Origin: Streptomyces sp. 71268
GTDB taxonomy: Bacteria; Actinomycetota; Actinomycetes; Streptomycetales; Streptomycetaceae
Assembly (NCBI RefSeq): GCF_029392895.1
Contig: NZ_CP114200.1
Location: 6,516,501 to 6,580,500, forward strand
Length of the DNA stretch: 64,000 nucleotides
Reading direction: 5' to 3'
The position numbers and the translations under genes are program-made. Each line of letters begins with the position of its first letter. The first letter of the stretch is position 1. The notes beneath the pieces are model-generated. The model had not been told where the DNA came from. It did no database searches and saw only the letters and a list, made by a program, of their open reading frames with translations. This document shows positions 1-64,000 of the stretch, piece by piece.

Positions 1-735
1 ACCGGACGCCTTGATGGTGCGCAGGGCCCCGAAGGAGCGCTCCAACACCGTGGAGATCGCCCCGACCGCCTCCTGGGCCGCCTTGCTGGCCAGGGCGATC
101 CGTGGCATGACGAGCCCCACCGCGCCGCCGATCAGCACCATCACGCCCAGCGTGACCAGCAGCAGCACCGGTTCCATGAGCCCCATCAACACCACGGTCG
201 CGATCAGCGTGAGGGCCCCGGTAACGGCCCCGACCAGCGATTCCGTGGCCACCGAACGCAACAGCGTGGTGTCCGACGTGACCCGCGACATCAGGTCACC
301 GGGCTGGGTGCGCTCGACCTCAGGCACCCGCAGCCGCAACAACCGCCCCACCAGGCGCCGCCGGGCCGCCAGCACCACGGACTCGGCCGTGCGCTCCAGC
401 AGGTAGGCGCCGAACGCCTCGATGGCCGTGCCGAGCACCACCAGCAGGGTCAGCACCACCAGCATCCCGGCGATCGACTCGTCGTCCCCGAGCCGGTTGA
501 CCAGCTCCTTGGCGGCCAGCGGCTGCGCGAGCCCGGTCGCCGCGCCGATCAGCGCGAACACCGCGGCCAGCACGATCGTCCAGCGGTGCGGCCGGATGTG
601 CTCGCGCAGGATGGCCCACGTCTGGCGGGCGGGCAGCTTGGTCGGCGGCGCCGACTCCGCCGCCGTACCCGTCCCGCTTGGGGACGGCTGGACCACGGGC
701 GTCGCCGACGGCGCGGCGTCCTGCTCGGCGGACAC
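1..735 (-). CDS. ABC exporter, membrane-domain half (partial, runs off left edge)
   Basis: Amino-terminal 245 residues of an ABC transporter half-molecule; the nucleotide-binding domain lies outside the window. An Ala/Pro/Ser-rich lead of about 35 residues precedes the membrane domain. Hydrophobic helices are visible at about 52-72, 90-112 and 165-205. The motif PGDLMSRVTSDTTLLR (145-160) is the intracellular-loop signature of MsbA/Sav1866-like exporters, which normally work as dimers and couple ATP hydrolysis to export of drugs or lipids. The GTG start at 735 is preceded by GGGAGAG on the minus strand. No substrate can be inferred from this half. Family assignment is secure; the role is open. 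Confidence 0.85.
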   Translation of the reverse strand, partial: MSAEQDAAPSATPVVQPSPSGTGTAAESAPPTKLPARQTWAILREHIRPHRWTIVLAAVFALIGAATGLAQPLAAKELVNRLGDDESIAGMLVVLTLLVVLGTAIEAFGAYLLERTAESVVLAARRRLVGRLLRLRVPEVERTQPGDLMSRVTSDTTLLRSVATESLVGAVTGALTLIATVVLMGLMEPVLLLVTLGVMVLIGGAVGLVMPRIALASKAAQEAVGAISTVLERSFGALRTIKASG

Positions 736-870
736 GTTCTCTCCCGGGCTCTGGAACCTTCTGGCGAAGGACAGGACGCGGTACGGACACCCTTACCTGA
801 CCCGAACACCCGGCGAATCTCGCCGCGCGGCCCCGCGGACCGGCTCTCACCCGACAGGCAAGCCCGCTCG

Positions 871-1665
871 CTAGCCGCGCACCCCGCACAGGTGCAGCAG
901 CGCCGCCAGGGACCGGTACGGGTCGGTGCGCCCGGCGCGGTCCTCCGCGTCGAGCAGCTGGGCCAGCTCGTCGGCGGCCGGCGGCACCGTGCCGTCGGCG
1001 GCGCCGTCGGTGAACAGCCGCACGCCGTACCAGGCGTGCACCGGCGCGCCGATGCCCGCCAGCGTGGCCGTCAGGTCCGCGCGCCGGTCGGCGCGCACCG
1101 GCAGGCCGAGCCGGTTGGTGTACGCGGGGGAGTCGAAGGCGGCCAGCGCCCCCGCCCAGTCGCCGGCGAGCCCGGGCCGCAGGGCGAGCGCGTCCGCGTT
1201 CCGCACGACCAGCGAGAGCAGCCCGCCGGCGGCCAGCACGCGGGCGAGGCCGGCGAGCATCGGGTCCGGCTCGGGCACGTACATGAGCACGCCGTGACAG
1301 AGCACCACGTCGAAGGCGCCCGGCAGGAAGTGCGCGCCGGTGTCCCGGCCGTCGCCCTGGATCAGCCGCACCCGCTCGCGCACGAACCGCGGCTCACCCT
1401 CCAGGGCGGCGCGCAGGGCCGCGAGCATCGCCGGGTCCGACTCCAGGCCGGTCACCTCGTGCCCGACGCGCGCCAACCGCAGCGCCTGGGTGCCCTGTCC
1501 GAGGCCGACGTCGAGCACGCGGAGCTGCCGCCCGGCGGGGTAGCGCCCGGCGATCTGCTCGTCGAGCTGTCGGGCGACCAGCTCCTGGCGGACGGTGTTG
1601 CGCAACCCGCCGAGGCCGCTGAGCCAGTTCTGTGCGCCGCGGGCGAAGGCAGCGCTCCCGGTCAG
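871..1665 (-). CDS. SAM-dependent class I methyltransferase
   Basis: Predicted cytosolic methyltransferase of 264 residues with a Rossmann-type SAM fold. Motif I is VLDVGLGQG (about 50-58), the acidic ribose contact is the GLESD strand, and later motifs are QGDGRD and FDVVLCHGVLMYV. The substrate is unknown. No ATG or GTG occurs near the expected amino terminus. The best start is CTG at 1665, whose last two bases are the first two of the TGA stop of the upstream DUF3043 gene (sequence CTGA), giving the usual translational-coupling geometry with a rare start codon. The two genes probably form one transcript. A shorter product from an internal start cannot be excluded. Confidence 0.8.
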   Translation of the reverse strand: MTGSAAFARGAQNWLSGLGGLRNTVRQELVARQLDEQIAGRYPAGRQLRVLDVGLGQGTQALRLARVGHEVTGLESDPAMLAALRAALEGEPRFVRERVRLIQGDGRDTGAHFLPGAFDVVLCHGVLMYVPEPDPMLAGLARVLAAGGLLSLVVRNADALALRPGLAGDWAGALAAFDSPAYTNRLGLPVRADRRADLTATLAGIGAPVHAWYGVRLFTDGAADGTVPPAADELAQLLDAEDRAGRTDPYRSLAALLHLCGVRG

Positions 1666-2258
1666 GGCCGCTCTCCGCGCTTGACCTGCGGCTTGGGCAG
1701 CCGCAGCCGGCGCATCTGGAGGCTGCGCATCAGGGCGTACGCCACGGCGCCGCGCAGGTTCTCGCCGGGGAAGCGCTGGCGCAACTGGCGCTTGAGCGAG
1801 ATGCCGATGACCACCGAGTTGATCACGATCAGGAAGATCACGATCATCCACAGCAACAGCACGTACTGCTGCATGGCGCCGGCCTGCACCAGACTCAGGA
1901 CGAGGATGATCACCGCGAGCGGCAGGAAGAACTCCGCGATGACGAACCGGGAGTCCACGTAGTCCCGGGCGAACCGCCGGATCGGGCCCCGGTCGCGGAC
2001 CGGCAGGTACCGCTCGTCGCCGTTGGCGAGAGCCTCCCGCTGCCTGGCCAGGTCGGCCCGCCTGGCCTCGCGCTGCCGCCTGGCCGCGTCCTTGCGGGAC
2101 GTCGGCGTGTTGGCCAGGCTGCGGCGCTGCGACTGTGCCTCGCTGCGCTTGGGCGTGGGGCGGCCCTTGGGCGCCTGCGGGTCACGGGGCTGCTGCGGCT
2201 CGTCCGCGGTCACCCGTGAGGGCGCGGACTGCTCATCCTTCGAACGGCTTCGGAACAC
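1662..2258 (-). CDS. DUF3043 integral membrane protein
   Basis: A 198-residue actinobacterial membrane protein of the DUF3043 type; function unknown. Residues 1-100 are hydrophilic and strongly charged, with many Arg, Lys and Gln. Two adjacent hydrophobic helices span about 113-135 and 140-162 (LPLAVIILVLSLV, then YVLLLWMIVIFLIVINSVV), followed by a basic tail with two Arg/Leu-rich stretches. The GTG start at 2258 begins VFRSRSKDE, usual for the family as I recall it. It has no good ribosome binding site, but TACCCT ends eight bases before it, so the mRNA is probably leaderless. The stop overlaps the methyltransferase start. Confidence 0.85.
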   Translation of the reverse strand: MFRSRSKDEQSAPSRVTADEPQQPRDPQAPKGRPTPKRSEAQSQRRSLANTPTSRKDAARRQREARRADLARQREALANGDERYLPVRDRGPIRRFARDYVDSRFVIAEFFLPLAVIILVLSLVQAGAMQQYVLLLWMIVIFLIVINSVVIGISLKRQLRQRFPGENLRGAVAYALMRSLQMRRLRLPKPQVKRGERP

Positions 2259-2266
2259 AAAACCCA

Positions 2267-2272
2267 AGGGTA
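2267..2272 (-). promoter_or_regulatory. -10 element, leaderless promoter of the DUF3043 gene
   Basis: TACCCT on the minus strand, eight bases before GTG at 2258. It places the transcription start at or very near the start codon. Confidence 0.5.
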
Positions 2273-2305
2273 CGGGGTGGCGGGGGGTAGACCACAGCCT
2301 CGGGG

Positions 2306-2333
2306 GGAACGATCCGGCAACGGCGGTACGTCT
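2306..2333 (+). promoter_or_regulatory. Candidate ECF (sigma-E-like) promoter upstream of pspA
   Basis: GGAAC at 2306-2310 and CGTCT at 2329-2333, 18 bases apart, resemble the Streptomyces sigma-E consensus GGAAC-N(17-18)-TCT. The pspA start is about 200 bases downstream. A cell-envelope-stress sigma factor driving a PspA gene is biologically sensible, but the match is by eye only. Confidence 0.45.
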
Positions 2334-2531
2334 CATGAGTGGTGTGCTCACGTGTAGCGGTGTTTCCCCGGGCGCCACCTACTCCTCGGGCCGGAGACCG
2401 CCTACACCTGATCGTCCTCCAGGAGGAGTCCGAGAGCGCCCGAACAGTGCGGTAATAGATGCGGGGCCCGTACGCTGGGTCTGTAGAGGGTGCTGGAGCC
2501 GAAGTCCGTCAGAAGGGGGCGCGCGAGGCCC

Positions 2532-3329
2532 ATGAGCGGTGTCATGAAGCGTATGGGAATGATCTTCCGCGCGAAGGCCAACAAGGCCCTGGACCGGGCC
2601 GAGGACCCACGAGAGACGCTCGACTACTCGTACCAGAAGCAGCTCGAACTGCTCCAGAAGGTGCGGCGCGGGGTCGCGGACGTGGCGACCTCCCGCAAGC
2701 GGCTCGAACTGCAGCTGAACCAGTTGCAGGGCCAGTCCTCCAAGCTGGAGGAGCAGGGCCGCAAGGCGCTCGCGCTCGGGCGCGAGGACCTGGCCCGCGA
2801 GGCGCTCTCCCGCAGGGCGGCCCTCCAACAGCAGGTCACCGACCTGGAGACGCAGCACCAGACGCTCCAGGGTGAGGAGGAGAAGCTCACCCTGGCGGCC
2901 CAGCGCCTCCAGGCCAAGGTGGACGCCTTCCGTACCAAGAAGGAGACCATCAAGGCCACCTACACCGCCGCCCAGGCACAGACCCGCATCGGCGAGGCGT
3001 TCTCCGGCATCTCCGAGGAGATGGGCGACGTCGGCATGGCCATCCAGCGCGCCGAGGACAAGACCGCGCAGCTCCAGGCGCGGGCCGGGGCTATCGACGA
3101 ACTGCTGGCCTCGGGCGCGCTCGACGACCAGTCGGGGCTCGCCGCCAAGGACGACATCGCGGCCGAGCTGGACCGCATCTCCGGCGGCACGGACGTGGAG
3201 ATCGAACTCCAGCGCATGAAGGCCGAGCTGGCCGGCGGCAGCGGGGCGCCCGCCATCGAGGGCGGGCAGGCCGCGCCCGGCAGCCAGGTGCAGCCCGTCG
3301 ACCGGCAGAAGCCGCGCTTCGAGAAGTAG
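2532..3329 (+). CDS. pspA: PspA/IM30 family envelope-stress protein
   Basis: A 265-residue member of the PspA/IM30/Vipp1 (ESCRT-III-like) family, which assembles on the inner face of the cytoplasmic membrane during envelope stress. An amphipathic head (GVMKRMGMIFRAKANKAL) is followed by the family signature around DRAEDPRETLDYSY, then by near-continuous helix with long coiled-coil stretches to about residue 215 and a Gly/Ala/Pro-rich tail. ATG at 2532 is preferred over the in-frame ATG 42 bases upstream because AAGGGGGCG precedes it and homology begins there. It heads a cluster with PspAA, a sensor kinase and a response regulator, typical of actinobacterial Psp loci. Confidence 0.93.
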   Translation: MSGVMKRMGMIFRAKANKALDRAEDPRETLDYSYQKQLELLQKVRRGVADVATSRKRLELQLNQLQGQSSKLEEQGRKALALGREDLAREALSRRAALQQQVTDLETQHQTLQGEEEKLTLAAQRLQAKVDAFRTKKETIKATYTAAQAQTRIGEAFSGISEEMGDVGMAIQRAEDKTAQLQARAGAIDELLASGALDDQSGLAAKDDIAAELDRISGGTDVEIELQRMKAELAGGSGAPAIEGGQAAPGSQVQPVDRQKPRFEK

Positions 3330-3422
3330 CCTCGCCGGACGCGACGTCGTGCGCGACGTGGCGAGGACACCGGCGCCGGTCGTTCGACCGCGCCGGGAAG
3401 ACCGTGAGCCGAGGAGGCCATC

Positions 3423-3701
3423 GTGATCGTACGGATCATGGGGGAGGGCCAGGTGAGGCTGGACGACGTCCACTTCGCCGAACTCAACCGCCTGGACGAC
3501 GAGTTGCTCGCCGAGATACAGGGCGGCGACCACGACGGCTTCCGACGCACGCTGGCCGCGCTCCTCGACGCCGTGCGCCGCCTGGGCGAACCGCTGCCCG
3601 ACGACGCGCTCCAGCCGTCCGAGTTGATCCTCCCCGGGCCCGAAGCCACCCTCGAAGAGGTCGAACAGATGCTCAGCGACGACGGACTCATCCCGAACTG
3701 A
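3423..3701 (+). CDS. PspA-associated protein PspAA
   Basis: A small 92-residue soluble protein matching the PspAA type: it begins MIVRIMGEGQ, has an acidic middle (ELNRLDDELLAEI) and ends with ILPGPEATLEEVEQMLSDDG. In actinobacteria this domain almost always follows pspA and is thought to modulate the PspA complex; biochemical function is not settled. The GTG start has GAGGAGG seven bases before it. A gap of 93 bases from pspA and the same strand suggest cotranscription. The family assignment rests on position and this short pattern. Confidence 0.85.
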   Translation: MIVRIMGEGQVRLDDVHFAELNRLDDELLAEIQGGDHDGFRRTLAALLDAVRRLGEPLPDDALQPSELILPGPEATLEEVEQMLSDDGLIPN

Positions 3702-3841
3702 GCACCGCCCGACCGCTCCAGCCACCCCACGCGCCTGGCCCGGACCGAGCGCACCCGCCGCCCCCGGCACCCGGAGGACGACCTCCCGGCGCCGGGGGCG
3801 GTGCGTGCTGCGCGGTGGCCACCGGCCCGCGCGTCAGCCCG

Positions 3842-3847
3842 TACCGT
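3842..3847 (+). promoter_or_regulatory. -10 element, leaderless promoter of the kinase gene
   Basis: TACCGT, eight bases before the GTG at 3856. It implies the kinase-regulator pair has its own promoter besides any read-through from pspA. Confidence 0.45.
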
Positions 3848-3855
3848 TGGATGCC

Positions 3856-5283
3856 GTGACTCCTCCCGCCACCGGACCGAGCACCCCGAGACCGGGGCCG
3901 ATCCGCGACTGCTGGCTCCGTGCGCGCCCGCTCGCCGTGGACGCGGTGATCGCCGCCGGCGTCTTCGTCTGCATCCTGGTCAGCTCGGTGACCGGGCCCT
4001 CCGAGAACAGGCCCGACGTCGGCCCGCTCCTCGTCGGCCTGGCCGTGCTGTGCAGCGCCGCGCTCGTGCTGCGCCGCCGGCGGCCACGGACGGTGCTCGC
4101 CGTCACCACGGTGCTGAGCGTGCTGGGCATCGCCGGCTCGCGGGACGGCTCCGTGCCCCCCTCCCAACTGGCCATCAGCGTGGTCATCGCGCTCTACACC
4201 GTCGCGGCCTCCACCGACCGGCACACCACCTGGCGGATCGGCGCGGCCACCGTCGCGCTGCTCACCGGCACCGTGATGATCTTCGGGGTCCAGCCCTGGT
4301 ACGCGCAGGAGAACCTCGGCATCTTCGCCTGGACCGGCATGGCCGCCGCCGTCGGCGACGCGGTGCGCAGCCGGCGGGCCTTCATCGCGGCGATCGAGGA
4401 GCGCGCGGTGCGCGCCGAGCGCACCCGCGAGGAGGAGGCCAGGCGCCGGGTGGCCGAGGAGCGGCTGCGCATCGCCCGCGAGCTGCACGACGTGGTCGCC
4501 CACCACATCGCGCTGGTCAACGTGCAGGCCGGGGTGGCCTCGCACGTCATGGACAGCCGCCCGGACCAGGCCAAGCAGGCCCTCGCGCACGTGCGCGAGG
4601 CCAGCCGCTCGGCCCTGGGCGAACTGCGCGCCACCGTCGGCCTGTTGCGCCAGTACGGCGACCCGAAGGCCCCCACCGAGCCGGCGCCCGGGCTCAGCGT
4701 CCTCGACCAGCTCATCGACGGCTTCGTCCGTACCGGGCTGCGGGTGACCGTGGAGGCGGCGAGCGAGGGCGAGCCGGGTGCGCGGGTGACCGACGCGGCC
4801 GGCGTCGCCGAGGTGTCCGGCGCCCTGCCGACCGCCGTCGACCTCACCGCGTACCGCGTCATCCAGGAGGCGCTGACCAACGTGCACAAGCACGCGGGAC
4901 CCAGCGCCACGGCCGCGGTGCGCATCGTGCGGCAGCGGGACGAGCTGGAGATCACCGTCGTGGACGACGGCGGCGGCACCGGCGAGACGGCGGCGCAGCC
5001 GGCCGCCCGCGTCGGCGCGCTCCAGGGCAGGGCGGGCCCGACGGCCGGCAGGGGCCAGCCTGCGGCGCGCGGCGCCGACCGGGGCGCGCCGCCCACCGCC
5101 CGCGACCTCGGTGGCGCCTGGCGGGAGGCGGCCGACGGCGGCGGGCACGGCCTGATCGGCATGCGCGAGCGGGTCGCCGCGCTGCGCGGCGACTGCGAGG
5201 CGGGGCCCCGGCTTGAGGGCGGCTTCCGAGTGCGCGCGACACTTCCCGTACGGGGCCGCGCGGGAGGGGACGAGAACGTATGA
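3856..5283 (+). CDS. Membrane sensor histidine kinase (HisKA_3/NarL type)
   Basis: A 475-residue sensor kinase. Several hydrophobic helices lie in residues 27-170, then a short coiled linker, then the phosphoacceptor motif RELHDVVAHHIALVNVQ with His at 211. The ATPase domain carries the N box YRVIQEALTNVHKHA, the VVDDGGG box and, after an inserted Ala/Gly/Pro-rich stretch of about 50 residues, HGLIGMRERV. That insert falls in the ATP lid and is unusual. The GTG start at 3856 is chosen because TACCGT ends eight bases upstream (leaderless pattern); an ATG 51 bases further up is possible. It overlaps the response regulator by ATGA. The context suggests a link to envelope stress. Confidence 0.9.
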   Translation: MTPPATGPSTPRPGPIRDCWLRARPLAVDAVIAAGVFVCILVSSVTGPSENRPDVGPLLVGLAVLCSAALVLRRRRPRTVLAVTTVLSVLGIAGSRDGSVPPSQLAISVVIALYTVAASTDRHTTWRIGAATVALLTGTVMIFGVQPWYAQENLGIFAWTGMAAAVGDAVRSRRAFIAAIEERAVRAERTREEEARRRVAEERLRIARELHDVVAHHIALVNVQAGVASHVMDSRPDQAKQALAHVREASRSALGELRATVGLLRQYGDPKAPTEPAPGLSVLDQLIDGFVRTGLRVTVEAASEGEPGARVTDAAGVAEVSGALPTAVDLTAYRVIQEALTNVHKHAGPSATAAVRIVRQRDELEITVVDDGGGTGETAAQPAARVGALQGRAGPTAGRGQPAARGADRGAPPTARDLGGAWREAADGGGHGLIGMRERVAALRGDCEAGPRLEGGFRVRATLPVRGRAGGDENV

Positions 5284-5969
5284 CGATCAAGGTGGTGCTC
5301 GCGGACGACCAGGCGCTGTTGCGCAGCGCCTTCCGCATCCTGGTGGACTCCGAGTCCGACATGGAGGTCGTCGGGGAGGCGTCGGACGGTGCCGAGGCCG
5401 TCCGGCTGACCCGGGAGACCGGCGCCGACGTGGTGCTGATGGACATCCGGATGCCCGGCACCGACGGGCTCGCCGCCACCCGGCTGATCAGCGCCGACCC
5501 CGCGCTGGCGGACGTGCGGGTGGTCATGCTGACCACGTTCGAGGTGGACGAGTACGTGGTGGAGTCGCTGCGCGCGGGCGCCAGCGGCTTCCTGGGCAAG
5601 GGCGCCGAGCCCGAGGAACTGCTGGCCGCCATCCGGGTCGCGGCGGCGGGCGAGGCCCTGCTGTCGCCGGTCGCCACCAAGGGGCTGATCGCCAAGTTCC
5701 TCGCGCAGGGCGCCGGTTCGGGAGATCACGCGGCCGACGGCGGCTACGAGGCGGCCCGGCTCGACGCGCTGACGGTGCGCGAGCGCGAGGTGCTGGTGCA
5801 GGTCGCCGGCGGGCTGTCGAACGACCAGATCGCCGAGCGGCTCCAGGTCAGCCCGCTCACCGTGAAGACCCACGTCAACCGGACCATGGCCAAGCTCGGC
5901 GCCCGCGACCGGGCCGGGCTCGTGGTCATCGCGTACGAGAGCGGCCTGGTGCGCCCGCGCTCGGAGTAG
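5280..5969 (+). CDS. NarL/FixJ-family response regulator
   Basis: A 229-residue regulator, partner of the kinase just upstream (ATGA overlap). The receiver domain has the acidic pocket LADDQ, the phosphorylatable Asp55 in VVLMDIRMPG, and the switch region MLTTF and GFLGKG. The carboxy end is a LuxR-type helix-turn-helix (LTVREREVLVQVAGGLSNDQIAERL, then VKTHVNRTMAKLG). All residues needed for phosphotransfer are present. Target genes are unknown; the Psp genes 1.6 kb upstream are the obvious candidates. It ends before a strong shared terminator facing nadA. Confidence 0.93.
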   Translation: MTIKVVLADDQALLRSAFRILVDSESDMEVVGEASDGAEAVRLTRETGADVVLMDIRMPGTDGLAATRLISADPALADVRVVMLTTFEVDEYVVESLRAGASGFLGKGAEPEELLAAIRVAAAGEALLSPVATKGLIAKFLAQGAGSGDHAADGGYEAARLDALTVREREVLVQVAGGLSNDQIAERLQVSPLTVKTHVNRTMAKLGARDRAGLVVIAYESGLVRPRSE

Positions 5970-6024
5970 CTGTCGTCCCCCGCGAGGTCGGGGGCGCGGC
6001 TGGCGGTGGGCGGCCGGCGTGCGC

Positions 6025-6071
6025 GCGAACGCCCCGCGCCGCGTCGGTGGGACGGCGGGCGGGGCGTTCGC
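6025..6071. terminator. Bidirectional terminator between the response regulator and nadA
   Basis: Perfect 13-bp inverted repeat, GCGAACGCCCCGC at 6025-6037 and its complement at 6059-6071, with a 21-base loop between two convergent genes. Confidence 0.7.
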
Positions 6072-6103
6072 GGCGGCCCGCTGGTGGGGGCGCCGGGGCG
6101 GGG

Positions 6104-7297
6104 CTACGGCAGGGACAGCATCCGCTCCAGGGCCAGCTTGGCGAAGCTCTCCGTCTCCGGGTCGACCTCGATGCGGTTGACCACCTTGCCGTCGGCCAAC
6201 GACTCCAGGGCCCAGACCAGGTGCGGGAGGTCGATGCGGTTCATCGTGGAGCAGAAGCACACCGTCTTGTCGAGGAAGACGATCTCCTTGTCCTGGTCGG
6301 CGAACCGGTTGGCCAGCCGCCGCACCAGGTTCAGCTCGGTGCCGATGGCCCACTTGGACCCGGCCGGCGCGGCCTCCAGGGTCTGGATGATGTGCTCGGT
6401 CGAGCCCACGTAGTCGGCGGCCGCGACGACCTCGTGCTTGCACTCGGGGTGGACCAGCACGTTCACGCCCGGTATGCGCTCGCGCACGTCCCGCACCGAC
6501 TCCAGCGAGAACCGGCCGTGCACCGAGCAGTGGCCGCGCCACAGGATCATCTTCGCCGCGCGCAGCTCCTCGACGGTCAGGCCACCGTTCGGCTTGTGCG
6601 GGTTGTAGACGACGCAGTCCTCCAGGGACATCCCGAGGTCCCGTACGGCCGTGTTGCGCCCCAGGTGCTGGTCGGGCAGGAAGAGCACCTTGGCGCCGCC
6701 GGCCTGGCCGCCCTGCGCGAAGGCCCACTCCAGGGCCCGCCGCGCGTTGGACGAGGTGCAGATCGTGCCGCCGTGCTTGCCGGTGAACGCCTTGATGTCG
6801 GCGGAGGAGTTCATGTACGAGACGGGCACGGTCACCTCCGCCACGCCGGCCTCGGTCAGCACGTCCCAGCACTCGGCGACCTGCTCGGCCGTGGCCATGT
6901 CGGCCATGGAGCAGCCGGCGGCCAGGTCGGGGAGGATGACCTGCTGGTCGTCGCCGGTGAGGATGTCGGCGGACTCGGCCATGAAGTGCACGCCGCAGAA
7001 GACGATGAACTCGGCGTCCGGCCGGGCGGCCGCGTCCCTGGCGAGCTTGAACGAGTCCCCGGTGACGTCCGCGAACTCGATGACCTCGTCGCGCTGGTAG
7101 TGGTGGCCGAGCACGAAGACGCGGTCCCCGAGCCGCTCCTTGGCCGCCCGGGCGCGGGCCACCAGGTCGGGGTCGGAGGGGGCGGGGAGGTCGCCCGGGC
7201 ACTCCACGCCGCGCTCGCTCCTCGGGTCGGACTCGCGACCCAGGAGCAGCAGGGCCAGAGGCGTGGGCTGGACGTCGAGAGGTTGGGCGGTGGTCAC
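6104..7297 (-). CDS. nadA: Quinolinate synthase NadA
   Basis: A 397-residue NadA of the long actinobacterial form. It condenses iminoaspartate with dihydroxyacetone phosphate to quinolinate in de novo NAD synthesis and carries an oxygen-sensitive [4Fe-4S] cluster. Visible motifs are VLGHHYQRDEV, IVFCGVHFMAESADIL (first cluster Cys), PDLAAGCSMADMA, GGTICTSSNA, WRGHCSVHGRF (second Cys), HPECKHEV and KTVCFCSTMNRI (third Cys region). GTG at 7297 is preferred because GAAAGGG sits about ten bases upstream; an in-frame GTG 12 bases earlier would overlap that site. No nadB or nadC is adjacent. An Fe-S carrier gene is divergent, which fits the cluster requirement. A dyad and a -10 sequence lie upstream. 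Confidence 0.97.
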   Translation of the reverse strand: MTTAQPLDVQPTPLALLLLGRESDPRSERGVECPGDLPAPSDPDLVARARAAKERLGDRVFVLGHHYQRDEVIEFADVTGDSFKLARDAAARPDAEFIVFCGVHFMAESADILTGDDQQVILPDLAAGCSMADMATAEQVAECWDVLTEAGVAEVTVPVSYMNSSADIKAFTGKHGGTICTSSNARRALEWAFAQGGQAGGAKVLFLPDQHLGRNTAVRDLGMSLEDCVVYNPHKPNGGLTVEELRAAKMILWRGHCSVHGRFSLESVRDVRERIPGVNVLVHPECKHEVVAAADYVGSTEHIIQTLEAAPAGSKWAIGTELNLVRRLANRFADQDKEIVFLDKTVCFCSTMNRIDLPHLVWALESLADGKVVNRIEVDPETESFAKLALERMLSLP

Positions 7298-7353
7298 AGC
7301 ACGCACCCTTTCTGTTTCCGCAGACAAGCCTTTTCGTCTGATTGACGCTATTT

Positions 7354-7359
7354 ATCATA
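7354..7359 (-). promoter_or_regulatory. Candidate -10 element of nadA
   Basis: TATGAT on the minus strand within the only AT-rich patch of the region, about 57 bases before the nadA start. No convincing -35 is seen, which suggests an activator-dependent or repressor-controlled promoter. Confidence 0.4.
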
Positions 7360-7366
7360 ACCGCTT

Positions 7367-7405
7367 CGCGTCACGTTGACGATGGCCATCGCGTCGATGT
7401 GACGC
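7367..7405. promoter_or_regulatory. Long imperfect dyad upstream of nadA (candidate operator)
   Basis: GCGTCAC at 7368-7374 and GTGACGC at 7399-7405 flank a perfect 12-bp palindrome, CGATGGCCATCG, at 7380-7391. The two halves match over about 18 bases with a two-base bulge. It lies just upstream of the nadA -10 candidate and before the divergent Fe-S carrier gene. The regulator is unknown. Confidence 0.5.
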
Positions 7406-7549
7406 ATGCCCGGTTCGGCGGCCCGTGTCCGGGCGGAGGCCGGTGTGCGAGCATGAAGACGGAAGACGCGCGCCAGAGTCGGAATGAATTCGGCCCGGCG
7501 TGGGTTGCAGCCGAGGGCAAGCAGTCCGTACAACCCGGGAGAGAAGCAG

Positions 7550-7903
7550 ATGACGGTTCAGGACGACACCACCACGAGTGACGGCATCCTCCTGTCCGAT
7601 GCCGCCGCGGGCAAGGTCAAGGCGCTCCTTGAGCAGGAAGGCCGCGAGGACCTCGCGCTGCGCGTCGCAGTTCAGCCTGGTGGCTGCTCCGGCCTGCGCT
7701 ACCAGCTCTTCTTCGACGAGCGTTCGCTCGACGGCGATGTCGTGAAGGACTTCGACGGGGTCAAGGTCGTCACCGACCGCATGAGCGCCCCGTACCTCGG
7801 TGGCGCCTCCATCGACTTCGTGGACACCATCGAGAAGCAGGGCTTCACCATCGACAACCCGAACGCCACGGGCTCCTGCGCCTGCGGCGACTCCTTCAGC
7901 TAA
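7550..7903 (+). CDS. HesB/IscA-type iron-sulfur cluster insertion protein (ErpA-like)
   Basis: A 117-residue A-type Fe-S carrier. The conserved cysteines are present: Cys in VQPGGCSGLRYQL and the paired Cys in the terminal GSCACGDSFS. Such proteins accept clusters from the Suf machinery and pass them to targets such as NadA and respiratory proteins. ATG at 7550 follows GGGAGAGAAGC. It lies divergently from nadA, whose product needs a [4Fe-4S] cluster. A strong hairpin follows the stop. Family assignment is secure; the choice between ErpA and IscA naming is not. Confidence 0.93.
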   Translation: MTVQDDTTTSDGILLSDAAAGKVKALLEQEGREDLALRVAVQPGGCSGLRYQLFFDERSLDGDVVKDFDGVKVVTDRMSAPYLGGASIDFVDTIEKQGFTIDNPNATGSCACGDSFS

Positions 7904-7916
7904 GGCCCCCACCCCT

Positions 7917-7938
7917 CCGCGGGCGCACCCGCCCGCGG
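7917..7938 (+). terminator. Terminator after the Fe-S carrier gene
   Basis: CCGCGGGCG at 7917-7925, loop CACC, and the perfect complement at 7930-7938. Confidence 0.7.
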
Positions 7939-8039
7939 GGCCGAGGGCCACACACGGCGGCCGACGGCGCACCGCGCCCCGGTCGCACGCCTGCCGCGCG
8001 CTCCGGCGCCCGGCTCACGGCGCGGCCGACCACGACGGA

Positions 8040-8092
8040 GGCGGCGGCCCCCGCCCCATGGCTCCAGGCCATGGCTGACGAGGGCCGCCGCC
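8040..8092 (-). terminator. Large hairpin downstream of the 8160-9887 gene
   Basis: An 11-bp perfect outer stem (GGCGGCGGCCC at 8040-8050, complement at 8082-8092) encloses two copies of CCATGG at 8056 and 8069 that can pair inside it. It is 67 bases past the stop of the minus-strand gene. Confidence 0.6.
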
Positions 8093-8159
8093 CCGGTCGC
8101 GTCCGCTGCTGTCCCGACGCTCCGGCGCCACGTGCCGTACGGGCCGTGCCGCGCTCGCG

Positions 8160-9887
8160 CTACTTGTCCTGCTTCGCGCCCTCACCCTTGGGCACGGACT
8201 CGCCGGTGGCGGCGTCCACCACCTCGCGGTCGCCCAGCGGCTCGTCGAGCGTGATCTTCTTCTCGAACTCCTTGGCGACCAGGACGCACTTCGCGCCCGG
8301 CTTCTTCTCCTTGCCCGTCACCCGCACGGTGACCTTTGAGTCGGAGGTGTCGGCGGTGGCCTCGTACGTCGAGCACACCCCGCCGTAGAACCGGACGGTC
8401 AGGCTCTTGCCGTCCGCGCTGTAGGACTCGATGTGCTTGCCCGGGCGGGTGCCGTTACCGGGCTCCCGGTCCGAGCCGCCGTCGGTTGGCGCGCCGGGGC
8501 CGGTCCTGGCGCCGATCACGTACTTCGGGTCCACGGCCGGGTGCGTGACGGTGAAGTCGGACTCGCCGTCCTTGGCGTCCGCCGGGCGCACCGTGAAGAT
8601 CCACGAGGGCACCAGCACCTGCCGGCCCTCCTCGAACCGCATGCCGAGCCCGAACCTCGCCTCGCGCACCTCGTGCGCGGCGGACCGCTCGCCACGGGCC
8701 GGCGCGCACGGCGCGACCTCCCGCTCGCCGTCCCCGGCGCCGCTCGCGCCGTCGGTGCCCCGCTCGGCCTTGCCGCCGCTGTCGCCCTGGTCGCCCTTCT
8801 CCACGTCGTCCGCCACGTCGGGCGCGGCGGGCTCGGTGTGGGCGCAGTCGCCGACGGGGGCCCGGCCCGCGTTGCCCGGGCCGGCGTTGAGCGCCTTGAC
8901 GGCCTCGTCCGCGTCGATCAGCGGGTACTCGTCGCCCTTGGCCAGCTTGTTGAGGAAGCCGTTGGCCCCGTCGACGTCGCCGTCCACGCCGACCTCAAGC
9001 GTGGTCTGCCAGCCGTAGCTGGGCAGCCCGTCGAAGGTCGGGTCGGCGGTCACCGCGCGCACCGCCCCGTAGGTGCGGCTCGCGTCGAGCTTCGCGTCGG
9101 ACTGGCCGACCGCGTCGAGCACGGGCCGCGCGGCCTTCTCGGCCTCGGCGACGGAGACCGGCTCCGAACCGCCGTCGGGCACCGCCGGCGCGTTCTTCGG
9201 GCCGCGCGCCTCGCGGCCGCGCCCGGCGTCCTTGGTGCCGCCGCCGGAGGTGCCGTCCCGCAGCGAGCCGCAGCGCGGGCCGGCCGGGCTGGACTGGCTG
9301 GCGTCGTCGGCGTCGCCCATGGTGTGCGGCGGCTCCAGGCAGCCGTCGCCGCCCGGCGCGCCGAACTTGGTGTACGACCAGCCGCCGGCACCCGTCTCCT
9401 TCACGCGCAGCGTCGGGCTCATCCGGTCCGGGGTGCCGCCGACCTTCCACACGCCGCGCTCCAGCCGGGGCTCGCCGGCCACGCGCAGCGCCTTGGCCAG
9501 TCGCTCCACGTCGGCGCGGGAGACCTTCGGGGCGGTGCGGTAGACGGGGGCCGTCTCCCGTGGCGCGGTGGGCAGTTCGCCGGGTGCCCGGTAGTGCGCG
9601 CGGCCGGGGTCGGGTTCGCCGGGGGCGATGCCATCGCGCGCCCCGCGTTCGTCGCCGGCCCGCTCGCCGATGGCCAGGGGCGCCGGGTCGCTCGACCGGC
9701 CGCCGTCCCGCGACCCACCGTCGTCGGAGGCCGACGACGCCCAGTAGGCGCCGCCACCGCCGACCACCATCACCGCCGCGGCCACCGTGGCGATGGCCCA
9801 CGGGGAACGGCGCTTGCTCGCGGTCTTCGTACTGGTGTGGCCGGAAGTCTCCTCGGAGAGGTCCTCGGGGGTGTCCTCGGTGCTCAC
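8160..9887 (-). CDS. Large single-pass membrane-anchored protein of unknown function
   Basis: A 575-residue protein I do not recognise. Residues 1-28 are polar and basic near RRSPW. One transmembrane helix spans about 29-50 (AIATVAAAVMVVGGGGAYWA). The remainder should be outside the membrane and is rich in Asp, Gly, Ala, Pro and Lys. Two low-complexity acidic segments lie around residues 210-240 and 350-390. Ordered-looking blocks include the stretch starting SRADVERLAKALRVAG and PSYGWQTTLEVGVDG. There are several Cys (CLEPP, RCGSL, DCAHTE, CAPARG, GGVCST, AKCVLV), consistent with disulfides outside the cell. The GTG start has a strong AAGGAG nine bases upstream. It is monocistronic. Confidence 0.85.
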   Translation of the reverse strand: MSTEDTPEDLSEETSGHTSTKTASKRRSPWAIATVAAAVMVVGGGGAYWASSASDDGGSRDGGRSSDPAPLAIGERAGDERGARDGIAPGEPDPGRAHYRAPGELPTAPRETAPVYRTAPKVSRADVERLAKALRVAGEPRLERGVWKVGGTPDRMSPTLRVKETGAGGWSYTKFGAPGGDGCLEPPHTMGDADDASQSSPAGPRCGSLRDGTSGGGTKDAGRGREARGPKNAPAVPDGGSEPVSVAEAEKAARPVLDAVGQSDAKLDASRTYGAVRAVTADPTFDGLPSYGWQTTLEVGVDGDVDGANGFLNKLAKGDEYPLIDADEAVKALNAGPGNAGRAPVGDCAHTEPAAPDVADDVEKGDQGDSGGKAERGTDGASGAGDGEREVAPCAPARGERSAAHEVREARFGLGMRFEEGRQVLVPSWIFTVRPADAKDGESDFTVTHPAVDPKYVIGARTGPGAPTDGGSDREPGNGTRPGKHIESYSADGKSLTVRFYGGVCSTYEATADTSDSKVTVRVTGKEKKPGAKCVLVAKEFEKKITLDEPLGDREVVDAATGESVPKGEGAKQDK

Positions 9888-10000
9888 GGTGTTACTCCTT
9901 CGGCTCCGCTCTTTGGTTCGGCTCCATCCCCGGGACGGGGACGCCGATGGGACGGAGCGGGGGAGCGGTCGGTTCCACCGGGTCGGCGCGGAACGGAAAA

Positions 10001-10037
10001 CGGGCCGCCGCGCGCCCGAGTGGCACGCGGCGGCCCG
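10001..10037 (-). terminator. Terminator after the 71-residue small gene
   Basis: Perfect 12-bp stem (CGGGCCGCCGCG at 10001-10012, complement at 10026-10037) followed on the minus strand by TTTT, so it acts in the minus direction. Confidence 0.75.
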
Positions 10038-10088
10038 AGGGCCCGAGCGGCGGGGGCGCGGCCGGAGCCGGCCACCTCGCGCGGCGGT

Positions 10089-10304
10089 TCAGTCGCCGTA
10101 GTCGGCCATGCCGTCCACCAGGTGGGCGGAGGCCGACGGCACCCGTACGCCGCGAAGCTGGGCCGGGCCCACCGGCGGCGCGGTCGCCGCGGCGCCGCTG
10201 GCGGACCAGCGCGGCGCCATCCGCGCGCAGTCGGCCCGCAGTTCGGCGAACGACTCCGGTTCGGCGGCGTGCACGGGAAGGTCGGGGGTGGCGTCCTGTC
10301 GCAT
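10089..10304 (-). CDS. Small hypothetical protein (71 residues)
   Basis: A short acidic/neutral protein of 71 residues, MRQDATPDLP to VDGMADYGD, with no membrane segment and no known motif. Supports for a real gene are GGGAGAG five bases before ATG 10304, a canonical hairpin plus T-run just past the stop, and an AT-rich divergent promoter region (10370-10410) shared with the PfkB gene. Function unknown. Confidence 0.6.
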   Translation of the reverse strand: MRQDATPDLPVHAAEPESFAELRADCARMAPRWSASGAAATAPPVGPAQLRGVRVPSASAHLVDGMADYGD

Positions 10305-10432
10305 GGGCTCTCCCGGTCCGTGGGGCGGCTGGCGCACACCCCGGCTAGAGGCACCGTAGGCACGTCGAACGCTGCGAAGAAAGCCCTACTATTGGGTAGT
10401 TTTGCCCGTTCGGCGCCGAGCGGCGGAGCCGG

Positions 10433-10438
10433 TAGCGT
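10433..10438 (+). promoter_or_regulatory. -10 element of the PfkB-family kinase gene
   Basis: TAGCGT, 54 bases before the GTG start. The same hexamer serves other promoters of this window. Confidence 0.45.
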
Positions 10439-10492
10439 GAAGCGACCGTCCTCACCATCGTCCTTGTCGTCGCCCGCAGGAGCAGACTCGCC

Positions 10493-11479
10493 GTGCGCAT
10501 TGCTGTCACCGGCTCTATCGCCACTGATCACCTGATGACCTTCCCCGGCCGTTTCGCCGACCAACTGGTCGCCGACCAGTTGCATACGGTCTCGCTGTCC
10601 TTCCTGGTCGACGCCCTCGACATCCGCCGCGGCGGCGTCGGGCCCAACATCTGCTTCGGCATGGGCGCGCTCGGCCTGCGCCCGGTCCTGGTCGGCGCGG
10701 CGGGCGAGGACTTCGCCGAGTACCGCGCCTGGCTGGAGCGGCACGGCGTCGACACCGAGTCGGTTCGCATCTCGGAGCTGCTGCACACCGCGCGCTTCGT
10801 GTGCACGACCGACACCGACCACAACCAGATCGCCTCCTTCTACACCGGCGCCATGAGCGAGGCCCGCCAGATCGAGCTGCAGCCCGTCGCGCAGCGCGTC
10901 GGCGGACTCGACCTCGTACTGATCGGCGCCGACGACCCCGAGGCGATGGTCCGCCACACCGACGAGTGCCGTACGCGCGGCTACGCGTTCGCCGCCGACC
11001 CCTCGCAGCAACTCGCCCGAATGGAGGGCGAGGACATCCGCCGTCTGGTGGACGGTGCCACGTACCTGTTCACCAACGAGTACGAGAAGGCGCTCATCGA
11101 GACCAAGACCGGCTGGACCGCCGAGGAGATCCTCGGCAAGGTCGGCACCCGGGTGACAACGCTGGGCGCGCGGGGCGTGCGCGTCGAGCGCGTCGGCGAG
11201 CCCACCATCGAGGTGGGCGTGCCCGAGGAGAAGGCCAAGGTCGACCCGACCGGCGTCGGCGACGCCTTCCGCGCGGGCTTCCTCGCCGGCCTGTCCTGGG
11301 AACTGCCCCTGGAGCGGTCCGCGCAGGTCGGCTGCATGCTGGCCACACTGGTCATCGAGACGCTCGGCACGCAGGAGTACGAGCTGCGCTCCGGCAACTT
11401 CGTCGAGCGCTTCCAGAAGGCGTACGGCGCGGACGCCGCCGCCGAGATCACCCCGCACCTGCCGGCCGACCTGGCCTGA
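10493..11479 (+). CDS. PfkB-family kinase, probable adenosine kinase
   Basis: A 328-residue ribokinase/PfkB-fold kinase. Signature 1 is the RRGGVGPNICFGMGALG block. Signature 2 is DPTGVGDAFRAGFLAGL, whose Asp is the catalytic base and whose GVGD forms the anion hole. The gene upstream of ctaC in mycobacteria is an adenosine kinase with the same DAFRAGF ending, so I favour adenosine salvage (ATP + adenosine to AMP + ADP) over a sugar kinase. This is inference from family and position. The GTG start at 10493 follows AGGAG by ten bases. It is convergent with the desulfurase gene across a strong terminator. Confidence 0.9.
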   Translation: MRIAVTGSIATDHLMTFPGRFADQLVADQLHTVSLSFLVDALDIRRGGVGPNICFGMGALGLRPVLVGAAGEDFAEYRAWLERHGVDTESVRISELLHTARFVCTTDTDHNQIASFYTGAMSEARQIELQPVAQRVGGLDLVLIGADDPEAMVRHTDECRTRGYAFAADPSQQLARMEGEDIRRLVDGATYLFTNEYEKALIETKTGWTAEEILGKVGTRVTTLGARGVRVERVGEPTIEVGVPEEKAKVDPTGVGDAFRAGFLAGLSWELPLERSAQVGCMLATLVIETLGTQEYELRSGNFVERFQKAYGADAAAEITPHLPADLA

Positions 11480-11535
11480 GCCCCCGCCCGGAGCGCTCCG
11501 CGCACCGAGCACCAGCCCCAGCGCTCCGCGCTCCT

Positions 11536-11577
11536 TCGCCCCCGCTCCCGCCGCGTGACCGGCGGGGGCGGGGGCGA
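11536..11577. terminator. Bidirectional terminator between PfkB-family and desulfurase genes
   Basis: TCGCCCCCGC at 11536-11545 pairs perfectly with 11568-11577, with a further GC-rich inner stem. Confidence 0.7.
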
Positions 11578-11604
11578 GCCGGTCCGCCGTCGGCGCGGCG
11601 GAGG

Positions 11605-13161
11605 CTACCGGCGGCGCACCCAGTACGCCATGCCGCGCCGCGCCGCGCGCTCGCCCACGTACTCCTGCCCCCGCATGTCGCACCAGGCCGGGATGTCCAG
11701 GCGCGCCGCGTCGTCGTCGGCCAGCACCGCGACCACCGCGCCGACCGGGACGTCCTCGATCACCTTGGCCAGCTCGATGACCGGCAGCGGGCAGCGCTTG
11801 CCCAGCGCGTCCACGGTCAGCGCCGGCTCCAGATCGCGCGCGTCGTCCGCGCCCGCGCCGTCGGCCTCGGCCCGGCCTTCGTTCCCAGCCCCGCCTTCAT
11901 TCCCGGCCCCGCCTCCGGCCGCGTCCGCGGCGGCCGAGCTCTGAGCGCCGGGCGCCTCCACCGCGCCCGTCGGCGCCGCCCCGTCGGCGCGCGGCCCCCG
12001 TACCGAGGCCGACTCCCGCCCCGTCGGCGCCCCCAGCTTCGCGCGTACCGCCGACACGATCCCGGGCAGCAGCTCCAGGAACAGCTCCACGTCCGCCTCG
12101 GTCGTCCCCCTCGGGAGCGACACGCGCACGTTGCCCTCCGACAGCACCCCCATCGCCCGCAGCACATGGCTCGGGGTCAGCGTGCTCGACGTGCACGAGG
12201 AACCGGAGGAGACGGCGAACTCCGCCCGGTCGAGCCCGTGCAGCAGGCTCTCCCCGTCGACGTACAGGCAGGAGAAGGTGACCAGGTGCGGCAGCCGCCG
12301 CGTCGGGTCCCCGACCACCTCCACGTCCGGCACCAGCTCCGGTACCCGGGTCCGGACGCGGTCCACCAGGCCGCGCAGCCGCAGCGCCTCGGACTCGGCC
12401 TCCTCGCGCACGGCGCGCAGCGAGGCCGCCGCGGCGACGATGGCCGGGATGTTCTCGAACCCCGCGGACCGGCCCGACTCCCGCTCGTCCACCGGGCCCT
12501 GCGGCGCGAACCGCACGCCCTTGCGCACCACCAGCAGCCCCACGCCCGCCGGCCCGCCCCACTTGTGCGCGCTCGCCGTCAGCAGCGACCAGCGGCCCTC
12601 GACCCGACCCCAGGCCAGCGACTGCGCGGCGTCCACCAGGAGCGGCACGCCCGCCTCGCGGCAGACCTCCGCGACGTCCACCACCGGCTGCTCGGTGCCC
12701 ACCTCGTGGTTGGCCGACTGGAGACAGGCCAGCGCGACGGGCTCGGCGACCCCGCGTAGCGCGTCGGCGTACGCGGTGGGCGCCACCCGACCCGTACGGT
12801 CCACGCCGACCTCGGTGACCGTGCCGCCCGCGACCGTGTGGGCGGTGGCCGCGTGGAGTACGGAGGAGTGCTCGACCGCCGAGACGACCAGCCCCCGGCC
12901 GACCCGCCGCCGGCCGGCGAGGGCCCCGGCGATGCCCTGGTGCACCGCGCGCGTCCCCGACGCGGTGAAGACCAGCTCGTCGGGGCGGCAGCCGACGGCG
13001 TCGGCCGCGGTCTGCCGCGCGGCGTCGAGCAGCAGTCGGGCCCGCCGCCCCTCCCGGTAGAGCCGGGCCGGGTCGCCCCACCCCTCGTCCAGGGCGGCGA
13101 GCAGCGCCTGCCGGGCCACGGGGTGCGGGGGAGCGGAGGAGGCCGCGTCGAAGTAGGGCAC
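11605..13161 (-). CDS. Cysteine desulfurase fused to a TusA-type sulfur carrier
   Basis: A 518-residue fusion. Residues 1-385 are a class V, NifS/IscS-like PLP enzyme: substrate loop HSSVLHAATA, PLP aspartate in LLVDAAQS, Schiff-base Lys200 in TASAHKWGGP, and the sulfur-accepting Cys323 in SSGSSCTSST. A 45-residue Ala/Gly/Asn/Glu-rich linker with a duplicated AGNEG unit follows. Residues about 432-518 are a TusA/SirA domain with the persulfide motif CPLPVIEL. Together they would draw sulfur from cysteine and hand it to TusA within one chain. GTG at 13161 follows TAGCGT by six bases, a leaderless pattern. The neighbouring cta genes do not reveal the acceptor pathway. Confidence 0.92.
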   Translation of the reverse strand: MPYFDAASSAPPHPVARQALLAALDEGWGDPARLYREGRRARLLLDAARQTAADAVGCRPDELVFTASGTRAVHQGIAGALAGRRRVGRGLVVSAVEHSSVLHAATAHTVAGGTVTEVGVDRTGRVAPTAYADALRGVAEPVALACLQSANHEVGTEQPVVDVAEVCREAGVPLLVDAAQSLAWGRVEGRWSLLTASAHKWGGPAGVGLLVVRKGVRFAPQGPVDERESGRSAGFENIPAIVAAAASLRAVREEAESEALRLRGLVDRVRTRVPELVPDVEVVGDPTRRLPHLVTFSCLYVDGESLLHGLDRAEFAVSSGSSCTSSTLTPSHVLRAMGVLSEGNVRVSLPRGTTEADVELFLELLPGIVSAVRAKLGAPTGRESASVRGPRADGAAPTGAVEAPGAQSSAAADAAGGGAGNEGGAGNEGRAEADGAGADDARDLEPALTVDALGKRCPLPVIELAKVIEDVPVGAVVAVLADDDAARLDIPAWCDMRGQEYVGERAARRGMAYWVRRR

Positions 13162-13167
13162 GCGACG

Positions 13168-13173
13168 ACGCTA
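13168..13173 (-). promoter_or_regulatory. -10 element, leaderless promoter of the desulfurase-TusA gene
   Basis: TAGCGT on the minus strand, six bases before GTG at 13161. Confidence 0.5.
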
Positions 13174-13516
13174 GACGACCGGTGGGCCGAGCGCCGTAGC
13201 GCGGCTCACGCCGCGTCGCCCGGGCGGACCAGGGAGCGCCGGACGACCGGCCGCCCCCGAGGGGCCGACCGGCCGCCCCCGGAAGGCGGCCGCGCCCGGG
13301 AGGGCTCGCCCGGGGCCGCCGCCGGAGCCGGGCCCCGGCCCGCGTGCGACCGGCGGCGCGGGCCGCCCCGGCCCGGCGTACGACCAGCCGGCCGCCCCTT
13401 CGGCCGGCCGCGCGAGGGTGCGCTCAGCACACCGTCAGATGCCGTCCGGAGCCGGCTGTTCCACCCCTTCGGGGCCCGGACCGGCGCGTTGGGCACCCTC
13501 CCCGCGCGACCTCAAA

Positions 13517-13557
13517 TAGCGTCCAGTAGGGTTTGGTCCGCATAAACATCCAAACCC
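13517..13557 (+). promoter_or_regulatory. ctaCDF promoter and 5'-end stem-loop
   Basis: TAGCGT at 13517-13522 is a likely -10 element. Transcription would start near 13529, exactly where GGGTTTGG (13529-13536) begins. That pairs perfectly with CCAAACCC (13550-13557) over a 13-base AT-rich loop. The leader to the ctaC start is about 108 bases. TAGGGT at 13527 is an alternative -10. Confidence 0.45.
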
Positions 13558-13636
13558 CTGCCCGCAGCGGGCCGGCGACCGACCAGCGAGACGGCCGCAG
13601 CCGGCCGCACGGGCGAGACTCTCGGGAAGGCGCTAC

Positions 13637-14599
13637 GTGAGTCCCAACGGCTCCGACCGCTCGTCGCGGCGCCCGATGCGGCGGAAGCTGCCGCAGGCGC
13701 TGGCCGCGGGCCTGGTCCTCGCGACCGCTACCGGTTGCACATCCAAGGACTTCCCCCGCCTCGGAATGCCCACCCCCGTCACGGAGGAGGCGCCGCGGAT
13801 TCTCTCCCTGTGGCAGGGCTCCTGGGCGGCAGCACTCGCCACAGGCGTGCTGGTCTGGGGCCTGATCCTGTGGAGCGTCATCTTCCACCGGCGCAGCAGG
13901 ACCAAGGTCGAGGTACCCCCGCAGACGCGGTACAACATGCCCATCGAGGCGCTGTACACCGTCGTGCCGCTCGTCATCGTCTCGGTGTTGTTCTACTTCA
14001 CCGCGCGCGATGAGAGCGAACTCCTCAAGACCTCCAAGAAGCCCGACCACGTCATCAACGTCGTGGGCTACCAGTGGAGCTGGGGCTTCAACTACATGGA
14101 GAACGTGGACGGCGACCCGTCCACACCCGCGAAAACCCCCAAGGAGGTCGCCGGCATCCCGGACCGGATGCTGAAGGCCGTGCCCAAGGGCGCCGAGGGC
14201 GTGTACGACCAGGGCATCCCGGGCGACCGTGACCCGGACAAGGGCTGGCCGGGCCCGACGCTGTGGCTGCCGAAGGGCGAGACGGTCCAGTTCGTGCTCA
14301 CCTCGCGGGACGTCATCCACTCGTTCTGGGTGATTCCGTTCCTGATGAAGCAGGACGTCATCCCCGGCCACACGAACCGATTCGAGGTGACTCCGAACAA
14401 GGAGGGCACCTTCATGGGTAAGTGCGCCGAGCTCTGCGGCAAGGACCACTCCCGGATGCTCTTCAACGTCAAGGTGGTCTCCCCCGAGGAGTACCGGAAG
14501 CACCTGAAGGACCTGGCGAAGAAGGGTCAGACCGGATACCTCCCGGCAACCATCAAGCAGACGGACGCCGCCAAGAACGCGGAGACCAAGAACCAGTGA
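13637..14599 (+). CDS. ctaC: Cytochrome c oxidase subunit II (lipoprotein)
   Basis: A 320-residue subunit II of the aa3 oxidase, carrying the CuA electron-entry site on the outer face. A twin-arginine-like basic start is followed by a lipobox ending at Cys34 (LATATGC). Two transmembrane helices follow at about 63-84 and 103-122, then the cupredoxin domain. CuA ligands are visible: His228 (RDVIHSFW), Cys263 and Cys267 ([13 protein letters not shown]), His271 and Met274. A charged insertion of about 45 residues (155-200) between the second helix and the CuA core is typical of actinobacterial forms. GTG at 13637 follows GGGAAGG. The stop overlaps ctaD (GTGA). Confidence 0.97.
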
Positions 14600-16329
14600 G
14601 CATCCTCAACGAACCTCAGGGTGCCGCCGCCGACACGGCAAAGGCAGCACCACCCGAGTACCGGAAAGCCCCCGGCAGTGCCGTGGTGAAGTGGCTGACC
14701 ACGACCGATCACAAGACGATCGGCACGATGTACCTGGTCACCTCGTTCGCGTTCTTCTGCATCGGCGGCGTCATGGCGCTGTTCATGCGCGCCGAACTCG
14801 CTCGCCCCGGCACGCAGATCATGTCGAACGAGCAGTTCAACCAGGCGTTCACGATGCACGGCACGATCATGCTGCTGATGTTCGCGACGCCGCTGTTCGC
14901 CGGATTCGCCAACTGGATCATGCCGCTGCAGATCGGCGCGCCCGACGTGGCGTTCCCGCGGCTGAACATGTTCGCCTACTGGCTGTACCTCTTCGGCTCG
15001 CTCATCGCGGTCGGCGGGTTCCTCACCCCCAACGGCGCGGCCGACTTCGGCTGGTTCGCCTACTCCCCGCTGTCGGACGCGGTCCGCTCGCCGGGCGTCG
15101 GCGCCGACATGTGGATCATGGGTCTGGCCCTCTCGGGCTTCGGCACCATCCTCGGCTCGGTCAACTTCATCACCACGATCATCTGCATGCGCGCTCCCGG
15201 CATGACGATGTTCCGGATGCCGATCTTCACCTGGAACGTGCTGCTCACCGGTGTCCTGGTGCTGCTCGCCTTCCCCGTGCTCGCCGCCGCGCTGTTCGCC
15301 CTGGAGGCGGACCGCAAATTCGGGGCGCACATCTTCGACGCGGCCAACGGCGGCGCACTGTTGTGGCAACACCTCTTCTGGTTCTTCGGCCACCCAGAGG
15401 TGTACATCATCGCCCTGCCGTTCTTCGGCATCATCTCCGAGGTCATTCCGGTCTTCAGCCGCAAGCCGATGTTCGGTTACATCGGTCTGGTGGCCGCGAC
15501 GATCGCCATCGCCGGTCTCTCGGTGACGGTCTGGGCGCACCACATGTACGTCACAGGCGGCGTGCTCCTACCGTTCTTCTCCTTCATGACCTTCCTTATC
15601 GCGGTGCCCACCGGTGTGAAGTTCTTCAACTGGATCGGCACCATGTGGAAGGGCTCTCTGAGCTTCGAGACGCCCATGCTGTGGGCGGTCGGCTTCCTGA
15701 TCACCTTCACCTTCGGTGGTCTGACCGGCGTCATCCTGGCCTCGCCGCCGATGGACTTCCACGTCTCCGACTCGTACTTCGTCGTCGCGCACTTCCACTA
15801 CGTCATCTTCGGCACCGTGGTCTTCGCGATGTTCTCCGGCTTCCACTTCTGGTGGCCGAAGTTCACCGGCAAGATGCTGGACGAGCGGCTCGGGAAGATC
15901 ACCTTCTGGACGCTGTTCATCGGCTTCCACGGCACGTTCCTGGTGCAGCACTGGCTGGGCGCCGAGGGCATGCCCCGCCGGTACGCCGACTACCTGCACG
16001 CGGACGGCTTCACCACGCTCAACACCATCTCCACCATCAGCTCGTTCCTGCTGGGCCTGTCCGTGCTGCCGTTCTTCTACAACGTGTGGAAGACCGCGAA
16101 GTACGGCAAGAAGGTCGAGGTCGACGACCCGTGGGGCTACGGCCGTTCGCTGGAGTGGGCGACTTCCTGCCCGCCGCCGCGGCACAACTTCCTCACGCTG
16201 CCGCGCATTCGCTCCGAATCCCCGGCGTTCGACCTGCACCACCCGGAGATCGCCGCGCTCGACCAGCTTGAGAACGTCGGGCACACCGAAGAGAAGGCCC
16301 TCGCGGGTGGCAAGGAGGCAGGCAAGTGA
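14596..16329 (+). CDS. ctaD: Cytochrome c oxidase subunit I
   Basis: A 577-residue catalytic subunit of the aa3 oxidase, which reduces oxygen to water and pumps protons. Twelve hydrophobic helices can be traced. Heme a is ligated by His88 (AFTMHGTIM) and the later HFHYV. Heme a3/CuB ligands are in FFGHPEVYI (with the cross-linked Tyr) and WAHHMYV. The K-channel and D-channel helices look intact. GTG at 14596 shares bases with the ctaC stop, so the subunits are translationally coupled. The hydrophilic tail contains the [18 protein letters not shown] block usual in actinobacteria. It overlaps ctaF by GTGA. Confidence 0.98.
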
Positions 16330-16724
16330 AGATCCAAGGCCGGATGTTCATCTGGCTCGCCGTCTTCATCCTCGCCATGGCGATCGTCTATGGCGTCTGG
16401 TCCAAGGAGCCGGTCGGCACGACCGCGCTCTCCCTGTCCTTCGGCCTGAGCATGATGATCGGCTACTACCTGGCGTTCACCGCGCGCCGGGTGGACGCCG
16501 GAGCGCAGGACAACAAGGACGCTGACGTCGCTGACGACGCCGGTGAGCTGGGCTTCTTCAGCCCGCACAGCTGGCAGCCGCTGTTCCTCGCGGTGGGTGG
16601 CTCGTTCGCCTTCCTCGGCGTGGTCTTCGGTTGGTGGCTGATGTACTTCTCGGCCCCGATCATCATGATCAGCATCTTCGGCTGGGTCTTTGAGTACTAC
16701 CGGGGCGAGAACCGCACCCAGTAG
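16326..16724 (+). CDS. ctaF: Cytochrome c oxidase subunit IV (actinobacterial type)
   Basis: A 132-residue membrane subunit with four hydrophobic helices (about 5-23, 32-52, 75-98 and 101-122) and a short acidic cytoplasmic loop ([15 protein letters not shown]). It belongs to the actinobacterial subunit IV family associated with the bc1-aa3 supercomplex. GTG at 16326 overlaps the ctaD stop. It is last in ctaCDF; a perfect 14-bp hairpin follows 15 bases after the stop. Confidence 0.95.
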
Positions 16725-16738
16725 GCACACCCGTTCGC

Positions 16739-16780
16739 CGTACGGCCCGGACACCCCCTCGGGGGAGTCCGGGCCGTACG
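16739..16780 (+). terminator. Strong terminator of the ctaCDF operon
   Basis: CGTACGGCCCGGAC at 16739-16752 pairs perfectly with 16767-16780. Inside it CCCCC-TC-GGGGG extends the stem with one A-A mismatch. Confidence 0.8.
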
Positions 16781-16856
16781 CGTTTCGGGGGACCCGTCAC
16801 CGCCGTGGCCGCCCCTCGTTTGGCCCGCTGCGCGCGCCGAAACCGGCCGCCGTTCT

Positions 16857-16862
16857 TAGCGT
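16857..16862 (+). promoter_or_regulatory. -10 element, leaderless promoter of the L,D-transpeptidase gene
   Basis: TAGCGT, six bases before ATG 16869. It has the same hexamer and spacing as the desulfurase-TusA gene. Confidence 0.5.
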
Positions 16863-16868
16863 GTGGTC

Positions 16869-18122
16869 ATGAGCCACACCTCTCGCTCCCGAATACCCAT
16901 CCGCTGCGCCCTCCTGGTGACGCCGCTGGCGATAGGCGCCGTGGCCTGCGCGGGCTCCCCCTCCGACCCGCTGGCTGACAAGCCGTACGACGCCGCCGAA
17001 CAGGTGGCCTTCAACGGCGACCCGCGCGGCCGCCAGGCCGACCCCGACCGGCCCCTGGAGGTCACCGCCAAGGGCGGCGGCAGCCGGATCACCGACGTGA
17101 CCGCCACCGACGCCACCGGCCGCTACCTGCGCGGCGAACTCACCGCCGACGGCAAGCGGTGGCGCTCCACCGCCCCGCTCGCGGCAGGCGCCCACTACAC
17201 GCTCCGGGTGAGCACCGAGAACGCCGACGGCAGGCCGGGCCGCAAGACCATCAGCTACGACACCGCCCCCGCCGACAAGTTGCTCCGGGTGCGTTTCGGC
17301 CCGGACAGCGGCACCTACGGGGTCGGCCAGCCGGTCACCGCCGAACTCAGCGCCCCCGTGAAGAACCGCGAGGACCGGGCCACCGTCGAACGCGCCCTGC
17401 GCGTCAGCTCCCAGCCGGCCGTCGAGGGCGCCTGGCACTGGGTGGACGAGAGGAGCCTGCACTACCGCCCGCGCGCGTACTGGCCCGCCAGAGCCACCAT
17501 CACCGTGCGCAGCCACCTGGACGGCATCAAGGTCGCCGGCGGCCTCTACGGCGGCCCCACCAAGCCCCTCACGCTGCGCACCGGCGCCAGGATCGAGGCC
17601 GTCACGGACGCGGCGGCGCACCGGATGACCATACGGCGCGACGGCAGGACGCTGCGCACCATCCCCGTCACCACCGGCAAGCCGGGCTTCGACACGCGCA
17701 ACGGCGTCAAGGTCGTCCTCGCCAAGGAGTCCTTCGTCCGCATGCGCGGGACCAGCATCGGCATCGCGGAGGGCAGTTCCGAGTCGTACGACCTGCCGGT
17801 GCACTGGGCCACCCGGGTCACCTGGAGCGGCGAGTACGTGCACGCGGCGCCCTGGTCGGCGGGCTCGCACGGCGCCGCCAACGTCAGCCACGGCTGCACC
17901 GGGATGAGCACCGCCAACGCCCGCTGGTTCTTCGACACGGTGCGCCCCGGCGACCTGGTGACGGTCACGGGCAGCGGCGGCACCACGATGACGCCGTTCG
18001 ACAACGGCTTCGGCGACTGGAACCTGTCCTGGGACAAGTGGCGCCAGGGCAGCGCCCTGACCACCGGACCGCGCGACGGCGGCGGCCCGGCCGACACGGC
18101 CCGGCTGCGACCGGCGGTCTGA
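16869..18122 (+). CDS. L,D-transpeptidase lipoprotein (Ig-like plus YkuD domains)
   Basis: A 417-residue exported enzyme predicted to make 3-3 cross-links between meso-DAP or LL-DAP residues of peptidoglycan. A basic start and hydrophobic core lead to a lipobox at Cys27 (AIGAVAC). Two Ig-like repeats occupy about 45-230. The YkuD catalytic domain (about 250-370) ends with the HGAANVSHGCTGMS motif, whose Cys is the nucleophile and whose His is the base. A Trp-rich tail (WNLSWDKWRQG) follows. ATG 16869 is chosen over GTG 16863 because of the TAGCGT-N6 leaderless spacing. It sits between the two halves of the cta/qcr cluster but has its own promoter and terminator. Confidence 0.93.
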   Translation: MSHTSRSRIPIRCALLVTPLAIGAVACAGSPSDPLADKPYDAAEQVAFNGDPRGRQADPDRPLEVTAKGGGSRITDVTATDATGRYLRGELTADGKRWRSTAPLAAGAHYTLRVSTENADGRPGRKTISYDTAPADKLLRVRFGPDSGTYGVGQPVTAELSAPVKNREDRATVERALRVSSQPAVEGAWHWVDERSLHYRPRAYWPARATITVRSHLDGIKVAGGLYGGPTKPLTLRTGARIEAVTDAAAHRMTIRRDGRTLRTIPVTTGKPGFDTRNGVKVVLAKESFVRMRGTSIGIAEGSSESYDLPVHWATRVTWSGEYVHAAPWSAGSHGAANVSHGCTGMSTANARWFFDTVRPGDLVTVTGSGGTTMTPFDNGFGDWNLSWDKWRQGSALTTGPRDGGGPADTARLRPAV

Positions 18123-18196
18123 GCCACGGCAGGACCCGGCCACGGCGGTCCGCCGTCCAGGCGGCCCGCGACACGCCGAGCCGGCCCGCCACATGC

Positions 18197-18237
18197 CGAA
18201 GGGGGCCCGACCGCTCCCGCGGACCGGACCCCCTTCG
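18197..18237. terminator. Bidirectional terminator between transpeptidase and receiver genes
   Basis: CGAAGGGGGCCCG at 18197-18209 pairs with 18225-18237 with one C/T (wobble) difference. It lies between convergent genes. Confidence 0.7.
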
Positions 18238-18261
18238 CCGTGAATCGGCCGTGTGCCGGTC

Positions 18262-18663
18262 TCAGGCGCTTATGGCCCGCTTCTGGCGCAGCAGCCCGGC
18301 CAGCGCGTCGGCGAGCGCCACCGGGTCCACCGGGAGCGTCACAGCGGCCTCGGCGCGGCTCCAGGTGGCCAGCCAGGCGTCCTGCGGGCGGCCCATGAGC
18401 AGCAGCACCGGGGGGCAGGCGTAGATCTCGTCCTTGATCTGTCGGCACACGCCCATGCCGCCGGCGGGCGCGGTCTCGCCGTCCAGGACGCAGACGTCGA
18501 TCCCGCCGGCCTCCAGGGCCTCCAGGACGGCGGGCAGGGTGGCGCACTCCAGGTACTCGACCTCGGGGACGTCCGCCGCTGGACGCCGCCCGGCGGCCAG
18601 CCGCACCTGCTCGCGGGTGCCCGCGTCATCGCTGTAGACCAGCACCGTGGCAGTGGGCCGCAT
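18262..18663 (-). CDS. Stand-alone receiver-like protein, degenerate
   Basis: A 133-residue CheY-like domain with no output domain. The acidic pair (LVYSDDAG, residues 11-12) and a phosphoacceptor-like Asp (DVCVLDGE) are present. The invariant lysine near the end is replaced: the expected K-P motif reads TLPVDP. The switch Thr/Ser region reads LLLMGRP. It may therefore act without classical phosphorylation. The ATG start follows GGAGGAAAG. The gene is monocistronic and sits between ctaF and ctaE in the reverse orientation; its partner is unknown. Confidence 0.8.
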   Translation of the reverse strand: MRPTATVLVYSDDAGTREQVRLAAGRRPAADVPEVEYLECATLPAVLEALEAGGIDVCVLDGETAPAGGMGVCRQIKDEIYACPPVLLLMGRPQDAWLATWSRAEAAVTLPVDPVALADALAGLLRQKRAISA

Positions 18664-18923
18664 CTTTCCTCCAGGCAGGTGGACGGCACGGAACGGACTG
18701 GGTCCGTGGGGCGGATGCTACTGCGCCGGGGCCCGCGGCGAGGAGAGGTCGTACGGATCTTCCCCGGGCTCGACGGGGCGTCAGGAGGGCTGGCGCGCGG
18801 AACGCGTTGTGGAGCCCCGGATACCGTTTCCCTCCTTCGGGGGACCGCCGCAATAGGCCGTACGAGCCGCTTGAACAGCCTTGACACTCCGAACGGGACC
18901 CCCCGAGGTGAGGGCGGGATAAG

Positions 18924-18944
18924 CGACCGACATAATGTCGGTCG
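18924..18944. promoter_or_regulatory. 21-bp palindrome covering the ctaE start codon
   Basis: CGACCGACAT (18924-18933), central A, then ATGTCGGTCG (18935-18944) is a perfect inverted repeat. The second arm begins with the ctaE ATG. It could be a repressor operator or an RNA hairpin (8-bp stem, loop AUAAU) that partly hides the start codon. Confidence 0.6.
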
Positions 18945-19555
18945 TGGCGACAGCAACAGCAGTAGATACCGGGCACGCGCACCCGTCGGTCAACCGGCCG
19001 AACCTCACCAGCGTCGGAACCATCATCTGGCTGAGTTCCGAGCTGATGTTCTTCGCGGCCCTCTTCGCGATGTACTTCACCCTCCGATCGGTGACCGGGG
19101 CAGAGCACTGGAAGGAAATGGCCGATGCGCTGAACTTCCCGTTCTCCGCCACGAACACCACGATCCTGGTGCTCTCCTCCCTCACGTGCCAGCTCGGCGT
19201 CTTCGCCGCCGAGCGCGGTGACGTGAAGAAGCTGCGCATGTGGTTCGTGGTCACCTTCGTGATGGGTGCGATCTTCATCGGCGGTCAGGTCTTCGAGTAC
19301 ACCGAGCTGGTCAAGCACGAGGGGCTCACCCTCTCGTCCGACCCGTACGGTTCGGTGTTCTACCTGACCACCGGCTTCCACGGGCTGCACGTGACGGGCG
19401 GACTCATCGCGTTCTTGCTGGTCCTGGGCAGGACGTACGCGGCCAAGAGGTTCACGCACGAGCAGGCGACGGCGGCCATCGTCGTGTCGTACTACTGGCA
19501 CTTCGTCGACGTCGTCTGGATCGGCCTCTTCGCCACGATCTACATGATCAAGTAA
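18935..19555 (+). CDS. ctaE: Cytochrome c oxidase subunit III
   Basis: A 206-residue subunit III of the aa3 oxidase with five hydrophobic helices, the short form found in actinobacteria. Motifs are [13 protein letters not shown] near the start, then [10 protein letters not shown] and [13 protein letters not shown] at the end. It stabilises the proton-pumping core. ATG 18935 lies inside a palindrome and has no obvious ribosome binding site; GTG 18944, three codons later, is an alternative. It heads the ctaE-qcrCAB run (gap of 81 bases to qcrC). Confidence 0.97.
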
Positions 19556-19636
19556 CCGGTCCCGCACCGGACCCGCGTTTCACCCGAGACGCAGCCAAAA
19601 GCATCGACGCTGAAGATCCTGACACCGGGGTAATCC

Positions 19637-20449
19637 GTGAAAAAGCTCTCCGCACGACGGCGCCATCCGCTGGCGGCGCTCGTCGTCCTACTCTTCGCGC
19701 TGGCGGCCACGGGGGGGCTTTACGCCGCGTTCGCGCCGGCGGACAAGGCCAAGGCCGACGAGGCCCAGACCTCCCTCGCCATCGACGAGGGCAAGAAGCT
19801 CTACGCCGTTGGCTGCGCAAGCTGCCACGGCACTGGCGGCCAAGGCACATCTGACGGTCCGAGCCTGGTCGGCGTCGGCGCCGCCGCCGTGGACTTCCAG
19901 GTGAGCACCGGCCGCATGCCGGCCCAGCAGAACGGTGCCCAGGCCCCGAAGAAGCCCAAGGTCTACACGGCCGCCGAGACCGAGCAGCTCGCGGCGTACG
20001 TGGCCTCGCTCGGCGCCGGCCCGGAAACGCCGAACAAGAGCCAGTACAGCCTCAACGGCAAGGAGGATGCTGCCAACGGTGGGCAGCTCTTCCGTTCGAA
20101 CTGTGCCCAGTGCCACAATTTCTCAGGCAAGGGCGGGGCGCTGAGCAACGGCAAGTACGCGCCCCCTCTTGACGGTGTGAGCCCGAAGCACATCTACGAG
20201 GCCATGCAGACCGGCCCGCAGAACATGCCGTCTTTCCCCGACACGGTCATGCCGGAGAAGGAAAAGAGGGACATCATCGCCTACCTCAACAAGGTCAACA
20301 GCGACGACACCGAGAGCCCCGGTGGTTTCCAACTGGGTGGACTCGGCCCGGTGGCTGAGGGCTTGTTCGCCTGGGTGTTCGGCCTGGGCGCCCTGGTCGC
20401 CATCACCATTTGGGTCGCAGCCCGGACCACGAAGGCCAAGAAGTCATGA
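19637..20449 (+). CDS. qcrC: Di-heme cytochrome c subunit of the bc1 complex
   Basis: A 270-residue membrane-anchored cytochrome cc. It carries two covalent heme motifs, CASCH (60-64) and CAQCH (156-160), each in a class I cytochrome c fold, an amino-terminal signal/anchor (about 11-32) and a carboxy-terminal helix (about 240-262). In actinobacteria this subunit replaces soluble cytochrome c and passes electrons directly to the CuA site in the bc1-aa3 supercomplex. The axial Met candidates are GRMPAQ and NMPSFP. GTG at 19637 follows CCGGGG. The stop overlaps qcrA by ATGA. Confidence 0.97.
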   Translation: MKKLSARRRHPLAALVVLLFALAATGGLYAAFAPADKAKADEAQTSLAIDEGKKLYAVGCASCHGTGGQGTSDGPSLVGVGAAAVDFQVSTGRMPAQQNGAQAPKKPKVYTAAETEQLAAYVASLGAGPETPNKSQYSLNGKEDAANGGQLFRSNCAQCHNFSGKGGALSNGKYAPPLDGVSPKHIYEAMQTGPQNMPSFPDTVMPEKEKRDIIAYLNKVNSDDTESPGGFQLGGLGPVAEGLFAWVFGLGALVAITIWVAARTTKAKKS

Positions 20450-21501
20450 GCAGCCAAGACAACTCAGAAGAGAACCTGCCACAGCAGCAGGACGACGCCG
20501 ACGGCGGCGTGCTGGCGACTCGGGACAACCCGTTCGCCAACCCGGGGCTGCCGCCCCACGAGCACCGTGTGCAGGACATCGACGAGCGGGCCGCCAAGCG
20601 CTCCGAGCGCGTGGTCGCCGGGCTGTTCACGCTGTCGATGCTGTCCACGATCGGCTTCATCGCCTCGTACGTCGCGTTCCCGGTCGACAAGATCGTCTAC
20701 GTCTTCCCGATCGGCCACGTCAGCGCGCTCAACCTCTCGCTGGGTCTGACCCTGGGGCTCGCGCTGTTCTGCATCGGCGCCGGCGCCATCCACTGGGCCC
20801 GGACGCTGATGACCGATGTCGAGGTGCCCGAGGAGCGGCACGACATAGAGGCCACCCCCGAGGTGCGCGAGGAGGTGCTCGCCGGGTTCCAGGACGGTGC
20901 CCGCGAGTCGGACCTCGGCCGCCGGAAGCTGGTCCGCAACACGCTGATCGGCGCGATGGCCATGGTGCCGCTGACCGGCCTGGTGCTGCTGCGTGACCTG
21001 GGCCCGATGCCGGGCACGATGCTCAGGCACACCAAGTGGGCCAAGGGCAAGATGCTCATCAACGAGAACACGCACGAGCCGCTGCGTCCCGAGGACATCG
21101 CCGTCGGTTCGTTGACGTTCGCCATGCCCGAGGGCCTGAGCGAAGAGGACCACGACTTCAACAACCAGATCGCCAAGGCGGCGCTCATGATCGTCCGGCT
21201 GCAGCCGGAGGACATCAAGAACAAGCGCGAACTGGACTGGTCGCACGAGGGCATCGTCGCGTTCTCGAAGATCTGCACGCACGTGGGCTGCCCGATCAGC
21301 CTCTACGAGCAGCAGACCCACCACGTGCTGTGCCCGTGCCACCAGTCGACCTTCGACCTGACCGACGGCGGCCGAGTCATCTTCGGCCCGGCGGGCCACG
21401 CCCTGCCGCAGCTTCGGATCACGGTCAACGACAAGGGCTACCTTGAGGCGATGGGCGACTTCGCGGAGCCCGTCGGTCCTGCCTACTGGGAGCGCGGATG
21501 A
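20446..21501 (+). CDS. qcrA: Rieske iron-sulfur subunit of the bc1 complex
   Basis: A 351-residue Rieske protein with three amino-terminal membrane helices (about 58-78, 92-112 and 168-186), typical of actinobacteria. The [2Fe-2S] site is complete: Cys277 and His279 in CTHVGC, Cys296 and His299 in CPCHQSTF, with Cys282 and Cys298 as the disulfide pair. It oxidises menaquinol at the outer site and reduces QcrC. ATG 20446 is chosen because it overlaps the qcrC stop and begins MSSQDN. It overlaps qcrB by ATGA. Confidence 0.97.
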   Translation: MSSQDNSEENLPQQQDDADGGVLATRDNPFANPGLPPHEHRVQDIDERAAKRSERVVAGLFTLSMLSTIGFIASYVAFPVDKIVYVFPIGHVSALNLSLGLTLGLALFCIGAGAIHWARTLMTDVEVPEERHDIEATPEVREEVLAGFQDGARESDLGRRKLVRNTLIGAMAMVPLTGLVLLRDLGPMPGTMLRHTKWAKGKMLINENTHEPLRPEDIAVGSLTFAMPEGLSEEDHDFNNQIAKAALMIVRLQPEDIKNKRELDWSHEGIVAFSKICTHVGCPISLYEQQTHHVLCPCHQSTFDLTDGGRVIFGPAGHALPQLRITVNDKGYLEAMGDFAEPVGPAYWERG

Positions 21502-23126
21502 GTACTGCAACCGACACTCGGCGCAAGAAGGCTCCAGCGGGCGAGCGCGTCGCCGACTGGGCCGACAGCCGGCTGGGCATCTACAGCCTGGCCAAGGCCA
21601 ACATGCGCAAGATCTTCCCCGACCACTGGTCGTTCATGTTGGGTGAGGTCTGCCTCTACAGCTTCATCATCATCATCCTCACGGGTGTGTACCTGACGAT
21701 GTTCTTCAACCCCAGCATGGGCGAGATCGTCTACGACGGTCCGTACGTGCCCATGCAGGGGATCAGGATGTCGGAGGCGTACGCCTCGACGCTCGACATC
21801 AGCTTCGAGGTCCGCGGTGGTCTGCTGATCCGGCAGATCCACCACTGGGCCGCGCTGATCTTCGTCGGCAGCATGTTCGTGCACATGATGCGCGTCTTCT
21901 TCACCGGTGCGTACCGCAAGCCGCGTGAGATGAACTGGGTGTTCGGCTTCCTGCTGCTGGTGCTCGGCCTCTTCACCGGCCTCACCGGCTACTCGCTGCC
22001 GGACGACCTGCTCTCCGGCACCGGTGTCCGCTTCACCCAGGGCGCCATCCTGTCGGTCCCGCTGGTCGGCACCTACCTGTCGATGTTCCTCTTCGGAGGC
22101 GAGTTCCCCGGGCACGACTTCGTCGGCCGGTTCTACTCGATCCACATCCTGTTGCTGCCGGGCATCATGCTCGGCCTGGTCGTGGCGCACCTGATCATGG
22201 TGTTCCTGCACAAGCACACCCACTGGGCCGGGCCCGGCAAGACCAACACCAACGTGGTGGGCACGCCGTTCCTGCCGGTGTACATGGGCAAGGCCGGTGG
22301 CTTCTTCTTCCTGGTCTTCGGTGTCATCGCGGCCATCGCGGCCGTCGCCACCATCAACCCGGTGTGGGCGATCGGCCCCTACCGACCAGACCAGGTGTCC
22401 ACAGGTGCCCAGCCGGACTGGTATCTCGGCTTCGCCGAGGGTCTGATCCGAGTGATGCCTGGCTGGGAGATCAACGCCTGGGGCCACACCCTCGTGCTGG
22501 GTGTGTTCATCCCGCTGGTGATCTTCCCGCTGGTGCTGCTCGCCATCGCCGTCTACCCGTTCATCGAGTCCTGGGCGACCGGCGACAAGCGCCACCACCA
22601 CCTGCTGGACCGGCCGCGCAACACGCCGACCCGTACCGGCTTCGGTGTCGCCTGGATCACCACGTACCTGACGATGCTGATCGCCGGTGGAAACGACCTG
22701 TGGGCCACCCACTTCCACCTGTCGATCAACGCGATCACCTGGTTCTCGCGCATCGCGTTCTTCGTGCTGCCGGTGGTGTCGTTCATCGTCACCAAGCGGA
22801 TCTGCCTCGGCCTGCAGCGTCGGGACAAGGAGAAGGTGCTGCACGGTCGCGAGTCCGGCATCATCAAGCGGCTGCCGCACGGCGAGTTCATCGAGGTGCA
22901 CGAGCCGCTGTCGCAGGACCAGTTGCACACGCTCACGGCGCACGACCAGTACAAGCCGCTTGAGCTGGAGCCCGAGGTGGACGAGAACGGCGTGGTGCGC
23001 AAGCCCACCCGCTCCGAGAAGCTCCGCGTCAAGCTGTCGAAGGGCCTGTACGGCGAGGACAACCAGATCGCCAAGCCCACCGTCGAGGAGTACAAGGAGA
23101 TCACGAGCGGCCACGGTCACCACTGA
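21498..23126 (+). CDS. qcrB: Cytochrome b subunit of the bc1 complex
   Basis: A 542-residue cytochrome b. The b-heme histidines lie in IHHWAALIF and in the later FYSIHILLLPG/VAHLIMVFLHK helices, and the quinol-site motif is PDWYLGFAEG. The carboxy-terminal extension (from about residue 430) is hydrophilic and charged, as in the actinobacterial form of the supercomplex. ATG 21498 overlaps the qcrA stop. It ends the ctaE-qcrCAB run; a strong hairpin follows 34 bases after the stop. Confidence 0.97.
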   Translation: MSTATDTRRKKAPAGERVADWADSRLGIYSLAKANMRKIFPDHWSFMLGEVCLYSFIIIILTGVYLTMFFNPSMGEIVYDGPYVPMQGIRMSEAYASTLDISFEVRGGLLIRQIHHWAALIFVGSMFVHMMRVFFTGAYRKPREMNWVFGFLLLVLGLFTGLTGYSLPDDLLSGTGVRFTQGAILSVPLVGTYLSMFLFGGEFPGHDFVGRFYSIHILLLPGIMLGLVVAHLIMVFLHKHTHWAGPGKTNTNVVGTPFLPVYMGKAGGFFFLVFGVIAAIAAVATINPVWAIGPYRPDQVSTGAQPDWYLGFAEGLIRVMPGWEINAWGHTLVLGVFIPLVIFPLVLLAIAVYPFIESWATGDKRHHHLLDRPRNTPTRTGFGVAWITTYLTMLIAGGNDLWATHFHLSINAITWFSRIAFFVLPVVSFIVTKRICLGLQRRDKEKVLHGRESGIIKRLPHGEFIEVHEPLSQDQLHTLTAHDQYKPLELEPEVDENGVVRKPTRSEKLRVKLSKGLYGEDNQIAKPTVEEYKEITSGHGHH

Positions 23127-23159
23127 CCCCTCCTGATCACCTGCTGATCGCCACACGGA

Positions 23160-23188
23160 GAACCCCGTCCGATGTTTGGACGGGGTTC
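23160..23188 (+). terminator. Terminator of the ctaE-qcrCAB run
   Basis: GAACCCCGTCC at 23160-23170, seven-base loop, perfect complement at 23178-23188, followed by a T-rich stretch. Confidence 0.85.
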
Positions 23189-23210
23189 TTCGTCTGTTCC
23201 CGGCCCTGGA

Positions 23211-23216
23211 TAGGCT
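23211..23216 (+). promoter_or_regulatory. -10 element of trpD
   Basis: TAGGCT, 36 bases before the trpD ATG and just after the qcr terminator. Confidence 0.4.
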
Positions 23217-23252
23217 GGCTCCACACCTCACCCACCACCAGGAGCGTGGACC

Positions 23253-24377
23253 ATGAACGTTGTGACCCCGGCAGGCGGCGACAGCGCGACGGCCCACACC
23301 TGGCCGGGCATCCTGCGCAGCCTCCTCGCCGGCCAGGACCTCGGCGCCGACGCCTCCGCCTGGGCGATGGACCGCATCATGACGGGCCAGGCCAGTGACA
23401 CCCAGATCGCGGGGTTCGCGGTCGCCCTGCGGGCCAAGGGCGAGACGGTCGACGAGGTCGCCGGCATGGTCCGCACGATGTACGAGCACGCCAACCTGAT
23501 CGACGTCCCCGGGCCCACCGTGGACATCGTGGGGACGGGCGGCGACGGGGCCAAGACGGTCAACATCTCCACGATGTCCTCGATCGTGGTGGCCGGCACC
23601 GGCGCCCGGGTCGTCAAGCACGGCAACCGGGCCGCCTCCTCGGCCAGCGGCGCCTCCGACGTGTTGGAGAAGCTCGGGGTCAACCTGGACCTCACGCCGG
23701 CGCGGGTGGCCGAGGTCGCCGGGCGGGCGGGCATCACCTTCTGTTTCGCCGTCAAGTTCCACCCCTCGCTGCGGCACGTGGCGGCGGCCCGCCGCGAACT
23801 GGGCATCCCCACCACGTTCAACTTCCTCGGGCCCCTCACCAATCCGGCCAAGGTCGCGGCCCAGGCCACCGGGGTCGCCGACCCGCGGATGGCGCCGATC
23901 CTGGCGGGGGTGCTCGCCGGGCGCGGCACCAGCGCGCTGGTCTTCCGTGGCGACGACGGCCTGGACGAGCTGACCACCACGGCGACCTCCCGGGTGTGGG
24001 AGGTGCGCGACGGTACCGTGCGCGAGCAGAGCTTCGACCCGCGCGACGTCGGCCTGGAACTGGTCCCCGTGGAGGCCCTGCGGGGCGCTGACGCCTCGTA
24101 CAACGCCGACGTGGCCCGCCGGCTGCTCGCCGGCGAGCACGGGCCGGTACGGGACGCCGTGCTGCTCAACTCGGCGGCGGCCCTCGTCGCCCTGGACGCG
24201 TTGAGCACGACGTCGGCGGCGGAGTCGGCCGCGCGGTTCGAGGCGGGGGCTCCCGCGCCGGAGCTGCCGCCGCTCGCCGAGCGGATCGGGGCGGCGATGG
24301 GGCGCGCGGCCGAGGCCATCGACTCGGGCGCGGCCAGGCGCACGCTGGAGCGGTGGGTGGCGGCCAGCCAGGAGTAG
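23253..24377 (+). CDS. trpD: Anthranilate phosphoribosyltransferase
   Basis: A 374-residue enzyme that joins anthranilate to PRPP in tryptophan synthesis. The PRPP loop is [15 protein letters not shown] (residues 91-105). The anthranilate side has [18 protein letters not shown]. Mg-binding acidic residues lie in GDDGLDEL. The carboxy-terminal helix bundle is intact. ATG 23253 follows AGGAG. It stands apart from other trp genes: TrpEG and its leader are 33 kb away in this window. A hairpin closes the gene. No leader peptide is seen here. Confidence 0.97.
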
Positions 24378-24442
24378 CCACGCGCCGCGCGGCGGCGTGG
24401 GCCAGGCGGCACAGCACGCAGCGGTACAGGGCAGTACAGAGT

Positions 24443-24474
24443 GAGGGCGCGTCCCCGGACGGGGGCGCGCCCTC
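24443..24474 (+). terminator. Terminator after trpD
   Basis: GAGGGCGCGTCCCC at 24443-24456, loop GGAC, and a complement at 24461-24474 with one G-T wobble. Confidence 0.75.
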
Positions 24475-24597
24475 GCGCCGCGTGCGGGCCCGTCAACGGC
24501 CCGCGCAGTCCGGGCGCGTGGCCGATTCGCCACCCCGTGTGCCGCCGGTGGGGGAGGTGGGCGGTTGCGGTGTGGGCGCGGTGTGGCATGATGCTTC

Positions 24598-24725
24598 GCA
24601 GGTCACGAGTGACAGCGACACAGGCCCCGGCCCGCTGTCCGGCAACCCTCCGTCCGTGGCGGGGTGCCCCGGGTGATGACCAGGCCGTAGGCAGCGAGGT
24701 CTACGGCAAGCGCGGACCCCTCGCA
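24598..24725 (+). promoter_or_regulatory. SAM-IV-type riboswitch
   Basis: A structured leader with the SAM-IV pattern as I know it. P1 pairs GGTCA (24601-24605) with TGACC (24677-24681). The core reads CACGAGTGACAGCG, then CTGTCCGGCAACC, then GGGGTGCCCCGGGTGATGACC. A 3' arm with GTAGGCAGCGAGGTCTACGG can form the extra hairpin and pseudoknot that distinguish type IV from type I. It lies 260 bases before a class V aminotransferase gene and would turn that gene down when S-adenosylmethionine is plentiful. Confidence 0.8.
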
Positions 24726-24779
24726 CTCGTTTCCTCGAGTGAGACATCCAGGGGTCCTGGTGGTCGAGGGAGAAGCTCC

Positions 24780-24800
24780 GTGAGTCAGCGAATGCGTTAG
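24780..24800 (+). CDS. Six-codon upstream ORF (MSQRMR) after the riboswitch
   Basis: GTG-AGT-CAG-CGA-ATG-CGT-TAG, preceded by GAGGGAGAAG at ribosome-binding distance. It lies between the SAM-IV aptamer and the aminotransferase start. Because the Shine-Dalgarno sequence is among the best of the region, ribosomes should load here. It may be part of the riboswitch expression platform (translation of the short ORF influencing termination or downstream initiation) or a peptide attenuator. One internal Met codon; no Cys codon. Confidence 0.5.
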   Translation: MSQRMR

Positions 24801-24825
24801 GGCCCGCCGGCCCCGTTCAGCACGC

Positions 24826-24839
24826 TCCGGTTTTCCGGA
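24826..24839 (+). terminator. Small hairpin after the six-codon ORF
   Basis: TCCGG-TTTT-CCGGA, 26 bases beyond the short ORF stop. It could be a pause or weak terminator within the expression platform. From 24840 to 24985 I see only GC-rich leader, with two short repeats of CGTCGG type. Confidence 0.35.
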
Positions 24840-24985
24840 CATTCCGGCCCATCCGATCCGCGCCAGCGCGCGGGCACCCCCGGGCCGTCTTCCGCACCCA
24901 CCGACGGGTCAGCCGTCGGCCGTGCGTTTCCCCAAGCCCTGTTGCTTCCCTCGTGTGAAGCCCTGCCCTGCCGGGAGAACTCGCC

Positions 24986-26461
24986 ATGTCCACGCGCCCC
25001 TTCGCCGCCGCCCCGACCGCCGCCACCGTCGCCTCCGCCGACGCCGCTTCGGCCACCACCGCCGACACCGGGGTGGCGGCCGAGCCCGCCTGTGCGGCCC
25101 GGTCGGCCTCGCTGCCGCTGCCCGTGCTCGGGGCGGACGTGCGGGTTCCGCTGGTCACCGGGGGCGAGGTCGGCTACGCCGCGCTGGACTACGCCGCCAG
25201 CGCCCCCGCGCTGCGCCGGGTGTGGGAGGACGTGGCCGCGTACGCCCCGTACTACGGCAGCGTGCACCGGGGGGCGGGCTACCTCTCGCAGTTGTCCACC
25301 GACCTGTTCGAGACCAGCCGCGCGGACGTGGCCGCGTTCCTCGGCTGCCGCCCGGACGACCAGGTCGTCTTCACCCGCTCCACCACCGACTCGCTCAACC
25401 TGCTCGCCGCCGTGCTGCCCGAGGGCACGCGGGTGTACGTCTTCGAGACCGAGCACCACGCCGCGCTGCTGCCCTGGGAGCGGCAGCGGGGCGTGTCGGT
25501 GACCTACCTGAGCGCGCCCCGTTCGCCCGCCGCCGCCGTGCGGACGCTGGAGGCGGCGCTGGCGGAAGGGGCCGCCGAAGGGCCCGCGCTGGTCTGCGTG
25601 ACCGGCGCGTCGAACGTGACCGGCGAGCTGTGGCCGGTGCGTGAGTTGGCGGCGACGGCGCACGCGCACGGCGCCCGGATCGTGCTCGACGCCGCCCAGC
25701 TGGCCCCCCACCACCCGGTCGACATCGCCGAGTTGAACGTGGACTGGGTCGCGTTCTCCGGTCACAAGCTGTACGCGCCGTTCGGATCCGGTGTGCTCGC
25801 GGGCCGCGCGGACTGGCTGCGCGCGGCGGAGCCGTACCTCGCCGGTGGCGGCGCCAGCCGCACCGTGGTGCGGGCCGCCGACGGCGGCGTGGACGTGGCC
25901 TGGCACACCACCGCCGCCCGGCACGAGGCCGGCTCGCCGAACGTGATCGGCGTGTACGCCATCGCCTCGGCGTGCCGGGCGCTGACCGAGGCCGGCTTCG
26001 ACGCGCTGGTCGAGCGCGAGCGGGAGCTGATCGCCGCCGTACGGGCCGGTCTCGCCGACGTCCCGCAGGTGCGCCTCCTGTCGCTGTTCGGCGACGACGC
26101 GCCCCGGGTCGGGGTGCTCTCCTTCGTCGTGGACGGCTGGAACAGCTCGCACTTCGCCGCCGCGCTCTCCGCCGAGTACGGCATCGGCGTGCGGGACGGG
26201 CTGTTCTGCGCCCACCCGCTGGTGCGCACCCTGCTCGACAGCGAGGCGTCGGAGCCGGGCGAGTGCGGGGCGCCGGACCAGGCGCCCGGTGGCTCGGGCT
26301 CGCTGAACGCGATCCGGGTCAGCTTCGGCGCCGGGACGCCCGACGAGCACGTCGAGCGGTTCGTGCGCGCGGTGCGGGAGTTGGTGCGCGACGGCGCCCG
26401 CTGGAGCTATCGCACCGAGGACGGCCGCTGCGTGCCGGACCGGGGCGCGACGGCGCATTGA
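24986..26461 (+). CDS. SAM-riboswitch-controlled class V aminotransferase (cysteine desulfurase-like)
   Basis: A 491-residue PLP enzyme of the NifS/Csd-like fold. Residues 1-50 are Ala-rich. The active-site features are TEHHAALLPW, the PLP aspartate in IVLDAAQLAPHH and Schiff-base Lys261 in FSGHKLYAPFG. The catalytic loop near residue 405 has DGLFCAHP, where Cys could serve as the persulfide residue. ATG 24986 has GGGAGAA. Control by a SAM-IV riboswitch places it in sulfur or methionine metabolism: cysteine desulfuration, cystathionine or related thiol chemistry. The reaction is not determined. Confidence 0.88.
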   Translation: MSTRPFAAAPTAATVASADAASATTADTGVAAEPACAARSASLPLPVLGADVRVPLVTGGEVGYAALDYAASAPALRRVWEDVAAYAPYYGSVHRGAGYLSQLSTDLFETSRADVAAFLGCRPDDQVVFTRSTTDSLNLLAAVLPEGTRVYVFETEHHAALLPWERQRGVSVTYLSAPRSPAAAVRTLEAALAEGAAEGPALVCVTGASNVTGELWPVRELAATAHAHGARIVLDAAQLAPHHPVDIAELNVDWVAFSGHKLYAPFGSGVLAGRADWLRAAEPYLAGGGASRTVVRAADGGVDVAWHTTAARHEAGSPNVIGVYAIASACRALTEAGFDALVERERELIAAVRAGLADVPQVRLLSLFGDDAPRVGVLSFVVDGWNSSHFAAALSAEYGIGVRDGLFCAHPLVRTLLDSEASEPGECGAPDQAPGGSGSLNAIRVSFGAGTPDEHVERFVRAVRELVRDGARWSYRTEDGRCVPDRGATAH

Positions 26462-26478
26462 CCCGTGACGCCGCCGCG

Positions 26479-26514
26479 CCGTGGCCCGTGCGCGGTGCCG
26501 CGCTCGGGCCACGG
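26479..26514. terminator. Bidirectional terminator between aminotransferase and glycerate kinase
   Basis: CCGTGGCCCG at 26479-26488 pairs perfectly with 26505-26514. It lies between convergent genes. Confidence 0.7.
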
Positions 26515-26533
26515 GCCGGCGGCGGGCGGGGCT

Positions 26534-27943
26534 TCAGCGCGACGCGGCGGGCGGACCGGGCAGCGGCACGAGGCGGCCGGGGCCGGGGCTCGGGGCCGTG
26601 ATGGGCGCCGCCACGGGCGCGAAGCGGCCCGGGGCGGCGGTGAGTCGGGTGCCGATGAGGATCATCCGCAGGGCCGCCTCCGCCGCGTCCGTGAGGAACT
26701 CCCGGCCCCGCCCCAGGGCCTCGGCGAGCGCCACCGGCGCGGGCAGGATGCCGTGGTAGGCGTCGACCCCCGCGCCGCGTACCTCCTGAGCGCCTTCGCC
26801 GATGGTGCCCGCGAGGGCGAGCACCGGTCTGCCGTGGGCCTTGGCGCGGCGCGCCACCTCGGCCGGGATCTTGCCCCGGGTCGTCTGCCGGTCCAGTGCG
26901 CCCTCGGCGGTGACGACGAGGTCGGCGCGAGCCAACCGGGCATCCAGGTCCAGGCCGTCCAGGAGCACGTCGAAGCGGGGCAGCAACCGGGCGCCGATCG
27001 CGGCCAGTCCGGCGCCGAGCCCCCCGGACGCGCCGGTGCCGGGCCCGTGGCGCAGATCGACGCCGCCGGCGGCCGAGGGCAGCAGGGCCAGGGCCGGCGC
27101 CGCGCCCGGCGCGGCGTGCGCCGGCGCGGGGGCGGCGCCCGGTGGCGGGCCCGGCGCGGGGGAGGCGAGCGCGACGGCGGGGCCGCTCACGTCGCGCGCG
27201 AGGATGTGGGCCCAGCGTTCGAGCGCGGCCGACAACTCCTCGACCTGGGCCGGGCTCGCGCCCTTCTGTGGCCCGAAGACCCGGGCCACGCCCTGCGGGC
27301 CGCACAGCACGTTGAACGGGTTGCAGGCGACCAGCAGTTCGGTCTCGGCCAGTCGGGGGTCGAGCCGCGACCGGTCGACGCGGGCGAGGCGGGTCAGGGC
27401 CCGCCCGCCGGGCGGGAGTTCGCGGCCGTCCGCGTCGAGCAGTCGGGCACCGAGTGCCTGGAGCGCGCCCGCGCCGCCGTCGGACGTACCCGAGTCGCCG
27501 CAGCCGACGAGGACGCGGCGCGCGCCGAAGTCCAGGGCGGCGCGGATGAGTTCGCCGACACCGCGGGTGGTGGTGGCGCCGGGGTCGCGCTGGTCCGGCG
27601 GCACCAGGGACAGTCCGGCGACGGCGGCCATCTCGACCGCCGCGGTGCGCGCCCCGGCCGGGCCGCGCGCGCCGGGGCCGAGCAGCGCGAAGTGGGTGGG
27701 CACCGCGACGCCGGTCGGGCCGGTGGCGGTGAGGTGGTGCAGGGCGCCACCGGTCGCGGCGGCCAGCGCCTCGGCGGTGCCCTCGCCGCCGTCCACCAGC
27801 GGTATCAGGTCGGTGTCGGCGTCGGGCACCACACGGCGCAGCCCCTCGGCGATGGCCTCGGCGGCCTCGCGGGCGGACAGCGACTCTTTGAACCCACTGG
27901 GGGCCACGGCGAAGCGCAGGGGGCGGGGTGCGGGGGCGTTCAT
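26534..27943 (-). CDS. Glycerate kinase (GarK/GlxK family)
   Basis: A 469-residue glycerate kinase that phosphorylates D-glycerate into glycolysis. Conserved blocks are VAPSGFKESLSA at the start, LVDGGEGTAEAL, GVGELIRAAL, VGCGDSGTSDGGAGALQALG and the later VVTAEGALDRQTTRGKIP. A Pro/Ala-rich insert of about 40 residues (260-300: AHAAPGAAPALAL region) and a long Pro-rich tail make it longer than the usual 380-residue family members. ATG 27943 follows ACGGAG. It may share a transcript with the permease gene 68 bases upstream, which would fit organic-acid uptake followed by use. Confidence 0.93.
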   Translation of the reverse strand: MNAPAPRPLRFAVAPSGFKESLSAREAAEAIAEGLRRVVPDADTDLIPLVDGGEGTAEALAAATGGALHHLTATGPTGVAVPTHFALLGPGARGPAGARTAAVEMAAVAGLSLVPPDQRDPGATTTRGVGELIRAALDFGARRVLVGCGDSGTSDGGAGALQALGARLLDADGRELPPGGRALTRLARVDRSRLDPRLAETELLVACNPFNVLCGPQGVARVFGPQKGASPAQVEELSAALERWAHILARDVSGPAVALASPAPGPPPGAAPAPAHAAPGAAPALALLPSAAGGVDLRHGPGTGASGGLGAGLAAIGARLLPRFDVLLDGLDLDARLARADLVVTAEGALDRQTTRGKIPAEVARRAKAHGRPVLALAGTIGEGAQEVRGAGVDAYHGILPAPVALAEALGRGREFLTDAAEAALRMILIGTRLTAAPGRFAPVAAPITAPSPGPGRLVPLPGPPAASR

Positions 27944-28011
27944 GGTGCTCCGTAGATCCGTAGGGGGTGGGGGCGGGTAGCGGTCCGGTGGTGGGGGCCG
28001 GCGTCGGCGGG

Positions 28012-29427
28012 TCACAGCGGTACGCCGAGCAGGGGCCAGACGCCCAGCGCGAACAGCCACACCAGGACGGCCGTCAGCGGGGCCAGGACCAGAGAGAGGC
28101 GCAACAGGTCGCGCGGCGCGTACGTGGGGGTGTCGTCCGGCAGGTCGGCGAAGAGGGCCACGGGCTTGGCCGAGGCCGGCAGGGTGTGGCAGAAGCCGGC
28201 GGCGGCCGTGGAGGCCAGCGCGGCGGCCACCGGGCTGACCCCGGCCTCGCCGGCGGCGGCCACCACCAGCGGGACCAGCACGCTGGAGCGGGCGGAACGG
28301 GACTGGAGCGCCAGGTGGGCCGCCGTGCTGAGGGCGATGACCACGCCCAGGAACAGCCAGGGCGGCACGCCGCCGCCGGGTAGGCCCGACACCAGCCAGC
28401 GGGCCGCGCCGGAGACCGAGAGCGCGATGCCCATGGCCATCGTGGCCGCCATGAACAGCAGCAGCGACCACGGGACGGTGCTCAGCGCGTCCTTGAGCCG
28501 CACCGTGCCCAGCGCCGGCGAGGCGGCCACCAGCGCGCCGATCAGCGCGACCACGGCCGGCGGCACCTGGTGCAGGGGTTCGCTGCACCACAGCAGCACG
28601 ACGGTGCCAAGCAACAGCGCGCAGCGGGTCTCCGCGGCGCTCAGCGGCCCGGTCACCGGATGCGGGGTGTGCTCCTGGAGTTGCTCGGCGGTGATGCGTA
28701 CGGGCCCCTGACGGTCGGCCCGCCGGGTCATGGTCAGCAGCACCACCTCGGCCGCCAGGTGCGAGGAGGCGATGGCAAGCGGCAGCCCGAGCAGCAGCCA
28801 GCGGGCGAAGCCAATCTCCTCGCCGGTCGACTCCCACAGCACCGAGACGGTGATCAGGTGCGCCCCGGCGCCGATCAGCGTGGCCACGGCGGAGAGCAGG
28901 ATGACGGTGGGGAACAGCAGCGCCAGCATCACCACCAGCCGCGCCCGGTCGGCCAGCACCCGCGCGAGCGCCAGGAACACCGGCAGCGCGAGCGCCGCCC
29001 GCCCGGAGGTGGCCGGGACGGCGAAGGCGGTGGCCACCAGGGCGGCCGTGGTGAGGTGGACGAGCTGGCGCACGCTGCCCGCCCCGCTCACCAGGAACGC
29101 CGCGGCCCGCCCGGCGAGCCCGCTGCGGCCCACCGCGGCGGCGAGCACGAAGGCGCAGATCAGCAGCCACACGGTGGCGTCGCCCAGGGTGCCGAACAGC
29201 GTCTCGCTGCTGATCACGCCGGTCGCGGTGAGCGCCAGGCCCGCGCCGAGCGCGACGTAGGTGTCGTCGATCGGGGTGGCGATCCAGGCGCAGGTGGCCA
29301 GGGCGAATACGGCCAGGGTGAGCCTGGCGTCGGTGGCCAGCCCCGGCAGGGTGCCGGGCACGGCCAGTACGGCGCACGCGCTGAGGGCGGCGCACCAGGC
29401 GGCGGCCTGCCGGTGGGTGAGGGTCAC
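28012..29427 (-). CDS. SLC13/ArsB-type anion permease
   Basis: A 471-residue integral membrane protein with about 12 hydrophobic helices. Family features include AFVLAAAVGRSGLAGRAAAFLV, FAVPATSGRAALALPVFLALA, the TLIGAGAHLI loop and a second similar half (PLVVAAAGEAGVSPVAAALASTAAAGF). Members move dicarboxylates, citrate or other anions with sodium or protons; the substrate here is not clear. GTG 29427 is chosen: an upstream ATG at 29487 lies inside a repeated operator sequence, and AAGACT ends six bases before the GTG. The operator also stands before the small membrane gene of the neighbouring two-component operon, which suggests joint control. Confidence 0.85.
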   Translation of the reverse strand: MTLTHRQAAAWCAALSACAVLAVPGTLPGLATDARLTLAVFALATCAWIATPIDDTYVALGAGLALTATGVISSETLFGTLGDATVWLLICAFVLAAAVGRSGLAGRAAAFLVSGAGSVRQLVHLTTAALVATAFAVPATSGRAALALPVFLALARVLADRARLVVMLALLFPTVILLSAVATLIGAGAHLITVSVLWESTGEEIGFARWLLLGLPLAIASSHLAAEVVLLTMTRRADRQGPVRITAEQLQEHTPHPVTGPLSAAETRCALLLGTVVLLWCSEPLHQVPPAVVALIGALVAASPALGTVRLKDALSTVPWSLLLFMAATMAMGIALSVSGAARWLVSGLPGGGVPPWLFLGVVIALSTAAHLALQSRSARSSVLVPLVVAAAGEAGVSPVAAALASTAAAGFCHTLPASAKPVALFADLPDDTPTYAPRDLLRLSLVLAPLTAVLVWLFALGVWPLLGVPL

Positions 29428-29460
29428 TCCGTCAGTCTTGGCGCCGGCGGTGAGCCGCCG

Positions 29461-29493
29461 ATGAGCGCGCGATGAGGAGAACTTCATCCCCGC
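29461..29493. promoter_or_regulatory. Operator copy A (direct plus inverted repeat) before the permease
   Basis: ATGAGCGCGCG, ATGAGGAGAAC and TTCATCCCCGC follow one another in 11-base steps. The spacing is typical of OmpR/PhoB-family binding on one helical turn. It ends 34 bases before the permease GTG and matches copy B at 32137. Confidence 0.6.
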
Positions 29494-29570
29494 CGGCGGC
29501 GCCCGCCGCCCCGCCACGTGACCGGCCCGGAGCCCGCCCCGGTCCGGGCCGTGCCGCGCGGGCGCCCGGC

Positions 29571-30230
29571 TCAGGGCAGCCGGTAGCCCATGCCGCGCAC
29601 GGTCTCCACGCGGCCCGCGCCCAGCTTCTTGCGCAGCGCCCGCACGTAGACGTCCACGATGTTGGAGCCGGGGTCGAAGTCGTACCCCCACACGTGGGAG
29701 AGGATCTGCTCGCGCGTGAGGACCTGGCCCGGGTGGCGCAGGAACAGTTCGAGCAGGACGAACTCACGCGCCGTCAGGTCGACCGAGGTCTGCCCCGCGC
29801 GGGCCCTGCGGGTGCGCAGGTCGAGGCTGAGGTCGCCGCTGCGCAGCACGGTCACCTCGGGGGCGCGGGCGGCCGTGCGCAGCCGCAACCGCACCCGGGC
29901 CAGCAGCTCCTCGAAGCGGAACGGCTTGGTCATCCAGTCGTCCGCGCCGCCCTCGAGGCCGGCCACCGTGTCCCGTACGGAGTCGCGCGCGGTCAGGACG
30001 ATCACCGGCGTCGTCACCCGGTCCTCGCGCAGCCCGCGCAGCACCGTGAAACCGTCCTGGCCCGGCAGTCCGATGTCGAGGATGATCAGGTCGAAGCCGC
30101 CGGTGCGGGCGTAGTCGGCCGCGGTGTCGCCGTCGGCCGCGATGGTGGTGGTGAAGCCGCTCGCGCGCAGGCCCTTCTCGACGAAGGCGGCGATGCGCTC
30201 CTCGTCCTCGGCGACCAGAATGCGCTTCAT
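29571..30230 (-). CDS. OmpR/PhoB-family response regulator
   Basis: A 219-residue regulator. The receiver has VAEDEER, phosphorylatable Asp52 (LIILDIGLPG), the switch Thr in VLTAR and Lys in WMTKPF. A winged-helix DNA-binding domain (about 125-219) carries LTAREFVLLELFLRHPGQVLTREQIL and VDVYVRALRKKLG. The ATG shares its A with the TGA stop of the kinase gene (TGATG). The most likely targets are the two matching 33-bp repeats at 29461 and 32137, one at each end of this gene block. Confidence 0.95.
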   Translation of the reverse strand: MKRILVAEDEERIAAFVEKGLRASGFTTTIAADGDTAADYARTGGFDLIILDIGLPGQDGFTVLRGLREDRVTTPVIVLTARDSVRDTVAGLEGGADDWMTKPFRFEELLARVRLRLRTAARAPEVTVLRSGDLSLDLRTRRARAGQTSVDLTAREFVLLELFLRHPGQVLTREQILSHVWGYDFDPGSNIVDVYVRALRKKLGAGRVETVRGMGYRLP

Positions 30231-31783
30231 CAGGTGGTGTCCTCCAGCAGCAGGGCGAAGGTGGCGCCGGCCCCGTCCCCGGGCGCGGCCGGGCTCGGGT
30301 GCGGCGCGGTGGCGGGGCCGGTCGTCGGGGCGGGGGCGGCCGGGTCGTGCCAGTCGCCGGGGCGCAGCTCCACGCGGCCCCGGTGGCCCTCGGCGATGGC
30401 CTTGACGATCGACAGGCCGAGGCCGGCGCCCCCGCCGTGGGTGTCGGTGGCCGCCCCCGGGCCGCGGGCGCCGCGCCGGGCGGTGCCCCGGCGGAACCTC
30501 TCGAAGATCAACTCGGTGTCCTCGGGCCGCACGCCGGGCCCGGTGTCGCTCACGTACAGCTCCACCAGGCCGGGGGCGCGCCGGGAGCCGATGCGGATGC
30601 GCTGGCCGACGGCGGTGTGCTGCACGGCGTTCTGCGCGAGCTGCACCATGGCCTGGGTGACGCGCTGGGCGTCGAGCAGCGCCTCGCCCTCGGCGACCTC
30701 GGCCAGCTCCCAGCGGCGCTCGCCGAGCGTGCGGGCCTTGACGAAGACATCGGCGGTCAGCTCGGTGAGCTGCACCGGAGCGGGGGCGACGAAGTCCGGG
30801 CGCTCGGCCTTGGCCAGCAGGAGCAGGTCCTCGACGATGCGGCTCATCCGGTCCAGCTCGTCGGTGACCAGGCGCACGGTCTCCTCGCGCTCGGCCGCCC
30901 CGTCCGGGCCGGTGTTCATCAGTTCCAGGTGACCGCGCACGATGGTGATGGGCGTGCGCAGCTCGTGGCCTGCGTCGTCCACGAACTGGCGCTGGGCGCC
31001 GAACGCCCGCTCCAGGCGGTCCAGCATCGCGTTGAACGTCTCGGCGAGCGCCGAGATGTCGTCGCGGCCCCGCACCGGGATGCGCCGGGTCAGGTCCTGC
31101 TCGGTGAGCTGCGCCGCGGTGGTGCGCACCAGGCGTACGGGGGCGAGGATGCGGCCGGCGACGACCCAGCCGATGCCGCAGGTCATCAGCAGCGCGACGC
31201 CCGAGATGGCCAGCAGGATGCGGAAGACCTCGCCCGCGCGCGCCGTTTCGCGGTCCGGGTGGAAGGCGACCACGAAGGTGCCCTCGGGGCCCGCGCCGCC
31301 CGGCCGGATGGCGACCTTGGCCCAGCGCACCTCGCCCTCGTCCCGGTCGAGGGTGCCGGTGGTCCGCTCGGAGCGGGCGATGGCGGCCAGCGCCCGGTCG
31401 TCGCGGTACAGCGGTAGCCGCACGGGAATGTCGCGCTTCTGCCGGACCACCGACGGCGGCTTCGCGTCGTGCACCAGGCCGAGCAGTTCCTCGTACGGGT
31501 CGGCGTACTGCCGCTCCAGGAAGACCTTGAGCAGCCGGCGCGGCTCGGTGAACGGGGCGCCGGTGCGCGGGTCCTGGCCGCGCTCGACGAAGTTGGCGAA
31601 CTCGCCGGCCTCCTGCGCGAGCAGTTCCGTCGTGCGTTGGTCGACGTCGCGCAGCAGGATCGAGCGGGTGGTGGTGGCGACGGCGGCCAGCGCGACGGTC
31701 ATCACCAGGAGCAGCCACAGCAGGATCCGTACCCGGGCCGAGATCCGGCGGCCCGGCGCGGGGGGCGCGTCAGCCGTCGTCAC
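30230..31783 (-). CDS. Sensor histidine kinase, EnvZ/BaeS-like
   Basis: A 517-residue membrane kinase: helix 1 at about 19-36, an extracytoplasmic sensor of about 150 residues, helix 2 at about 188-208, a HAMP domain, the dimerisation motif DDAGHELRTPIT with His273, then the N box (QLAQNAVQHTA), G1 (DTGPGV), F (FERFRRG) and G2 (GGGAGLGLSIV) boxes. An Ala/Pro-rich tail ends the protein. GTG 31783 is preferred: it overlaps the small upstream gene by 14 bases. The ATG at 31840 would add only a Thr-rich shadow of the upstream acidic tail. Signal unknown. Confidence 0.93.
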   Translation of the reverse strand: MTTADAPPAPGRRISARVRILLWLLLVMTVALAAVATTTRSILLRDVDQRTTELLAQEAGEFANFVERGQDPRTGAPFTEPRRLLKVFLERQYADPYEELLGLVHDAKPPSVVRQKRDIPVRLPLYRDDRALAAIARSERTTGTLDRDEGEVRWAKVAIRPGGAGPEGTFVVAFHPDRETARAGEVFRILLAISGVALLMTCGIGWVVAGRILAPVRLVRTTAAQLTEQDLTRRIPVRGRDDISALAETFNAMLDRLERAFGAQRQFVDDAGHELRTPITIVRGHLELMNTGPDGAAEREETVRLVTDELDRMSRIVEDLLLLAKAERPDFVAPAPVQLTELTADVFVKARTLGERRWELAEVAEGEALLDAQRVTQAMVQLAQNAVQHTAVGQRIRIGSRRAPGLVELYVSDTGPGVRPEDTELIFERFRRGTARRGARGPGAATDTHGGGAGLGLSIVKAIAEGHRGRVELRPGDWHDPAAPAPTTGPATAPHPSPAAPGDGAGATFALLLEDTT

Positions 31784-32102
31784 CGGGTCCGTCGTCGCCC
31801 GCGTCGTCGTCGTGCTCGGTGGTGTCGTCTGCGGTGTCATCGGCCATACCGTCGGTCGCTGGCGGTGGGGGTACGGCCTCGTGGCTCGGGGAGGCGGGCC
31901 GGTCGGACGCCGGGGGCGGCCCGGTGGGCGTGGCGCCCGGCGGGGCGCTTGGGTCGGGCGCCGGGGTGCCGGATTCGAGCTCGACCTTGGAGGGGGCCTT
32001 GGGCGAGTCGGGGCTGTCGGTCAGCAGGTAGCTCGTGACGGCGATGCCGAGCGGGATCGCGACGACGGCCGTGAGGGTGGCGAGTCGGTGGGATAGGGCC
32101 AT
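31770..32102 (-). CDS. Small membrane protein with acidic tail, first gene of the two-component operon
   Basis: A 110-residue protein. One hydrophobic segment (about 7-27, LATLTAVVAIPLGIAVTSYLL) is followed by a Pro/Ser/Ala-rich stretch and a strongly acidic end (DDTADDTTEHDDDAGDDGPGDDG-like, positions 86-110). It overlaps the kinase gene. I do not recognise a family. Its position ahead of the kinase, and the operator before it, suggest an accessory to signal sensing, perhaps binding cations. The ATG lies six bases after CACCGT (leaderless pattern) and after GGGGGC. Confidence 0.7.
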   Translation of the reverse strand: MALSHRLATLTAVVAIPLGIAVTSYLLTDSPDSPKAPSKVELESGTPAPDPSAPPGATPTGPPPASDRPASPSHEAVPPPPATDGMADDTADDTTEHDDDAGDDGPGDDG

Positions 32103-32136
32103 GCCCCCACGGTGCGCCGCCGACCCGCGGGCCGCG

Positions 32137-32169
32137 ATGAAGACACCATGAGGACTTCTTCATCTTCCC
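32137..32169. promoter_or_regulatory. Operator copy B before the two-component operon
   Basis: ATGAAGACACC, ATGAGGACTTC and TTCATCTTCCC run in 11-base steps. It shares ATGA-N7-ATGAGGA-N4-TTCATC with copy A. It ends 35 bases before the start of the small membrane gene, almost the same distance as copy A to its gene. Confidence 0.6.
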
Positions 32170-32191
32170 TGGTCGCGCGGGGCGCCGACGG

Positions 32192-32271
32192 CGCGTACGG
32201 AACGCCGCGCGCGAGCGGGCCAGCGGGCCGGCCGGTACCGCGCGCGGCGGCCCGCGCCGGCTCCGTACGCG
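32192..32271 (-). terminator. Long hairpin after the RAM-domain gene
   Basis: CGCGTACGGA at 32192-32201 pairs perfectly with 32262-32271. GC-rich inner arms (CCGCGCGCG and CGCGCGCGG) can extend it. Confidence 0.55.
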
Positions 32272-32289
32272 GTCGGCGCGCGGCCCCGG

Positions 32290-32571
32290 TTACGCGTCGA
32301 GCCCGATCGCGAAGGCCGCCTCCAGGTCGTGCTGCGAGTACGTGCGGAAGGCGATGTGCGTCTCCGTAGAGGCCACCCCGGGGACCTTGCTGATCTGGCC
32401 GGGGATGACGTCGGCGAGGTCGTCGTGGCGGGCCACCCGCACCATGGCGATCAGGTTGTGCGCGCCGGTGACCGAGTAGACCTCGCTCACCCCCTCCAGG
32501 GCGGCGATCTTCTCGGCGACCTCGGGGATCTGGTCCACGCTGGTCTTGATGAGCACGATTGACGTGATCAC
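32290..32571 (-). CDS. Stand-alone Lrp/AsnC ligand-binding (RAM) domain protein
   Basis: A 93-residue protein made of just the RAM fold of Lrp/AsnC regulators, with no DNA-binding domain. The core reads ITSIVLIKTSVDQIPEV, VSEVYSVTGAHNLIAMVRV and KVPGVASTETHIAF; the G-A-H-N turn is where such domains bind an effector amino acid. These stand-alone domains usually form oligomers. GTG 32571 shares bases with the rhomboid stop (GTGA), and GGGAGA precedes it. Partner and ligand are not known. Confidence 0.9.
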   Translation of the reverse strand: MITSIVLIKTSVDQIPEVAEKIAALEGVSEVYSVTGAHNLIAMVRVARHDDLADVIPGQISKVPGVASTETHIAFRTYSQHDLEAAFAIGLDA

Positions 32572-33305
32572 GGCTGGCTGTCTCCCTCGGTGGCCTGAAC
32601 GGGCTCTTTCACTCTAGCCGGCGGCCCGGAACCCGCCCCGGGGCCCGTCCGCCCCCGCTGGTGGAGCAGGGCGTACAGGAACCCGGCGCCGAAGCCGATC
32701 AGATGGGCGAGGTGGGCGACGCCGGGGCGGGGGCCGCCGTGCCGGGCCGCCAGCCACTGGAGCGCGCACCACAGCGGCAGCACGAGATAGGCGGGGAAGC
32801 GCAGCGGCAGGAAGAACAGGAAGGGGAAGAGGCTGGTGACCCGGGCCCGCGGCAGCAGGAACAGGAAGGCGCCGAGCACCCCCGAGACCGCCCCGGAGGC
32901 CCCGACCAGCGGCTGTGTGGAGTCCGCGTGCGCCACGGCGAAGCCGACCAGCGCCAGGTAGCCGGCGAGCAGGTAGCACGCCAGGAACCGCAACCGACCC
33001 ATGCGGGCCTCGGCCAGTGAGCCGAAGACCTGGAGGAAGAGCATGTTGCCCAGCAGGTGCGGCCAGGTGCCGTGCACGAACAGCGCGGTCAGCGGGGACA
33101 GGGCGGCGCGGGCGGGGCCGGCCCACAACTTGGCGGGGACCACACCCCACCGGGCGAAGTGGTCCTGCCGCGCGCGCAGGAGTTCGGCGCGGTCCCCGTC
33201 CGGGGGAGCGAGCCCGGCGGCGGGGCTGAGGAGGAAGAGCAGACAGCAGGCGGCGATGAGCGCGTATGTCACCAGAGGGCCGTCGGACGCCGCCTTCTTG
33301 AACAT
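32568..33305 (-). CDS. Rhomboid-family intramembrane serine protease
   Basis: A 245-residue membrane protein with six to seven helices. The catalytic pair is visible: Ser138 in VGASGAVSG and His201 in HLIGFGAGF. HGTWPHLLGNMLFLQVFG supplies the conserved His/Asn loop. Substrates are unknown. ATG 33305 is chosen because homology starts MFKKA; an in-frame GTG 21 bases upstream is possible. The stop overlaps the RAM-domain gene, so the two are translated together. Confidence 0.93.
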   Translation of the reverse strand: MFKKAASDGPLVTYALIAACCLLFLLSPAAGLAPPDGDRAELLRARQDHFARWGVVPAKLWAGPARAALSPLTALFVHGTWPHLLGNMLFLQVFGSLAEARMGRLRFLACYLLAGYLALVGFAVAHADSTQPLVGASGAVSGVLGAFLFLLPRARVTSLFPFLFFLPLRFPAYLVLPLWCALQWLAARHGGPRPGVAHLAHLIGFGAGFLYALLHQRGRTGPGAGSGPPARVKEPVQATEGDSQP

Positions 33306-33595
33306 GTCCAGATCATCCCGTACCACACGGGACCCCGCAGATCTCCGTACCCGCCCCGGGTGCCGCCGTGGCCCCCACCCGGCGACCGTCAGGCCGTAGG
33401 GTTACGCCCAGCACTCCCGCAGTCCGACGGCGCACCGCGGAGGGGCCCGGGCGCTCCCGGGGGCAGGTGGCAGCCGTGTGCGGCGTACCGCGCCCGGTGC
33501 GACGCGCGTGGTCGCGGCGTACCGGGTGCACCAGGCCGGGCGGAAGGCCGCGTGGACCGCGAACGAATGCGAACGAAGACGTGAAGGACGACACG

Positions 33596-33835
33596 ATGGC
33601 CTCTCCCCAGCCCACAGCCGACACCCGCTGGCGCTGCACCCTGTGCGGGAACCTCACCCGTTTCGACGTGACGCGCTCGACCAAGGCCGTCGAGTACGTG
33701 CACCTGGACCTGGCCGGGGAACCCAGCACCGAGGAGCGCAAGGTGGTCAGTGAGACCATTGAGTCGGTGCGCTGCCGCTGGTGCAACGCGGTCGACCAGA
33801 TCGAGCTCGTCGACCGCCCGGGCGCGAGCGCCTGA
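33596..33835 (+). CDS. Small zinc-ribbon protein
   Basis: A 79-residue protein with two Cys pairs: WRCTLCGNLTRFDV at the start and VRCRWCNAV near the end. This looks like a four-Cys zinc ribbon. The centre (TKAVEYVHLDLAGEPSTEERKV) is a beta-rich stretch. ATG 33596 has GAAGGA ten bases upstream. The RNA-binding NYN protein starts 17 bases after the stop, so the two form an operon. A nucleic-acid role is plausible but unproven. Confidence 0.85.
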   Translation: MASPQPTADTRWRCTLCGNLTRFDVTRSTKAVEYVHLDLAGEPSTEERKVVSETIESVRCRWCNAVDQIELVDRPGASA

Positions 33836-33852
33836 GAACGGAGCGGTGACAG

Positions 33853-35280
33853 GTGGTGGAGCGGACGAGCGGCCCGGACGCCGTGGACGGCGCCGACGGA
33901 GCTGACGGCGTCGCGGGTGCCGTTGGCCCCGACGGTTCCGACGGGCCCGACGGCGGCACCGGCGACGCCGTCGAGGCGCTCGACCGCCCGCTGCCCGAAG
34001 GGGTCAGGCACCGGGTGGTGGCCCTGGTCGCCGACGCGTTCGGTGCCCTGACCGTCGGCGAGCTGCCGCCCCAGTTGCGGCAGTACGCCCGCTTCACCCC
34101 GACCCGGCGGGCCAAGTTCGCGGGCAACGCCATGGCCGCCGCCATCGCCACCGCCCCGGCCTTCCGCCAGCGGATCGCCGCCCGGCTGCGCGAGACGCAG
34201 CCCGAGCTGGCCGAGACCATCGAGGCCGGCTCGCCGCCCGCCGCGGCCGACCCGGTGGACGTCGCGGCCCTGGCGTACGTGCTGCGCCCCACCGGCTGGG
34301 TCAAGCTCGTCGAGGCCGCGGGCGAGGAGGCCCAGCGCGCCAACGCGGAACGCGCCGGCGCGCGCGCCCTGGACGAGCTGCGCCGGCTGCGCGAGGAACT
34401 GGACCAGGTACGCACGGCCGCCCGCGGCGACGCCGAGCGCTCGCGCGCGGAGCTGGAGGCGGCCCGCAAGGAGGCCGACGCGCTCCAGCGCAAGCTGCGC
34501 AGCGCGCTCAGCGACGTGCGGCGGGGCGAGGCCGCGCTGCGCAAGTCCGCGAGCGAACTGGAGGCGCAGCGCGCCGCCGCGGCGGCCGAGCAGGCCAGGG
34601 CCGACGGGGAGGCGCGGCGGCTCAAGACGCGGCTGGCCGAGACCGAGGCGGCACTTGAGGCCAGCCGCCGCGCGGTGCGCGAGGGGCGCAGCGTGGAGGA
34701 CATGCGGCTGCGGCTGCTGCTCGACACGATGCTCGACGCCGCGCAGGGGCTGCGCCGCGAACTGGCCCTGCCGCCCGCGTCGATGCGTCCGGCGGACACC
34801 GTGGACGCCGTCGAGCCCGGCAAGATGACGCCCAAGGACATCGCCACCCGCGCGCTGTCCGACATGGACCCGGCGCTCCTTGACCAGCTCCTGGCCCTGC
34901 CGCAGGCCCACCTGGTGGTCGACGGCTACAACGTGACCAAGACCGGCTATCCGACGATGCCGTTGGAGAAGCAGCGGCTGCGGCTGCTCGGCGGGCTCGC
35001 GGTGCTCGCGGCGCAGACCGGCGCGGAGATGACCTGCGTCTTCGACGGCGCCGAACTGGCCGCCCCGGTGCTGCTCGCGCCGCCGCGCGGGGTGCGGGTG
35101 ATGTTCAGCAAGCCCGGTGTGACGGCGGACGAGCTGATCCGGCAACTGGTGCGGGCCGAGCCGCCGGGCCGTCCCGTGGTGGTGGTCTCCACCGACCGTG
35201 AGGTGGCGGACGGCGTCGCCAAGTCCGGCGCCCGCCCGGTGGCCTCCGCCCTGCTGCTCAAGCGCCTCGCCCGCACCTGA
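33853..35280 (+). CDS. NYN-domain (YacP-like) putative RNA nuclease with coiled coil
   Basis: A 475-residue protein. Residues 1-40 are Gly/Asp-rich. A helical region (50-150) precedes a long coiled coil (about 155-290) rich in Glu, Arg and Ala. The carboxy-terminal NYN/PIN-like domain starts HLVVDGYNVTKTGYP with the first catalytic Asp, then CVFDGAE and VVVVSTDREVADGV with further acidic residues. YacP-like NYN proteins are linked to RNA processing. The start is GTG GTG at 33853 or 33856; GGAG lies about 12 bases before. The stop lies in the first unit of a 17-base tandem repeat. Confidence 0.9.
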   Translation: MVERTSGPDAVDGADGADGVAGAVGPDGSDGPDGGTGDAVEALDRPLPEGVRHRVVALVADAFGALTVGELPPQLRQYARFTPTRRAKFAGNAMAAAIATAPAFRQRIAARLRETQPELAETIEAGSPPAAADPVDVAALAYVLRPTGWVKLVEAAGEEAQRANAERAGARALDELRRLREELDQVRTAARGDAERSRAELEAARKEADALQRKLRSALSDVRRGEAALRKSASELEAQRAAAAAEQARADGEARRLKTRLAETEAALEASRRAVREGRSVEDMRLRLLLDTMLDAAQGLRRELALPPASMRPADTVDAVEPGKMTPKDIATRALSDMDPALLDQLLALPQAHLVVDGYNVTKTGYPTMPLEKQRLRLLGGLAVLAAQTGAEMTCVFDGAELAAPVLLAPPRGVRVMFSKPGVTADELIRQLVRAEPPGRPVVVVSTDREVADGVAKSGARPVASALLLKRLART

Positions 35281-35331
35281 AGCCCGCCCGCACTTGAAGC
35301 CCGCCCGCACCTGAGGCCCGCCCGCGTCCGC
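35264..35331 (+). repeat. 17-base tandem repeat covering the NYN stop codon
   Basis: Units 35281-35297 and 35298-35314 (AGCCCGCCCGCACCTGA type) differ by one base. Diverged flanking units are 35264-35280, which ends the gene, and 35315-35331. The pattern looks like replication-slippage duplication of the gene end. Confidence 0.8.
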
Positions 35332-35362
35332 GCCGGCGCGCCACTTTCGTGCGCGCCGGCGC
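35330..35362 (+). terminator. Terminator after the NYN gene
   Basis: GCGCCGGCGCGC at 35330-35341, nine-base loop, perfect complement at 35351-35362. Confidence 0.75.
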
Positions 35363-35755
35363 CCGCCCCCCCCGTAGCCGCCGCTGCCTCGCGTGACCTC
35401 GTCCCGCGTGCGCCCTCGTCCCCGCACGCGCCCTGGTCCCGTACGCACGCTGGCGGGCCCGTGCGGGCCTCGTACGGGCGCGGCGGGTCGGTGCGCGCGA
35501 ACGTCCGCCCGCCCTCGCGGGTTTGTCCCTCCGGACCCGCATTGTGATCAACGCCTCGGTCACCCGCGCCCCCGCATCTGACCTGATAGTCGCTCATCTA
35601 TCGCTATGCGCGGGAGCATCGGTCAAGTCACGTCATAGGGCGAACAAAAGCGGCATACCCAGCGCTCCCTCATGAGCTGTGCGTCAACTCGGGGTGACGG
35701 ATTGTGTGATGTTGGTAAAGGATGGGCCCGAGAGCCAAGTTTTTTCCCTGTGAGT
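35363..35755. other. Gene-free stretch before the first P60 gene
   Basis: No credible gene. The left half is GC-rich. From about 35570 the sequence is markedly less GC-rich, with a T6 run at 35740-35745, as expected for an upstream control region. Confidence 0.5.
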
Positions 35756-35785
35756 TTGAACGGATCACGGCGAGGTCACTAAGGT
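35756..35785 (+). promoter_or_regulatory. Housekeeping promoter of the first P60 gene
   Basis: TTGAAC at 35756-35761 and TAAGGT at 35780-35785, 18 bases apart, match the HrdB-type consensus well. Transcription would start near 35792, giving a leader of about 160 bases. Confidence 0.65.
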
Positions 35786-35791
35786 CAGGCC

Positions 35792-35940
35792 CCGAACCTT
35801 CGCGCGGTTGATCACTCATCCGGAGTGACAGCGGAGGTACCGCCGAGTCCGTGTTGACGGCCGTCCGCCCTGGGCGCTCGCGACGCGGAGCCGGGGTTAG
35901 CGCCCCCCGCCACCCGGTAGGCGGCTGGAGGAAGAAGGAG
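35792..35940 (+). promoter_or_regulatory. Structured leader of the P60 gene, possible reduced c-di-AMP (ydaO) riboswitch
   Basis: The end of the leader, ACCCGGTAGGCGG (35912-35924), and GCCGGGG (35890-35896) resemble ydaO-family elements that often precede actinobacterial cell-wall hydrolases. The CCGCC in ACCGCCGAG (35839-35847) can pair with GGCGG as P1. The usual GGGGTGAATC core is not found, so this is either degenerate or a different structure. Confidence 0.3.
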
Positions 35941-35950
35941 CTCGCCCACT

Positions 35951-37018
35951 GTGGCGTCCCACCGTCGACCCAAGCAGCCGAGCCGCACTCGGGTAACCGT
36001 CCTCACCGCGACCGCCGCCGCCGCCGTCGCCCTCACCTCGCAGGCCGCCCAGGCCGACCCGAAGCCGACCAAGAAGGACGTCAAGGCTCAGGTCGACAAG
36101 CTGTACGAAGAGGCGGAGGTGGCCACCGAGAAGTACAACGGGGCCAAGGAGAAGCAGGACACCCTCGAAGAGCAGGTGGACGGGCTCCAGGACAAGGTCG
36201 CGCGCGGCCAGGAGGAGCTCAACAAGCTGCGCAACGGCCTCGGCTCGATGGCCACCGCCCAGTACCGCTCCGGTGGCGTGGACCCCTCCCTCCAGCTCAT
36301 CCTCTCGTCCGACCCGGACGACTACCTGGACAAGGCGTCCACGCTCAACCAGGTCACCAGCAAGCAGGCCGGGGCGCTCAAGAAGATCGCCGACAAGCAG
36401 CGCACCCTCAAGCAGCAGCGTGAGGAGGCCGGCCTCAAGCTCAAGGACCTGGCCGACACCCGCAAGGCGCTCGGCGACAAGAAGAAGGAAATCCAGGGCA
36501 AACTCTCCAAGGCGCAGTCGCTGCTCAACTCGCTCACCGCGCAGGAGCGCGAGCAGCTCGCCAAGGAGGAGCGGGAGGAGCAGGAGCGGGCCAACCGCTC
36601 GGCCAACCAGCGCGAGGACCTCGACGCCGACAAGGGCGGCGAGTCCGACCCGGCCAAGGACGTCCCGACCTCGGGACGCGCCGGCATCGCCCTCGCCGCC
36701 GCGAAGACCAAGATCGGCTCCCCGTACGTCTGGGGCGCGACCGGTCCGAACTCCTTCGACTGCTCCGGCCTCACCGGTTGGGCCTACAGCCAGGCCGACG
36801 TCTCGCTGGACCGCACCTCGCAGGCGCAGGCCAACAACGGCACCCGTATCGGGCAGAGCGAACTCCAGCCCGGCGACCTGGTGCTCTTCTACAGCGACCT
36901 GCACCACATCGGCCTGTACGCGGGCAACGGCCAGGTGCTGCACGCGCCCAAGCCGGGTGCCAACGTGCGCTACGAGTCGATCAACAACATGCCGTTCCAG
37001 TTCGGCGTCCGCATCTGA
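35951..37018 (+). CDS. NlpC/P60 peptidoglycan endopeptidase with coiled coil (copy 1)
   Basis: A 355-residue exported cell-wall hydrolase that should cut D-Glu to diamino-acid bonds in peptidoglycan stems. A signal peptide ends near AAQA-DPK (about residue 36). A long helical coiled coil (40-220) contains the SGGVDPSLQLILSSDP block shared with RipA-like proteins. The P60 domain follows: catalytic Cys271 in FDCSGLT, His in LHHIGLYAGNG and the third polar residue near HAPKPG. GTG 35951 follows AAGGAG by ten bases. Its paralogue follows directly. The leader may carry a riboswitch. Confidence 0.94.
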   Translation: MASHRRPKQPSRTRVTVLTATAAAAVALTSQAAQADPKPTKKDVKAQVDKLYEEAEVATEKYNGAKEKQDTLEEQVDGLQDKVARGQEELNKLRNGLGSMATAQYRSGGVDPSLQLILSSDPDDYLDKASTLNQVTSKQAGALKKIADKQRTLKQQREEAGLKLKDLADTRKALGDKKKEIQGKLSKAQSLLNSLTAQEREQLAKEEREEQERANRSANQREDLDADKGGESDPAKDVPTSGRAGIALAAAKTKIGSPYVWGATGPNSFDCSGLTGWAYSQADVSLDRTSQAQANNGTRIGQSELQPGDLVLFYSDLHHIGLYAGNGQVLHAPKPGANVRYESINNMPFQFGVRI

Positions 37019-37459
37019 CGTCCCGCCCGCTCGCTCCGTCGGCGCCCGTGGCCACTTCGGCCCGGGCGCCGAGGCGTACCCGAGGCCCTCTGATGCCCCG
37101 TCCCGCCGGTCGCGCGCCCATCAACTGCCGGCCGCCCGGCCGTGGTTGGCCGCCGGCCGACCGGCCCGCTCGTTCGTCGCTCCCGGATCGCGGCGCGCGC
37201 GCCGCCGGTCCGCCCCGTCGGCCGAACGTCGGCGGGCATCCGTTCGGGGGAACCGCCCGGTCCCCGGTTGACTGGCCACCCCGCCGGTGACCTGCGCCTG
37301 AGGCGACGGCGCCGGGCTCGGCCGGAATGCGGCGCGGCGGACGGTCCTTGGACCCTCCGTGTCCATACGGCTACTCTCTGCCGCGCGCGGTCACGCCCTG
37401 TCGTACGCCTGTCCGTGGGCGCGGGGGACCGCCGCCAGCGGAAGGGAATGCGGCCTCCA
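37019..37459. other. 441-base gene-free region between the P60 paralogues
   Basis: GC-rich with several short GGCCGGC-type inverted repeats around 37120-37160. A TACTCT at about 37371 may be a -10 element for the second copy. I see no riboswitch-like end like that before copy 1. Confidence 0.45.
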
Positions 37460-38566
37460 GTGGCGTCCCATCGCCGTACCTCGCCCTCAGCTCACGACCG
37501 GCCGGCCCGAGTGGCCATGCTGTCCGCCGCGCTCGCCGCCTCGGCGGTCGCGCTCACCGCGGTCCCGGCCGGCGCCGACCCGGGGGCCTCGCCGTCCGAC
37601 GCGCACAGCAGCGACACGCGGAGCGGCAACACCAGCGGCCAGAGCACCAGTTCCGCCAGGCGCACCGTGGAACGCCTCTTCCACGAAGCCGAGCGGGCCA
37701 CCGAGAAGTACAACCTGGCCAAGGAGCGGGCCGACCAACTCCGCGAGCGGGTCAGCGCGCTGCAGAACGGCGTGGCCCGTGGCCAGGAGCGGGTCAACCA
37801 GCTGCGCGGGGCGCTCGCCGGGCTCGCCGGCGCCCAGTACCGCTCCGGCGGCGTCGACCCGAGCCTGACCCTGCTGCTCACCGAGGACCCGGACGGCTTC
37901 CTCACCAAGTCGGCGGCGCTCGACCGGATCTCCAACCGCCAGGCCGGCCAGCTCCGCCTGCTGCACGCGGCGCAGCGCGCCCTGCGACAGGAGCGCACCG
38001 AGGCCGCCGGCAGGCTCGTCGAACTCGAACGCAGCCGGGAGGCGGTGGCCCGGCACAAGCGCGAGGTCACCGCCAAACTCGCCGCCGCCCGCACCGTGCT
38101 CAACGGGCTCACCGCGGCCGAGCGCGCCGCGCTGCGCCGCAGCGAGCGCGCCAAGGCCGACCGCCAGGCCCTCGGGCGGCAGGAGGAACACCAGCGCGCG
38201 GGCACGAGCGCCGCCGCCTCCCCGCGCGCCGCCTCCGCGGTGCGCGCCGCGCAGGGCGCCATCGGCGCCCCGTACGCGTGGGGCCAGAGCGGGCCCAGCT
38301 CCTTCGACTGCTCGGGGCTGACTCAGTGGGCCTGGCGGCAGGCCGGGGTGGCCATCCCGCGCACCTCGCAGGGCCAGGCCGGCGTCGGGCAGCGGGTGCC
38401 GCTCAGCCAGGCGCAGCCGGGCGACCTGGTGGTCTACCGGGGCGACGCCAGCCACGTCGGCATGTACGTGGGCGGCGGCCAGGTCATCCACGCCCCGCAC
38501 CCCGGCGCCAACGTGCGCTACGACCCGGTGGGGATGATGCCCGTGACGTCCGTCAACCGCCCCTGA
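37460..38566 (+). CDS. NlpC/P60 peptidoglycan endopeptidase with coiled coil (copy 2)
   Basis: A 368-residue paralogue of the preceding gene: signal peptide to about residue 36, coiled coil with SGGVDPSLTLLLTEDP, a basic Ala/Arg-rich linker, then the P60 domain with Cys284 in FDCSGLTQW and His in SHVGMYVGGGQ. GTG 37460 is chosen because it gives MASHRR, as in copy 1; ATG 37448, in frame with GGAAGG just before it, is a real alternative. The two copies share domain order but differ much in the linker, so the duplication is old. Confidence 0.93.
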   Translation: MASHRRTSPSAHDRPARVAMLSAALAASAVALTAVPAGADPGASPSDAHSSDTRSGNTSGQSTSSARRTVERLFHEAERATEKYNLAKERADQLRERVSALQNGVARGQERVNQLRGALAGLAGAQYRSGGVDPSLTLLLTEDPDGFLTKSAALDRISNRQAGQLRLLHAAQRALRQERTEAAGRLVELERSREAVARHKREVTAKLAAARTVLNGLTAAERAALRRSERAKADRQALGRQEEHQRAGTSAAASPRAASAVRAAQGAIGAPYAWGQSGPSSFDCSGLTQWAWRQAGVAIPRTSQGQAGVGQRVPLSQAQPGDLVVYRGDASHVGMYVGGGQVIHAPHPGANVRYDPVGMMPVTSVNRP

Positions 38567-38617
38567 CGGCGCGCCGCGTCGTCCGGTGTTCGCCTGCTGC
38601 CGCTCGCGCGCACCCCG

Positions 38618-38623
38618 TACGAT
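38618..38623 (+). promoter_or_regulatory. -10 element, leaderless promoter of the HEXXH gene
   Basis: TACGAT, seven bases before GTG 38631. Confidence 0.45.
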
Positions 38624-38630
38624 CGACGGC

Positions 38631-39953
38631 GTGGCGGGCAGGTTGCGGCGGGGTGGACGGTGGGCGGTCAGCGGTGTGGTGGCCGCCCTTGTGGTGCTCA
38701 CGGCGCTGCTCTGCACGCTGGCGGCGATGGCCGGCTGGGGCCGCGAGTCGGACGGCCCCGACCCGGACGCGCGGGCGATAGAGCGGCTGTTGGAGCGGCG
38801 CGCCGACGCGGTCCGGGAGCGGGACGAGGGTGCCTTCATGGCCACCGTCGACCGCGCGCCCGGGCGCCACCGCGCCGAGCAGCAGCGGACGTTCGCCAAT
38901 CTGGCCGAGGTCCCCCTCAGCTCCGTGCAGTACCGTTTCATCCGAAAGGGCGGTTTTCCGCCCGTCGACGGCACCGGCCGTCGGGTCACCGCCCAGGTCG
39001 AGATGCGCTACCGGCTCGCCGGCTACGACACCGCGCCCGTCGTCGCGCCCCAGCGGCTCACCCTCGCGCAGCGCGGGCACCACTGGTACGTGGCCGCCGT
39101 CCAGGCGCCGACCCGTACCGCGCCGGGGGCCGCTGAGCGTGGCGCCGCGCAACTGTGGGACCAGGGCCGGGTCTCGGTGGTCCGTGGCGAACGCAGCCTG
39201 GTGCTCGGTGTCGGACAGGACCGGCGCTACCTCCAGGGCGTCGCCGAGACCGCTGACAGCGCCGTGCCGAGCGTGCACCGCGCCTGGCGCGGGCCGTGGG
39301 CGGGCCGCGTGGTGGTCCTGGTGCCGCGCTCGCTCCCGGACATGGCGGCCCTGCTCGGCGGGTCCGCCTCCGGCTACCGGGGCATAGCGGCGGTCACCAC
39401 CGGCGAGATCGGCGGCTCGGGCACCGTCCCCGCGGACCGCGTGATCATCAACCCGGAGGCGTACGACGCGCTCGGCGACCTCGGCCGGCAGGTCGTCATG
39501 ACGCACGAGGCCACCCACGTCGCGACCCGCGCCCACACCTCTGCCAGCACCCCGCTGTGGCTCTCCGAGGGTTTCGCCGACTGGGTCGGCTACCGCGACA
39601 CCAAGACCTTCCCGCGCCAGGTCGCCCCCGAGCTGACCCGCGCCGTGGAAGCCGGCGACCTTCCCGACGACCTGCCGCGCGACGCCGACTTCGGCTTCGC
39701 GGGGGACGGAAACGTGCTGGCGCAGGCGTACGAGCAGGGCTGGCTGGCCTGCCGGATGATCGCCGAGCAGTGGGGCGAGCGGAAACTGGTCGCCTTCTAC
39801 CGCGCGGTCGGCGGCGCGCCCGACCGTGAGGCGGGCGTGCGGGACGCGCTCCGCGACGTACTGCGGGTCAGCGAGAAGGAGTTCGTCCGGCGCTGGCGGG
39901 CCTACCTCAAGAAGCAGCTCGCGGCGCCCGCCGTACCGCGGGCGGCGTCCTAA
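38631..39953 (+). CDS. Membrane-anchored HEXXH (gluzincin-like) metallopeptidase-like protein
   Basis: A 440-residue protein I cannot name. One amino-terminal helix (about 12-35) anchors it; the rest should be outside the cell. Residues 45-170 look like an NTF2-like or beta-rich domain. The second half carries the zinc motif MTHEATHVAT (HEATH at 292-296), followed about 18 residues later by LSEGFADWVGY, which would give the third zinc ligand Glu as in gluzincin peptidases. The pieces are complete, so activity is likely; the substrate is unknown. It has its own leaderless promoter and lies between P60 and PimB-like genes, which suggests a cell-envelope role. Confidence 0.85.
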   Translation: MAGRLRRGGRWAVSGVVAALVVLTALLCTLAAMAGWGRESDGPDPDARAIERLLERRADAVRERDEGAFMATVDRAPGRHRAEQQRTFANLAEVPLSSVQYRFIRKGGFPPVDGTGRRVTAQVEMRYRLAGYDTAPVVAPQRLTLAQRGHHWYVAAVQAPTRTAPGAAERGAAQLWDQGRVSVVRGERSLVLGVGQDRRYLQGVAETADSAVPSVHRAWRGPWAGRVVVLVPRSLPDMAALLGGSASGYRGIAAVTTGEIGGSGTVPADRVIINPEAYDALGDLGRQVVMTHEATHVATRAHTSASTPLWLSEGFADWVGYRDTKTFPRQVAPELTRAVEAGDLPDDLPRDADFGFAGDGNVLAQAYEQGWLACRMIAEQWGERKLVAFYRAVGGAPDREAGVRDALRDVLRVSEKEFVRRWRAYLKKQLAAPAVPRAAS

Positions 39954-40006
39954 CGTGGGCGCGCGGGCCAGGCTCGCCTGCCGACGTGGGGCGGGCTCGC
40001 CTTGGG

Positions 40007-40012
40007 TACTGT
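40007..40012 (+). promoter_or_regulatory. -10 element, leaderless promoter of the mannosyltransferase gene
   Basis: TACTGT, eight bases before ATG 40021. Confidence 0.45.
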
Positions 40013-40020
40013 CGGCGGCG

Positions 40021-41163
40021 ATGGACAAGACCCTGATCGTCACGAACGACTTCCCGCCCCGTCCCGGCGGCATCCAGACCTTCCTGCACAACATGGCGCT
40101 CCGCCTCGACCCCGCCCGCCTCGTCGTCTACGCCAGCACCTGGAAGCGCGGCGAGGAGGGCGCCCGGGCCTGCGCGGCCTTCGACGCGGAACAGCCCTTC
40201 ACCGTGGTGCGGGACCGCACGACCATGCTGCTGCCCACGCCCCGGGTCACCCGGCGGGCGACGGAGCTGCTGCGCGCCCACGGCTGCTCGTCGGTGTGGT
40301 TCGGCGCCGCGGCGCCGCTCGGGCTGATGGCGCCCGCGCTGCGCGCGGCCGGCGCGCGCCGGCTGGTGGCCACCACGCACGGACACGAGGCCGGCTGGGC
40401 CCAGCTCCCCGCCGCCCGCCAGCTCCTGCGCCGCATCGGCGACGGCACCGACACGCTCACCTACCTGGGCGAGTACACCCGCTCCCGGATCGCCGGCGCG
40501 CTCACCGAGCGGGCCGCGGCCCGGATGGTCCAACTCCCGCCCGGCGTGGACGAGAAGGCGTTCCACCCCGGTTCGGGCGGTGACGAGATCCGGGCCAGGC
40601 TCGGCCTTACCGACCGGCCGGTCGTGGTGTGCGTGTCGCGGCTCGTGCCGCGCAAGGGGCAGGACACCCTGATCCTCGCGCTGCCGCGCATCCTGAGCCG
40701 GGTGCCGGACGCGGTGCTCCTGATCGTCGGGGGCGGCCCGTACCGGGGGGACCTGGAGCGGCTGGCCCGGCAGACCGGGGTGAGCGATTCGGTGCGCTTC
40801 ACCGGGCCGGTGCCCGGCGCCGAACTGCCGGCCCACTACGGGGCGGGCGACGTCTTCGCCATGCCGTGCCGCACCCGGCGCGGCGGGCTCGACGTCGAGG
40901 GGCTCGGCATCGTCTACCTGGAGGCGTCGGCGACCGGACTGCCGGTGGTGGCCGGCGACTCGGGCGGCGCGCCGGACGCGGTGCTCGACGGCGAGACGGG
41001 CTGGGTCGTACGGGGCGGCTCGGTCGAGGAGAGCGCGGACCGGATCATCGCGCTGCTGGGCGACCCGGAGCTGCGCCAGCGGATGGGCGAGCGGGGCCGC
41101 GCCTGGGTCGAGGAGCGCTGGCGCTGGGACCTACTGGCCCAGCGTCTGACCGAACTGCTCTGA
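40021..41163 (+). CDS. GT4 glycosyltransferase, PimB-like phosphatidylinositol mannosyltransferase
   Basis: A 380-residue GT-B fold enzyme. The amino domain begins LIVTNDFPPRPGGIQTFL. The nucleotide-sugar side has VVCVSRLVPRKGQDTLI, LLIVGGGPYRGDLERLA and the E-x7-E-like motif GLGIVYLEASATGLPVV. These match PimB, which adds the second mannose to phosphatidyl-myo-inositol mannoside from GDP-mannose at the inner membrane face. The adjacent long-chain acyl-CoA ligase repeats the mycobacterial pimB/fadD15 pairing, here convergent. ATG 40021 is preceded by a -10 sequence at leaderless distance. Confidence 0.9.
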   Translation: MDKTLIVTNDFPPRPGGIQTFLHNMALRLDPARLVVYASTWKRGEEGARACAAFDAEQPFTVVRDRTTMLLPTPRVTRRATELLRAHGCSSVWFGAAAPLGLMAPALRAAGARRLVATTHGHEAGWAQLPAARQLLRRIGDGTDTLTYLGEYTRSRIAGALTERAAARMVQLPPGVDEKAFHPGSGGDEIRARLGLTDRPVVVCVSRLVPRKGQDTLILALPRILSRVPDAVLLIVGGGPYRGDLERLARQTGVSDSVRFTGPVPGAELPAHYGAGDVFAMPCRTRRGGLDVEGLGIVYLEASATGLPVVAGDSGGAPDAVLDGETGWVVRGGSVEESADRIIALLGDPELRQRMGERGRAWVEERWRWDLLAQRLTELL

Positions 41164-41261
41164 CGGAGCCACCCGGGCCGGGCTGCTCTGCTCGGGCTGC
41201 TCTGTCCTGGCCGGGCTGGCGCGGGGCGCGGGGCGCCCGCGCGCCGGTGGTACGCGGGCGT

Positions 41262-41281
41262 CCGGGCCCTCGTGGGCCCGG
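41262..41281. terminator. Bidirectional terminator between mannosyltransferase and acyl-CoA ligase
   Basis: CCGGGCCC at 41262-41269, loop TCGT, complement at 41274-41281. Confidence 0.65.
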
Positions 41282-41291
41282 GCGGCGGCCG

Positions 41292-43088
41292 TCAGGTGCG
41301 GTAGATGGCCTCGATCTCGTCCGCGAAGTCCTTGGCCACCACGTTCCGCTTGAGCTTCATGGACGGCGTCACGTGGCCGGAGTCCTCGGTGAACTGGGTG
41401 GCCAGGATGCGGAACTTGCGCACCGACTCGGCCTTGGAGACCGCCGCGTTCCCGTCGTCCACCGCCCGCTGGATCTCGGCCAGCAGCTCCGGGTCGGAGC
41501 GCAGCTCGGAGGCGGGCGCGTCGGCGGGCCGGCCGCGTTCGGCCGCCCAGCGCGGCAGGAACTCCTCGTCCAGCGTGATCAGCGCGCCGACGAACGGCCG
41601 CGCGTCGCCCACCACCATGCACTCGGCGACCAGCGCGTGCGCCCGGATGCGGTCCTCGATGACGGCCGGGGCGACGTTCTTGCCGCCCGCCGTCACGATG
41701 ATCTCCTTCTTGCGGCCGGTGATGGTCAGGTAGCCGTCCTCGTCCAACGTGCCCACGTCACCGGTGTGGAACCAGCCGTCGGAGAGCGCGTCGGCGGTGG
41801 CCGCCTCGTTGTTCCAGTAGCCGTTGAACAGGTGCTCGCCGTGGAGCAGCACCTCGCCGTCGTCGGCGATGCGCACCACCGAGCCCGGCATCGGCTGGCC
41901 GACCGTGCCGATCTTCTGCCGGTCCCAGGGGTTGAAGGTGGTGGCCGCGCAGGACTCGGTCAGCCCGTACCCCTCCAGGACCGTGAAGCCGATCCCGCGG
42001 TAGAAGTGCCCGAGCCGCTCGCCCAGCGGCGCGCCGCCGGAGATCGCGTGCGTGGCCCGGCCGCCGAGGACGGCGCGCAGCTTGCGGAAGACCAGCCGGT
42101 CGAAGACCTTGTGCTTGAGCCGCAGCCCGAGCGGCACGCCACCGGGGGTGTCCAGGGCGCGGCTGTAGGCGATGGCGCACTCCGCGGCCCGGTCGAAGAT
42201 CTTGCCCTTGCCGTCGGCCTGGGCCTTGGCGCGCGCCGAGTTGTAGACCTTCTCGAAGACGCGCGGCACGCCGAGGATCAGCGTCGGGCGGAAGGCGGCG
42301 AGTTCGTCGGTGAGGGTCTTGATGTCGGCGACGTGGCCCAGCTTGATCGGCGCGAGCACGGAGGCGACCTGCACCAGGCGCCCGAAGACGTGCGCCACGG
42401 GGAGGAAGAGCAGCACCGAGGACTCGTTGGTCTGGAAGATCGGCTTGAGCCGCTCGACGGCGTTGCCGCACTCGGCGAAGAAGCTGCGGTGGGTCAGCAC
42501 GCAGCCCTTGGGCCGGCCCGTGGTGCCCGAGGTGTACACGATGGTGGCGGGGGAGTCGGCGGTCGCCGCCGCGCTGCGCTCGTCCACGGCCTGGTCGGTG
42601 ACGCCCTCGCCGGCCGCCGCCAGCGCGCCCACCGCGTCGCCCTCGATCTGCCACACGCGGTCCAGGGCGGGCAGCCGGTCGCGTACGGAGTCCACGACGG
42701 CCTCGTGCTCGGGGGTCTCCACCAGGCAGGCCACGGCGCCCGAGTCGCCCAGGATCCACTGCACCTGCTCGGCCGAGCTGGTCTCGTACACCGGGACCGT
42801 CACCGCGCCGGCGCTCCAGATCGCGAAGTCGAAGAGCGTCCACTCGTACCGGGTGCGTGACATGAGCCCGACCCGGTCGCCGGGGCGGACACCGGAGGCG
42901 ATCAGTCCCTTGGCCGCTGACCTGACCTCGGCCAGGAAGACCGCCGCGGTGACGTCCTGCCAGCGTCCGTCGACCTTGCGCCCCAGCACGGGAACGTCCG
43001 GGTGCTGGGCGGCGTTGCGCCGGATGAGGTCCGTCAGGTTGCCGTCGGCCGGTACTTCATACAGGGCCGGGAGGCTGAACTCGCGCAA
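41292..43088 (-). CDS. Long-chain fatty-acyl-CoA ligase (FadD15-like)
   Basis: A 598-residue AMP-forming ligase that activates long-chain fatty acids as acyl-AMP and then acyl-CoA. Motifs: P-loop YTSGTTGRPKG, the A5 region EGYGLTESCAATTFN, GWFHTGDVGTLDEDGYL and the ITGRKKEIIVTAGGKNVAP hinge; the catalytic lysine region near KLKRNVVAK is present. The start is TTG at 43088, with GAGGAG eight bases before; it gives the conserved LREFSLPALYEVPADGN. No ATG or GTG with a ribosome binding site fits. The long-chain preference is from family, not read from the sequence. Confidence 0.94.
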   Translation of the reverse strand: MREFSLPALYEVPADGNLTDLIRRNAAQHPDVPVLGRKVDGRWQDVTAAVFLAEVRSAAKGLIASGVRPGDRVGLMSRTRYEWTLFDFAIWSAGAVTVPVYETSSAEQVQWILGDSGAVACLVETPEHEAVVDSVRDRLPALDRVWQIEGDAVGALAAAGEGVTDQAVDERSAAATADSPATIVYTSGTTGRPKGCVLTHRSFFAECGNAVERLKPIFQTNESSVLLFLPVAHVFGRLVQVASVLAPIKLGHVADIKTLTDELAAFRPTLILGVPRVFEKVYNSARAKAQADGKGKIFDRAAECAIAYSRALDTPGGVPLGLRLKHKVFDRLVFRKLRAVLGGRATHAISGGAPLGERLGHFYRGIGFTVLEGYGLTESCAATTFNPWDRQKIGTVGQPMPGSVVRIADDGEVLLHGEHLFNGYWNNEAATADALSDGWFHTGDVGTLDEDGYLTITGRKKEIIVTAGGKNVAPAVIEDRIRAHALVAECMVVGDARPFVGALITLDEEFLPRWAAERGRPADAPASELRSDPELLAEIQRAVDDGNAAVSKAESVRKFRILATQFTEDSGHVTPSMKLKRNVVAKDFADEIEAIYRT

Positions 43089-43335
43089 GACTGCTGCTCC
43101 TCGTCGGGCGCCGGCGCCACGTCGCTGTGGCGTGCTGCGTCGGCTGCGGTCCATCAGGCAGAGGTGTAGGACTGCCCGGACGTTACCCATCGGTACGGCT
43201 AGGGGATAGGGGTCACGCCTAGATGTTTGATGCGTCACACACTAGGAAGCTGGCTTCGCGCACAGTAGTCCCAAACTCGGGTGACGCGGAAGTAACCGCA
43301 GGTGGGGGCCCTTCCGGCGAGCTGCTTAACGGGCA

Positions 43336-43341
43336 TAAGGT
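43336..43341 (+). promoter_or_regulatory. -10 element, leaderless promoter of the phosphoesterase gene
   Basis: TAAGGT, seven bases before ATG 43349. Confidence 0.45.
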
Positions 43342-43348
43342 GAGCCGC

Positions 43349-44128
43349 ATGCGAGTTCACGTGGTCAGTGATGTGCATGGCAACAGTGCCGACCTCGACA
43401 AGGCGGGGACCGGCGCCGACGCCCTGGTGTGTCTCGGGGATCTCGTGCTCTTCCTGGACTACGCCGATCACTCGCGCGGCATCTTCCCGGACCTGTTCGG
43501 GGTGGAGAACGCGCACCACATCGTGGCCCTGCGCACCGCCCGCCGCTTCGACGAGGCCCGCGAGTTCGGCCGCGCGCTCTGGGCGGACCTCGAGGAACGC
43601 ACGGGCGGCAGCCGTGAGCAGGCGATCGAGACCGCGGTGCGGGGACAGTACGCCGAACTCTTCGCCGCCTTCCCCACGCCCACGTACGCCACGTACGGAA
43701 ACGTGGACATCCCGGCCCTGTGGCCCGACTACGCCGGCCCGGGCACCACGGTCCTGGACGGCGAGCGGGTGGAGATCGGCGGCCGGGTCTTCGGCTTCGT
43801 CGGCGGCGGGCTGCGCACCCCGATGCGCACCCCGTACGAGATCGACGACGACGCCTACGCGGCCAAGATCGCCGCGCTCGGCGAGGTGGACGTGTTGTGC
43901 ACGCACATCCCGCCCGACGTCCCCGAGCTGTGCTACGACACGGTCGCCCGGCGCTTCGAGCGCGGCAGCTCCGCGCTCCTCGACGCGATCCGCGCGACGC
44001 GCCCCGCGTACGCCCTCTTCGGGCACGTGCACCAGCCGCTGGCGCGCCGCATGCGGGTGGGCGCGACCGAGTGCGTGAACGTCGGCCACTTCGCCTCGTC
44101 CGGCACCCCCTGGGTGTTGGAGTGGTGA
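43349..44128 (+). CDS. Calcineurin-like metallophosphoesterase
   Basis: A 259-residue phosphoesterase. The five metal-binding blocks are present: VSDVHGN (5 residues from the start), LGDLVLF, YGNVDIP (the N-H/E block varies), CTHIPPDV and FGHVHQP. Such enzymes hydrolyse phosphomonoesters or diesters including cyclic nucleotides; the substrate is undetermined. ATG 43349 is chosen for its leaderless -10 spacing and because the metal motif starts at once; GTG 43340 is nine bases upstream. It is divergent from the acyl-CoA ligase. Confidence 0.9.
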   Translation: MRVHVVSDVHGNSADLDKAGTGADALVCLGDLVLFLDYADHSRGIFPDLFGVENAHHIVALRTARRFDEAREFGRALWADLEERTGGSREQAIETAVRGQYAELFAAFPTPTYATYGNVDIPALWPDYAGPGTTVLDGERVEIGGRVFGFVGGGLRTPMRTPYEIDDDAYAAKIAALGEVDVLCTHIPPDVPELCYDTVARRFERGSSALLDAIRATRPAYALFGHVHQPLARRMRVGATECVNVGHFASSGTPWVLEW

Positions 44129-44175
44129 GCCGGCGCCGGGCACATGGGGCGGTCGGTGCGGTGGACGGCGCGCGA

Positions 44176-44181
44176 TAGCCT
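44176..44181 (+). promoter_or_regulatory. -10 element of the START/ArsA-like/DUF5304 run
   Basis: TAGCCT, 48 bases before ATG 44230. Confidence 0.4.
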
Positions 44182-44229
44182 TCACCGCAGGCGCACCAGG
44201 CGGCGAACGGGTACGGAGGAGCCACGGCG

Positions 44230-44679
44230 ATGGCGGAACACACCAGCTCAAGCATCACGATCGAAGCGGCCCCGGCCGACGTGATGGGGGTGATCGCCGA
44301 CTTCGACCGCTACCCCGAGTGGACCGGAGAGGTCAAGGAAGCCGAGGTCATCGCCAGGGACCCGCAGGGCCGCGTCGAACAGGTGCGGCTGCTGCTCGAC
44401 GCCGGCGCCATCAAGGACGACCACACCCTGGCGTACACCTGGATCGGCGAGCGCGAGGTGAGCTGGTCGCTGGTCAGGTCCCAGATGCTGCGCTCGCTCG
44501 ACGGCTCCTACCGGCTCGACCCGCTCGACAGCGGCGCCCGCACCCTGGTCACCTACCAGCTCACCGTGGACGTCAAGATCCCCATGCTCGGCATGATCAA
44601 GCGCAAGGCCGAGAAGGTCATCATCGACCGGGCGCTGGCGGGGCTGAAGAAGCGCGTGGAGAGCGCCCCCAGGGGCTGA
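44230..44679 (+). CDS. START/SRPBCC-family (polyketide cyclase-like) protein
   Basis: A 149-residue single-domain helix-grip protein. It opens with SSSITIEAAPADVMGVIADFDRYPEWTGEV, the standard SRPBCC start, and ends with a long helix (KRKAEKVIIDRALAGLKKRVE). Such folds bind hydrophobic ligands; there is no evidence of cyclase activity and no polyketide cluster nearby. ATG 44230 has GGAGGAG. The ArsA-like gene follows after five bases, so the two are cotranscribed. Confidence 0.92.
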   Translation: MAEHTSSSITIEAAPADVMGVIADFDRYPEWTGEVKEAEVIARDPQGRVEQVRLLLDAGAIKDDHTLAYTWIGEREVSWSLVRSQMLRSLDGSYRLDPLDSGARTLVTYQLTVDVKIPMLGMIKRKAEKVIIDRALAGLKKRVESAPRG

Positions 44680-44684
44680 CCCGG

Positions 44685-46019
44685 ATGCGCACCGTTCTGA
44701 TCACCGGCGTCGGCGGCGGTGGACGCACCACCGTCGCCGCCGCCACCGCGCTCGCCACGGCCCGCTCCGGGCAGCGCACGCTGCTGCTCAGCACCGACCG
44801 CGCCGGCGCCCTGGACGAGGTCTTCCACCCCGCGGGCCCGGCCCCCGCCGCCGAGCCGACGGCCGAGACCGCGCCCGCCCCCTGGACCCCGCCCACCGAA
44901 CTGGCTCCCGGGCTGTGGGTGGCGCGGATCGCGACACCGGAGTACTTCCGGTCCGAGCTGGCGGCGGTCCAGGAGCGCGCCCGTAGCGTCCTCGACTATC
45001 TCGGGGCCAGCGCCGTGGCCGCCGAGGAGGCCACCGAACTGCCGGGCGCCGACACGTTCGCCCTCCTGGCCACCCTGCGCGCGGTCCACCAGGCCGCGGA
45101 CCGCGGCGCCGCCGCCCGCGCGGCTGGCGGGCCCCCGCGCGGTTGGGACGTGCTCGTCGTGGACCTGCCGCCCGCGCCCGAGGCGATCCGCCTCCTCGGC
45201 CTGCCCGAGCAGCTCGGCCGCTACCTGCGCCGACTGCTGCCCGCCGAGCGCCAGGCGTCCCGCGCGCTGCACCCCATGCTGGCCCAGCTCGCCGGCGTGC
45301 CTGTGCCCGCGCAGCGGCTCTACGAGACCTTCGGCCGCTGGCAGGAGGACCTGGCGGCGGTGCGGCGGCTCATCGAGTCGGACGCGGTGACCGTACGCCT
45401 GGTCGCCGAGCCGGGGCCGCTGGCCGCGCGAGCGCTGCGCGCCGCGCGCGCCGGGCTCGCCCTGCACGGCTGCCGGGTGGACGCGGTGATCGCCAACCGG
45501 CTGCTGCCCGTCGGCTCCGCCGACCCGTGGCTGGCCGCGGCCTCGGGCCAGCAGCAGGCCGCGCTCAAGGAGTTGCGCGAGGCGTGCGGGAGCGCCACGG
45601 CCGCCCCTGAACACGCCGCCGAGGCCACCGACGAAGGGCCGGCCGGCATCCCCGTACGCGAGGTGCCGCACGCCGGGCGTGACCCACGGGGCCTGGCCGA
45701 CCTCGGGCCGCTGGCGGACGCCGTCGGGCCCGTCGACGCGCGCCCCGACCGGCCCGCCGCCGAGCCGTGGACGGTCGAGGACCGGCTGGCGGACGAGGGG
45801 CTGCTGGTGTGGCGGCTGCCGCTGGACGGCGCCGAGCGGGACGATCTGTCCCTGGTGCGGCGCGGCGACGAACTCGTCGTCACCGTGGGCGAGTTCCGCC
45901 GCGTGCTGCCGCTGCCCTCCGCGCTGCGCCGGTGCACCGTCGCCGGCGCGGGGCTGCACGAGGGCGCCCTGCGCGTGCGCTTCGCCCCCGACCCACGGTT
46001 GTGGCCCCGCGACCACTGA
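44685..46019 (+). CDS. ArsA/GET3-like protein with altered P-loop
   Basis: A 444-residue ArsA-related protein. Its deviant Walker A reads TGVGGGGRTT (residues 7-16): both lysines of the usual GKGGVGKTT pattern are replaced (by Val9 and Arg14). The switch regions are LLLSTDRAGALDEVF and VVDLPPAPEAIRLL, where the last replaces DTAPTGHT-like motifs. An alpha-helical domain (about 95-200) and a carboxy-terminal beta domain (about 365-440, the Hsp20-like cap of actinobacterial ArsA proteins) follow. ATP may be bound weakly or not at all. The role is unknown; the neighbours are START and glkA. Confidence 0.85.
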   Translation: MRTVLITGVGGGGRTTVAAATALATARSGQRTLLLSTDRAGALDEVFHPAGPAPAAEPTAETAPAPWTPPTELAPGLWVARIATPEYFRSELAAVQERARSVLDYLGASAVAAEEATELPGADTFALLATLRAVHQAADRGAAARAAGGPPRGWDVLVVDLPPAPEAIRLLGLPEQLGRYLRRLLPAERQASRALHPMLAQLAGVPVPAQRLYETFGRWQEDLAAVRRLIESDAVTVRLVAEPGPLAARALRAARAGLALHGCRVDAVIANRLLPVGSADPWLAAASGQQQAALKELREACGSATAAPEHAAEATDEGPAGIPVREVPHAGRDPRGLADLGPLADAVGPVDARPDRPAAEPWTVEDRLADEGLLVWRLPLDGAERDDLSLVRRGDELVVTVGEFRRVLPLPSALRRCTVAGAGLHEGALRVRFAPDPRLWPRDH

Positions 46020-46122
46020 ACGGCACACCGCTGTTCGGGTACCGTCGAAAGAGCCGACCAGACCAGGCCGGGCCGATCGCGCCGGACGGGCCGACGGCCT
46101 GGCCGCACCGCAGGAGCCCGCC

Positions 46123-46707
46123 ATGAGCGATGCCACCGAGCGCCCGGACGACGCCGCCAGCGCGCCCGGGCCCGCCTCCCAGCCCGGCGCCGACGGCCCC
46201 GCCGGCGACCGCGCCCACCCCGCCGACCAGGACACCCGCGAGAGCGGGCCGCGCCAGGCGCCCGACCCGGGCGCCTGGGAGCAGGCGTGCGCCGAGGACC
46301 TCGACGCCGAACGCGCCAGGCGACGGGACCGCTACGGACCGCAGCAGGTCAGTGCCGCCGAAGAGTTGCGTAAGTTGGCGGAAACAGTGACCAACAAGCT
46401 CTCTTCGCTTCAAGGCCCGATTGCTGGCGCCGCCGCCCAAACCGTCGTACGGCAACTGATCGGGCAGGCGCGGGCGGTGGTCGAGCCCGTCATCGAGCGC
46501 AACCCCGACGTCTTCGACCACCTGGCAACTGCCGGTACGGAGCTGCTCGCTGCTGCTCGGGCCGCCGTCAGTGGACAGGAACAGCGCTGGACCCGGGGCG
46601 ACGACGAGGCGGCGCGCGGGGCGGCGCCGGGAGCGGCGACGGAGCGCGAAGACGACGAGCGCCGAGACGATACGCCTCCAGGAAGTGAACACATCGACCT
46701 CGACTGA
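46123..46707 (+). CDS. DUF5304-type protein upstream of glkA
   Basis: A 194-residue hydrophilic protein. Residues 1-70 are Pro/Ala/Asp-rich and disordered. The conserved block is AAEELRKLAETVTNKLSSLQGPIAGAAAQTVVRQL and onwards (about 70-150), a set of amphipathic helices. The tail is acidic. It is the gene before glkA in Streptomyces, where the pair is partly cotranscribed. ATG 46123 follows CAGGAG. TACCGT at 46040 is a likely -10 element. Function unknown. Confidence 0.8.
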   Translation: MSDATERPDDAASAPGPASQPGADGPAGDRAHPADQDTRESGPRQAPDPGAWEQACAEDLDAERARRRDRYGPQQVSAAEELRKLAETVTNKLSSLQGPIAGAAAQTVVRQLIGQARAVVEPVIERNPDVFDHLATAGTELLAAARAAVSGQEQRWTRGDDEAARGAAPGAATEREDDERRDDTPPGSEHIDLD

Positions 46708-46720
46708 GCCCGCGCTCCGG

Positions 46721-46726
46721 TACGGT
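46721..46726 (+). promoter_or_regulatory. -10 element of the glkA-specific promoter
   Basis: TACGGT, 37 bases before the glkA ATG. It would give glkA a transcript of its own besides read-through from the DUF5304 gene. Confidence 0.4.
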
Positions 46727-46763
46727 TGGCCGCAGCGGGGTTCGACCGAAGACTGAGGGACAC

Positions 46764-47705
46764 ATGGGACTCACCATCGGCGTCGACATCGGCGGCACCA
46801 AGATCGCAGCGGGCGTGGTCGACGAGGAGGGCGCGATCCGGGGCACCTGCAAGGTGCCGACCCCGCCCACTCCCGAGGCCGTCGTGGACGCGATCGCGGA
46901 GGCCGTGCGCACGGTCAGCGCGGACCACGAGGTGGAGGCGGTCGGCATCGGCGCGGCCGGCTACGTGGACGACAAGCGGGCGACGGTGCTCTTCGCCCCG
47001 AACGTCAACTGGCGTCACGAGGCGCTCAAGGACAAGGTCGAACAGCGCGTCGGGCTGCCGGTGGTGGTGGAGAACGACGCCAACGCGGCGGCCTGGGGCG
47101 AATACCGGTTCGGCGCGGGCCAGGGCCACGAGGACGTCATCTGCATCACGCTCGGCACCGGCCTGGGCGGCGGCGTCATCATCGGCAACAAGCTGCGCCG
47201 CGGCCGGTTCGGCGTGGCGGGCGAGTTCGGGCACATCCGGGTGGTCCCGGACGGCCTGCTGTGCGGCTGCGGCAGCCAGGGCTGTTGGGAGCAGTACGCC
47301 TCCGGCCGCGCCCTGGTCCGCTACGCGCGCCAGCGCGCCGCCGCCACGCCGGAGAACGCGTCGCTGCTGCTCGGCCTCGGCGACGGCACCCCCGCCGGGA
47401 TCGAGGGCAAGCACGTGAGCCAGGCCGCCCGCAGCGGCGACCCGGTGGCCATCGACTCCTTCCGCGAACTCGCCCGTTGGGCGGGCGCCGGCCTGGCCGA
47501 CCTCGCCTCGCTCTTCGACCCGTCGGCGTTCATCGTCGGCGGCGGCGTCTCCGACGAGGGCGACCTCGTGCTCGACCCGATCCGCAAGTCCTTCCGCCGC
47601 TGGCTGGTGGGCGGCCAATGGCGGCCCCACGCCCAGGTGTTGGCCGCCCAGCTCGGCGGCAAGGCGGGGCTGGTCGGCGCGGCCGACCTGGCCCGCCAGG
47701 GCTGA
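46764..47705 (+). CDS. glkA: ROK-family glucose kinase
   Basis: A 313-residue glucokinase that phosphorylates glucose with ATP and, in Streptomyces, mediates carbon catabolite control. ATP motif: GVDIGGTKIAAGVVD. Sugar site: ENDANAAAWGEYRFGAG with the catalytic Asp. Zinc motif: GEFGHIRVVPDGLLCGCGSQGCWEQYASG region, with His and three Cys all present. ATG 46764 has GAGGGA. Length matches the family. It follows DUF5304 by 56 bases and is closed by a long hairpin. Confidence 0.97.
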   Translation: MGLTIGVDIGGTKIAAGVVDEEGAIRGTCKVPTPPTPEAVVDAIAEAVRTVSADHEVEAVGIGAAGYVDDKRATVLFAPNVNWRHEALKDKVEQRVGLPVVVENDANAAAWGEYRFGAGQGHEDVICITLGTGLGGGVIIGNKLRRGRFGVAGEFGHIRVVPDGLLCGCGSQGCWEQYASGRALVRYARQRAAATPENASLLLGLGDGTPAGIEGKHVSQAARSGDPVAIDSFRELARWAGAGLADLASLFDPSAFIVGGGVSDEGDLVLDPIRKSFRRWLVGGQWRPHAQVLAAQLGGKAGLVGAADLARQG

Positions 47706-47713
47706 CCGCACAC

Positions 47714-47768
47714 CGACGGCGCGGCGCCGCCCCCGCACAGCCCCGCGCGGGTGGGCACCGCGCCGTCG
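47714..47768 (+). terminator. Terminator after glkA
   Basis: CGACGGCGCGGCGCC at 47714-47728 pairs with 47754-47768 with one mismatch. The 25-base loop is itself GC-rich. From 47769 to 47996 I see no gene and no clear element. Confidence 0.6.
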
Positions 47769-47996
47769 CGTCGTACGCGGCACGCCGTGGACGTACGCTC
47801 GCCCCGCGACCCGGCGGCGGCACTGCCCCGCGCGCGGCTCGAACGGGCCACCGCCGGCGGGAACTTCCGTCACACCAGCATCGTCGGCACCATGGGGCAC
47901 GCATCAACAGGGTGTTCAGCACCACCAGTGCGACCCAGCACCACGGAACAGCGCACAGCAGATCATCGAGTCCGGTCCCAGTTCTGGAGTGGCGAA

Positions 47997-48812
47997 GTGA
48001 CGTTCGCGGCCGTACGCAGTCAACAGCACGACCTGCCCGCCTCGCGCAGGGAGCCGGACGGCTCCGTCGTGGTGCGGGTGCTCAGCTACAACGTGCGCTC
48101 GCTGCGCGACGCGCCCGGCCAGCCGGCCGGCGCCGCCTGCCGCGCGGTGGCCCACGTCATCCGCGCCACCGCCCCGGACGTGGTGTGCGTCCAGGAGGCG
48201 CCCCGGTTCTTCCGCTGGCGCAAGGCGCTCGCGCGGCTCGCCCGCGAGGCCGGCCTGGTGCACGTGACGGGCGGCGCCACCACCGCGGGCCCGGCGATCT
48301 TCAGCACGCTGCGGGCCCACGTGGAGCGCACCGAGGAGACCCTGCTACCCGGGACGCCCGGCCTGCGGCGGCGCGGTGTGGCCGCCGCCGTGCTGCGCTT
48401 CGGCGACGTCCGGCTCGGCGTGCTGAGCTGCCACCTCAGCCCGGACGCCGCGGAGCGCCAGGTCCACGCGGGGGCGCTGCTGTCCCGGCTCGGCGGCCTC
48501 GACGCGCCGTACGCCGTGCTCGCCGGCAGCCTCGGCGAGGCGCCGGAGGGCCCGGCCTTCCAGCGGCTGACCGGCGGCCGGTTGCGGGACGCGTGGGCCG
48601 TGCGGCCGTGGGGCGGGGAGCACACCGCGCCGCCCGCCGGGCCGCGCGAGCGGGTGGACGCCGTGCTGACCACCGGTGGCGTGGAGGTTCTCGGCGCTGG
48701 CGTGCCGGCCGAACTGCCCACGCTGCGCCCGGCCGACCTGCGCGCGGCGGCCGACCACCTGCCCGTGCTGGCCGCCCTCCGGCTGCCGCACCCCGCGCCG
48801 TCCGAAGGCTGA
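47997..48812 (+). CDS. Endonuclease/exonuclease/phosphatase-fold protein with altered catalytic motifs
   Basis: A 271-residue EEP-fold protein (DNase I/phosphodiesterase superfamily). The first metal motif SYNVRS (Asn32) and Glu67 (VQEAPRF) are present, as are His146 (CHLSPD) and DAVL. The central catalytic GD-x-N motif reads GSLG (177-180), so both Asp and Asn are lost, and the final SDH reads ADH. Catalysis is therefore doubtful. GTG 47997 is chosen for GGAG in front of it and because the fold starts soon after. Role unknown; it may have kept a binding function. Confidence 0.85.
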   Translation: MTFAAVRSQQHDLPASRREPDGSVVVRVLSYNVRSLRDAPGQPAGAACRAVAHVIRATAPDVVCVQEAPRFFRWRKALARLAREAGLVHVTGGATTAGPAIFSTLRAHVERTEETLLPGTPGLRRRGVAAAVLRFGDVRLGVLSCHLSPDAAERQVHAGALLSRLGGLDAPYAVLAGSLGEAPEGPAFQRLTGGRLRDAWAVRPWGGEHTAPPAGPRERVDAVLTTGGVEVLGAGVPAELPTLRPADLRAAADHLPVLAALRLPHPAPSEG

Positions 48813-48896
48813 CCGACCGACCCGGCCGGGCCCGGGCGAGGCCCGGCGGCGGGGGGCTTGGCGGGGGAGTGTGAAGCCCCGGGCCGGTCGCGGGGT

Positions 48897-48928
48897 GGGC
48901 CGGCCCGGTCCGTTGATCAGGCCGGCCC
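48897..48928. terminator. Bidirectional terminator before the acidic membrane protein gene
   Basis: GGGCCGGCC at 48897-48905 pairs perfectly with 48920-48928. It lies between convergent genes. Confidence 0.65.
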
Positions 48929-48936
48929 GCCGTCGC

Positions 48937-49959
48937 TCAGACGACCGCGCCCCGGCCGGGGTCCTCGTCCTCTTCGTCCTCGTCGCCGCGCATCCGCGCC
49001 ACCAGCGTGGCGAAGCCGCCCAGGAAGCCGCCGACCCCCAGGGTCGCGATCCACCAGGTGATCTCCTGGCGCAGCACCACCATGAGCAACAGCAGCAGCG
49101 GCCCACCGAGCACGGCCAGCCAGGCGAAGCGGGCCGTGGTGTCCGCGTGCGGCAGCGGCGGCGGCTCGGGCGGCACGAAATGGCCCTCGTCGCTCGCGTC
49201 GAAGTCGTCGTCGGAGGGCTCGGCCGGGGACCAGTCGCGCGGGCCGACGCCCGGCGCGAAGATCACGGAGCCGCCGAGCGCCATGGCCGGCTCCGCCGGC
49301 GGCTCGTCCGCCTCCCGGCCGGAGCCACCCGCCGTGCCGAGCGTCTTGTCCGGCTTGCCCGGCGCGATCTCCCGTGCGGGCCCGCCGGCCGCCCGGGCCC
49401 GCGCGTCGGCCGACGACCAGGGGGCCACGCCCGGCGGGTCCGGCGGCTCGTCCCCGTAACCCGCGACGATCTCGGCCCACGCCGCCTCCTCGGCCGAGCG
49501 CCGAGCCGCGTCGTGCTCCGGGCCGGCGGCACCGCCCGTTCCGTCGCTGGCCGCCGCCCCGCCGCTGGCCGCCGCGCCGTCGCCGGCCGCGCCGTCGGCC
49601 GGCGGCTGCTTCTCGGCGGTCGGGCCGGTGGCGGTCCCGCCACCCGGTGTGCCGTCGTGGGTGGCGAGGTCGCCCGTGGTGCGGTGGGTGTCGCCGGGCG
49701 GCCCCTCCTGGGGCTCGGCCGCCCCGGACGCGTGCGCCCCGTCCGCCGCGCGCCCGGCCTCGGCCGCGCGCGCCGCCTCGGCCTCGCCGGCCGGGCTCGG
49801 CACGCCCGGCGCGCGGTCGGCCGGCGCGCCGTCGGTGGGCTCCTGGGCGCCGGGAGCGGCCGGCCGCTCCTCGGGGGCGCCGGCGTCCGCCGTGTCGTCG
49901 GTGTGTGCGTCGCGCTCGGGCACCGGTCCCTGTCCTGCCTCTCCCTCAGCCCGTGGCAT
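48937..49959 (-). CDS. Acidic low-complexity protein with two carboxy-terminal membrane helices
   Basis: A 340-residue protein. Residues 1-270 are rich in Ala, Pro, Gly, Asp and Glu, with little predicted order. The end has two helices (about 281-300, FAWLAVLGGPLLLLLMVVL, and 304-325, TWWIATLGVGGFLGGFATLV) and a very acidic tail (GDEDEEDEDPG). The stop of the hydrolase gene is three bases before its ATG, so the two are coexpressed. No function can be assigned. Only the carboxy-terminal part is likely to be conserved. Confidence 0.8.
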   Translation of the reverse strand: MPRAEGEAGQGPVPERDAHTDDTADAGAPEERPAAPGAQEPTDGAPADRAPGVPSPAGEAEAARAAEAGRAADGAHASGAAEPQEGPPGDTHRTTGDLATHDGTPGGGTATGPTAEKQPPADGAAGDGAAASGGAAASDGTGGAAGPEHDAARRSAEEAAWAEIVAGYGDEPPDPPGVAPWSSADARARAAGGPAREIAPGKPDKTLGTAGGSGREADEPPAEPAMALGGSVIFAPGVGPRDWSPAEPSDDDFDASDEGHFVPPEPPPLPHADTTARFAWLAVLGGPLLLLLMVVLRQEITWWIATLGVGGFLGGFATLVARMRGDEDEEDEDPGRGAVV

Positions 49960-49962
49960 GGC

Positions 49963-50751
49963 TCAGCCCACCCGGTCCGGGCGCGGCGCGTCGGCGGGCG
50001 ACGCCAGGCGGCTGATGAACGCGTGCGTGTCGGCGAAGATCAGCTCCGCGTCGTGGTCCAGCGTGGCCACGTGGAAGCTGCGCTCCAGCAGCCGTTCGGT
50101 GATGTCCGTGGACGAGACCCGGGCCAGGATGCGCGCCGAGTCCACCGGCGGCACCACGTGGTCCTGCGGGCTGTGCAGCACCAGCAGCGGCTGGGTGACC
50201 TGGGGCAGCTCCGCGTCCACGATCCGGAAGAACTGACGCAGCGAGTGCGCCGCGTGCAGCGGCACCCGGTCGTAGCCCAGTTCCTGGTTGCCCGGCTTGG
50301 CGATGTCGCTCGCGATGCCCTTGGTCGAGGGGACCAGGTGGCGCACCACGGGCAGCGCCCTGGCCGCCACGTCGTGCATCTTGTTCGCCGGGTTGACCAG
50401 CACCAGGCCGCTGACGGTGGCCCCGTGCCGGGCCGCGAGGCGCAGCGCCAGCGTGCCGCCCATGGACAGGCCGCAGACGAAGACCCGGGAACAGCGCGCC
50501 GCCAGCCTGCTCAGTTCCCGGTCGACCTCCGCGTACCAGTCCTGCCAGCCGGTGAGCGCCAGGTCCTGCCACCGGGTGCCGTGGCCGGGCAGCAGCGGGA
50601 GCGAGACCGCGTACCCGCGCTCGGCGAGCGAGGTGGCCCAGGGCCGCACGGACTGGGGGGAGCCGGTGAAGCCGTGGCAGACCAGGACACCGACGGTGTT
50701 CCCGGGGTTTCCGGGGTGGTGGAACGGCTCGGCTCCGGGGGACAGCGGCAC
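49963..50751 (-). CDS. Alpha/beta hydrolase (carboxylesterase/monoacylglycerol lipase type)
   Basis: A 262-residue serine hydrolase. The oxyanion loop VCHGFTGSP, nucleophile Ser in CGLSMGG, Asp in HSPQDHVVPP and His in RSFHVATLDHDAE complete the triad. The short cap and the HVATLDHD ending are those of Est30-like carboxylesterases. GTG 50751 lies after GGAG. It is divergent from the acyltransferase gene 270 bases away, and a lipid substrate would suit that neighbour. The natural substrate is unknown. Confidence 0.92.
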   Translation of the reverse strand: MPLSPGAEPFHHPGNPGNTVGVLVCHGFTGSPQSVRPWATSLAERGYAVSLPLLPGHGTRWQDLALTGWQDWYAEVDRELSRLAARCSRVFVCGLSMGGTLALRLAARHGATVSGLVLVNPANKMHDVAARALPVVRHLVPSTKGIASDIAKPGNQELGYDRVPLHAAHSLRQFFRIVDAELPQVTQPLLVLHSPQDHVVPPVDSARILARVSSTDITERLLERSFHVATLDHDAELIFADTHAFISRLASPADAPRPDRVG

Positions 50752-51021
50752 CGGGGTCTCCGTTCGGTCAGGGGCCGGGCGCGGCCGGACGGTTGGGACC
50801 TCAGCCTACGCGGAGCGCCGCACGTCGGATAGGCCGATCGGTACGCCCGCGCCCGCCCGGTACGCCGCGCGCACGCCGAGCGCGGGGCCCGGGGCGAGCC
50901 GGGCCACGGGCGTCGGACCGGACCGGGCCGCGCCCCGGCCCGTCGCCCGCCGCCGAACGCGGGCGAGAGCCGTGCCCCGCGGCGGGTTAAGGTCTCCTCG
51001 TCGGATACAGGAGGTCCTCGG

Positions 51022-51816
51022 TTGTTCTACGGCGCAATGAAGCTTTCCATCGGTGGGTCGCTGAAGCTTGCCTTCCGACCCTGGGTGGAGGGCCTGGAGA
51101 ACATCCCGTCCGAGGGGCCCGCGATCCTGGCCAGCAACCACCTCTCCTTCTCGGACTCCTTCTTCCTGCCGGCGATGCTCGACCGGAAGGTCACCTTCAT
51201 CGCCAAGGCGGAGTACTTCACCTCGCCCGGCCTCAAGGGCAGGATGACCGCAGCCTTCTTCAAGGGCGTCGGCCAGCTCCCGGTGGACCGCTCGGGCGCG
51301 CGCGGCGCCGGCGAGGCCGCGATCAAGAGCGGCATCGAGGTGCTGGAGCGCGGTGAGCTCTTCGGCATCTACCCGGAGGGCACCCGCTCCCCGGACGGCC
51401 GGCTCTACCGCGGCAAGCCGGGCGGCCTGGCCCGGGTCGCGCTGGCCACCGGAGCGCCGGTGATCCCGGTCGCGATGATCGACACCGAGAAGATCCAGCC
51501 GCCGGGCAAGGTGATGCCCAAGCTGATGCGGCCGGGCATCCGGATCGGCAAGCCGCTGGACTTCAGCCGCTACCACGGCATGGACGGCGACCGGTTCATC
51601 CTGCGCTCGGTCACCGACGAGGTCATGTACGAAATCATGAAGCTCTCGGGCCAGGAGTACGTGGACATCTACGCGACCGCCGCCAAGCGGCAGCTCGCCG
51701 AGGCCGCCAAGCAGGAGAAGGAAGAGAAGGCGGCCAAGGCGGCGAAGGACGATGCCGGCAAGGCCGGCAAGCCCGGCCGGGCCGGCACGAGGGGTTCGGA
51801 CGCGGCGGGCCGGTAA
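51022..51816 (+). CDS. 1-acyl-sn-glycerol-3-phosphate acyltransferase (PlsC family)
   Basis: A 264-residue acyltransferase for phosphatidic acid synthesis at the membrane. Motif I is NHLSFSD (His40, Asp45), motif II is around VDRSGARGAG, motif III is YPEGTRSPDG and motif IV is VIPVAMIDT. The Lys/Ala-rich tail (about 225-264) is disordered. The start is TTG 51022, with AGGAGGT at ideal spacing; it gives LFYGAMKLSIGG, which fits the family. The upstream 270 bases to the divergent hydrolase carry no other gene. Confidence 0.95.
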   Translation: MFYGAMKLSIGGSLKLAFRPWVEGLENIPSEGPAILASNHLSFSDSFFLPAMLDRKVTFIAKAEYFTSPGLKGRMTAAFFKGVGQLPVDRSGARGAGEAAIKSGIEVLERGELFGIYPEGTRSPDGRLYRGKPGGLARVALATGAPVIPVAMIDTEKIQPPGKVMPKLMRPGIRIGKPLDFSRYHGMDGDRFILRSVTDEVMYEIMKLSGQEYVDIYATAAKRQLAEAAKQEKEEKAAKAAKDDAGKAGKPGRAGTRGSDAAGR

Positions 51817-51930
51817 CGAGGCCGGGGCGCTGGCGACGAGGCCAGGTCGCTGCCGACGGGCCCGGGTCGCTGGTGAGGGGGCCGGGTCGCTACGGTCGAC
51901 GGGGGAGCGGTGCCCAGCGGGGGGTGTCAG

Positions 51931-53222
51931 GTGGCTCAGCAAGCGGCGCGTGAGCGTCCGGCGCGCGAGCGCGTGGTGCGGATGTCGGTCGAGCAGCCGC
52001 TGTGGCGAGCCCTGACCGGCTACCGCGTCCTGACCGCGCTCTACGCGATCGCCCTGTACGTCCACGCCTACGGCGAGTACGCGCACCCGCTCGGCGCCGG
52101 CGCGTACATGCTGCTGCTGGCCGGCTGGATGGCGTTCAGCTGGCGCATGGTCAGCTCCGCCGAGCGGTGCACCAGGCGGTTCCTGATCGCGGACCTCTCC
52201 GTGGCGATCGTCGGCATCCTGCTGACGCCGCTGGTCGACACGGACCAGCGGATCGTCGACGGCGGACCCACGCTGCCCTCGATATGGACCGCGGGCGCCG
52301 TGCTCGGCTTCGCCATCAAGGGCGGCTGGCGCTGGGGCGCGGTGGCCTCGGCCATAGCGGGCGCGGCCAACATCGTCGAGCGCGGGGCCTTCGCCCAGAA
52401 CACGGTGCACAACGTGATGCTGGTCTGGGTGGCCAGCGTGGCGATCGGCTACGTGGTCGAGGTGGCCCGCGCCAGTGAGCGCACCCTCGCCCGGGCCCTG
52501 CAGATCGAGGCGGCCACCCGGGAGCGGGAGCGGCTGGCCCGCGACATCCACGACAGCGTGCTCCAGGTGCTGGCCATGGTGCAGCGGCGGGGCGTGGCCA
52601 TCGGTGGCGAGGCGGCCGAACTCGGCCGGATGGCCGGCGAGCAGGAGGTCGCGCTGCGCACCCTGATCACCAGCGGACTGGACCGGTCGGGCCACCCGCC
52701 CGGCGCCCGGCCCACCGACACCGCACCGCCCGCCGGCCCGGCCGCGCCGTCCCCCTCGCCACCGCCCGGGCCGCCGCGGACGCCGCCCGTGAGGCGGCGG
52801 ACGCTGGCCGCGCGTCGGAGCCGCTGGACCTGCGCACCCTGCTCGCGCCGTTCGCCGGGGCCTCGGTCTCGCTCGCCGAACCGGGCGCCCCCGTACTGCT
52901 GCCCGCGCACGCGGCGACGGAGCTGGCGAGCGCGGTCAGCGCCGCGCTGGACAACGTGCGCCAGCACGCCGGCGAGGGGGCCAGGGCGTTCATATTGATC
53001 GAGGACGAGCCGGACGCCGTGCTCGTCACCGTCCGCGACGACGGCCCGGGCATCCCGGAGGGGCGGCTCGTGGACGCCGAGCGCGAGGGGCGGCTCGGCG
53101 TCGCCCAGTCGATCCGGGGCCGACTGCGCGACCTCGGCGGCAGCGCGGACCTCGAATCGGTGCCGGGGCAGGGCACCGAGGTGGAGTTGCGAGTCCCACG
53201 GGGGAGGAAGGACGCGTCATGA
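51931..53222 (+). pseudogene. Sensor histidine kinase (MacS-like), frameshifted in the linker
   Basis: The kinase is split between two frames. Frame one (from GTG 51931) encodes five or six membrane helices, a PspC-like linker and the phosphoacceptor block RLARDIHDSVLQVLAMVQRRG, then continues to about 52690. The ATPase domain, EPLDLRTLLAPFAGASV to VELRVPRGRKDAS, is in another frame to 53222. One base has been lost (or two gained) between about 52683 and 52790, a GC-rich linker with CCCCC and GGCCC runs. Both halves are otherwise intact, so a sequencing or assembly error or a very recent mutation is likely. The stop overlaps the regulator start (ATGA). Confidence 0.85.
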
Positions 53223-53893
53223 GCGAGGCAGCGGTCGTACGGGTGATGGTGGTGGACGACCACCCGATGTGGCGGGACGCGGTCGCCCGCGACCTGGCGG
53301 AAGCCGGGTTCGACGTGGTGGCGACCGCCGGCGACGGGCCGCAGGCGGTGCGCCGGGCCACCGCCGCGCGGCCCGACGTACTGGTGCTCGACCTCAACCT
53401 GCCGGGGCTGCCGGGGGTGCGGGTGTGCAAGGAACTGGTGGGCGCCAACCCCGCGCTGCGGGTGCTGGTCCTGTCGGCCAGCGGCGAGCACGCGGACGTG
53501 CTGGAGGCCGTGAAGTCGGGCGCCACCGGCTACCTGGTGAAGTCCGCGTCGACTGCCGAACTCCTGGACGCGGTGAGCCGTACGGCCGCCGGCGACGCGG
53601 TGTTCACGCCCGGCCTCGCGGGCCTGGTCCTCGGCGAGTACCGGCGCCTGGCCACCGAGCCGGCCCCGGCCACCACCGACGAGGCGGGCGCGCCCCGGCT
53701 GACCGACCGGGAGACCGAGGTGCTGCGGCTGGTCGCCAAGGGCCTTTCGTACAAGCAGATCGCCGAGCGGCTCGTCATCTCGCACCGCACCGTGCAGAAC
53801 CACGTCCAGAACACCCTGGGCAAGCTGCACCTGCACAACCGCGTCGAGTTGGTGCGCTACGCCATAGAGCGCGGCCTGGACGGCGACGCGTAA
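53219..53893 (+). CDS. LuxR-family response regulator, partner of the frameshifted kinase
   Basis: A 224-residue NarL/FixJ-type regulator. Receiver: VVDDHPMWRD, Asp58 in VLVLDLNLPG, LSAS and GYLVKSAS with the conserved Lys. Output: LTDRETEVLRLVAKGLSYKQIAERL followed by HRTVQNHVQNTLGKL. All residues needed for signalling are present. ATG 53219 overlaps the kinase end. If the kinase is truly broken, this regulator is an orphan. Confidence 0.95.
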   Translation: MSEAAVVRVMVVDDHPMWRDAVARDLAEAGFDVVATAGDGPQAVRRATAARPDVLVLDLNLPGLPGVRVCKELVGANPALRVLVLSASGEHADVLEAVKSGATGYLVKSASTAELLDAVSRTAAGDAVFTPGLAGLVLGEYRRLATEPAPATTDEAGAPRLTDRETEVLRLVAKGLSYKQIAERLVISHRTVQNHVQNTLGKLHLHNRVELVRYAIERGLDGDA

Positions 53894-54015
53894 CGCGCGA
53901 GGCCGCCGAACGTCCGTCCGCGGGTCGCTCGCGCCCCGCGCGCCCCTCGTACGAGTGAACGCGCCGGACCAACTCCCGCGCCGCGCGCGGCAATTCGCCC
54001 TCTACCCCCACTCGT

Positions 54016-54029
54016 GTGACCTGCGTCAC
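54016..54029. promoter_or_regulatory. Candidate Crp-type site before pfkA
   Basis: GTGACCTGCGTCAC fits GTG-N6-GNCAC, the Streptomyces Crp consensus as I recall it, and is an inverted repeat (GTGAC, CTGC, GTCAC). It ends four bases before a -10 candidate. Confidence 0.4.
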
Positions 54030-54032
54030 CAT

Positions 54033-54038
54033 TAGCGT
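54033..54038 (+). promoter_or_regulatory. -10 element of pfkA
   Basis: TAGCGT, 41 bases before the pfkA ATG. Confidence 0.5.
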
Positions 54039-54079
54039 GGCTGCCAAATCGGGTCATTCACGGGAGAAGGGAAGATGCG

Positions 54080-55108
54080 ATGCGGGTCGGAGTGCTGACC
54101 GGTGGTGGTGACTGCCCCGGTCTCAACGCGGTCATCCGCGCGGCCGTCCGCAAGGGCGTCCAGGAGTACGGATACACCTTCACCGGGTTCAGGGACGGCT
54201 GGCGCGGACCGCTGGAGGGCCAGGTCGTACCGCTCGACATCCCCGCGGTGCGCGGCATCCTGCCGCGCGGCGGCACCATCCTCGGATCGTCGCGGACCAA
54301 TCCGCTCACGGCGGTGGACGGCATCCGCCGGATCAAGGAGAACCTCGCCAAGCACGAGGTGGACGCGCTGATCGCGATCGGCGGCGAGGACACCCTCGGC
54401 GTCGCGGCGCGGCTGTCCGACGAGTACGGGGTGCCGTGCGTCGGCGTCCCCAAGACCATCGACAACGACCTGTCCGCCACCGACTACACCTTCGGCTTCG
54501 ACACGGCCGTCAACATCGCCACCGAGGCCATCGACCGGCTGCACACCACGGCCGAGTCCCACATGCGGGTCCTGGTGGTGGAGGTGATGGGCCGGCACGC
54601 CGGCTGGATCGCCCTGCACTCGGGCCTCGCCGGCGGGGCCAACGCGATCCTCATCCCGGAGCAGCGGTTCGACGTGGCCGAGGTCTGCGGCTGGGTGGAG
54701 TCCCGGTTCAAGGTCCGCTACGCGCCCATCGTCGTCGTCGCCGAGGGCGCCATGCCCAAGGACGGCGAGATGGTCCTCAAGGACGGCTCGCTGGACTCCT
54801 TCGGCCACGTGCGGCTGTCGGGCGTCGGCGAGTGGCTGGCCAAGGAGATCGAGCGGCGCACCGGCAAGGAGGCCAGGACCACCGTGCTCGGCCACGTCCA
54901 GCGCGGCGGCACGCCCAGCGCCTTCGACCGCTGGCTGGCCACCCGCTTCGGCCTGCACGCCATCGAGGCCGTACGGGACCAGGCGTACGGCGCGATGGTC
55001 GCGCTGCGCGGCACGGAGGTGGTGCGCGTGCCGCTGACCGAGGCCACGGCCAAGCTCAAGACCGTGGACCCGCGGCTGTACGCGGAGGCCGGGGTCTTCT
55101 TCGGCTGA
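54080..55108 (+). CDS. pfkA: 6-phosphofructokinase with PPi-type active-site residues
   Basis: A 342-residue PFK of the actinobacterial group. It phosphorylates fructose 6-phosphate. Motifs are LTGGGDCPGLNAVIR, GGTILGSSR, AIGGEDTLGVA, KTIDNDLSATDYTFGF (catalytic Asp128), MGRHAGWIA and HVQRGGTPSAFDR. At the two positions used to tell donors apart it has Asp104 (after GGE) and Lys125, the combination of pyrophosphate-using enzymes; ATP enzymes such as the E. coli one have Gly at both. Prediction of the donor from this is uncertain in actinomycetes. ATG 54080 follows GAGAAGGGAAG; ATG 54075 is out of frame. Confidence 0.95.
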   Translation: MRVGVLTGGGDCPGLNAVIRAAVRKGVQEYGYTFTGFRDGWRGPLEGQVVPLDIPAVRGILPRGGTILGSSRTNPLTAVDGIRRIKENLAKHEVDALIAIGGEDTLGVAARLSDEYGVPCVGVPKTIDNDLSATDYTFGFDTAVNIATEAIDRLHTTAESHMRVLVVEVMGRHAGWIALHSGLAGGANAILIPEQRFDVAEVCGWVESRFKVRYAPIVVVAEGAMPKDGEMVLKDGSLDSFGHVRLSGVGEWLAKEIERRTGKEARTTVLGHVQRGGTPSAFDRWLATRFGLHAIEAVRDQAYGAMVALRGTEVVRVPLTEATAKLKTVDPRLYAEAGVFFG

Positions 55109-55112
55109 GCGC

Positions 55113-55128
55113 GTGGCGGGCCCGCCAC
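55113..55128. terminator. Hairpin after pfkA
   Basis: GTGGCGGG-CCCGCCAC is a perfect 16-base palindrome five bases after the stop. A run of ten G at 55191-55200 and more GC-rich dyads fill the gap to the convergent TrpEG gene. Confidence 0.45.
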
Positions 55129-55238
55129 GGACACGCGGCGGGCCCGTCCCGGCCGGGGCCCGGCCGGGGCGCGCCAACCGGCCCTCAGCCGGGGGGGGGG
55201 CGACCGGCTACCGCGCCGGCCGCCCCGGGCCCGCCCCG

Positions 55239-57257
55239 TTACGCCTGCGGCACCGTCTGCCGGGCCAGCGCCAACTCCTGGGCCACCAGCGCCGCGCCGC
55301 CCAGCGTCAGCACCGACTCCGGGTGGAACTGGAGCCCGCCGAACCCGGGCCCGCGCAGCGCGTGCACCTCGCCGCTCACCGCGTCCCGACTCAACTCGAC
55401 CCGGCGCGAGGCGAGTTCCGTCTCCGCCCGCGCGTCACAGCGGGCCGTGAACGTGTTATAGAAGCCGACCGTCTCCGGCCGGCCGAAGAAGTCGATCCGC
55501 TCCTGGGCGCCCTGCGCCGGCACCCGCTTGCGGACGATCGGAAGACCCAGCTCCGCGGCGATCAGCTCGTGCCCCAGGCAGACCCCGAGCAGCCCGTGCC
55601 GGTGCTCGCGCAGCAGGTCCGCCGCCAGGCCGCGCAGCAGCCGCATCCTCGGGTCGGCCGCGTCCGACGGGTCGCCCGGGCCCGGGCCGAGCACGACCGG
55701 ACCCGGGTGCGCGAGCGCGGCCTCCCGCAGCCCCGGCTCGGCGAACCCGCGCACCTCAACCCGCAGCCCCGAGGTGGCCAGCAGGTGCGCCAGCATCGAG
55801 GTGAACGTGTCCTCGGCGTCGACGACCAGCGCGTGCCCCGCGCTCCCCGCGCCCGGCCCCGGCGCGTTCATCCGCAGCCAGAACGGCGCCAGGTCCGCGC
55901 GCCTGGCGTCGAGCGCGGCCCGCACCCGCGGGTCGTCCGCGAGACGGCTGGCGCCCGCGCCGGACGCCCGCGCCGGAGCCGCCCGCACCCCGAGCGCCGT
56001 CAGCACCCCGGCGGCCTTGGCGTGCGTCTCGGCGACCTCCCCGGCCGGGTCGGAGTGGCGTACCAGGGTCGCCCCGACCGGCACCCGCAGCCGCCCGCGC
56101 CCGTCGATGTCGGCGGTGCGGATGAGGATCGGCGAGTCCAGGGTGCGGGCCCCGCCGGCGTCCCGGCCGATCAGCGCGAGAGCCCCCGCGTAGTAGCCGC
56201 GCCCCCGGCCGTCCGTGCCGCGCGGCTCGTGCCGGGCGATCACCCGGCAGGCGTTCTGTACGGGCGAGCCGGTGACGGTCGCCGCGAACATCGTCTGCCG
56301 CAGCACCTCGCGCACGTCCAGCGTGCTGCGCCCGCGCAGCTCGTACTCGGTGTGCGCCAGGTGCGCCATCTCCCGCAGCCGCGGCCCGACCACCACGCCG
56401 CCCCGGTCGCCGACGGCGCACATCATCTTCAGCTCCTCGTCCACGACCATGGACAACTCCTCCACCTCCTTGCGGTCGCCGAGGAACGCGAGCAGGCCCT
56501 CGACGCTGGGACCCCGCTCGGGGTAGCGGTAGGTGCCGCTGATGGGGTTCATCACGACGGTCTCGCCCGACATCCGCACGTGCACCTCGGGACTGGCGCC
56601 CACCAGCGTCCGCTCGCCGGTGTGCACCACGTACGTCCAGTACGCGCCGCGCTCGCCGGCCAGCAGGTGGCGGAAGAGCGCGAGCGCGTCGCGGGCGGCG
56701 AAGCCGGGGATCTCGCCCTCGAAGGTGCGCCGGATCACGAAGTTGGCGCCCTCGCCGGTGCCGATCTCCTCGTCGATGACGCGCCGCACGATCCGCGCGT
56801 ACCCCTCGTCGTCGACGTCGAAGGCGCCATCCGTCACCCGCACCTGGTGCGCGGGGAGCGCCGCGAGCAGCGCGGACAGCGGCAGCGCGTACGCCTCGTC
56901 GGGGCGCAGCACCGCCAGCGGGGTCCCGTCGTCGTGCGCCTGGAAGCCGCGCTCGCGGATCTGCCGGAAGGGCACCAGCGCCAGCGCGTCCCACGCCGGT
57001 CGCCCCGCCCGCGCGGGGTCCGCGCCCGGCTCGGGGAGCGGGATGTCGGCGAGCCGGTCGACCTCGGTGACCGGCCCGATCAGGACCTCGACGGTGTCCG
57101 CGTCGTGCCCGGGCGCCCGGCGCCGCAACAGCGCGTACGGAGGGCAGTCGGCGGACAGGAGGCGGCGGACGAGCTCGGCGGCGCCGGGCTGGTCGCGCTC
57201 GGGCGTACCGGGCTGGGCGTGGTGCGCCGGCTTGGGTGGCTGTGACTGCTCTGACAT
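55239..57257 (-). CDS. Fused anthranilate synthase TrpE-TrpG
   Basis: A 672-residue single-chain enzyme making anthranilate from chorismate and glutamine. The TrpE part (about 1-440) has GEGANFVIRRTFEGEI, MNPISGTYRYPERG, the MMCAVGDRGGVVVGPR-like Mg and chorismate blocks and TVTGSPVQNACRVI. The glutaminase part (about 470-672) has GPGPGDP, the nucleophile Cys in GVCLGHELIA and His/Glu in LQFHPESVL. The fusion resembles phenazine-type PhzE, but a trp attenuator precedes it, so tryptophan synthesis is the likely job. ATG 57257 follows GGAAGG. Confidence 0.95.
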   Translation of the reverse strand: MSEQSQPPKPAHHAQPGTPERDQPGAAELVRRLLSADCPPYALLRRRAPGHDADTVEVLIGPVTEVDRLADIPLPEPGADPARAGRPAWDALALVPFRQIRERGFQAHDDGTPLAVLRPDEAYALPLSALLAALPAHQVRVTDGAFDVDDEGYARIVRRVIDEEIGTGEGANFVIRRTFEGEIPGFAARDALALFRHLLAGERGAYWTYVVHTGERTLVGASPEVHVRMSGETVVMNPISGTYRYPERGPSVEGLLAFLGDRKEVEELSMVVDEELKMMCAVGDRGGVVVGPRLREMAHLAHTEYELRGRSTLDVREVLRQTMFAATVTGSPVQNACRVIARHEPRGTDGRGRGYYAGALALIGRDAGGARTLDSPILIRTADIDGRGRLRVPVGATLVRHSDPAGEVAETHAKAAGVLTALGVRAAPARASGAGASRLADDPRVRAALDARRADLAPFWLRMNAPGPGAGSAGHALVVDAEDTFTSMLAHLLATSGLRVEVRGFAEPGLREAALAHPGPVVLGPGPGDPSDAADPRMRLLRGLAADLLREHRHGLLGVCLGHELIAAELGLPIVRKRVPAQGAQERIDFFGRPETVGFYNTFTARCDARAETELASRRVELSRDAVSGEVHALRGPGFGGLQFHPESVLTLGGAALVAQELALARQTVPQA

Positions 57258-57326
57258 GGGGTCCTTCCGTCCGGAGGGGTCCACGGGTCAGGTGGACCTA
57301 CGGGGGAGGGACGGCCCGCACACGCA

Positions 57327-57356
57327 GCGAAGGCCGCCCCTCGGGGCGGCCTTCGC
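57327..57356 (-). terminator. trp attenuator hairpin
   Basis: GCGAAGGCCGCCCC at 57327-57340, loop TC, perfect complement at 57343-57356: a 14-bp stem between the leader peptide and the TrpEG start. It is the terminator arm of a classical attenuator. Confidence 0.8.
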
Positions 57357-57378
57357 GTGGTGCTGTGGACAACGCGCG

Positions 57379-59014
<1,636 letters not shown>

Positions 59015-59036
59015 CGGACGGGGCCTGAAACGGCGT

Positions 59037-59067
59037 GTGGGGCGCGGATCTGTGATCCGCGCCCCAC
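59037..59067 (+). terminator. Terminator after DAHP synthase
   Basis: GTGGGGCGCGGATC at 59037-59050, loop TGT, perfect 14-bp complement at 59054-59067. Confidence 0.85.
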
Positions 59068-59105
59068 TGCTGTGACCCCGACTGTTATCCCCGTGGGGTG
59101 CCGGG

Positions 59106-59124
59106 TAAGGTAAGGGTAACCTCA
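59106..59124. promoter_or_regulatory. Iron box (DmdR/IdeR-type operator) before bfd
   Basis: TAAGGTAAGGGTAACCTCA matches 15 of 19 positions of the actinobacterial iron box TTAGGTTAGGCTAACCTAA. It lies 52 bases before the bfd start. Iron-loaded DmdR1 would bind here and repress. Confidence 0.7.
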
Positions 59125-59175
59125 GCGATCAATGGTGATGAGGTTTCCCTATCAATCCCGTACGGGGGTGACCGC

Positions 59176-59448
59176 GTGTACGTCTGCTCATGCTTCGGCA
59201 TCACCGAGCGGCAGGTACGGGAGCATGCGGAAAGCGGCGCGTGCACCCCTCGCCAGATAGCCTCCGCCAGCAAGGCGGGCACCGACTGCGGCTCGTGCGT
59301 GCGCCGCATCCAGGCGCTCCTCGGGCGGGGCGCGGGCTGTCCCCGGCGCGCGGTCCTCGACCGACTCGGTCCGGACGGTGCCGCCGCCGCGCTGGCCGCC
59401 GAGCAGCCGGCCGCTCCCGCGCCGGTGTCCACCGTCGAGGCCGCCTGA
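59176..59448 (+). CDS. bfd: Bacterioferritin-associated ferredoxin
   Basis: A 90-residue protein whose first 50 residues are a [2Fe-2S] Bfd domain with the diagnostic Cys spacing: Cys4, Cys6, Cys38 and Cys41 (VYVCSCFGIT and GTDCGSC). The remaining 40 residues are an Ala/Pro-rich tail not needed for the fold. It reduces the ferric core of bacterioferritin to release iron. GTG 59176 with GGGGG before it is preferred to an ATG 78 bases upstream, which would put the iron box inside the gene. Its partner bfr is the next gene, convergent. Confidence 0.92.
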   Translation: MYVCSCFGITERQVREHAESGACTPRQIASASKAGTDCGSCVRRIQALLGRGAGCPRRAVLDRLGPDGAAAALAAEQPAAPAPVSTVEAA

Positions 59449-59503
59449 CGCCAGGTCCCGCGTAGACTGCCGCGCGGACGGGTGCCGCCCGGCGAATACG
59501 GGA

Positions 59504-59983
59504 CTAGCTGTCGGGCTGCTCGATGAGTTGCGCGATGTAGAGCGGCTCGCCCAGTTTCTCGATCAGTTCGAGCTGGGTGTCGAGATAGTCGATGTGGTGT
59601 TCCTCGTCTTCGAGGATGCTCTCGAAGATGTTCGCCGACGTGATGTCGCCCTTGGACCGCATGACCTCGATGCCGCGCCGCAGGCGATCGATCGCCTCCA
59701 CCTCGACCTGCCGGTCCGCCTGGAACATCTCGGTCACCGTCTGCCCCACCCGGACGTGGAACAGCCGCTGGTAGTTGGGTAGGCCCTCCAGGAACAGAAT
59801 CCGGTCGGTCAGCACCTCGGCGTGCTTCATCTCGTCGAACGACTCGTGCCGCGTGTACTTCGCGAGCTTGGTCCAACCGAAGTTCTCCTGCATTTTCGCG
59901 TGCAGGAAGTACTGGTTGATCGCGGTGAGCTCACCGGTGAGCTGCTCGTTGAGGAATTCGATGACCTCGGGGTCGCCCTGCAT
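59504..59983 (-). CDS. bfr: Bacterioferritin
   Basis: A 159-residue heme-containing ferritin that forms 24-mers and stores iron. The ferroxidase ligands are all present: Glu18, Glu51, His54 (SFDEMKHAE) and, in the fourth helix, Glu and His in LEDEEHHIDYLD. Met52, the heme ligand at the dimer interface, is conserved. ATG 59983 follows AAGGAG by eight bases. No iron box is visible upstream, which fits the usual pattern in which storage genes are not repressed by iron. Confidence 0.97.
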   Translation of the reverse strand: MQGDPEVIEFLNEQLTGELTAINQYFLHAKMQENFGWTKLAKYTRHESFDEMKHAEVLTDRILFLEGLPNYQRLFHVRVGQTVTEMFQADRQVEVEAIDRLRRGIEVMRSKGDITSANIFESILEDEEHHIDYLDTQLELIEKLGEPLYIAQLIEQPDS

Positions 59984-60140
59984 CGCAGAGACTCCTTCCA
60001 ATCCAAGCGGGAACGGGAGTTCGCGCGCATCCTCGCACCGCGCCGGCGACACCGTCCAGTAAGTGCATGCTTAGTGTGAGTTGCCCGAATAGCAGAGCCG
60101 CTGGTCACGACCACCCCCGAAGGTCTGACACCATGGAGGC

Positions 60141-60764
60141 ATGGGTCAGCCGGAAAGCCGCGAAGGGGAGCAGGGACAGCTACCTCCGGGGCAACGGCTA
60201 CAACGGGGCTGGCCGGTCACCCACTACGGCCCGGTGCCCAGGTTCCGACCCGACCGCTGGGAGTTCCGCGTATTCGGCGCGACGGCCGACGGGGACAAGC
60301 ACTGCTGGACGCACGAGGAATTCGCGGCCCTTCCGTACTCCACGGTCGTGGCCGATCTGCACTGCGTGACGAAGTTCAGCATGTTGGGCGCGGAGTGGGG
60401 CGGCGTGCCCGCCCGACTGTTCCTCGAACTCGCTCCGCCGGCCGAAGATGTCACCCATGTGATGGTGTGGGCGGAATACGGGTTCAGCTCGAATCTGCGA
60501 CTCGAGGATTTCGCGGCCGAGCGGACAATTTTCGCCACGCACAAGGGCGGCGAGCCGCTGACGGCGGAGCACGGATTTCCGGTCCGCCTCATCGTTCCCC
60601 AGCTCTACGCGTGGAAAGGCCCGAAATGGGTGCGCGGCGTGGAGTACATGACCGCCGACCGGCGCGGCTTTTGGGAAGAGCGGGGATATCACAACCTCGG
60701 TGACCCCTGGCGCGAGCAGCGCTACTCCTACCAGGAGGAGCCGGGCGACGGCCCGGAGCTGTAG
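60141..60764 (+). CDS. Sulfite oxidase-like molybdopterin-domain protein
   Basis: A 207-residue protein containing just the molybdopterin-binding domain of the sulfite oxidase/MsrP superfamily. The molybdenum-ligating Cys75 is in DLHCVTKFSMLGAEWGGVP. The pterin-contact block is YGFSSNLRLEDF, and HGFPVRLIVPQLYAWKGPKWVRGVEY is the conserved end. There is no signal peptide or heme partner, so it is probably cytosolic with an unknown oxidoreductase role. ATG 60141 has GGAGG unusually close, one base before. It is less GC-rich than its neighbours in the middle (for example 60460-60560). Confidence 0.88.
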   Translation: MGQPESREGEQGQLPPGQRLQRGWPVTHYGPVPRFRPDRWEFRVFGATADGDKHCWTHEEFAALPYSTVVADLHCVTKFSMLGAEWGGVPARLFLELAPPAEDVTHVMVWAEYGFSSNLRLEDFAAERTIFATHKGGEPLTAEHGFPVRLIVPQLYAWKGPKWVRGVEYMTADRRGFWEERGYHNLGDPWREQRYSYQEEPGDGPEL

Positions 60765-60809
60765 CCAGCGCCCCGGCGCCGGGTCTGACCCGGCCCGGCG
60801 GGGGTGCCG

Positions 60810-61685
60810 TCAGCCCGCGCGCAGTTCCTTGAGCCGGGCCACGTCCGCGGCGTGCCCCTCCTTGCCGCCCGGCGTCTCGATCACCAGCGGCACGCCGGCC
60901 GTGGCCGGGTGGGTGAACAGCTCGCCGAAGGCGTCCGCCCCGATGTGGCCGGCGCCGATGTTGGCGTGCCGGTCCTTGTGGGCGCCGACGACGTCCTTGG
61001 AGTCGTTGGCGTGGATGAGCTTCAGCCGCCCCTCGCCCACCACCGCGACCAGCTCGTCGAGGAGCGCCTTGGTGCCCCCGGCGGCGGCCATGTCGTGGCC
61101 GGCGGCGAACGCGTGGCAGGTGTCCAGGCACACGCCGAGCCGCGGGTGCCGGTCGAGCACGTCGAAGTAGGGGCCCAGGTCCTCGGCGAGCGCGCACAGC
61201 GACGCGCCCTGTCCCGCGGTCGGCTCAAGGAGCAGCCAGGGGTCGTCGTCGTGCGTCAGCTCGTCGAGCAGGGGCAGCAGCCGCTCCCTGACCTGCGCGA
61301 GCGCGGTGGCGCGGGACCGGCCACCGGTGGCCGAGCCGGTGTGCACGACCACCCCGAGCGCGCCGATGGCCCGGCCCCGGCGCAGCGAGTGCCGCAGCGA
61401 CTCCACCGACTTCTCGGCGGTCGCCTCGGTGTGCGAGCCGAAGTTGATCAGGTAGGGCGCGTGCACGTACGCCGGCAGCGACTCGGCCGCGCAGGCCGCG
61501 CGGAACTCCTCGTCCTGGCGCGGGTTGCCGGCCGGGGTGGCCCAGCCGCGCGGGTTGGCGACGAAGACCTGGAGGCTCTCGGCGCCGAGGTCGCGGGCGT
61601 AGGACAGGCCGACGGAGGCGAGCCCTCCGGCCACGGGTACGTGGCCGCCGATGGGGTTGCGGGTGCGGATGGCAGACGTGCTCAC
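60810..61685 (-). CDS. nfo: Endonuclease IV (AP endonuclease)
   Basis: A 291-residue class II AP endonuclease of the TIM-barrel type; it cuts DNA 5' to abasic sites. Zinc ligands are recognisable: YVHAPYLINFGS, VVVHTGSATGG, LLEPTAGQG, GVCLDTCHAFAAGHD, IHANDSKDVVGAHKDRHANIGAGHIG and VIETPGG. GTG 61685 follows CACCCT by six bases (leaderless pattern). It is monocistronic, convergent with the molybdopterin-domain gene over a GC-rich hairpin at about 60773-60803. Confidence 0.93.
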   Translation of the reverse strand: MSTSAIRTRNPIGGHVPVAGGLASVGLSYARDLGAESLQVFVANPRGWATPAGNPRQDEEFRAACAAESLPAYVHAPYLINFGSHTEATAEKSVESLRHSLRRGRAIGALGVVVHTGSATGGRSRATALAQVRERLLPLLDELTHDDDPWLLLEPTAGQGASLCALAEDLGPYFDVLDRHPRLGVCLDTCHAFAAGHDMAAAGGTKALLDELVAVVGEGRLKLIHANDSKDVVGAHKDRHANIGAGHIGADAFGELFTHPATAGVPLVIETPGGKEGHAADVARLKELRAG

Positions 61686-61691
61686 GCACCA

Positions 61692-61697
61692 AGGGTG
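61692..61697 (-). promoter_or_regulatory. -10 element, leaderless promoter of nfo
   Basis: CACCCT on the minus strand, six bases before GTG 61685; weaker than the TANNNT copies. Confidence 0.35.
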
Positions 61698-61802
61698 CCA
61701 GCCGGGCACACGCTCCGGAGCGCCGGGCCGGGTGGCGTCGGCCACCCCGCCGGCCCCGGCGGGCCGCCTTCGCGAGCGACGGGCCCCGCGCGCTCCGGAC
61801 GG

Positions 61803-61840
61803 CCCGGCCCCCGCGAGCGGCGGGGCTCGCGGGGGCCGGG
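61803..61840 (-). terminator. Terminator after the PASTA kinase
   Basis: CCCGGCCCCCGCGAG at 61803-61817 pairs perfectly over 15 bp with 61826-61840. Confidence 0.75.
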
Positions 61841-61865
61841 GCAGTCGTGGCGTGGCGGCGTCGGG

Positions 61866-63878
61866 TCAGCGCACTCGCAGGGTGATCTTGCTGCCCTTCG
61901 GCGCTTCGTCGCCGCCGTCGACCGACTGGTCGAAGACCGTGTCGCCGAAGAAGAAGCGGTTGACGCCGACCTCGAAGCCCGCGTCCTCCAGCTTCCGCTT
62001 GGCGTCGTCCAGGTGGTCGCCCTCGACGTGCGGCACCTCGATCATCTCCTTGCCCTTGGACGGCGTCAGGGTGATCGTGTCGCCCTCGGCGACGCGCGAC
62101 CCCTCGGGCGGGTTCTGCAGCGCGACGGTGTCCTTGTCCTCGTCCGAGAAGACCGGCTCGGCGATCTTCACGTCGAGGCCGGCGTCCCGCAGCTCGCTCT
62201 CGGCGTCGTCGAGCACGTCGCCGACGACGTCCGGCAGGTCGATGGGGGCGCCCTTGCTCACGGTGACCGCCACGGCCGAGTCCGGGCGCCGTTCCGTACC
62301 GGCCGCCGGCTCGGAGCCCAGCACGTCGCCGCGCGGGGTCTCCTCGCTGAAGCGCTTGGTCACCTTGCCGAGGCTGAGCCCGGCGTCCTCGATCTTCTTC
62401 CTGGCGTCCTCCAGCGACATGCCCGCCACGTTCGGCACCTCGGCCATCTCCGTGCCGCGCGAGACGGTGAGGGTGACGGTGCCGGTGTTGCGGATGCGGG
62501 CGTTGCTCTCGGGGTGGGTGGAGATGATCCGCCCCTTCTCCACGACGTCGCTGAAGCCGTGCTTGATCTTGACGTCGAGCCCCGCGTCCCGCACCTTCTT
62601 CTCGGCTTCGGCCTGCTTCATGCTCAGTACGGCGGGCACGTGCGTGAACTGGCCGGAGTTGATGTACCAGATGCCGAGTCCGACGCCGAAGACCAGCAGC
62701 AGCGCCGTGACCGCGGTGAGCACCGGACGGCGCGGCATGCGCAGCCCGCCGGGGCGGCGCGGCCGCTTGGGCGGCGGGTCGTCGTTGACCGGGCGCTCTT
62801 CCAGCAGCCGCGGGCGCAGCACGCTGGTGCGGTTCAGCTCGTCGTCACCGTCCGCCGCCGCGCCGCCGGCCACGGGGCTCGGCGCCGGCTGCCGCCGGGT
62901 GGCGGTCTCGCGCGCCGCGGCGGCCCGTGGGATCACGCTCGTGCGGTCGTCGGGGCCGCTGCCGGAGCGCGGCACCGGGGCGTCGAGCGTGCCGGCCTTC
63001 GCCCGTGGCGGGGCCACGTCGAGCTGCGCGTCGGTCAGGCCCGAGCGGGCGGTGCGCAGCCGGCCGAGGAGTTCCACGGCGCCGGCCGGGCGCTGCTCGG
63101 GGTCGCGGGCGGTGGCCTCGGCCACCAGCTCGTCCAGCGCCGGGGCGAGCCCCGGCACGCTGCGCGAGGGCGCCGGGACGTCCTCGTGCAACTGCTGGTA
63201 GAGCACCTGGGCCGGGGTGGTGCCGGTGTGCGGCTTGGCGCCGGTGAGCATCTCGTACAGGACCACGCCGCAGGCGTACACGTCCGCCCTGGTGTCGGCC
63301 GTGCCGTGCTCGATCTGCTCGGGCGCCAGGTAGGAGACGGTGCCGAGGACGGCGCCGGTGGAGGTGTTGGTCGCCGCGTCCACCGTCCGCACCAGCCCGA
63401 AGTCGGCGACCTTGACCCGGCCGTCGTCGCCGATCAGCACGTTCTCCGGCTTCATGTCGCGGTGTACGAGGCCGGCCAGGTGGGCCGCGCCCAGCGCGGC
63501 GAGCACCGGCTCCGCGACGTCCAGGGCGATGCGCGGCTGGAGCGCCCCCCGCTCGCGCAGCACGTCGCGCAGCGTGCAGCCGGCCACGTACTCCATCGCG
63601 AGGTAGACGTACGTGCCGTCGGTTCCCTGGTCGAACACGCCCACCACGTTGGGGTGGTCGAGCCGGGCCACGGACTTGGCCTCGCGGATGAACCGTTCGA
63701 CGAACGCTTCGTCGGTGGCCAGCGCCGGGTGCATCACCTTGAGCGCGAGCACGCGGTCGAGCCGGGTGTCGACGGCCCGGTAGACCGTCGCCATACCGCC
63801 GACGGCGATCCGCGCCTCGATCCGGTAGCGGCCGTCGAGTACCTGCCCGACGAGCGGGTCCTGCAGGGTCGTATCCAC
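61866..63878 (-). CDS. PknB-type Ser/Thr kinase with four PASTA domains
   Basis: A 670-residue transmembrane kinase. The kinase domain (about 17-275) is complete: G-loop IAVGGMATVYRA, Lys47, HRDMKPEN (139-146), DFG (159-161) and APEQ. A Pro/Arg-rich juxtamembrane part (280-380) contains possible phosphosites (RTSVIP, RTSVLRP). One helix follows (about 386-406). Four PASTA repeats (about 410-670) should bind muropeptides outside the cell and signal cell-wall status. GTG 63878 is preferred: TAGACT ends eight bases before it. The last PASTA repeat ends at the carboxy terminus (GSKITLRVR). Confidence 0.95.
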   Translation of the reverse strand: MDTTLQDPLVGQVLDGRYRIEARIAVGGMATVYRAVDTRLDRVLALKVMHPALATDEAFVERFIREAKSVARLDHPNVVGVFDQGTDGTYVYLAMEYVAGCTLRDVLRERGALQPRIALDVAEPVLAALGAAHLAGLVHRDMKPENVLIGDDGRVKVADFGLVRTVDAATNTSTGAVLGTVSYLAPEQIEHGTADTRADVYACGVVLYEMLTGAKPHTGTTPAQVLYQQLHEDVPAPSRSVPGLAPALDELVAEATARDPEQRPAGAVELLGRLRTARSGLTDAQLDVAPPRAKAGTLDAPVPRSGSGPDDRTSVIPRAAAARETATRRQPAPSPVAGGAAADGDDELNRTSVLRPRLLEERPVNDDPPPKRPRRPGGLRMPRRPVLTAVTALLLVFGVGLGIWYINSGQFTHVPAVLSMKQAEAEKKVRDAGLDVKIKHGFSDVVEKGRIISTHPESNARIRNTGTVTLTVSRGTEMAEVPNVAGMSLEDARKKIEDAGLSLGKVTKRFSEETPRGDVLGSEPAAGTERRPDSAVAVTVSKGAPIDLPDVVGDVLDDAESELRDAGLDVKIAEPVFSDEDKDTVALQNPPEGSRVAEGDTITLTPSKGKEMIEVPHVEGDHLDDAKRKLEDAGFEVGVNRFFFGDTVFDQSVDGGDEAPKGSKITLRVR

Positions 63879-63886
63879 GACAGAGG

Positions 63887-63892
63887 AGTCTA
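63887..63892 (-). promoter_or_regulatory. -10 element, leaderless promoter of the PASTA kinase gene
   Basis: TAGACT on the minus strand, eight bases before GTG 63878. I see nothing else between here and the window edge. Confidence 0.5.
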
Positions 63893-64000
63893 CGAGCCGT
63901 GCCCGACACCCGGGCTCACCAGCGGTGGCACCGGCCGCGACTGAAGCCGAACAGTGACCGGAGAGTGGCACTCCCGTGCGAACCGCCCGCCTGGGCCGGC

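Follow-up and report, generated by a model that had tools for sequence, protein, structure and literature searches.

The window analysed here is a stretch of 64,000 nucleotides from contig NZ_CP114200.1 of Streptomyces sp. 71268, and the part of interest is a run of five genes, all read from the minus strand:

31770..32102, minus strand: small bitopic membrane protein of 110 aa, with an N-terminal hydrophobic stretch, a Pro-rich linker and an Asp-rich tail
30230..31840, minus strand: sensor histidine kinase, 536 aa as called, with HAMP, HisKA and HATPase_c domains
29571..30230, minus strand: OmpR-family response regulator of 219 aa, with recognition helix SNIVDVYVRALRKKL and Ala198
28012..29427, minus strand: permease of 471 aa, DASS/CitMHS-like by its domain matches
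26534..27943, minus strand: glycerate kinase (PF02595), the next gene after the permease

The regulator pairs a receiver domain (PF00072, E 1.3e-25) with Trans_reg_C (PF00486, E 5.2e-27), which places it in the OmpR/PhoB family. No named equivalog scored above its cut-off for either the regulator or the kinase among the 25 NCBIfam models listed for each (95 and 69 models matched, respectively). Because the kinase reading frame overlaps the small-protein gene, the true start of the kinase is uncertain. Pfam and NCBIfam searches gave no match for the small membrane protein, whose relatives carry the NCBI name “small secreted hydrophilic protein”. The permease exceeds the Pfam cut-offs for CitMHS and Na_sulph_symp and scores 135.8 bits against the NCBIfam DASS model, under the cut-off of 198.6. 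The substrate site of VcINDY, a member of the DASS (SLC13) family of sodium-coupled anion symporters, is formed by two SNT motifs. In a weak alignment to VcINDY (E 2e-5), the corresponding positions of the permease read TSGR and SRSAR rather than SNT, and both are unchanged in 79 of 79 relatives. Since a glycerate kinase gene adjoins it, one might guess that the permease carries glycerate or a related acid. The first-pass annotation had missed the glycerate kinase, and its account also needs correction in that both target genes discussed below lie on the minus strand.

Four short elements lie upstream of the small-protein and permease genes:

32136..32164, minus strand: operator A, with GATGAA at 32159-32164 (inverted), CTCATG at 32147-32152 and TTCATC at 32136-32141
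29449..29488, minus strand: operator B, with GATGAA at 29483-29488 (inverted), CTCATC at 29471-29476, CTCATC at 29460-29465 and CTCACC at 29449-29454
32109..32114, minus strand: CACCGT, a weak -10-like hexamer ahead of the small-protein ATG
29434..29439, minus strand: -10-like AAGACT, placed six bases upstream of the GTG of the permease, a geometry that suggests a leaderless start

The pattern by which the two sites had first been recognized, ATGA-N7-ATGAGGA-N4-TTCATC, is matched exactly at 29461-29488 and 32137-32164, and the start codons lie at the distances originally given (from 29461 to the GTG at 29427, and from 32137 to the ATG at 32102). Read on the minus (coding) strand, each element is an inverted pair, GATGAA-N6-YTCATS, followed by direct repeats at 11-bp steps. 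The phasing of 11 bases proposed earlier therefore holds for the direct repeats, whereas the leading element, read on the minus strand, is a half-site in inverted orientation that had been overlooked; likewise, the motif at the permease stands as given, but the site extends by an additional repeat, CTCACC, beyond its original limits. The 28-base core has two matches in the window at up to three mismatches, against a mean expectation of 0.03, and 0 of 100 shuffles reached two. In the whole genome (8,379,354 bases in one contig, searched with the reverse-strand form), just A and B match within two mismatches; a third match with three mismatches lies elsewhere in the genome, and the reversed-pattern control gave none. 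It is the entire element that is improbable: taken by itself, the direct repeat (CTCATC-N5-CTCATC, with two or fewer mismatches) is hardly beyond chance, with seven occurrences in the window against 3.28 expected and as many in 4 of 100 shuffles.

A -10-like hexamer had been claimed at both starts. The one before the permease is fair, and the one before the small protein is poor in this genome, with clearer counterparts in relatives (e.g., CAGGAT). A generic scan for sigma-70 promoters and terminators found none in this stretch, nor a promoter with a consensus -35. The fold between the regulator stop and site B is no better than shuffles (z -0.47), and thus no terminator is claimed there. This layout bears on the sign of the regulation. 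The same regulator bound at A and B might repress, blocking RNA polymerase at -35 to -10 until released on signal: the half-sites overlap the presumed -35, the fourth half-site of B comes within about 10 bases of the -10-like hexamer, and this last repeat lies in the -35 to -10 interval, a location that repressors use as well. However, activators of the PhoB type usually sit directly upstream of a -10 that lacks a good -35, and the sites here, with no consensus -35 promoter found, show that layout. We consider repression a minority possibility, and activation the probable mode.

Whether the motif is kept at orthologous positions had been named beforehand as a condition on which the proposal could fail, and it is kept in both Streptomyces and Saccharopolyspora. 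Of 139 relatives found, 80 loci were retained for site counts, which were made with a scan matrix of 33 columns and ~32 bits of information; at least three of these loci (L026, L056, L082) apparently come from genomes whose sites trained the matrix. Site A is present at the orthologous position in all 80, and site B in 74 of 80 at more than 20 bits and 78 of 80 at more than 12 bits, the last two being one locus that scores 11.7 (L092) and one truncated contig (L049). Matches above 25 bits number 157, a count that includes some opposite-strand readings of the palindrome, against 0 in 50 trials of column-shuffled matrices; the best-in-window null has a 99th percentile of 6.9 and a maximum of 20.5. 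Among the offsets tried, a start codon lies 61-63 bases from the motif start at A in 80/80 loci and 60-62 bases from it at B in 77/80. Four Saccharopolyspora loci keep the block and the sites although neither flanking gene (Lrp, rhomboid) was found there. In these four, site B is weak (11.7-20.8 bits), under or near the null maximum, which counts against the proposal.

The sites also track the two-component system across genomes. With model R1, which includes both window sites, all 17 matches at E<1e-3 in a set of 61 genomes sit at A or B, in the 10 genomes that have the kinase, and the 51 genomes without the kinase gave no match at that level (best 0.0042). R1 may miss weak sites because it was run with strict filters, with 108 candidates scored per genome. 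Matches in G057, G037 and G004 (E 0.0042-0.0153) were dismissed: their matrix scores were 5.4, 12.8 and 14.2, and tblastn matched none of the block proteins there. Kinase, regulator and permease co-occur in nine of the 61 genomes; in addition, G031 has a truncated kinase alone and G053 a 60% regulator match without the permease. A further R1 match was seen in G053 (C1, E 0.0135). Permease and regulator were always found together in the 61 genomes, and therefore no genome offered the permease without the regulator, which counts against the strength of this association.

The occurrence of the element outside Streptomyces had been missed earlier. A class-wide pattern was found in 56 of 394 genomes, with none for the reversed control. 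At loci picked by regulator similarity (at least 60% identity), the strict site occurs in 30 of 36 non-Streptomyces cases, as opposed to 0 of 11 paralogue loci (50-59% identity) and 0 of 245 shuffled loci, which were first-order random sequences derived from each locus; with one core mismatch allowed, the figures are 32/36 versus 0/11. These counts follow a regrouping into 36 non-Streptomyces regulators at 60% or above (L134, L169-L203) and 12 below, 11 of which were taken (L204-L214, without G110); the original grouping by tblastn identity gave the strict site in 29/35 versus 2/13. One of the 36, L134, was chosen because regulator and motif were both already known there. Two loci picked for their motif (L215, L216) are excluded from the 30/36, 32/36 and 0/11 counts and included among 50 “other family” sites, and L216 also enters the residue-198 tally given below. 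No site was found at three clade loci (L194, L196, L201), L175 is a short contig, and the search gave no site B in L192 and L197, where the permease and glycerate kinase come after the regulator. Of 30 loci retrieved with the class-wide pattern, only 11 have a relative of the kinase or regulator nearby (within about 1.5 kb), and some matches lie far from the regulator (about 77 kb in G114); for other families, then, the regulon must be larger or else not every match is an operator. The small membrane protein is widely kept, and the second target varies between families, the candidates being a transporter with glycerate kinase, a DUF4956 and VTC polyphosphate-polymerase-like pair, phosphotransferase-like genes, or Asp-rich secreted proteins. 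A near-constant distance to a probably leaderless start would also be expected of a promoter or leaderless-start element, or the pattern could be chance in GC-rich sequence. Given the information content of the matrix, the two genomic copies, the empty reversed control in 394 genomes and the different site-to-start distances of other families, we regard this as very improbable.

The operator arms appear to change together with residue 198 of the recognition helix, which aligns with the second Arg of PhoB IRRLRK. All 41 sites that go with Tyr198 have G.C at operator columns 6/13, against 7 of the 159 that go with Ala198. The co-variation is weakly replicated because just one or two changes suffice to place the Ala/Tyr switch on the tree, so that perhaps one or two events are involved. 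Another DNA-binding protein, such as a paralogous OmpR regulator, might bind the sites, with the neighbouring regulator as a passenger; many related regulators exist per genome (78 first-look candidates in this one). Against this, the site tracks this regulator clade and is absent at the 11 paralogues, no match at E<1e-3 occurs where the kinase is absent, and the site varies with residue 198 of the neighbouring regulator itself. We consider a different binder unlikely.

The kept sites with their regular geometry, the association with one regulator clade and the co-variation with residue 198 thus favour what the first-pass annotation proposed, namely, autoregulation and direct permease control by the regulator at 29571. 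Because similar switches adjoin related regulator genes in many actinobacteria, the switch is very probably the binding site of this regulator. Judged by comparison of sequences, we are fairly confident that the regulator (29571-30230) binds A and B and controls, probably as an activator, both its own operon and that of the permease and glycerate kinase. The presumably phosphorylated regulator would bind the inverted half-site pair through its recognition helix and continue in 11-bp steps across the direct repeats (one further half-site at A, two at B) as far as the -35 region. Most likely by PhoB-type class II activation, it would then drive two putatively leaderless transcripts, one for the small membrane protein, kinase and regulator and the other for the permease and glycerate kinase, and the Asp-tailed small protein may in turn modulate the kinase.

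A broader reading, to which we give even odds, is that one ancient operator code (the inverted pair plus 11-bp YTCAT repeats) defines an unnamed actinobacterial two-component system. Its fixed core target would be the Asp-tailed small protein, acting as sensor antenna or feedback partner, the second target would be exchanged between families, and residue 198 would co-evolve with the arms. If the proposed regulation is right, a binding site and two target operons in Streptomyces are predicted for an uncharacterised system of many actinobacterial families, along with a specificity residue that can be put to the test, and small Asp-tailed proteins become linked to a sensor kinase. Since the second target varies by family, it could also help in finding out what the kinase senses.

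Among known systems, a review table lists S. coelicolor SCO2142-SCO2143 as a classic kinase and OmpR regulator, in kinase-regulator order and unnamed. This uncharacterised pair is likely the orthologue of the kinase and regulator here, on two grounds: the gene order and a homologue of the small protein recorded from S. violaceoruber. In titles and the beginnings of abstracts, among the matches listed, we found no regulon, operator or signal for SCO2142-2143, nor the motif. The pair was formerly a CssRS candidate and was reported as unaltered on alpha-amylase oversynthesis, with the data not shown there (PMC3498368). CutRS and CssRS are, like the system here, OmpR-family two-component systems of Streptomyces; the CutR motif is TAWATAAA (PMC12802291), unlike the YTCAT operator.

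The best NCBIfam match of the regulator is TIGR01387 (the metal-response regulators CztR/SilR/CopR, including CusR, PcoR and HprR), at 215.3 bits against a cut-off of 279.2, and the kinase likewise matches best the cztS_silS_copS model, at 195 bits, under its cut-off of 292.55. The metal efflux neighbours of CztR/SilR/CopR do not appear among the annotated neighbours here, which are the DASS-like permease and glycerate kinase. The CusR/HprR box is ATGA-N8-TCAT; the inverted box here is similar, and the sites here differ by their extra direct-repeat half-sites. Small membrane proteins of the MgrB/PmrR type feed back on a sensor kinase. The small protein here also has a single helix, lies beside a kinase and is apparently controlled by the same system; it differs in its long, Asp-rich outer tail, and it may act by similar feedback. 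Regulators of the OmpR/PhoB family bind tandem repeats stepped by 10-11 bp. A parallel in architecture is with PhoB, Mtb PhoP and BasR/PmrA, which likewise combine a receiver with Trans_reg_C and whose solved structures are matched in sequence by the regulator. As in the boxes of these regulators, the sites consist of half-sites at 11-bp steps that end near the -10, in an arrangement that suggests autoregulation, whereas the half-site here is YTCAT, with an inverted half-site ahead of the repeats.

Both target genes lie on the minus strand, and the motif described in the first-pass annotation, ATGA-N7-ATGAGGA-N4-TTCATC, is exact at both of its places in the window (29461-29493 and 32137-32169), with no other copy at up to two mismatches in the 8,379,354-base genome. 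Read on the minus strand, the site before the small membrane protein gene (site A) is GATGAA-N6-CTCATG-N5-TTCATC and the one before the permease gene (site B) is GATGAA-N6-CTCATC-N5-CTCATC-N5-CTCACC, so that in each an inverted half-site pair precedes direct repeats in 11-bp steps. B carries one direct repeat more than the first-pass annotation described. The genes of the block are as follows.

31770-32102, minus strand: small membrane protein
30230-31840, minus strand: sensor kinase
29571-30230, minus strand: OmpR-family regulator
28012-29427, minus strand: DASS/CitMHS-like permease
26534-27943, minus strand: glycerate kinase

The nearest subfamilies of the regulator and kinase are the heavy-metal groups CztR/SilR/CopR and CztS/SilS/CopS, respectively, each with a score below the cut-off. 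The permease aligns weakly with the DASS transporter VcINDY (E 2e-5) and carries TSGR and SRSAR (identical in 79/79 relatives) at the two SNT motif positions. As called, the kinase gene starts ~70 bases before the small-protein gene ends (31770-31840); conservation of the kinase starts near residue 31 in many relatives, and its real start may lie farther downstream. Just upstream of site A, 32290-32571 encodes a stand-alone Lrp/AsnC ligand-binding domain without the DNA-binding part.

A proposal of joint control requires the motif at orthologous positions in related genomes, where it is indeed found. A kinase search of genome contigs gave 139 relatives, of which the best 80 loci were kept (by record title, 74 Streptomyces, one Kitasatospora, one Microtetraspora, and four Saccharopolyspora). 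Two of these, titled Microtetraspora glauca (L078) and Kitasatospora aureofaciens (L041), carry the locus at Streptomyces-like identity, and their names may be outdated or wrong. With a matrix built from 15 sites, some of whose genomes are also among the loci scanned, site A was found in 80/80 loci (21.0-49.5 bits) and site B above 20 bits in 74 and above 12 bits in 78; of the remaining two, L092 scores 11.7 and the contig of L049 stops short of the permease. For column-shuffled matrices on the same windows, best scores averaged -4.1, with a 99th percentile of 6.9 and a maximum of 20.5, so the weakest B sites are supported by position more than by score. In tblastn searches, all 80 loci matched the regulator and kinase; 79 had matches to the permease and the glycerate kinase, 76 to the small protein, 74 to the Lrp-like gene, and 72 to a rhomboid gene. 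The four Saccharopolyspora loci keep the sites and other block genes, with no tblastn match for the Lrp, rhomboid, and small proteins; in two of them (L091 and L092) the frame behind site A shows the small protein's plan.

Among the offsets tried, the distance between motif start and a start codon is 61-63 bases for 80/80 A sites and 60-62 bases for 77/80 B sites. Columns resembling a -10 element precede the permease (A at -12 in 71/80 relatives, T at -8 in 72/80) and the small protein (54/80 for each). This near-fixed spacing, together with the -10-like columns, suggests that the transcripts are leaderless and that the direct repeats cover the -35 region. Direct repeats in that position are the layout of PhoB-type activators, and activation is the reading we follow, but the regulator may instead repress at both sites.

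A sequence-only model from 54 sites, run on 61 genomes, gave 17 hits below E 1e-3, all at site A or B in 10 kinase-bearing genomes; the 51 genomes without the kinase had none (best 0.0042). The second site scores worse in two of the 10 (0.0064 in G006; 0.0265 and 0.53 in G019). Because every such hit falls at A or B, the strong Streptomyces sites would be these two promoters, and weak sites may be missed by the search filters. Kinase, regulator, and permease occur together in 9/61 genomes. The tenth kinase genome (G031) has site A, the small protein, and approximately the first 216 kinase residues, followed by a fragment of the glycerate kinase; the stretch (L136, G031:C1:6736500-6747500) contains no match to the regulator or the permease, apparently through a natural deletion of both genes in a close relative.

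The putative operator extends beyond Streptomyces. A four-half-site pattern with at most one mismatch matched in 56/394 class-wide genomes (reversed control, none), and 11 of 30 fetched matches had a kinase or regulator relative within ~1.5 kb. More telling is a comparison of non-Streptomyces loci chosen by regulator similarity among 148 genomes, with up to ~10.8 kb fetched per locus: a strict site (12-of-12 core) was present in 30/36 loci with regulator identity of at least 60%, in 0/11 at 50-59%, and in 0/245 shuffled loci; permitting one core mismatch gave 32/36 versus 0/11, with 0.1 hit expected per locus. Of the 30 strict-site loci, 23 have a site in front of the kinase operon (1.7-2.3 kb upstream of the regulator, same strand) and five have one immediately behind the regulator, some loci having both placements; six have sites at other places only (L184, L186, L188, L189, L200, and L203). 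On the regulator tree, paralogues fall in separate groups, two of them well supported but L213 and L214 not, and the base has no settled branching; site presence requires eight changes, and each of 500 shuffles needed more.

Arm positions are swapped as complementary pairs between Streptomyces-type A sites and other families: columns 6/13 are A.T in 56/80 versus G.C in 42/50, columns 7/12 G.C in 72/80 versus A.T in 37/50, and columns 8/11 A.T in 54/80 versus G.C in 25/50. B sites resemble A at columns 6/13 (A.T, 65/79) and 7/12 (G.C, 48/79) and are mostly non-complementary at 8/11 (complementary in 6/79) and 2/17 (13/79). Residue 198, in the regulator's recognition helix, aligns with the second Arg of PhoB IRRLRK, and the PhoB residue there contacts bases. 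With Tyr198, columns 6/13 are G.C in 41/41 sites; with Ala198 (159 sites) they are A.T in 117, A.C in 27, G.T in eight, and G.C in seven; for 10 further sites, the regulator has Asn or Ser at this position or lacks an aligned residue. Only one or two changes at residue 198 are required on the tree, so this co-variation is strong in count and weak in independent events.

Behind 21 of 23 upstream sites, the next frame encodes 97-235 aa with a hydrophobic stretch at its start, and 20 of these 21 show an Asp run in the part inspected; the other two sites (L183 and L185) stand directly before a frame of kinase length. Across the 80 Streptomyces-type loci, acidic residues make up a median 40% (minimum 23%) of the small protein's last 35 positions. 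From its place and conservation, we infer that this Asp-tailed protein modulates the kinase. The gene after the second site varies by family. In one, it encodes a DUF4956 protein (Pfam assignment checked in L171 and L169), then a VTC-domain protein (L171); in L171 both genes (5837-7335) stand directly behind the clade regulator with a matching site before DUF4956, and the pair may be linked to polyphosphate-type chemistry. Another family has ~400-420-aa proteins (Pfam APH in L172, E 6.9e-12), and a third has Asp-rich secreted proteins, followed in L195 by a protein kinase. Matching sites precede secreted proteins with Asp runs and then Asn/Thr/Arg-rich repeats in L191, L193, L195, L198, L199, and L203. 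In L192 and L197, the permease and glycerate kinase lie behind the regulator, with no site B in strict or one-mismatch scans.

Among the titles, abstract starts, and passages of the literature searched, we found no description of the operator motif, in agreement with the first-pass remark that no described regulon with it is known. In the published passages on the likely S. coelicolor orthologue, SCO2142-SCO2143 is tabled as an unnamed kinase and OmpR regulator in kinase-regulator order and is given as unaltered upon alpha-amylase oversynthesis (“data not shown” there; PMC3498368), and SCO2142 Gly389Cys is one of four tabulated point mutations in mutant Mt-206005, from a screen for diminished undecylprodigiosin. 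Compared with known systems, this one is of ordinary type, with an apparently undescribed, widely shared operator and a conserved partner protein that is unusual.
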